DNA from: a virus | Length of the DNA stretch: 22,150 nt | Virus record (IMG/VR): IMGVR_UViG_3300017773_000167 | Span: 1 to 22,150 of that record | Direction: 5' to 3' (one strand) | Part shown: piece by piece, positions 1 through 22,150 of the stretch | How the letters are laid out: each line of letters starts with the position of its first letter | Position numbering within the stretch: the stretch's first letter is position 1 | Translations under genes and position numbers: made by a program | Notes under the pieces: generated by a model | Told to the model about the DNA's origin: nothing | The model's database searches: none | The model's input: only the letters and a program-made list of their open reading frames with translations

Positions 1-357
1 AGGAAAGCTAATGTTTTGAAAGATATAACCACTATCAGGTATAGTAACTACGCCACCACTTTCAGTAGCAGTATTTGTACTCCAATCAGTTGAAAAGTCT
101 GAAAAATCACCACCAACGACATAATCATCACCTGTATAAGTCTTCACAGAGTGTACCCTTGCATCACTTGTTGCAGTAGGAGTAAGTAGTATAGATGCTT
201 TGTCTAGTACATCAGCATTATCTATATCAGTAATTATATTTCTAGTATCAAATAGGTTTTCACTAAAAGTTACCCTCCTTGCTAATTTTGATAATAAGCC
301 ACCTATTTCGTCAATAACACCTTTTGCTACACTTAAAGCTAATCCTAATCCTAACAT
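1..357 (-). CDS. Partial beta-rich virion protein, C-terminus off the window
   Basis: My reading of the minus strand gives an ATG at 357-355 and an open frame to the window edge, 119 codons without a stop. The N-terminus (MLGLGLALSVAKGVIDEIGG) is a short helix, possibly amphipathic or membrane-associating. After about residue 85 the text (GGDFSDFSTDWSTNTATES, then GGVVTIPDSGYIFQNISF) looks like the first strands of a carbohydrate-binding-module-like jelly roll, of the kind common in phage tail fibres and virion surface proteins. The ATG lies one base after the stop of the 201-aa gene, so it is the next gene of the structural operon. Function in adhesion or virion decoration is inference, because the C-terminus is not visible. 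Confidence 0.75.
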   Translation of the reverse strand, partial: MLGLGLALSVAKGVIDEIGGLLSKLARRVTFSENLFDTRNIITDIDNADVLDKASILLTPTATSDARVHSVKTYTGDDYVVGGDFSDFSTDWSTNTATESGGVVTIPDSGYIFQNISFP

Positions 358-358
358 A

Positions 359-964
359 TTATTCTGTATATACTACTTCCATAGTAGCGTTAAACCTTAA
401 TGTTGTTCCTTGTGCTGCACCTGCTGATATAGTAACGATAATAATATCTCCTGCTGAGAATGTTTGAGTGCTACCCAATCCACCTGCAGAAAACACATCT
501 GTTGTAGTAGTTCCACCACCAACTTCACTAGCTGTGCTACCTAATTGAGTAAGGTCAATACCCGCAGAACTTTCATCAACAGGAGTTCCTTTGTAAATTT
601 TAAAGTTTACAGTCTTACCACTTGTAGCTGCTACAACACCACCAAAAGCATTAATGTAACCATCTCTAAGGCAGTATAGTTGTGCTTGTGCAACAGCATC
701 TCGTGCATCAGCAGTAGGGTCAGTAACTAACGTATCCCAAAGGTGAGTAGAGTTGCTTGAATATGTAGGCGCATACTCGTTAGTATCGCTTTTAGTAAAG
801 TAACCCCCCATCCTAACGAAATGAGTTCGTCTAAGGTTATCATCTGCCCAAGTCAAAGCATTACTACCATTCTTTGTAAGAACAGTATTAGCCGATGCTG
901 TGCTAAAGTCCTTTGGAACGTGAAGCTGTGAGTTATCTAAACTACTATGTTCGTTACTAGCCAT
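359..964 (-). CDS. Probable virion structural protein, 201 aa
   Basis: This 201-aa protein starts MASNEHSSLDNSQLHVPKDF, which resembles small structural proteins I know from marine phages where a 'NEH..L....HVPK.F..A' start is followed by a beta-sandwich. The second half is rich in Gly, Thr, Ser and Val (residues about 105-200) with alternating strand-like segments, and there is no signal peptide. It follows the 91-aa gene with only a TAATATG junction and precedes the partial gene at 357 by one base. A role in decoration, spike or fibre is inferred from composition and position after the portal/connector genes. No catalytic motif is visible. Confidence 0.7.
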   Translation of the reverse strand: MASNEHSSLDNSQLHVPKDFSTASANTVLTKNGSNALTWADDNLRRTHFVRMGGYFTKSDTNEYAPTYSSNSTHLWDTLVTDPTADARDAVAQAQLYCLRDGYINAFGGVVAATSGKTVNFKIYKGTPVDESSAGIDLTQLGSTASEVGGGTTTTDVFSAGGLGSTQTFSAGDIIIVTISAGAAQGTTLRFNATMEVVYTE

Positions 965-965
965 A

Positions 966-1241
966 TTATCTTGTATATCCTATGCAAATACCACTTGTTA
1001 ATGTAATGTCCGTTATCTTACCCAAGAACAATGTAGTTCCCGCAGGTAGAGTTGTTTCTAAAGCATCTTCACCTGTACAGCCTGTAACACGAATGTTTGC
1101 TATTACACTTTCCACAGGGAAATGTATGCAGTAGTAGCTTTTGTTTGATTGAGTGGCAGTAGTAAATACTTCAACATCACCAACGGTGTGTCCTACCATT
1201 CTCATCAACGATTCATTATCATCTAAAAATCCTGTTGCCAT
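966..1241 (-). CDS. Small beta-rich virion protein, 91 aa, possible decoration protein
   Basis: This is a 91-aa protein (MATGFLDDNESLMRMVGHTV at the start) with a probable beta-barrel-like composition: short strands separated by Thr/Gly turns, and the segment TLPAGTTLFLGKITDITLTS near the C-terminus. Small proteins with similar text occur beside the 201-aa type protein in marine phage structural operons, so I call it structural. A capsid decoration or spike-base role is possible but not shown by any motif. It lies 11 bases after the stop of the 280-aa gene, with an A-rich leader (AATAAGATAAA before the ATG), as expected for Bacteroidota translation starts without a Shine-Dalgarno sequence. 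Confidence 0.65.
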   Translation of the reverse strand: MATGFLDDNESLMRMVGHTVGDVEVFTTATQSNKSYYCIHFPVESVIANIRVTGCTGEDALETTLPAGTTLFLGKITDITLTSGICIGYTR

Positions 1242-1252
1242 TTTATCTTATT

Positions 1253-2095
1253 TTATTTGTTTCTATCGTATGCCCAATTTTTTAAAGCAATATAGTTCTT
1301 GGAGTAAGGGCATTCTTTACTCACATCTTTGCCTTGTGGTTGTTTTATTGCTCTTGCAATATAAGCAATAGCTTTTCTAGCTTCAGTAGCATCGTTAGAT
1401 GTCCAATCAGCTTTTTTCTTAGAAAGTAGTTTTAGGTTTCTGTTTATAGCATCTCTACCTAAACTAGCCTTTTTACTACATTTATTCTCAGACCATCTTT
1501 TTAATTCTGAGTAACTCATATTTACAGACTTCTTGTACTCTGTATATGTTTCATCAATCTCCTCTTGAGAGAAAGCGTTTTTAACGGACTTAATCTCAGA
1601 AACTAAATCACTCATCATCTCGTTGATTAAATCCATAAGGTCAAGTTGATTCTCGTCAAACTCATCGTAAGAGTTATATCCACCACCTCCGTGTTCTTTA
1701 CCGCACATCCAAGAGCCATCGGGCATTTGGTGTTCCCAACCATCAGGACAATTAGGATTCTTTCTAGCGTTCTCCACATCCTCCATAGATTTTTTAGTTG
1801 GATGGTCTTTAGGTAGTAAATCAGTATCGTGTTTACCACTTCTGTACTTACCTTTCTTCATAGCATAAAGAAAAGAATTTACACGAGCATATGCCCATTG
1901 CGAAGGTGTCATATTTGGTCTAACAGACTCAGGATTTGTTTCATAAGCACCCAAACCTCTTTCAAAGACCTTCTCTAACTTCTTCAAAGTAACCTTTGCA
2001 TTCCAATCAAGGTTTAACTCCTTAATCTCCTCATTGTGGTCTTTGACCTTTTTCTCAAGACCTTTCTTTACCGTTTCTGTTACTGCGTTATCCAT
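1253..2095 (-). CDS. Multi-domain conserved phage protein (DUF5824-like N-terminus)
   Basis: The 280-aa product has three recognisable parts. Residues about 32-97 (LKKLEKVFERGLGAYETN, then the WAYARVNSFLYAM stretch and LLPKDHP) resemble the DUF5824-like domain of phage proteins, with the pattern 'KVFxRGLGAY...RP...QWAxARVNxF'. Residues 115-132 form a compact CPDGWEHQMPDGSWMCG motif with two Cys and a His. Residues about 196-277 (YSELKRWSENKCSKKASLGR, then LLSKKKADW, CPYSKNYIALKNWAYD) form a second conserved phage domain. No enzyme activity is established for these parts. It starts on a TAATG overlap with the connector gene, so it is translationally coupled to it. An internal virion protein or a DNA- or metal-binding role is possible; I would not go further. 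Confidence 0.7.
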   Translation of the reverse strand: MDNAVTETVKKGLEKKVKDHNEEIKELNLDWNAKVTLKKLEKVFERGLGAYETNPESVRPNMTPSQWAYARVNSFLYAMKKGKYRSGKHDTDLLPKDHPTKKSMEDVENARKNPNCPDGWEHQMPDGSWMCGKEHGGGGYNSYDEFDENQLDLMDLINEMMSDLVSEIKSVKNAFSQEEIDETYTEYKKSVNMSYSELKRWSENKCSKKASLGRDAINRNLKLLSKKKADWTSNDATEARKAIAYIARAIKQPQGKDVSKECPYSKNYIALKNWAYDRNK

Positions 2096-2625
2096 TAGTA
2101 GAATATTATTCCGTTCATCTTACTAGCTATATCCGTATCAGGCATAGAGCTATCTCCATCTTTACCATACAAAGGATAGTTATTTACTTGGTCTTGATGT
2201 GTAATGTAAGCAATCATATCGTCAAGCAAAACTTGTGCCTTTCTAAATGTATCACTTTTCATTTGATTAAATTGCTCTACATTTGCAGGTGTACTAAAAT
2301 CGGATGAGTTAACAACTAAACCTGCCGATGTTGTATTGTACTGAATCTCATTCATTACCTCAAATCTAACAAACCAACATAAAGCAGGTCTAAGGTAGTA
2401 TTGTAAAAGCATTGAGTTGGCTGCCGTAAGAGTTCCTGTGCTATCGTTCTGTATCTTTAGCTCCTCATACATATCCAAACCAAGCTCAGGCTTAATGTGT
2501 GCAAGTTCAGCAATTTCAAGGATAGCATCGCTAATCAAAGCTGTATCTGTTGCTTGATTAGTAAACGCAGTAGATATAACCTCTGAAGGTGTTACAAACT
2601 TATCATATTGTCTTACATTAGCCAT
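2095..2625 (-). CDS. Head-tail connector protein (DUF6712-like)
   Basis: This 176-aa helical protein would dock below the portal and extend the DNA channel toward the tail. The pattern of an N-terminal 'TPSEV' segment, a first helix pair (residues about 28-60 with LGLDMYEELK), the segment LTAANSMLLQYYLRPALCWF at about 65-85, and a C-terminal helix with LLDDMIAYI matches the DUF6712/gp6-like connectors that follow the portal in Bacteroidota phages. It overlaps the end of the portal gene by 8 bases and its stop overlaps the next start as TAATG, so it lies in a tightly coupled portal-connector operon. The family name is from memory of sequence patterns, not a search. Confidence 0.7.
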   Translation of the reverse strand: MANVRQYDKFVTPSEVISTAFTNQATDTALISDAILEIAELAHIKPELGLDMYEELKIQNDSTGTLTAANSMLLQYYLRPALCWFVRFEVMNEIQYNTTSAGLVVNSSDFSTPANVEQFNQMKSDTFRKAQVLLDDMIAYITHQDQVNNYPLYGKDGDSSMPDTDIASKMNGIIFY

Positions 2626-3910
2626 TCTCTTGCTGTCTTTGTACGGTTATTGTTTGTCTGTCTGATATAAGTAATTCACCATCAGGAATATTAGGCAAGT
2701 CTTTATTAAGCATTGCTCTTTGCTCATTGATAGTCAATACTTGTTTAGGGTCAATATCTGCAAGGAATGAGATAGGTGGTTCGTAAGCTACCGTAAGGTC
2801 ACTTGTATCAATACCCATCTCTGCATTTATAACTCTTTTAATCGGCTCTAGCAAGATATTAGTAGTATCTCTAATAACTGTACTCATAGCTAAGTCATAG
2901 GCTATTCTAATCTCACTACCCGTATTGTTCATCTTACCCGATGATACGATACCACTCAAGGCGGGTTGCCATCTGTGAGCAGTAATTATGTTTTGGTCGG
3001 TTAACTTCTGTAAATCTAAGAAGTCACCATCTTCCTTGTTGGAGATAATCTGAACATCCGTTCCTCTACTATCTTCTCCATTCTTTACAAGGAATAATAT
3101 CTTTGAGTTGTTACCACTACCTGTTAGCGTTTCTTTAGCAGTTTCAACAAACTTTTCGGCTTCTGATTCGCCAAAGTCACCATTAACGGTAACAATAGCG
3201 GAAGGACTAAATCCATTCTTAAATGATGTGTGGTTAAATTTACCAATCTCATAGTCTATTGCTATGTGTTCTAAGGCAGCCACATAATCAGGTAAACCAT
3301 AAAAGTTAAATGTACTTTCATAGTCCTTATAGTGTATAATAAAACTGCTGTTAGAAATCTGTGGGTAAACAGGTATTCTTTGAGTTTTCTCTTTGTTCTT
3401 TCTGTAATTAGACCAATCAGAGTTGAAGTAAACGTACTTCTTGTTTTTAGAAACCCTAGCTGTTGAAGCATCTTTATGATAGAAGTTTACACCACCATCA
3501 TATATAACACCTTCTAAGAAAGCGTTACCATAAGTATAATAGTCGTCAGCAAGTTTCTTAAAACAATCCTTTAGGCTTTCTCCATTAGCATTTATATCTT
3601 CTATAAAACCACTTAGAGTTTCATTGTCAGTAATAAAGCCACCACCCGTAGTGAATGTAGTTTTCTGTGCTAATACAGACCTGTGAGTAGAAGATTGTCT
3701 TTTTAGTTCAGCTAAGTATTGAGGGAATAAGTTATCCTTACCAAAAGGAATAAAGTCCTCTCTTAGTCTGTCTAAATCCTTAACCTCAGTATCTACCGTA
3801 GGGGTAGATAAGTTTACAAAAGCATACTTAGTATTAAAACTACTCTTTGTCGGAGTTGTCTTTACTTGATTCTTCTTTTGCTTTTGCTTTGGTTTTCTTT
3901 GGTTTTGCAT
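2618..3910 (-). CDS. Portal protein
   Basis: This 430-aa protein forms the dodecameric ring at the capsid vertex through which DNA is packaged. After a basic, low-complexity N-terminus (residues 1-25) comes the segment FIPFGKDNLFPQYLAELKRQ, a hallmark of Bacteroidota phage portals. It is followed by a wing/clip-like body (residues about 95-330), including the YYTYGNAFLEGV stretch and a long helix-rich region ending in MNNTGSEIRIAYDLAM. The length is within the usual 400-500 aa for short portals. The ATG at 3910 lies inside the previous gene, giving a 71-base overlap in different frames, and no other Met precedes the conserved body, so this start is probably right. It lies downstream of the capsid gene, which is opposite to the usual order. 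Confidence 0.85.
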   Translation of the reverse strand: MQNQRKPKQKQKKNQVKTTPTKSSFNTKYAFVNLSTPTVDTEVKDLDRLREDFIPFGKDNLFPQYLAELKRQSSTHRSVLAQKTTFTTGGGFITDNETLSGFIEDINANGESLKDCFKKLADDYYTYGNAFLEGVIYDGGVNFYHKDASTARVSKNKKYVYFNSDWSNYRKNKEKTQRIPVYPQISNSSFIIHYKDYESTFNFYGLPDYVAALEHIAIDYEIGKFNHTSFKNGFSPSAIVTVNGDFGESEAEKFVETAKETLTGSGNNSKILFLVKNGEDSRGTDVQIISNKEDGDFLDLQKLTDQNIITAHRWQPALSGIVSSGKMNNTGSEIRIAYDLAMSTVIRDTTNILLEPIKRVINAEMGIDTSDLTVAYEPPISFLADIDPKQVLTINEQRAMLNKDLPNIPDGELLISDRQTITVQRQQENG

Positions 3911-4040
3911 CTTCTTTGCTTACAAAATTAGTAAATCCCAAGTCATAAACTTTCTTTAGTTCAGCTTGAGTTGCTCCTGCCCACATAACTTTAAATCCGT
4001 TAAAAACAGTAAGCCCTTCTTTCAGTTTTGATTTATACAT
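3840..4040 (-). CDS. Small protein with basic, acidic tail upstream of portal, 66 aa
   Basis: I choose the ATG at 4040-4038, giving a 66-aa protein starting MYKSKLKEGLTVFNGFKVMW. The frame stays open 16 more codons to an upstream ATG at 4088, but that extension (rich in Phe and Tyr) is read straight through a terminator hairpin and promoter, so it is unlikely to be coding. The body (residues 1-42, with the WAGATQAELKKVYDLGFTNF stretch) looks like short phage proteins of the 'waGaTQaeLkklyelGf' type found next to head genes; the function is unknown. The C-terminal 20 residues are Lys/Ala/Glu/Ser rich and share DNA with the portal N-terminus. A TTTG-N20-TATACTTG promoter ends four bases before the chosen ATG. 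Confidence 0.7.
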   Translation of the reverse strand: MYKSKLKEGLTVFNGFKVMWAGATQAELKKVYDLGFTNFVSKEDAKPKKTKAKAKEESSKDNSDKE

Positions 4041-4076
4041 ACTGCAAGTATAATAAAAAAAGAAGGAAAGGGCAAA
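4038..4076 (-). promoter_or_regulatory. Promoter (TTTG-N20-TATACTTG) abutting the ATG
   Basis: On the minus strand a TTTG (4073-4076) is followed after exactly 20 bases by TATACTTG (4045-4052), one mismatch from the Bacteroidota -7 consensus TAnnTTTG. Only four bases (CAGT) separate it from the ATG at 4040, so transcription would begin at or next to the start codon. The -33 element lies in the hairpin of the terminator of the previous unit. It would drive the portal/connector operon. Confidence 0.6.
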
Positions 4077-4098
4077 TGCCCTAACCATTCCTTTTTAG
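4054..4098 (-). terminator. Rho-independent terminator after tail tube gene
   Basis: Just after the stop of the 188-aa gene, the minus strand can form a composite hairpin: outer arms AAGGAA/TTCCTT and inner arms GGGCA/TGCCC, followed by a run of seven T. This ends the capsid/tail-tube transcript and overlaps the promoter of the next unit. Confidence 0.75.
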
Positions 4099-4105
4099 TT
4101 AAATA

Positions 4106-4672
4106 TTAAGATAAGGTAACTGTTCCTGATGATTGATTAACAGTAACTGTACTTGTTACAATTCTTGGAAGCTCACCTGAACTACAAGAGATTGTTACAG
4201 TAACACCGTTTTCTTCACCAAGTGCTGCACCTGTTCCACCTTCGATAGAAGTCAATGTAGCATACATTTGTGAAGCAAAAGCATTAACTCCTGTTTCGTG
4301 TCCGTAAGCCTCACTAATACCTACACAGTATTTGTTGTCATTATGGTCAACTACTACTGCTGCAAGTCTTTTACCTAGCAAATCTTGTAGGTTGCTAAAA
4401 TGCTCAGTTGAGCAGTTAGGAACATAAAAAGATATAGTATGCTCAAACATAACAACACCATTTTCTTTAGAGCCGCTTGTAGATAAAGAACCTGTACCTT
4501 GTTTAAGGTCAAAGTTAGCTAAATCCTCAGATTGTGCTAAAGCAACACCGTGAACATCAGTAGTATTACTAAATGTAGGAGTTAACTTATCCAACTCACA
4601 AAGCGCAATGTGTCTTAGACCACCTCTTTTTTCAATATCAGAGTTGACTACAACTAAATTTTCTATTGCCAT
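4106..4672 (-). CDS. Probable major tail (tube) protein
   Basis: This 188-aa protein would polymerise into the tail tube. It starts MAIENLVVVNSDIEKRGGLR and is beta-rich. The middle (residues about 70-125, with VVMFEHTISFYVP, then LLGKRLAAVVVDHNDNKYCV and GISEAYGHETGVN) has the pattern I associate with tail tube proteins of Bacteroidota siphoviruses: a 'G.v.yeht.sFyVP' strand pair followed by 'vvvvDnNgkyy.iG...G'. The last 35 residues are Ser/Thr/Val rich. It follows the major capsid gene after a GGGGGA/TCCCCC hairpin and precedes a strong terminator, as expected for an abundantly made structural protein. A capsid decoration or other head protein is the main alternative. Confidence 0.6.
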   Translation of the reverse strand: MAIENLVVVNSDIEKRGGLRHIALCELDKLTPTFSNTTDVHGVALAQSEDLANFDLKQGTGSLSTSGSKENGVVMFEHTISFYVPNCSTEHFSNLQDLLGKRLAAVVVDHNDNKYCVGISEAYGHETGVNAFASQMYATLTSIEGGTGAALGEENGVTVTISCSSGELPRIVTSTVTVNQSSGTVTLS

Positions 4673-4701
4673 TTTATTATTATTTAAAAGTTAAAAATTA
4701 A

Positions 4702-4721
4702 GGGGGAGTATTTCATCCCCC
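4702..4721 (-). terminator. Hairpin between capsid and tail tube genes
   Basis: The stem GGGGGA/TCCCCC (4716-4721 with 4702-4707) has an 8-base loop and partial TTAA extension. It is followed on the minus strand by TTAATTTTTAACTTTT. It looks like a leaky terminator or an mRNA-stabilising 3' hairpin that sets the capsid to tail-tube expression ratio. Confidence 0.65.
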
Positions 4722-4735
4722 ATTAATTGAATTAA

Positions 4736-5755
4736 TTACGATATAGCATTAGGAGTGTAATATACAGCTAGTTTAGGGTCTTTCAACGCTACACCAACCA
4801 TATAAGCAACTCTAAAGCGATATGCTTTGTTATCCATAGAATACCATTGCTCAACAGAGTTCTCATCGAAGTCAGTACCTACAACAAAAGCATCTTTTGT
4901 AGTTAGTAAAGCTCTGTGAGTTTCAGCAGCAGCAGTACAACCGTTGATTTCTGCAACATCAGCAGCGATTGCTACATCCCAATCTCTACGTACAATGATA
5001 GGAATACCTCTGTAAGTTAAGTTAGGAACACCGTTAACCATAGCACCGTAACCTGCAGCAGCAAAGCTAGAAGATTCTAAAGTTGAAGCCATATAGTCAT
5101 CAGCGATATCACCTGATACAAAGAATACGTGATTTCCTGCTTCTAATAATTCAGGAGCAGCAGAATCATAAAGACCTTGCATAATTTTAAGACCATTACC
5201 CGCTACTAAAGCAGCATCGTCAGCCTGTGTAGTTAAACCACTATATTCTCTTGTTAATGCAGTTGCACCCGCTTCTTTAGCTACTTGGAAGATACCATCA
5301 TAGATACCGTAGTCAGCATCAGCTTCAGCAACATCTGACAACCATAGTTGACGATTGAAGTCAGCCTTTACGCCTTGTCCGATTAAGTCAAGAAGAATGC
5401 TCTTAACAACAGAACCCTCAACATTATCAAACTCGTGTCCGTCACGCATTAATTGACCTTTCATCTTATTGAAAAGCTCGTTTGCTCTAAACTCAATCTC
5501 AGCTTCTACACGAGAAGGAGTGATTGTAATTGTAGCACCTTTATCTCCACTACTTTCAGCAGAGAAAGCACCGTTTGTGAAAGCCTTTGTAATCTTTCCT
5601 AATTGATTGAACTTGTCAATCACAGTAGTACCTTTAATGTTAGGTAATACTTCCATATATTGCATATAATCCTGACCCATAAAGATAGGTTGGATGATTG
5701 CTCTGTTTACATCATACTGCTCAACAGTTGGTAAACTTGTTAATTCTAAAGCCAT
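4736..5755 (-). CDS. Major capsid protein (HK97-like fold)
   Basis: This 339-aa protein is the shell subunit. The N-terminal 100 residues carry the acidic/hydrophobic arm and a long beta-hairpin-like stretch (E-loop region, about residues 45-100, including FSAESSGDKGATITITPSRV). The A-domain-like part is at about 150-300. The C-terminus (FRVAYMVGVALKDPKLAVYY) is typical of capsid proteins from Bacteroidota phages. The length fits an HK97-type capsid protein without a fused delta domain, consistent with a separate scaffold at the end of the upstream protease gene. The gene lies 17 bases after the protease/scaffold stop and has an A/T-only leader. No proteolytic cleavage site can be assigned by eye. 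Confidence 0.8.
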   Translation of the reverse strand: MALELTSLPTVEQYDVNRAIIQPIFMGQDYMQYMEVLPNIKGTTVIDKFNQLGKITKAFTNGAFSAESSGDKGATITITPSRVEAEIEFRANELFNKMKGQLMRDGHEFDNVEGSVVKSILLDLIGQGVKADFNRQLWLSDVAEADADYGIYDGIFQVAKEAGATALTREYSGLTTQADDAALVAGNGLKIMQGLYDSAAPELLEAGNHVFFVSGDIADDYMASTLESSSFAAAGYGAMVNGVPNLTYRGIPIIVRRDWDVAIAADVAEINGCTAAAETHRALLTTKDAFVVGTDFDENSVEQWYSMDNKAYRFRVAYMVGVALKDPKLAVYYTPNAIS

Positions 5756-5772
5756 ATTATATTATTTATTAA

Positions 5773-6150
5773 TTATTTTAAAATTGATTTAGCAAAAGCA
5801 TCCCAAGCGTTAACTACAACATCACTTTCGTTGATTGCAGGGTCGCTTTCTACTTCTACATTAGTTTCGGTAGCTTCTAATTTTGCTAGTTTTGCTTCCA
5901 TATCAGCAACCTTGTTAGTTAAGTCAGCAATAGTGCCTTCTTTCTCACCAACAAGACCTGCTAATTCTTCTTTTTCTTCACGTAAAGAGTTAGCGTTTTC
6001 TTCTAGCTCTTCTAGCTTATTAACGATAACCTCATTGTCAGAAATAGAAACAGAAACTTCTTCAGCAGGAGTAGAAACATTCTCTCCTTTTACAGCGTTT
6101 AAGATTTCTTCTTTAACACCGTTGAACCAAGTTTTTAATTCTTCAGTCAT
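5773..6150 (-). CDS. Internal in-frame scaffold protein (predicted)
   Basis: Met210 of the protease gene (ATG 6150-6148) would give a 125-aa protein starting MTEELKTWFNGVKEEILNAV that consists of the coiled coil and C-terminal tail only. The 30 bases before this ATG are almost pure A/T and contain AAATAATAATAA. The same string precedes the ATG of the tail tube gene, so this stretch looks like a translation-initiation region embedded in the linker. Lambda C/Nu3 is the known precedent for a scaffold nested in a protease gene. This is a prediction from leader composition and domain boundary, with no direct proof. Confidence 0.55.
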   Translation of the reverse strand: MTEELKTWFNGVKEEILNAVKGENVSTPAEEVSVSISDNEVIVNKLEELEENANSLREEKEELAGLVGEKEGTIADLTNKVADMEAKLAKLEATETNVEVESDPAINESDVVVNAWDAFAKSILK

Positions 6151-6777
6151 TTTAATTGATTTATTATTATTATTTAATTTCAATTTATCATTGACCTCTT
6201 TCTCGTTTACGTTAGTAAATTTAGAAAGGTCAAAAGATGCAGCAACTTTCATAGGAGCAGTAATTGTATCTACAAATCCATATTCCATTGCTTCTTCACT
6301 TGACAACCAAGTTTCCTTATCCATCATATCCGAAAGTTGTTTAGTCGTTAGGCTAGACTTCTTAGAATATATCTCAATAATTTCATTCTTAATTTTGTCA
6401 AGTAAGTCAGCAGTTTTACGCATATCTCCTGCTTCTCCTGCCGATTGTCCAAATGGGTTATGAATCATAAAGAATCCGTTTTCTGACATCTCTATGTTAT
6501 CCCCTGCCATTGCTATGACAGTAGATATAGAAGCAGCCAAGCCTTCAATCTTTATGTTTACATACCCATTGTGAGAACGTAAAGTATTGTAAATAGCTAA
6601 ACCATCAAACACACTACCACCAACAGAGTTGATACGTAATGTGATGTCAGCAGTTCCAACAGCTTTTACTTCCTCTATAAAGTTTTTAGCAGATGTTCCA
6701 TAGTCACCTATCTCATCATAGATAGATATTTCTACGCTATTATCTGCTTTGTTTTCTATTGAATACCATTTGTTCAT
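5773..6777 (-). CDS. ClpP-like prohead protease with C-terminal scaffold domain
   Basis: This 334-aa protein matures the procapsid. Residues about 1-180 are an S14 ClpP-fold serine protease: RINSVGGSVFDGLAIYNTL (48-66), catalytic Ser83 in GLAASIS, His106 in FFMIHNPFG and probable Asp153 in DMMDKETWL, followed by YGFVDTI. After a linker of Asn/Lys (about 195-209), residues 212-305 form a long coiled coil of Glu, Lys and Leu, as in scaffolding proteins. Residues 320-334 are a short C-terminal tail that may bind the capsid protein. An internal in-frame ATG at codon 210 has a strong A/T leader and probably makes a free scaffold. It is followed by the capsid gene and preceded by an unusual TGCGAA-type promoter. 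Confidence 0.9.
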   Translation of the reverse strand: MNKWYSIENKADNSVEISIYDEIGDYGTSAKNFIEEVKAVGTADITLRINSVGGSVFDGLAIYNTLRSHNGYVNIKIEGLAASISTVIAMAGDNIEMSENGFFMIHNPFGQSAGEAGDMRKTADLLDKIKNEIIEIYSKKSSLTTKQLSDMMDKETWLSSEEAMEYGFVDTITAPMKVAASFDLSKFTNVNEKEVNDKLKLNNNNKSIKMTEELKTWFNGVKEEILNAVKGENVSTPAEEVSVSISDNEVIVNKLEELEENANSLREEKEELAGLVGEKEGTIADLTNKVADMEAKLAKLEATETNVEVESDPAINESDVVVNAWDAFAKSILK

Positions 6778-6816
6778 TTTGCAAATTTAATAATTAATAT
6801 ATCATATCTTTCGCAG
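6778..6816 (-). promoter_or_regulatory. TGCGAA-type promoter for the head module
   Basis: The -7 box TAAATTTG (6782-6789) lies four bases before the protease ATG. Exactly 20 bases upstream is TGCGAA (6810-6815), where the usual -33 TTTG would be. The 37-base block 6780-6816 matches 18690-18726 at 31 positions. The TTTG of the -7 box and the next four bases form the palindrome TTTGCAAA (6778-6785). The lack of a normal -33 element suggests an activator or alternative factor. Confidence 0.6.
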
Positions 6817-6827
6817 AAATGGGGTAA

Positions 6828-7145
6828 TCACCTAATATTGTAGTCCTTGTTGAATTTACGCTTGTGCTTATACATAATGTTCTGAATGGTTCTTTCTGAT
6901 ACATCATACTTAATGGATATGTCCATATATGTAAATGTGTAGTTACCATTGTTAGATTCCAATACCTTGTCAAAATCTCTTATTATCATATAATCCCTTA
7001 GCTTTCTTGGCTCGATAAGACCTTTCTCTGATAGATGGTTTAGGACATTCTTTATTCCTGCCTCCTCAGAGTATCGCACCTTGACTTCATTGTATATAAG
7101 CTCTATGAACTCATTGACAATATCGGCACTATTCTGTCTTATCAT
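6828..7145 (-). CDS. Small HTH DNA-binding protein, candidate regulator
   Basis: I place the start at ATG 7145-7143, giving 105 aa (MIRQNSADIVNEFIELIYNE at the N-terminus). A TTG two codons upstream belongs to the -7 promoter box. The N-terminal half is helical. The C-terminal 40 residues (YMDISIKYDVSERTIQNIMY, then KHKRKFNKDY) read as a helix-turn-helix: 'DISIKYDVSERTIQNIMYKH' has the small residue, turn and recognition-helix pattern of Mor-like or terminase-small-like HTH domains. It sits alone between the tape measure and the protease, with its own TTG-N20-TATATTTG promoter, so it is a plausible late regulator, perhaps of the TGCGA promoters nearby. That target is inference. Confidence 0.65.
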   Translation of the reverse strand: MIRQNSADIVNEFIELIYNEVKVRYSEEAGIKNVLNHLSEKGLIEPRKLRDYMIIRDFDKVLESNNGNYTFTYMDISIKYDVSERTIQNIMYKHKRKFNKDYNIR

Positions 7146-7179
7146 ACGCAAATATACTAAAAAGTAGCCTGACTTTCAA
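7146..7179 (-). promoter_or_regulatory. Promoter (TTG-N20-TATATTTG) of the HTH gene
   Basis: TTG at 7177-7179 lies inside the last codons of the tape measure. After exactly 20 bases, TATATTTG (7149-7156) begins directly after the tape measure stop codon. Three bases (CGT) separate it from the ATG at 7145. This is a full match to the Bacteroidota consensus and implies a leaderless or near-leaderless message. Confidence 0.7.
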
Positions 7180-10021
7180 TAGCAGATATTCTATTCTGCA
7201 CCTCTGTCATATCACTTTCTACGATTACAACCTTAGAACTTCCCATTCCTCCGCTTACTAATTGTTGTGCTGACCTTAGCTCTCCACCCATAGCAAACTT
7301 CTCTCCACTATTGAGTAAACCACCATCAGCGAACTTTACACCATTACCATTGTAGCTGTTTATAGCTGATAGCATAGGTCTAAACATACTTGTTGATTTC
7401 TTGTTGATAATTGCTTCACCGCCTTCAGCTTCGTGTATTCTACCACCAACTCTAAATTTAACACCACCATTAGCGTGTGAGTTACCTTGAAACATACCAC
7501 CTCTTGTAAGTCCGCCTTGTTCAAATTTAACATCTGTTTCTGTATCAAAATTACCGCCTGATGCTCCTTGACCACCACTTAGTAGTTGTTTGACATTTAA
7601 TCCAACTGAAGCAAAAGAAGCTACTAAGGCAAGTATGTTTGCTATTTTTAAATACCAAGGAGAATCGGCAGCCATATCTGTAATAGCATTTATAGCATTT
7701 GAAGCAGCTTCGATACTAGATGCAACAGCAGCAGCCTGTGATATTTTTATACCTAACTGCTTGACTTTATTATTTTCTCCTTCGGCTTCACCTATCATTA
7801 TAAGTGTTTGACCTAAGTTTTTCATTTGATTTAAAACTTCCTGCCTTCCTGCTTTTTCTTTATCAAAGTTTTGCATTTTTAAGTCAATCAACTTTTTTTC
7901 TAAAGCCATTCTAGTTTCGTAAGATAAAGAATCATCTTTCAACATAGCCTGTATCATTGTTGTTTGAAAGTCTGCGTGTTCTTTTTGTGCTTTTTCTATT
8001 GATAGGGTGTTTAAATCTAAGTCTTTAAATAACTGAACATAAAAAGCATCTACTTGAGTTTGTAGTATTGATAGCTCATCTAACACAGGCTCAGTTCCTG
8101 CATCATCATTGGCAGGGGTTCTTCCTTTTTTTAGTTCAGATAATTCCTGCTTCTTTTTCTCTTGGTCTATCAATATAGTGTTAATAGATGCTTCATCAAA
8201 ACCCGCTTCTAGCAACAACTCTTTTAATCTTTTTTCTTCATCTAATAGTTTATTGCCTTCTAACTTTAACTCAGTCATTTGACCTGTTAAGTTGTTAACT
8301 CTATTTTGTTGTTCAGCAAACTCTTTATTTCTGTTTGTTAGTTCTTGAGTTTCTTCAGCGACATTCCCCTCCATATCGCCAAGAACTTGCATACCTCCAC
8401 CTGCATTAATAGTTGACTTGGTTAAATCATCTGTTGTTTTACTCGCTTCGTTTAATGCTTGTTTTGCTGTGTTTGTTTTTTTGGCTAAATCATCTTGAGC
8501 AGAAGAATTAGATTTTAAATCTTTTTGTAGCTTTCTAAGTTGTCTAGCTAGTTTTAGAGCTTCTTTATCGGCTAACAATGCGTGTCTTTCAATAACCTCA
8601 TCTAAAGCATCACTATTTAATTGCAAAGCTCCTGTTTCATCATTTATTCTAACAACACTATTTCCTAACTCATTTTGCAAATCAATCAAGATTGTTTCCA
8701 TCTCAAGATGTTCTTTTCTTGATTTTTTTGTTTGCTGATTTAGCGTGTTGTATCTGTCTTTTAATGTTGTTAAGTTCTCTGAAAGAACTCTTGATTCCTT
8801 TGCTGATGAAGCTATCTTATCCTCAAGACTATCAAATCCTTCTACTGACAAAGCTATATTATTAAATAATGTTGCTAAAGCATCGTAAGTGGATTGTAAT
8901 GCAGGAGCAAACAAATCAGCTATAACAATTCTAAGACCGTCAAGTGCAGAGTTAAATCTTCTTAAAGCACCCTCAACATTATCACCAATAATATCAGCCA
9001 TTTCCCCTGCTGCACCTGCTGAACCCCTATATGCTTCTGTTTGTTTTTCAATTTTGTCGATATGTTCTATCATTGTAGATATTGCAGCAACCTGTCTTAC
9101 ATCTACAACTTCAAGCATCTTTTCTACATCAATACCTTCATCCCTCATTCTTCTAAACTCCTTAACCATATCCTCTCCTGAATTGACAGTAAAGCCAATA
9201 GACTTAGCTAAATCAGATGAAGGGTCACCAAGTTTTAGGAATATATTACGAAGCGATGTACCCGCAATAGATGCTTCAATACCCGCATCTGTAAGAACAC
9301 CCATAATAGATGTAGTTTCTTCTAAGTCCATACCTAGCAGTTTCGCAACAGGAGAAACCTTTGTCATTGATGTTTGGAATTTCTCAAGAGTTAAGGCTGA
9401 CTGAGTAAACGATGCAGCCATAACATCAGCTACTCTAGCACCTTCTGACGCATCTAAACCAAAACCTCTAACCGTAGAACCAATAACTGTTGCGGTTCTC
9501 GCTAAGTCCTCGCCTGTTGCTGTTGCACCAAGTAAAGCTGCTTCTTGCACTTCCAAAACTTCTGATGCTGTAAAACCTAGCTTAGAAAAGTTAAGTTGTA
9601 ATCCTGCAACCTGCTCTGCTGTAAAGAATGTAGAACGACCTAAGTCTTGTGCGGATTTATTTAGTTGCTCAAACTCCTCTTTAGTTGCACCTGATATAGC
9701 TTTAACTTTAGCCATCTCAAACTGATAACCTTTAAAAACCTTAAATCCTTCTTTAAGTTGTTGTACTACAAACTTAGAAGCCTGTCTAAATCCTACTAAA
9801 GCAATGGTAGCAGCACCAAATGCTTTTGTCATTTTACCAACAAACATTGTTGAGCCTTTAGCTGTATCTCCTATGCTTTTAGTAGAATCAGATGCTTTCT
9901 TTGTTTCTTTACCTAAAGCATCATACTTGCCGTTTAATTTACTTATCTCGGTATTTAACGATTTAATATCATCAAGTCCTTTTACTCTAATTTCATATAC
10001 TGTTTGTTGCTTCTTCGCCAT
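7157..10021 (-). CDS. Tape measure protein (TP901 type)
   Basis: This 954-aa protein sets tail length and is ejected with the DNA. The N-terminal 45 residues are a coiled helix. A hydrophobic segment follows at about 65-85 (FGAATIALVGFRQASKFVV). The TP901-type domain (about 85-370) shows the hallmark text FFTAEQVAGLQLNFSKLGF, then GVLTDAGIEASIAGTSLRNI. Residues about 390-760 are long coiled coils rich in Lys, Glu, Leu and Gln. A second hydrophobic stretch (about 770-815) precedes a Gly-rich tail with GGVKFRVGGRIHEAEGGEAI, typical of Bacteroidota tape measures. It starts on a TAATG overlap with the gp10-like gene. The length would suit a tail somewhat under 150 nm if most of the protein is helical; that is a rule-of-thumb estimate. 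Confidence 0.92.
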   Translation of the reverse strand: MAKKQQTVYEIRVKGLDDIKSLNTEISKLNGKYDALGKETKKASDSTKSIGDTAKGSTMFVGKMTKAFGAATIALVGFRQASKFVVQQLKEGFKVFKGYQFEMAKVKAISGATKEEFEQLNKSAQDLGRSTFFTAEQVAGLQLNFSKLGFTASEVLEVQEAALLGATATGEDLARTATVIGSTVRGFGLDASEGARVADVMAASFTQSALTLEKFQTSMTKVSPVAKLLGMDLEETTSIMGVLTDAGIEASIAGTSLRNIFLKLGDPSSDLAKSIGFTVNSGEDMVKEFRRMRDEGIDVEKMLEVVDVRQVAAISTMIEHIDKIEKQTEAYRGSAGAAGEMADIIGDNVEGALRRFNSALDGLRIVIADLFAPALQSTYDALATLFNNIALSVEGFDSLEDKIASSAKESRVLSENLTTLKDRYNTLNQQTKKSRKEHLEMETILIDLQNELGNSVVRINDETGALQLNSDALDEVIERHALLADKEALKLARQLRKLQKDLKSNSSAQDDLAKKTNTAKQALNEASKTTDDLTKSTINAGGGMQVLGDMEGNVAEETQELTNRNKEFAEQQNRVNNLTGQMTELKLEGNKLLDEEKRLKELLLEAGFDEASINTILIDQEKKKQELSELKKGRTPANDDAGTEPVLDELSILQTQVDAFYVQLFKDLDLNTLSIEKAQKEHADFQTTMIQAMLKDDSLSYETRMALEKKLIDLKMQNFDKEKAGRQEVLNQMKNLGQTLIMIGEAEGENNKVKQLGIKISQAAAVASSIEAASNAINAITDMAADSPWYLKIANILALVASFASVGLNVKQLLSGGQGASGGNFDTETDVKFEQGGLTRGGMFQGNSHANGGVKFRVGGRIHEAEGGEAIINKKSTSMFRPMLSAINSYNGNGVKFADGGLLNSGEKFAMGGELRSAQQLVSGGMGSSKVVIVESDMTEVQNRISAIESQATF

Positions 10022-10539
10022 TATACTTGTTTTGGTAATTGTTTAAATATGTTATTTATATCTGTTGATATTGATTTATCAATGTCGTTAAGAAAGTGTC
10101 TTTCATTACTCCCTACTACTCTATTAATAAATCCTGTTCTATATGTATTATTAGAATACTCCTTGCTATTTCTTGTAGGAGTACCTTCTCTTGCTATTGC
10201 TGCTGCAATTAAATATGCTATTTGTAATCTTTCTTGTGTTCCGCTTGGAAACTTCTTACTCTTTCCATTCTTGTCCTTATCATCCATCCAATTCATTATC
10301 TCAGACACATCCCAATCAAAAGGTCTTTGACCTTCGTTGACTTCTCTTACATAGTCTGCTTTGGATTGAATTATTAGTTCGACATAGTCGCTACCCTCAT
10401 CTAATGAGTAGTGCATAGTGTCGTGCATATGTCCTGATGCAATATGATTCTGATTAACAAGCTCTTGTTGTATTTTTTCTACAAACTTCTTGCCAACCTT
10501 ATTGATTGCTCTGTCGAATGTCTTTAGTATATCTTTCAT
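10021..10539 (-). CDS. HK97 gp10-like neck / tail completion protein
   Basis: This 172-aa protein probably helps join head and tail or completes the tail. The pattern is that of the HK97 gp10 family: an N-terminal helix, IASGHMHDTMHYSL (about 33-46; compare 'atGrLrdSi'), beta strands with VELIIQSKADYVREVNEGQR (53-72), then a Trp-containing helix (EIMNWMDDKD) and a C-terminal helix AYLIAAAIAREGTPT (about 108-122), matching the family's 'aflIArkIareGi' segment. It has TAATG overlaps on both sides, coupling it to the LamG-like gene and to the tape measure. The family assignment is by pattern only. Confidence 0.75.
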   Translation of the reverse strand: MKDILKTFDRAINKVGKKFVEKIQQELVNQNHIASGHMHDTMHYSLDEGSDYVELIIQSKADYVREVNEGQRPFDWDVSEIMNWMDDKDKNGKSKKFPSGTQERLQIAYLIAAAIAREGTPTRNSKEYSNNTYRTGFINRVVGSNERHFLNDIDKSISTDINNIFKQLPKQV

Positions 10540-11474
10540 TATCCTTTTGCCAATGATGCTTGTTTAATAATTGAGTTTTCTAAATCAACTAAATTAGTAG
10601 ATATATAATGATTGTAAGCAGATATGTGATATAAAGAGCCGTTGTATGTATCAGATGTTAATCCACCTATTATTCCAAACTGATTAAAAACAAAGTCCGT
10701 TGTAGGTGTAGTTTCACTAGCCACCTGCACACCATTCTCTCTTATATATAAAGTAGTTCCGCTTCTTTGCAATGTTATCAATATCTTTTTGCTAGTGGGC
10801 TGCCAATATTCTGTTGATATGCCGACAGCAACACTACTTGATGATGAAAAGCTAAGTATGTAAGATTTATTTCCTGATTCTCCTATTGAAAAATACATAT
10901 CGTTATCATCACTCTTACCTAAGAATCTATGTTTCTTATGAACATTTGGAACTAACGGTATTGGCTCTACATACATAAATATTGTAAAATCTCCTGTAAG
11001 CGTTACACCACTACTAAAAATAAAGTGGTCTGTGTTATCATAATTAAAATATGCAGGAGAAACACCACTAACACCATTGCCTTTAAGACCAACGTCAGGT
11101 CTAAATGATGGGTTGGCTTGAGTTAACTGATTGTTGCTAAAAGAAGCTAACCAAGTTTGTATATTGTTTCCGCTAGTTACCTCAGCATAGCCTTTCTTAT
11201 AGTCAAACACAAACTCAGGGCTTACAACTGTGGCAGTTTCACCAACTATCTCCTGCACCGTTGATACTGCTTTTGTATTAGATGCAGCTTTTCTTTTTGA
11301 TAATCTAGCTTCAGGTGTTAGGTAAACATTATTTTTTTTTGTTATCTGATTAACCTCTGTGGAATCATAAACTATTGGCTGCAATACATCATCAATAGTA
11401 GCATACACCTTATCTTTCAGTGTATCTTGATTTATTAATCTAGGTCTATCTTTATCTCTTTTTATACTTCTCAT
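10539..11474 (-). CDS. LamG/concanavalin-like virion protein
   Basis: This 311-aa protein has a basic, probably unstructured or docking N-terminus (residues 1-85, MRSIKRDKDRPRLINQDTLK onward). Residues about 88-305 form a predicted beta jelly roll of the LamG/concanavalin type: the stretch with FNYDNTDHFIFSSGVTLTGD, then TIFMYVEPI, a central ITLQRSGTTLYIRENGVQVA (ligand-edge strand pattern), and a closing LYHISAYNHYISTNLVDLEN. Such domains bind glycans, so a host-surface adhesin or tail appendage is likely. It sits in a run of TAATG-coupled tail genes between the 847-aa tail protein and the gp10-like protein. Confidence 0.75.
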   Translation of the reverse strand: MRSIKRDKDRPRLINQDTLKDKVYATIDDVLQPIVYDSTEVNQITKKNNVYLTPEARLSKRKAASNTKAVSTVQEIVGETATVVSPEFVFDYKKGYAEVTSGNNIQTWLASFSNNQLTQANPSFRPDVGLKGNGVSGVSPAYFNYDNTDHFIFSSGVTLTGDFTIFMYVEPIPLVPNVHKKHRFLGKSDDNDMYFSIGESGNKSYILSFSSSSSVAVGISTEYWQPTSKKILITLQRSGTTLYIRENGVQVASETTPTTDFVFNQFGIIGGLTSDTYNGSLYHISAYNHYISTNLVDLENSIIKQASLAKG

Positions 11475-14017
11475 TACATATTAAGATTTTCAACATCTAT
11501 ATCAACTGTTGTGTCAACACCTGATTTACCAAGCAAGAAATACTCTTGCAACTCTACTTTAGTTGATTGCTTATCGTGTGGTTTAAAATCAATTATTTTA
11601 TTTAATCTATAATAAGAACCATCTATAAATATTAACTTTCTAAAATCAAGTTTAGATATATCCAACTTACTCAAGTTTATATACAAAACTTTTACTCTAG
11701 GATTTTGTTTTAACTGAGCAATCATTTTGGAATAGTAATTGTAAAACAACCCCCTCAGTTTTTGTTGACTTGATGATATAACAGTATCGTGATTTATATC
11801 AGAGAAAGATAAATTGTAGTCAACATTTTCATATCCATTAGATATAACAACTTGCGAAAGATAACTTGTTGCGGGTGCGTGATATGCAGAACCATTACCT
11901 CCATCATAGGCAAGACTTGATTGAAGGTTGTCAAAAGCAATAAATGATGCTTTATTCCAATCAAAATCAGAAGTTGAATTTCCTCCTGCTAAATTATCAG
12001 GGTCATAATATTGCCATTGCCTTTTACCATTAAAAGAAGAATAGTAACCACCATCTTTTAGTAATATTCTTGCTCCTATCTCAAATTCCTTCTCAGGTCT
12101 TTCAATAGCATTACTCAAGGATAAATCGGTATCATCAGAGAAATACATTGGTATAAGCGGACTTCTTTCTATATGTTCAACATATATATAATTAGGTTCA
12201 TACCAATTAAATGTAGGAGAAAAGTAGCTGTTTTCTACTTTGTACTCTCCTGTTTGAAATTTACCACTTGTATCTGTTTCTTCGTAAGAACCCCAATCAA
12301 CAGCATTTCTTTTATTGTATTTATCCAACAATCCATCTCCACTAGCATCTTTGTATTTAAATATAAGTTTAGATTTTATATCAAATAAAAACTCATCCTT
12401 TATTGCCTTAGAGTAGTCAATCTTATCAGTCCAATTAACAGCGTTAGATATTCCTTCATAAAAATGGTCGTAAGGTTCAATAAATACCGTTTTACTTATC
12501 GGGTCTGTTTCAAATTGAAGGTTGAACATTTGTGCTAATCCCTTAACGAAATCAGACTGCTTTCCCTTTGGAAGCATATTATGAATATTCTTTATTTCCT
12601 CACCATTAAAATAAGCTGAAGTTTGCTCTATTTGCAAATAACTTTGAGCCTTCGTTATAACTTTTAATTTAGGTCTTTCTGCTCCTGCTAGTGGTGTTTG
12701 ATAATGAACAAAATCAACTTTTATAGCAAATTTATCATTTTGAGCCGCTTCAACAGGGTTTTCCGATTGAAAATTAAATTGATGCTCTCTTGTAGATGCG
12801 TTCACGTGGTTAATAAATGTTGCATCTATTTCACCTGTTAATACAACATCAAAAGAGTTTGTATCATCATTAGCACCCGTAAATTTAATTATACTTGCTA
12901 CGACCTTGTATGAAGTAAAACTTAAAGCTAAAGCACTAGCAAAAGAAGCTCCATCAGTTTCTACCTCAACCGTAACAGAGCCTTTTATATTAAATAATCC
13001 GCTACCTTGTGAAGAAACAACTAATCCATTTTTAATTCCACCTGTATGCTCAGTTCCAAGTTGTGCGTTACCATAATCATCTGTGTCTAATCCTGCTTGT
13101 GAAGGTGCATCATCTGTAAGAGTATCAGCAGAAACTATAAAGGGTAATGTAAAGTCACCACCTGTATATCCTAAGCTAAGTGTATAACTTTGATTGCCCA
13201 AACTTCTATTGTCAGTAACAGAGGTATTGACTGCTGTATCAAGCTCTACCAACACCTCATCTGCACTTTGTAAAACCTTACCGAAAGAAACATCAGTCAC
13301 ATCAGTTGGCTTCTTAAATATTAATGGCATTATCAGTTTCTTGAAAAAGTCGCTATTGCAAAATGTTGAACTAACAGTATAACCCTGTGCTTGAAATATT
13401 TTATCCCAAACATTCTTTATATACACACAAGGAACAAAGTCGCTATCCAAAGTGCTATCGGTAGTGTTATCTCCTTCTCCAACCGTTAGTAAAGGATATA
13501 CTAGCTTATCGTGATTTTTAACATAACTAGGATATGTTGTTCTAGGATTTTCAAAAACCCAAGATGAACTAGAAATGTTTTCGTATGATGAATAATATGT
13601 TGAGCTAAATCTTAATTCATCAAGGTCTGCGTTTTTTATCTTGTCTGCCCAATCCATATTATCAGCTAAGAAAAGACATTCATACTCCAATACATCTGTA
13701 TTTTTGTATATTTGACTTACTCTTAGTTTACCATTCATTATCGGCAAGTGGTCTGCATATATTGTAGATGGCAAATCTTTTAATACATTTTTGCTATCTA
13801 TATTTCCATCTTTGTATATATGATTGAAAAGTTTGTTGTTGTTCCTTGTAGCAGGAACTTTGAAAGTTTTACTAAAGCTACCGCTACGAGAATTAAAATC
13901 TCTAATATCAAAGTTTTGATAATTAAGTGACAAAGGAAAGTCATCACTTGATGTAATATCAAGGTTACCTAATATGCTGTCAGTAAAATCTCTTAGCTCA
14001 ACTCTTATTTCTGCCAT
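11474..14017 (-). CDS. Large tail-tip/baseplate-like protein, 847 aa
   Basis: This 847-aa protein belongs to a type common in Bacteroidota phages. Its N-terminus has VELRDFTDSILGNLDITSSD, then SGSFSKTFKVPATRNNNKLF (the 'SGSFSKTFxIPAT' signature). The C-terminus has a helix followed by NLSKLDISKLDFRKLIFIDG and YYRLNKIIDF, a pattern seen in baseplate hub-like domains. The central region (about 270-480) is beta-rich and may carry extra surface domains. There is no signal peptide or catalytic motif. It lies between the 750-aa tail protein and a LamG-like protein, with TAATG overlaps on both sides. I infer that it forms the distal tail or hub to which adhesins attach. Confidence 0.7.
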   Translation of the reverse strand: MAEIRVELRDFTDSILGNLDITSSDDFPLSLNYQNFDIRDFNSRSGSFSKTFKVPATRNNNKLFNHIYKDGNIDSKNVLKDLPSTIYADHLPIMNGKLRVSQIYKNTDVLEYECLFLADNMDWADKIKNADLDELRFSSTYYSSYENISSSSWVFENPRTTYPSYVKNHDKLVYPLLTVGEGDNTTDSTLDSDFVPCVYIKNVWDKIFQAQGYTVSSTFCNSDFFKKLIMPLIFKKPTDVTDVSFGKVLQSADEVLVELDTAVNTSVTDNRSLGNQSYTLSLGYTGGDFTLPFIVSADTLTDDAPSQAGLDTDDYGNAQLGTEHTGGIKNGLVVSSQGSGLFNIKGSVTVEVETDGASFASALALSFTSYKVVASIIKFTGANDDTNSFDVVLTGEIDATFINHVNASTREHQFNFQSENPVEAAQNDKFAIKVDFVHYQTPLAGAERPKLKVITKAQSYLQIEQTSAYFNGEEIKNIHNMLPKGKQSDFVKGLAQMFNLQFETDPISKTVFIEPYDHFYEGISNAVNWTDKIDYSKAIKDEFLFDIKSKLIFKYKDASGDGLLDKYNKRNAVDWGSYEETDTSGKFQTGEYKVENSYFSPTFNWYEPNYIYVEHIERSPLIPMYFSDDTDLSLSNAIERPEKEFEIGARILLKDGGYYSSFNGKRQWQYYDPDNLAGGNSTSDFDWNKASFIAFDNLQSSLAYDGGNGSAYHAPATSYLSQVVISNGYENVDYNLSFSDINHDTVISSSQQKLRGLFYNYYSKMIAQLKQNPRVKVLYINLSKLDISKLDFRKLIFIDGSYYRLNKIIDFKPHDKQSTKVELQEYFLLGKSGVDTTVDIDVENLNM

Positions 14018-16269
14018 TATTGTATTGTTCTTTTAGCTTTGCTTTCTATATAATTCAAAGTACATTTCTGTAAGTTCTCATTGTCAAACGTAGTAACACT
14101 AGCATCCTTAACAACAACAGGAACATAATAGTTTCTATTAAGTGTAGAATACCAACCCTTAGAGTTAGGTATGTCTGTTTGATACTCCCTTACTACAATG
14201 TAGTCTATGTAAGTTTCTCCCGCTACATCATCGTGATTTATAAGTATTGTTGGAGATATGTATTTAACACCATCATAAGCTGTTGATGCTGTATTTATGT
14301 TGTGTGATACAGATGCTGCGGTTGTAGAGTGACCCGTAACATAACCTCTAAACGTTTCCCATTCGTCATCAGTTTGTTGAGCATAATCTTCTAGTGTTAT
14401 TTTATGGAAGTTGCCATATTGGTCAGAGCCATCTGTGGCTATCTTGGTTGTTTTGTTGGAAGCAAATCCTGTAAAACCTGCAACCTGAAAACCTGAATCA
14501 CTAGCATTACTTTTTATTCTAACTTCAACCTCATATATACTTTTAGGGTTGTACGGTATTCTTGAATCACTAACCAACCAAAGAGTATCGTTATCTGAAC
14601 CACCGCTACTAGTAGTTCCTTCATTACCTTTTCTTAGAGTTCTTGTTCCTGTAATATGACCATCAGCAGTTTCAAAAGCAGTTATAGTTGTTATATCTCC
14701 ATCTTCTATATGATACTTGTCACTTATGTTTGTTACAGCACTATAACCACTCCAATCCTCTCTAAACACTTCTTTACCTATCCAACCTTTCTCTATCCAT
14801 ACATTTGGTGAAGCTAATAAATCCTCAAACATATCTTGTTCAGCAATTCCGTAAGGTCTTGATATAGCAGTTCCTTCCTTAACAGCTTTCACCTTTGACT
14901 TTCTAACCGATGGATATTTGTCGTCAGTATAACCCGCTACTCTAGGTACAACAGCACCATAATTGCCCGATGCAAAATGATAACCTTCATTATCACCTAT
15001 CGTAGCATTTGTACTAGATGTGCTACTTCCTAATTGACCTCTAAACTCAGGATATATGCTTTGCTCGTATGATTTAGAAGATATGTTTATTCCCTCTGTA
15101 AATGCACCATCAAAGGTGTAGCTATCAATACCGCCTAATCTATTTTGCCAATGGAATCTAACCCCATTAACTCTTTCTCTTGTGTGGTCAATGTAGTAAG
15201 TTACCTTTTCTCCTATCTTATCTGAACTTGTGTCATCTGTTTGAACGGTATAATATGATACATTTGAGAAGTCAGTTAAAGGTTCACCGTTATTCCATTG
15301 AGCATCAGTCGATTCTTTTATATTTCTTGTTCCTACTCCAATCTGAACCACGCAGTTAGCAGGATTAGTAAGTCCTGACAAATCTGATGTTGTCATATCT
15401 CCCCAACTATTGAGGTCAGTTCCTAAGTTACCTTCTCCATCAGTTGTTTTGCTTATAACAAGAGCATATCCTGTTGATGAATCTGATGTTGGTATAGCGT
15501 TTCCATTTGCATCGTAAAAACGAACTACCGCTCTAGGACAAGTGCCTGAATCAAATAACGCAAAAGACAGATACTCACATTCATCGTGACCTATGACTCT
15601 ATAATTAGTTGGTTTTGTTGTCAAATACTTTTGCCTTCCTGCTTCATATCCTGTTCCTGTTCTATGCAAGTATTGTATAGATAGGTTGTCGCCCTGAACT
15701 TGAGTTGCACTACCCGTAAGTAGTTCATTTGAAATGCTAAGGTAATGTTCTTCTTCGTGTAGAAGTGCTGAGTTTACAGCTATAAAGTTTCCGAAGTCCT
15801 CTTCTCCTGATACATCTACTAACTGACCGCTAGAATTTATTTCTTCCAACTGAAAATCAACTTTAATTCTTTCAAATACATTTTTAGAGATTTGACCCAT
15901 TGTTATATCTCTCTTAACTTTAGTTGATGTGTCGTGAGTACAAGGTCTTAAATCGTAAGAAACAAAATCTCTTGCTATGCTAGAAACATCTATCGTATAA
16001 TACACAAAGTCTGTGTTTGGTGTTTGGTCACCTTCCCAATTAGGAATATCTATGCTAGGCTGAAGTCTTATCGTAACACCTCTACTTGTTTCCAAAACAC
16101 CTGTGTATGGATTTCTAGGATTTATAATAGCTTTACAACTAGGGTACTTAGCTTTAGCTTCTGCAAGTGTTAATGATGAGTCAAACGCATACCTTGCTGT
16201 ATATTTTATTGGACTATATACGCTTTGTATCGTTTCTCTTGGTTCGTCAACTATGAATAAATTAGGCAT
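14017..16269 (-). CDS. Large tail protein with inserted CBM-like domain, 750 aa
   Basis: This 750-aa structural protein has a framework of residues 1-185 (IKYTARYAFDSSLTLAEAKA and DVSSIARDFVSYDLRP), 355-500 (VNGVRFHWQNRLGGIDSYTF, a signature of Bacteroidota tail proteins) and 705-750 (YYVPVVVKDASVTTF to the end). Two regions look like inserts. Residues about 186-345 are beta-rich. Residues about 502-697 (FREDWSGYSAVTN onward, with YEVEVRIKSN and ETYIDYIVVREYQ) read like a carbohydrate-binding jelly roll. The outer text on each side of the second insert, SPNVWIEKG and NRNYYVPVVV, joins naturally, as in relatives without it. Receptor binding is therefore likely but inferred. Translation is coupled by TAATG overlaps at both ends. 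Confidence 0.7.
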   Translation of the reverse strand: MPNLFIVDEPRETIQSVYSPIKYTARYAFDSSLTLAEAKAKYPSCKAIINPRNPYTGVLETSRGVTIRLQPSIDIPNWEGDQTPNTDFVYYTIDVSSIARDFVSYDLRPCTHDTSTKVKRDITMGQISKNVFERIKVDFQLEEINSSGQLVDVSGEEDFGNFIAVNSALLHEEEHYLSISNELLTGSATQVQGDNLSIQYLHRTGTGYEAGRQKYLTTKPTNYRVIGHDECEYLSFALFDSGTCPRAVVRFYDANGNAIPTSDSSTGYALVISKTTDGEGNLGTDLNSWGDMTTSDLSGLTNPANCVVQIGVGTRNIKESTDAQWNNGEPLTDFSNVSYYTVQTDDTSSDKIGEKVTYYIDHTRERVNGVRFHWQNRLGGIDSYTFDGAFTEGINISSKSYEQSIYPEFRGQLGSSTSSTNATIGDNEGYHFASGNYGAVVPRVAGYTDDKYPSVRKSKVKAVKEGTAISRPYGIAEQDMFEDLLASPNVWIEKGWIGKEVFREDWSGYSAVTNISDKYHIEDGDITTITAFETADGHITGTRTLRKGNEGTTSSGGSDNDTLWLVSDSRIPYNPKSIYEVEVRIKSNASDSGFQVAGFTGFASNKTTKIATDGSDQYGNFHKITLEDYAQQTDDEWETFRGYVTGHSTTAASVSHNINTASTAYDGVKYISPTILINHDDVAGETYIDYIVVREYQTDIPNSKGWYSTLNRNYYVPVVVKDASVTTFDNENLQKCTLNYIESKAKRTIQ

Positions 16270-17444
16270 TATATGTTGTATTTATGTTTTAAGTAATCTG
16301 ATAATTTTTTCACTTCGTCAACACTAAGTTCTTTTTCAAATATAAGAACCTCTTGTATGTCAACTTTTAAATTTCCAACAGCATCTCTAGCTGTACCTAA
16401 CCTCAATGGGTATAGGTCTTGGAATGCTTCTACATCAAAGTCTGAGTTAGTTTCAACATCAACCAAAGAGCCATTCTCAAAAGACTTTACGCTATGATTT
16501 GTTTTATGCTTTGTAAATCCATTAGCACTAACTTGATTTGCTGCATTTGATGTATATATGTAATCCAACAAATCGTCATCAGTATCTTGTATTTGAGTTC
16601 TCCAATTAAGGTTACCACCCTGTGTTGATATTCTAACAGCGAAGTTTGCCTTTGCAGCATTGTCGTTGTTTTTAGCTATAACGTAACCTGCAAATCCATC
16701 ATAACCCTTAGCTACATAAAATACAGATAGTCCATTATTCAAGCCATCAGCAGTTCCATCAAGCGAATTGTTAACGCAAGTTAAGAAGTCATCAGTTCCG
16801 TCAAAGAATACATAGGGATAGTTGTTAGATGACATCTCGTACTTATACAAAGGCTTCTTAGCTGATGTAGCTTGTTCAAAGTGATTTGCGTTTCCACTTT
16901 GGTCAATCCATTTGTTTACAACCTCATTACCGCCAAAGAACTCCGTTTTAACACCCATATCAGCCTTTAACCAAAGCAAAGGCGTCAATCCCTTAACAAA
17001 TGCTTCGTCAATAGCTAAAAGGCTGTGAGAGAAAGCATTTAAAGTAAAAGTAAGCCTGACTTGTATCAACTTGTCGTTATATAGTTCTTTTTCTCGTTCA
17101 ACTGATATACTGTCAGGACTTAAAATTACCTCTTTATTTGTGTAGCTATCTAACACCCTTTGTAGCCAAGTCAATGCTTCTTGTTCTAATAAGCTAAATA
17201 CTACATCAAGCGAACCTGCTTGGTTTTGGTAGTATGGCTTAACGACTAGGCACTCGAAAGTGTATTCTTCTTGCACATCCCCTTCCGTAGCAGGAAGTTC
17301 AGATGTTGGTGGTAAGACAACAAGTAATGGATAGTCATTGTTGTGATTCTCATTGATTTCATTCTCGTAACCAAAGATGAAGCCACCATTTATCCATTGT
17401 TGCTCAAACCTATCTCTTAATTCTCTAAGTTTAGTAAAACCCAT
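16269..17444 (-). CDS. Tail terminator-like protein fused to a LamG-like domain
   Basis: The 391-aa product has two parts. Residues 1-140 resemble tail terminator/neck proteins of Bacteroidota phages: DYPLLVVLPPTSELP (37-51), YTFECLVVKPYYQNQAGSLD (61-80), an amphipathic helix (VVFSLLEQEALTWLQRVLDS, 81-100) and a final strand (LIQVRLTFTLNAF). Residues about 155-391 form a LamG/concanavalin-like domain with WLKADMGVK, KWIDQSGNANHF, YPYVFFDGTDDFLTC and the family's closing EVLIFEKELSVDEVKKLSDY followed by LKHKYNI. A terminator part ends the tail tube; the LamG part suggests a glycan-binding surface attached near the neck. The fold calls are from pattern. Confidence 0.7.
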   Translation of the reverse strand: MGFTKLRELRDRFEQQWINGGFIFGYENEINENHNNDYPLLVVLPPTSELPATEGDVQEEYTFECLVVKPYYQNQAGSLDVVFSLLEQEALTWLQRVLDSYTNKEVILSPDSISVEREKELYNDKLIQVRLTFTLNAFSHSLLAIDEAFVKGLTPLLWLKADMGVKTEFFGGNEVVNKWIDQSGNANHFEQATSAKKPLYKYEMSSNNYPYVFFDGTDDFLTCVNNSLDGTADGLNNGLSVFYVAKGYDGFAGYVIAKNNDNAAKANFAVRISTQGGNLNWRTQIQDTDDDLLDYIYTSNAANQVSANGFTKHKTNHSVKSFENGSLVDVETNSDFDVEAFQDLYPLRLGTARDAVGNLKVDIQEVLIFEKELSVDEVKKLSDYLKHKYNI

Positions 17445-17734
17445 TATTTTATTTGTTTCCTCTGTTCTTCATTAACAGCTAGTTCATAATCTCCTTTTGC
17501 AGTTTTCCAAGACAGGTATGTCATAACTTTATACAACTTCTCATCTTTTACACTTTGCATAGCATCTTTACCATCTCTAGTAAATACTCCATCAAGTGAT
17601 AGGTCGTATAAGGTATTGAGCCAACCAAATGGCTTCATTATCTTACTTGCCTTCGCTACTGCGATACTTTTTGTTCCGCCATCTCTGAAAAGGTTTTTAT
17701 AACGTTGATTGATGCTAAAGTTCGTTTGTTCAAA
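17444..17734 (-). CDS. Tail chaperone T domain, made by -1 frameshift
   Basis: This frame has no sensible start of its own: the first start-like codon is a TTG at 17752, inside the upstream gene. It continues the upstream reading by a -1 slip at T TTT TTG (17737-17731), giving EQTNFSINQRYKNLFRDGGT and so on to the stop at 17444. The fused product would be about 285 aa (190 from the upstream frame plus 95). The domain is helical and basic. This is the arrangement of lambda G/GT, where the T part recruits the tape measure and the tube protein. It overlaps the end of the upstream gene and joins the next gene by TAATG. Confidence 0.75.
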   Translation of the reverse strand, partial: FEQTNFSINQRYKNLFRDGGTKSIAVAKASKIMKPFGWLNTLYDLSLDGVFTRDGKDAMQSVKDEKLYKVMTYLSWKTAKGDYELAVNEEQRKQIK

Positions 17735-18300
17735 AAAAAACTGAACTCCCAAACGATGTCCATTGTCAATCTACGAAATGCTTTCGCCTTTTCATCAATA
17801 TTGTCGAGGTCAACCTCCTCATCCACTTGTTTACACAATATTGCCATTTGTTCGGGTAAAATATCAAATCTACCGTTCTTTAGGTATTGTGTGTTCATCT
17901 CAAGCTGCTGACTCTCTATATAATCACCAAAAGTGCCTGTTCTAAGGAAATCCATAGGGAAATAGTATATATCACCCTCAAATTCAAAATAGTCCATTCC
18001 TTTTGGCTTGTATTCTTCCATAATCTCGTTAAGGCACTCAATTACTGCCATAACATCTTCCATTGGCACATTTGCCATTACTTTGTCACTAATGCCTGTC
18101 ATATAGATGAATAATTCCTTATACATCTTATTTTCCTGCATTATGTGGTATTTTGTCAAATCATTGTCACTATTTGCTTCTTCTTCTGTGATTTGATACT
18201 TTTTTATTATCTCATACACTCCGCAATAGTAATCAACGGTCATTTCTTCCCACTTGTTAGGAATATTGTATTCTTTGCTATTTATTTCTATATTTAACAT
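17656..18300 (-). CDS. Tail assembly chaperone, G-like
   Basis: This 214-aa, helical, acidic protein starts MLNIEINSKEYNIPNKWEEM. It has a middle helix region (about 90-125, VPMEDVMAVIECLNEIMEEY) and a conserved-looking ILPEQMAILCKQVDEEVDLD near 148-167, ending in FRRLTMDIVWEFSFFLNKR. It resembles the G-type tail assembly chaperones of siphoviruses, which keep the tape measure and tube subunits soluble before assembly. The strongest support is the slippery T TTT TTG just before its end and the in-frame -1 extension. Its start overlaps the 130-aa gene by 7 bases. Confidence 0.7.
   Translation of the reverse strand: MLNIEINSKEYNIPNKWEEMTVDYYCGVYEIIKKYQITEEEANSDNDLTKYHIMQENKMYKELFIYMTGISDKVMANVPMEDVMAVIECLNEIMEEYKPKGMDYFEFEGDIYYFPMDFLRTGTFGDYIESQQLEMNTQYLKNGRFDILPEQMAILCKQVDEEVDLDNIDEKAKAFRRLTMDIVWEFSFFLNKRTLASINVIKTFSEMAEQKVSQ
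17731..17737 (-). promoter_or_regulatory. Programmed -1 frameshift heptamer T TTT TTG
   Basis: On the minus strand a run of nine T followed by G (17740-17731) is read AGT TTT TTT TTG in the upstream gene. The last seven bases are T TTT TTG, which fits the X XXY YYZ slippery rule. A slip to the -1 frame continues for 96 codons including the stop at 17444, while the zero frame ends at 17656. A downstream stimulatory structure was not folded. Confidence 0.75.
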
Positions 18301-18686
18301 TGTTCCATCTCTTTTATTTCTTCTTCATCTTTCATTAAGTCAGATAGACTACCTACGACATCCATTGTGGAACTATATACGTTTCTCACGCAATCCTCAA
18401 TAGCATCATCGTTTTCTTCATTTCTTAATCCTGCAAAGAAGCCTAATGCTGTAAACATTGTTAAATTAGGGATAGCAAATGCCCATTCCTCTAAATTATC
18501 TTTATTTAAGCCCGTATCGGCAAAATCATTGTGATACATTACAATATCTTCAAGTAAGTCCTGAAAATCATCGTATTTACCATCATTAGCAGTTTCAGTA
18601 GCGTTATATACCTGCTTTTGTATATAAGTCAGGTATTTGCTTACCAAAGTGTTGTGTTTGCTGTTTATATGCTTAAATGTATTCAT
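18294..18686 (-). CDS. Unknown 130-aa helical protein upstream of tail chaperone
   Basis: I do not recognise this gene. It encodes 130 aa, mostly helical and acidic, with a basic N-terminus (MNTFKHINSKHNTLVSKYLT) and a hydrophobic, Phe-rich middle at about 68-87 (FAIPNLTMFTALGFFAGLR region) that is too short and mixed for a confident membrane helix. The C-terminus is Glu/Met rich (LMKDEEEIKEMEQC). It is the first gene of the tail module, overlapping the chaperone start by 7 bases. It has its own TGCGAC-type promoter with the -7 box five bases before the ATG. By position it may be a tail assembly factor. Confidence 0.6.
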   Translation of the reverse strand: MNTFKHINSKHNTLVSKYLTYIQKQVYNATETANDGKYDDFQDLLEDIVMYHNDFADTGLNKDNLEEWAFAIPNLTMFTALGFFAGLRNEENDDAIEDCVRNVYSSTMDVVGSLSDLMKDEEEIKEMEQC

Positions 18687-18738
18687 TTGTGCAAAATTAA
18701 TTATTAGTATATGTTATCTGTCGCAGTTTTTGTGCAAA
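18687..18738 (-). promoter_or_regulatory. TGCGAC-type promoter for the tail module, with flanking 10-base repeats
   Basis: The -7 box TAATTTTG (18692-18699) is five bases before the ATG. Exactly 20 bases upstream lies TGCGAC (18720-18725) in place of a -33 TTTG. Block 18690-18726 matches the protease promoter at 31 of 37 bases. The 10-mer TTTGCACAAA occurs twice on the minus strand, at 18686-18695 over the -7 box and at 18729-18738 just upstream of the TGCGAC element, 43 bases apart. They may be operators. Confidence 0.6.
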
Positions 18739-18757
18739 TTTCAATTTTATAGGTCAT

Positions 18758-20185
18758 TTATCCAAAAAATACTACTTTTTTACCTTTAAAGTGCTGATTT
18801 ACGGTCATAACTAGGCAATCAACCATATCATCGTGCCTTGCAGCAGGAAATTGTTGGCATTGCATTAGGAACTCCTCGTTCCAAGCACCCTTGAGTAGAG
18901 TCACTCTACCCGTTTCCAATGTTGGACTTATGTCCTGCACTCTAGCCACCTTATCTTTAGTAGGCGGTTTATCTTCTCTTACGTTCAGTCCTGTTTCTCT
19001 CATAAGGGTCTGCACAATGGATTTACCACTTGCTTTAGGCTCTACAAAGATTTTAGACTGCGTGGTATAGCCATTCTTCTCTACGAACTTGACTATATGC
19101 TTAACTAGGTCGGGAAACTCCAACCTTACGTTCTGTACTGATATGATTTGCCAAGTATTATCTTCAAACACATAGGCTAGTAGTGCTGAGGGGTCATTTT
19201 TCTCACTTGCTGTATATGCAGGGTCTATTATAAAATTGACTACCCCTTCTTTTTGTATTTCATCTATCTTGAACCACGATTTCTTAATCATACCGCTATT
19301 TGCAGGTGTTGGTCGCTGTTGTAGCTGTCCTGCATAGCCATAAGAGCCTAGTGCTGATTTATAGTCATCTAATACCTCTTGTGAGAATCTATCTTTCCAA
19401 AACAGACCATCTTGATATTGGTCTGCTAGGCTAGAAGGCTTTAAATCGCTAGAAAGTTCTGCGGGTATGCAGATGTGGTGATGTTTATCGGGTGAGTTGA
19501 ATAGCAGGTAACCGCTTAGGTCATCTTCGTGTACTCTTTGCATAATAATTATCCTGACTCCCGTTGTTGGATTGTTAAGTCGTGAATACAATGTTGACTT
19601 ATACCATTCGTTAGCATTTTCTCTTTCTATCTGAGATGCTGCATTTTTTGGTGATGTAGGGTCATCGACTAAAATTATATCACCACCCTGCCCTGTTACA
19701 GAACCTCCAACTGATGTTGCCCTTCTAACTCCTAGAAAAGTATTCTCGTATCTTGCCTTTAGGTTTTGGTCTTTCTTAATCTGATAGGTTTCTCCCCAAT
19801 GTTTCTGATACCACTCGCTATTTATAATATCCCTTGACTTAGTTGCGTGTTCGATACTAATCTCTGCCGAGTATGATGCTGTGATAAACCTCATCTTAGG
19901 ATATACTGCCCAACACCAAGCGGGAAACAGAACAGTAACGAGTAGTGACTTACTACTACGGAATGGAATATTAATAATTATATCCTTATCCTTTGGTCGA
20001 TTCTCTTTTATCCTTTCGGCTTCGGCTTGTAGTATATCGCAAAGATATTTATGGTGAAAGTTTACTGATATGGGAACAGAGGGTTCAGCAATCTCAAAGG
20101 CTCTGATGAAGAACTCATAAAACGATTTCTCGCATATGGCTTTCTCCATTGCCTGAAGCAACTGCTTTTTCTGTTGTTTATCCAT
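18758..20185 (-). CDS. terL: Terminase large subunit
   Basis: This 475-aa packaging motor has an N-terminal ATPase and a C-terminal nuclease. Walker A-like PFRSSKS is at 74-80 (a deviant P-loop, usual for TerL). The adenine/coupling text FITASYSAEIS is at 100-110, Walker B DIILVDD at 169-175, and the coupling motif RIIIMQRVHEDDLSGYLL at 211-228. The RNase H-fold nuclease shows Asp321 in NFIIDPAY, Glu382 in IFVEPKASGKS and Asp452/Asp453 in ARHDDMVDCLV. The length is normal for a compact TerL. The start overlaps the stop of the small subunit by 8 bases. All key residues are present, so the protein should be active. Confidence 0.95.
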   Translation of the reverse strand: MDKQQKKQLLQAMEKAICEKSFYEFFIRAFEIAEPSVPISVNFHHKYLCDILQAEAERIKENRPKDKDIIINIPFRSSKSLLVTVLFPAWCWAVYPKMRFITASYSAEISIEHATKSRDIINSEWYQKHWGETYQIKKDQNLKARYENTFLGVRRATSVGGSVTGQGGDIILVDDPTSPKNAASQIERENANEWYKSTLYSRLNNPTTGVRIIIMQRVHEDDLSGYLLFNSPDKHHHICIPAELSSDLKPSSLADQYQDGLFWKDRFSQEVLDDYKSALGSYGYAGQLQQRPTPANSGMIKKSWFKIDEIQKEGVVNFIIDPAYTASEKNDPSALLAYVFEDNTWQIISVQNVRLEFPDLVKHIVKFVEKNGYTTQSKIFVEPKASGKSIVQTLMRETGLNVREDKPPTKDKVARVQDISPTLETGRVTLLKGAWNEEFLMQCQQFPAARHDDMVDCLVMTVNQHFKGKKVVFFG

Positions 20186-20588
20186 CTATCTCAATATAGT
20201 CCGCCAAGTCATCATCTCCTTCATCATCTCTTTCGAGATTCTCCATCTTGGCTTTTAGTTCATCTAAGCTAACATTATCGTCTAACTTGATTTCTATCTT
20301 TCTACTATTCTCTGCTTTAATCTCCGTTGATTGAAGTTTTGGCATTGCGTAGTTTAGCAATTTAGCTATGGCATTGATATATGCTTCGGGGTTCTTAGCC
20401 GACAGCTTTTCAAGGGCATCCATAATATTTACCTCCTGCCCACTAAGAGCATTGGCAAGTATCTCCCTTGTTATCTTTGTGGTTTTAGTTATACTACCCT
20501 TTCTTCTACCCGTACCATTGTGATGCCCAAAGGTTCTTTTTGGTGTATAGTTTTCCGTGTTAGGTAACTTTTCTTTTTCGTCACTCAT
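20178..20588 (-). CDS. terS: Terminase small subunit
   Basis: This 136-aa protein recognises the packaging site. After a polar N-terminus comes GHHNGTGRRKGSITKTTKIT (21-40), a 'GRpKGs.nktT' segment typical of TerS in Bacteroidota phages. A helical region NIMDALEKLSAKNPEAYINA (54-73) leads into IAKLLNYAMPKLQSTEIK (74-91). The C-terminus is strongly acidic and probably interacts with TerL. It is the first gene after the long control region and has a promoter TTTG-N20-TAGCTTTG ending four bases before its ATG. It overlaps terL by 8 bases. Confidence 0.85.
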   Translation of the reverse strand: MSDEKEKLPNTENYTPKRTFGHHNGTGRRKGSITKTTKITREILANALSGQEVNIMDALEKLSAKNPEAYINAIAKLLNYAMPKLQSTEIKAENSRKIEIKLDDNVSLDELKAKMENLERDDEGDDDLADYIEIDG

Positions 20589-20624
20589 AATACAAAGCTA
20601 AACAAAATAATAGTAATATACAAA
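20589..20624 (-). promoter_or_regulatory. Terminase promoter (TTTG-N20-TAGCTTTG)
   Basis: TTTG at 20621-20624 and TAGCTTTG at 20593-20600 are exactly 20 bases apart on the minus strand, a full match to the Bacteroidota consensus. Four bases (TATT) separate the -7 box from the terS ATG, again implying a leaderless or near-leaderless message. Two repeat arrays lie directly upstream. Confidence 0.75.
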
Positions 20625-20656
20625 TAGCTTTAACCTTAGCTTTATCTTTAGCTTTA
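20625..20656 (-). repeat. Three TAAAGCTA repeats, 12-base period
   Basis: The 8-mer TAGCTTTA (plus strand; TAAAGCTA on the minus strand) occurs at 20625, 20637 and 20649, exactly 12 bases apart, directly upstream of the terminase -33 box. It may be a set of activator sites or an UP-like element. Confidence 0.75.
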
Positions 20657-20662
20657 TTATGT

Positions 20663-20702
20663 AGGGTATGTTATACCCTTCACGTACCCTTCATTAACCC
20701 TT
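20663..20702 (-). repeat. Three AAGGGT repeats, 11-base period, with inverted copy
   Basis: ACCCTT (plus strand; AAGGGT on the minus strand) starts at 20675, 20686 and 20697, exactly one helical turn apart. The first copy is also the right arm of a hairpin GGGTAT-GTT-ATACCC (20663-20677). The phasing suggests cooperative protein binding on one face of the DNA, upstream of the terminase promoter. Confidence 0.7.
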
Positions 20703-20794
20703 AATCTATAAAATAGACTTTTAAAATTTTTTTATAATTTTTTTGACCTCTAAAAACACTTTTCTATATATTTTTTACCATTTCGCACTACTTT

Positions 20795-20828
20795 TGCGAA
20801 AGATTATCTTTTATTTTTACTAACTTGC
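20795..20828 (+). promoter_or_regulatory. Degenerate plus-strand TGCGAA-N20 element
   Basis: TGCGAAAGAT (20795-20804) matches the start of the protease promoter element. Twenty bases after TGCGAA comes TAACTTGC, which looks like a -7 box lacking one T. No plus-strand gene follows. It may be a binding site of the same factor rather than a working promoter. Confidence 0.3.
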
Positions 20829-21002
20829 GAAGGTTTCTATCAACGTTGATTAAACGTATCCCCTAAATAACATAATCTATACGTATAAACTAATTTAATT
20901 ATTACGTATAATACTACTAAATTATAAAATTGGATTACATTTTGTTGTAGTTATGTAGATGTGCATAAGTAACGCGCCCACAAAATTTGACGGACTTCTA
21001 TA

Positions 21003-21034
21003 CAAAGATACAACAAATTTATTACATACACAAA
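21003..21034 (-). promoter_or_regulatory. Strong consensus promoter with no gene behind it
   Basis: TTTG at 21031-21034, 20 bases, then TATCTTTG at 21003-21010 on the minus strand: a perfect consensus. Transcription would run leftward through about 410 bases without a credible gene before terS at 20588. The only ATG-started frames are very short, the longest I read being 14 codons beginning MHIYITTTKC. Confidence 0.65.
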
Positions 21035-21152
21035 TATTTTAATACTATTTTACACAAGTTATTAACAAAGTATTTTAACAAATGTTAGTAACTTATTGAG
21101 GATTGGATTAGGTTATTAAAAAAAAGTTCTTATCTTTGCAAAGATTTTGCAG

Positions 21153-21182
21153 TTCTCAGCTGAGAATATTTTTTTACAGCTG
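21153..21182. repeat. Pair of CAGCTG palindromes, 20 bases apart
   Basis: The 14-base perfect palindrome TTCTCAGCTGAGAA (21153-21166) is followed by a second CAGCTG (21177-21182), with centres exactly 20 bases apart. They could be two operator sites on nearly the same face of the helix, or arms of a hairpin in RNA. A TAnnTTTG box (21131-21138, plus strand) lies just before them, without a well-spaced -33 element. Confidence 0.5.
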
Positions 21183-21200
21183 AACATAATTTTTGACATA

Positions 21201-21225
21201 AAAAAAACACCCCTTAATTGAGGTG
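21201..21225 (-). terminator. Terminator of the 48-aa gene
   Basis: Hairpin 21208-21225 (CACC/GGTG plus a T-G and a C-G pair, six-base loop) is followed on the minus strand by at least seven T. The plus strand also has a T-rich run after it, so it may work in both directions. Confidence 0.75.
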
Positions 21226-21249
21226 CTTTCCTTTCTTTTTCTTTTTCTT

Positions 21250-21396
21250 TTAGAGCTGAGCTTCGGCTTGTTTTTCTAGCTTTTCAATTAACTTTCTTGC
21301 TTTGTGCTTTCTTTTGTCGGTGTATTCCCATGCGATAACCTCTAGCGCTTTGTCGATTAGGTTTAGTTCCTCGACTGTTAATTTTAATTTAATCAT
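21250..21396 (-). CDS. Small helical protein, 48 aa
   Basis: My translation from ATG 21396-21394 gives 48 aa beginning MIKLKLTVEELNLIDKALEV and ending in a Lys/Glu/Ala-rich helix (KLIEKLEKQAEAQL). It has no membrane segment and I do not recognise the family; two amphipathic helices are likely. It is a complete single-gene unit: a TTG-N20-TATATTTG promoter upstream with a normal leader of about 26 bases, and a rho-independent terminator about 25 bases after its stop. That isolated, well-framed structure argues that it is real. A small regulator or early host-interaction protein is possible, but nothing in the sequence shows it. Confidence 0.65.
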   Translation of the reverse strand: MIKLKLTVEELNLIDKALEVIAWEYTDKRKHKARKLIEKLEKQAEAQL

Positions 21397-21422
21397 TTTG
21401 TTTTTGTTTAATTAATATACTA

Positions 21423-21453
21423 CAAATATAAAACAAATTTTTTATATACACAA
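21423..21453 (-). promoter_or_regulatory. Promoter of the 48-aa gene
   Basis: TTG at 21451-21453, exactly 20 bases, then TATATTTG at 21423-21430 on the minus strand. Unlike the late promoters here, it leaves a conventional A/T-rich leader of about 26 bases before the ATG. Confidence 0.7.
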
Positions 21454-21460
21454 CAAAAAT

Positions 21461-21494
21461 AAAAAAAAAGTACAAATAATTTAATACTTGTACT
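21461..21494 (-). terminator. Terminator of the small accessory operon
   Basis: A 7-base-pair stem AGTACAA/TTGTACT (21488-21494 with 21469-21475) has a 12-base loop and is followed on the minus strand by nine T. It ends the transcript carrying the 62-aa and 29-aa ORFs. Confidence 0.75.
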
Positions 21495-21517
21495 CTCTTA
21501 ATCTAGTAATTTATTAG

Positions 21518-21607
21518 CTAACATCCACCGAATAAAGCGCAAATAAATACAATTATAAGCCAAAAAGTACTTAGGTTTGTGTCTTCTAGTCGTTTTTTAT
21601 TGCTCAT
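21518..21607 (-). CDS. Possible small membrane peptide, 29 aa
   Basis: The frame starting at ATG 21607-21605 encodes 29 aa: a polar start (MSNKKRLEDTNLS) followed by a hydrophobic helix (TFWLIIVFICALFGGC) and a stop. It is a plausible single-pass membrane peptide with positive residues at the N-terminus. It begins four bases after the 62-aa gene ends and is followed by a terminator, which suits a real gene at an operon end. Too short to identify; I infer a small inner-membrane protein, for example one affecting lysis or superinfection, without evidence for either. Confidence 0.45.
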   Translation of the reverse strand: MSNKKRLEDTNLSTFWLIIVFICALFGGC

Positions 21608-21611
21608 AATA

Positions 21612-21800
21612 TTAAAATTTTTCTATTTGTAAGCCGACTATTCTACATTTGTCTAGCTCGTTCTTATAGTGTTTAAATACCTTTGTCTGTCTTGCCCCTC
21701 TTAAACTTTTAGCATAACACCAACTAGCAAAGTAAAAGCGTCCTGAGTGACTAATTTTTGTGTTTATTCTATACCTGTTTATATTGTTTATATCTTTCAT
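21612..21800 (-). CDS. Unknown basic protein, 62 aa
   Basis: I do not recognise this 62-aa protein. It is basic and aromatic, starting MKDINNINRYRINTKISHSG, with RFYFASWCYAKSLRGARQTK in the middle and two Cys (residues 28 and 52). The composition suggests nucleic-acid binding, but no known motif is clear. It is 23 bases after the GP88-like gene and 4 bases before the 29-aa frame, so the three form a small operon ending at the terminator near 21461. The leader before the ATG is A/T only, as in other starts here. Confidence 0.55.
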   Translation of the reverse strand: MKDINNINRYRINTKISHSGRFYFASWCYAKSLRGARQTKVFKHYKNELDKCRIVGLQIEKF

Positions 21801-21823
21801 TTTTTTATTATTTTAATTTGTTT

Positions 21824-22150
21824 TTAGTGAAATATTAAGCCGACTTTTTTATTTTCTTTTATAGCGTTTAAGTCGTTCTTACTAGCGTTTATATATCCCT
21901 CGTTTATTAATTGTGTTTCATTATCAAATATTTTTGAGTGTCTATGTTTATTCGGGTTTATTAAATTATCTACTTTTGATCCGTACGAATAAATAACAAT
22001 AAAATTTTTGGGTAGATTAACTTTTTCAAATAGTGGTATACTTTTTGTATAAGCATAAAAAAGAACATCTTTATTTTCTTTTGCTATTGTTATCCATTTA
22101 TTGATATATTCATTACTATAAAAGTCTCCTGAGTCGTGTATCCTTAAAAC
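21824..22150 (-). CDS. GP88-like phage protein, C-terminal part
   Basis: The frame is open from the window edge to a TAA at 21824-21826, giving the last 108 aa. It begins VLRIHDSGDFYSNEYINKWI, then FYAYTKSIPLFEKVNLPKNF. The 'RIHdSGDFyS.eYi.kW..iA' followed by 'FYAYTKS' pattern is what I associate with the GP88-type family of phage proteins of unknown function, whose N-termini carry a Cys-rich segment. The N-terminus, and with it any Cys motif, lies outside the window. It heads the small accessory operon. A role in early infection is only inferred. Confidence 0.7.
   Translation of the reverse strand, partial: VLRIHDSGDFYSNEYINKWITIAKENKDVLFYAYTKSIPLFEKVNLPKNFIVIYSYGSKVDNLINPNKHRHSKIFDNETQLINEGYINASKNDLNAIKENKKVGLIFH

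Follow-up and report, generated by a model that had tools for sequence, protein, structure and literature searches.

A conserved -38 box joined to a host-type -7 element defines a putative late promoter class in a clade of phages that probably infect Bacteroidota

Introduction

The locus considered here raises the question of what kind of element stands twice, in closely similar form, in the window, that is, in the whole 22.15 kb virus record analysed, whose long genes lie on the minus strand. One 37-base copy precedes a head protease gene and the other a module ending with the tape measure gene, and a sequence-only reading had taken the pair for a phage-specific promoter class that serves the head and tail modules. 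The gene order is presumed terS (named by position only), terL, a 130-aa gene heading the module that ends with the tape measure, a helix-turn-helix (HTH) gene, the head protease, a capsid-like gene and the portal. Phages of Croceibacter, Chryseobacterium and Cellulophaga are among the phage records that the terminase matches best; judged from the terminase matches and the -7 element, not from metadata, the phage group is probably marine and infects Bacteroidota. The features on which the argument draws are as follows.

4736..5755, minus strand: structural protein of capsid-like type, encoded after the protease (matches to PHROG 1623, virion structural protein, at E 6.3e-7 and to major head protein at E 0.017)
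5773..6777, minus strand: ClpP-type head maturation protease (PHROG 133, E 5.5e-76; CLP_protease), start codon 4 bases past the -7 element, predicted leaderless
6780..6816, minus strand: 37-base copy 1, from sequence comparison
6782..6789, minus strand: -7 element TAAATTTG of the head-protease promoter, matching the Bacteroidota consensus TANNTTTG as quoted in PMC6847099
6812..6815, minus strand: TGCG box (-38 to -35) of the head-protease promoter; 78 of 82 distinct protease promoters, that of the window among them, have TKC at precisely this offset
6828..7145, minus strand: gene of a 105-aa HTH protein, candidate box factor, directly upstream of copy 1; sole Pfam match below cut-off
7149..7156, minus strand: -7 element of the HTH gene's own promoter, with an ordinary TTG 20 bases upstream
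18294..18686, minus strand: 130-aa gene that opens the module ending with the tape measure; its start codon lies 5 bases past the -7 element; no PHROG or Pfam match
18690..18726, minus strand: 37-base copy 2, from sequence comparison
18692..18699, minus strand: -7 element TAATTTTG of the promoter downstream of terL
18722..18725, minus strand: TGCG box (-38 to -35) of the promoter downstream of terL (tail-side module)
18727..18751, minus strand: extra conserved block TATAAAATTGAAATTTGCACAAAAA ahead of copy 2 that may be a second half-site; 16 of 22 distinct upstream regions have it without a change
20593..20600, minus strand: -7 element before presumed terS, with an ordinary TTTG 20 bases upstream, serving as contrast case

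Results

Two similar promoter regions in one window

The minus-strand blocks at 6780-6816 (CTGCGAAAGATATGATATATTAATTATTAAATTTGCA) and 18690-18726 (CTGCGACAGATAACATATACTAATAATTAATTTTGCA) are identical at 31 of 37 positions, in agreement with the sequence-only reading, and no two 37-mers on the same strand of the window, aligned without gaps, agree at more; the best value in eight shuffles that kept local composition is 26-28. Each copy holds TGCGA(A/C), a 20-base gap and then TAAATTTG (copy 1) or TAATTTTG (copy 2), and the fixed spacing attributed to the pair is thus present in both. The ATG start codon lies 4 (copy 1) or 5 (copy 2) bases past TTTG and 2 or 3 bases past TTTGCA, so that the distance of four to five bases given earlier holds when counted from TTTG. 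The exact pattern TGCGAMAGATA-N8-12-TAAWTTTGCA has no match in the window because the true gap is longer, and the copy pair is absent among the 20 repeat families listed by a direct repeat finder. The promoters of presumed terS and of the HTH gene have TTTG or TTG 20 bases before the -7 element, as had been said of ordinary promoters in the window. About 190 bases upstream of presumed terS, at 20780-20802, stands an inverted repeat (TTTCGCA-N7-TGCGAAA) that contains the same TGCGAA word and might be an operator; it has no -7 element at the right distance.

A fixed geometry across the clade

Profile and single-protein scans of IMG/VR yielded at least about 400 loci (best 80 per scan), often from shared contigs, and 41 IMG/VR contigs were compared together with the window. 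Among these 42 contigs, which are related and whose counts are hence not independent, TKC followed after 23 bases by a -7 element with at most one mismatch was found in 41 of 42 protease regions (shuffled mean 0.70, maximum 3, 200 rounds) and just after terL in 38 of 39 regions (shuffled mean 0.63, maximum 4, 200 rounds), the latter region being missing in three contigs. When spacers of 12-33 bases were tested, 23 alone reached such counts, and the next best, 33, is ten bases longer (17 protease and 7 terL-downstream regions). The protease site of G028 (TTCA) lies outside the searched stretch, and the terL-downstream site of G031 is apparently shortened. The fixed geometry is therefore found at both places across the clade, and the element is, on sequence evidence, a clade-wide promoter class seen so far in these phages alone.

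The motif itself had been described too narrowly. In close relatives the block reads TGCGAAAGATA or TGCGACAGATA, and TGCGAM with AGATA holds there; in more distant relatives the box is reduced to TTCG or TGCG, and then to TTCC, TTCT, TTCA, TGCT or TGCA, and the general element becomes TKC(G)-N22-TAnnTTTG. What stays constant is TKC, exactly 23 bases (22 counted from the G) and the -7 element. A set of distinct promoters, from which loci were dropped when the protein match began past residue 6 or came within 60 bases of an end, has TKCG at -38 in 36 of 45 protease and 22 of 24 terL-downstream promoters; two promoters have it at an adjacent offset, and it occurs nowhere else within the 45 bases. 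The -7 element TANNTTTG, present in both window copies, is strict in 42 of these 45 and 15 of these 24; one group includes six contigs whose terL-downstream copy shows one mismatch in the -7 element and stands further from a start codon.

In a wider set of 82 distinct protease promoters, besides TKC at -38 in 78, TKCG is present in 65 and TTG at the ordinary -33 place in none. When the protease promoters were thinned to less than 75% identity, TKC was kept in 19 of 22, and T and C were each fixed in 20 of 22. A comparison of box variants by locus covered the 265 of 279 loci in which the HTH gene is followed by a -7 element and ATG. The most distant protease relative (L050, 37%) lacks the box, and in L042, L069 and L071 it is shifted by one base.

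The strict pattern TKCG-N22-TANNTTTG gave 28 matches against 4 with the reversed pattern in 20 phage contigs, and 33 against 7 in 24 further phage contigs. Among the former 20 it occurs twice in 10, once in 8 and in 2 not at all. With relaxed box and -7 element, both syntenic places are occupied in 18/18 contigs, with one extra match each in G006 and G007. Of the strict matches in the 24 further contigs, those in G025 and G026, and one each in G041, G035 and G029, lie at other places and look like chance.

Genes totalling about 1.1-1.7 kb are inserted behind terL, ahead of the 130-aa gene, in six contigs (G021, G022, G024, G025, G006 and G007; loci L513-L516, L519-L522 and L160-L163). In them the TKC promoter stays right after terL, not before the displaced 130-aa gene.

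Promoter classes and predicted starts

A census of 161 distinct TAHHTTTG sites before ORFs in 28 near-complete contigs separates the promoters by box and by leader length. Ninety-nine sites have leaders of at least 15 bases and no TKC, and in 62 of these TTG lies 18-21 bases before the -7 element; 38 sites have TKC at -38, with TTG at 18-21 in 1 of the 38 and a leader of 4-6 bases to ATG in 34. The remaining 24 combine a short leader with the absence of TKC. TTG at 18-21 is also missing from about a third of leadered promoters (37/99), which speaks against the explanation preferred below.

In Flavobacterium johnsoniae, many transcription starts lie 4-5 bases past the -7 element, and leaders exceed 10 nt in 87% of transcripts with a probable promoter, according to PMC6847099. 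By this distance, phage mRNAs from TKC promoters would begin at or next to the ATG, and most of them should be leaderless. The presumed terS and HTH genes of the window would be leaderless by the same rule, yet retain the ordinary TTG or TTTG. A leaderless start would thus belong to the promoter class, which adds to its earlier description.

Genes preceded by the box

Eight contigs of one subgroup encode an amidase-like gene, an assignment that rests on the G028 protein (lysis amidase family PHROG 822, E 5.4e-36). A strict further copy precedes this gene in five of the eight (G027, G028, G033, G034 and G035) and TGCG-N22 with one -7 mismatch in G029; the remaining two, G030 and G032, have no box upstream of it. 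Tailed phages express their head, tail and lysis genes late, and the TKC class is therefore most simply a late promoter, a timing suggested by gene content.

Occurrence outside the clade

In five Flavobacteriales genomes that were reached via distant terminase matches and are not known hosts (Polaribacter, Allomuricauda, a Lutibacter bin, a Flavobacteriales bin and Chryseobacterium), the strict pattern gave 99 matches against 157 with the reversed pattern (Polaribacter, 32 against 30). This lack of enrichment makes a general host promoter class unlikely, and that candidate was rejected with the same restriction to genomes that are not known hosts. The proposal of a phage-specific class for the head and tail modules is accordingly upheld as regards its place, its fixed geometry over wide divergence, the missing -33 box and the lack of host-genome enrichment; the proposed phage activator, the late timing and the joint firing of the modules, all read from the arrangement of the sites, are weighed below.

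The cultured phages P2559Y, PJN03, P2559S and phi17:1 have no site of this geometry beside a start, and three chance-like TKCG-N22 matches. A portal profile search of genome contigs returned no prophage relatives. In a wider viral scan, TTGCG-N22-TANNTTTG-N4-ATGA was found in 73 stretches, with 24 sites before an ORF of at least 40 aa, each the sole such site on its strand of the stretch. With the protease sites of the clade itself set aside, two stretches, L239 and L286, show matches to some of its proteins; L239, L262, L279, L287 and L297 show no second copy within their stretches, which are pieces of longer contigs. An unrelated family of 253-aa genes (MKLFKWLMPSAG...; L279, L284, L287 and others) has a single TTTGCG-N22-TATTTTTG-N4-ATG upstream, perhaps a coincidence or a second use of the geometry.

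Candidate proteins

Two candidate DNA-binding proteins are each encoded in 28/28 near-complete contigs, namely the 105-aa HTH protein and a 78-aa Cro-like protein of the early region; the other proteins present in all 28 were tested for DNA binding only in part. The Pfam HTH matches of both candidates fall below cut-off, that of the 78-aa protein being of the Cro/C1 type. The HTH gene lies upstream of the protease in 42/42 contigs, with the two starts 360-376 bases apart except in one subgroup (417-1831). Its AlphaFold2 model is confident and helical, with an HTH (pLDDT 87), and the solved structures that it matches, at middling Z and without discrimination among them, include Mu C and Mor in polymerase complexes, sigma region 4 and TrpR. 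To a PHROG annotated as late transcriptional activator the protein shows weak matches (best E 0.0023; 23 of 25 members at E up to 1); the match to this profile, PHROG 836, was rejected as proof of function, the profile also ringing in 14/14 control genomes.

The box itself varies in a manner that bears on its reader. Nine of 12 lineages (75%) have the same base at -35 in both promoters of a genome; between lineages the agreement is 45%, and 79 of 5000 permutations reach the within-genome value, in one of five uncorrected permutation tests on 12 lineages picked from 37 contigs. Pairs are T/T in G021, G022 and G024 and A/A in G025, and the G is lost at both promoters in G006 and G007; the covariation is imperfect, with A/G in G027 and G/T in six contigs of the G036-G042 group. 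It fits a shared trans-acting reader, with G027 and the G036-G042 group in disagreement. A recognition-helix Gln of the HTH protein is changed where G-35 is lost in two lineages (G006/G007 and G025). Against such a pairing, the Gln is kept without G-35 in G021/G022, and likewise in G028 at the protease promoter. The additional half-site further upstream varies from lineage to lineage, without an excess of agreement inside genomes (1006 of 5000 permutations).

Judged on this evidence, the HTH protein at 6828-7145 is the most likely box factor, a designation that we make with somewhat less than even confidence; its gene lies inside the late region, not among the early genes, which is odd for a primary activator. 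The 78-aa Cro-like protein is the next candidate, credible but rather unlikely. Sigma-70 region 2 (PF04542), sought as the sign of a promoter read by a phage-encoded sigma factor, was found in 0/28 contigs, with the control ringing in 10/14 genomes, and single-subunit RNA polymerase (PF00940) likewise in 0/28, but here the control rang nowhere; the host-type -7 element argues against a phage RNA polymerase promoter. A 65-aa HTH protein of the early region (e.g., G005:34169-34366) is present in 21/28 contigs, some with a weak Mor-like match, and absent from G028-G030 and G032-G035, which keep the box.

Discussion

The explanation that we consider best, and on balance probable, is a phage activator bound to the -38 box and working with host sigma-ABfr RNA polymerase at a hybrid late promoter. 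The -7 element TAnnTTTG would be read by host polymerase carrying the primary sigma factor of Bacteroidota, and in place of the usual -33 TTG/TTTG contact, which is missing, a phage-encoded DNA-binding protein would occupy the TKC(G) box at -38 to -35, possibly with a second half-site one helical turn upstream. Placed beside sigma region 4, this protein would recruit or remodel the polymerase, and the promoters would switch on the modules for the head and the tail side, as well as the endolysin in one subgroup. Transcription would begin at the ATG or within one to two bases of it, leaving most such mRNAs leaderless.

The same sites could be read without any phage factor, if the box were a variant -33 element recognized directly by region 4 of the host primary sigma across a longer spacer, in which case the promoters would simply be strong or weak constitutive ones. 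TTTCG is indeed one base away from TTTTG, and no more than 2-3 bases separate it from the ordinary -33 place downstream, and in F. johnsoniae the -33 motif is reported to be much less evident than the -7 element, promoters lacking it being normal in the host phylum (PMC6847099). We nevertheless hold direct reading by sigma to be unlikely: the spacing is fixed at 22, whereas the TTG of leadered promoters lies mostly at 18-21, the C of the box is as fixed as its T across lineages in the thinned set, and the pattern shows no enrichment in the five Flavobacteriales genomes.

More improbable still is that the box serves as operator of a phage repressor, for instance the universal Cro-like protein, silencing late promoters early in infection. 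The presence of the 78-aa protein, with its sub-cut-off Cro/C1-type match, in the early region of 28/28 near-complete contigs and the inverted repeat upstream of presumed terS would suit a repressor. The site, however, replaces the -33 box at a fixed distance from the -7 element, which fits an activator; neither of the two sites is palindromic; and, as the -33 TTG is absent, the promoter would lack a normal contact even when unrepressed. That the similarity reflects a recent duplication, or a DNA-level feature devoid of promoter function such as a packaging or recombination site, is suggested by the two long similar copies that flank the tail-side module in the window, but we regard it as very improbable, given that distant relatives keep TKC(G), spacing and -7 element alike between copies while the rest diverges, the mark of selection on a promoter, and that one subgroup has a further copy before its amidase gene.

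The activator reading finds its closest parallel in T4 middle promoters, in which a MotA box replaces the -35 element and the host -10 element is kept, as described in PMC2988021. Shared with this MotA-dependent sigma appropriation, here by sequence only, are a retained host -10-type element, a phage box that replaces the upstream element at a near-fixed distance and the use of host RNA polymerase (PMC2988021). The box, its spacing, the sigma factor and the host phylum all differ, as do the genes served (structural instead of middle) and the predicted leaderless starts; the MotA DNA-binding domain (PF09158) was found in 0/28 contigs, but no control genome scored over cut-off either. A likeness to the Mor/C-activated middle and late promoters of phage Mu lies in the supposed switch for late genes, a small HTH protein of the phage that would bind immediately upstream of the core promoter. 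The HTH of the candidate superposes on C and Mor in their RNA polymerase complexes (9l0x and 9l0y; Z 5.8 and 5.5), tied with many unrelated HTH proteins. Sequence comparison did not establish homology to Mor/C (hhalign E 0.023, probability 2%, to C; 0.14 to Mor); the Mor/C family PF08765 scored over cut-off in 0/28 contigs and below it in 9/28, two of these in the candidate itself (G032 and G033), and is absent from the Pfam matches of the window HTH protein. With the ordinary Bacteroidota sigma-ABfr promoter (-33 TTTG and -7 TANNTTTG), as presented in PMC6847099, the phage class shares the -7 element and the expected 4-5 bases to the start, and it differs from it in lacking the -33 TTG and in having TKC(G) at -38, one fixed spacing and most predicted starts at the ATG.

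The statement that no element of this form had been described holds for Bacteroidota phages among the matches listed in a search of the open-access literature, which likewise contained no account of late-gene timing in such phages or of a phage-specific activator for Bacteroidota -33/-7 promoters. The HTH protein may be the founder of a family of late activators in Bacteroidota phages, bound to a bipartite box near -37 beside sigma-ABfr region 4, replacing the -33 contact and leading from leadered early to leaderless late mRNAs, with transcription and the mode of translation start changing together; we offer this larger proposal as a doubtful one. One strict geometry across a diverse phage group lends itself to a direct test, the components being a single box, a -7 element of host type and two small candidate proteins. 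If the activator reading is true, it would provide a phage-controlled promoter for Bacteroidota genetics and a late-operon marker in uncultured phages, and it raises the question of why late mRNAs in these phages would be leaderless.

Elsewhere in the window, tandem AAAGCTA/GATAAAG-like repeats at 20595-20660 (minus strand) abut the presumed terS promoter upstream and are also seen in G005, G010, G016, G041 and G043. At 17444-17752 (minus strand), a 102-aa ORF overlaps the end of a 214-aa gene in another frame, as in the frameshift pairs of tail assembly chaperones.
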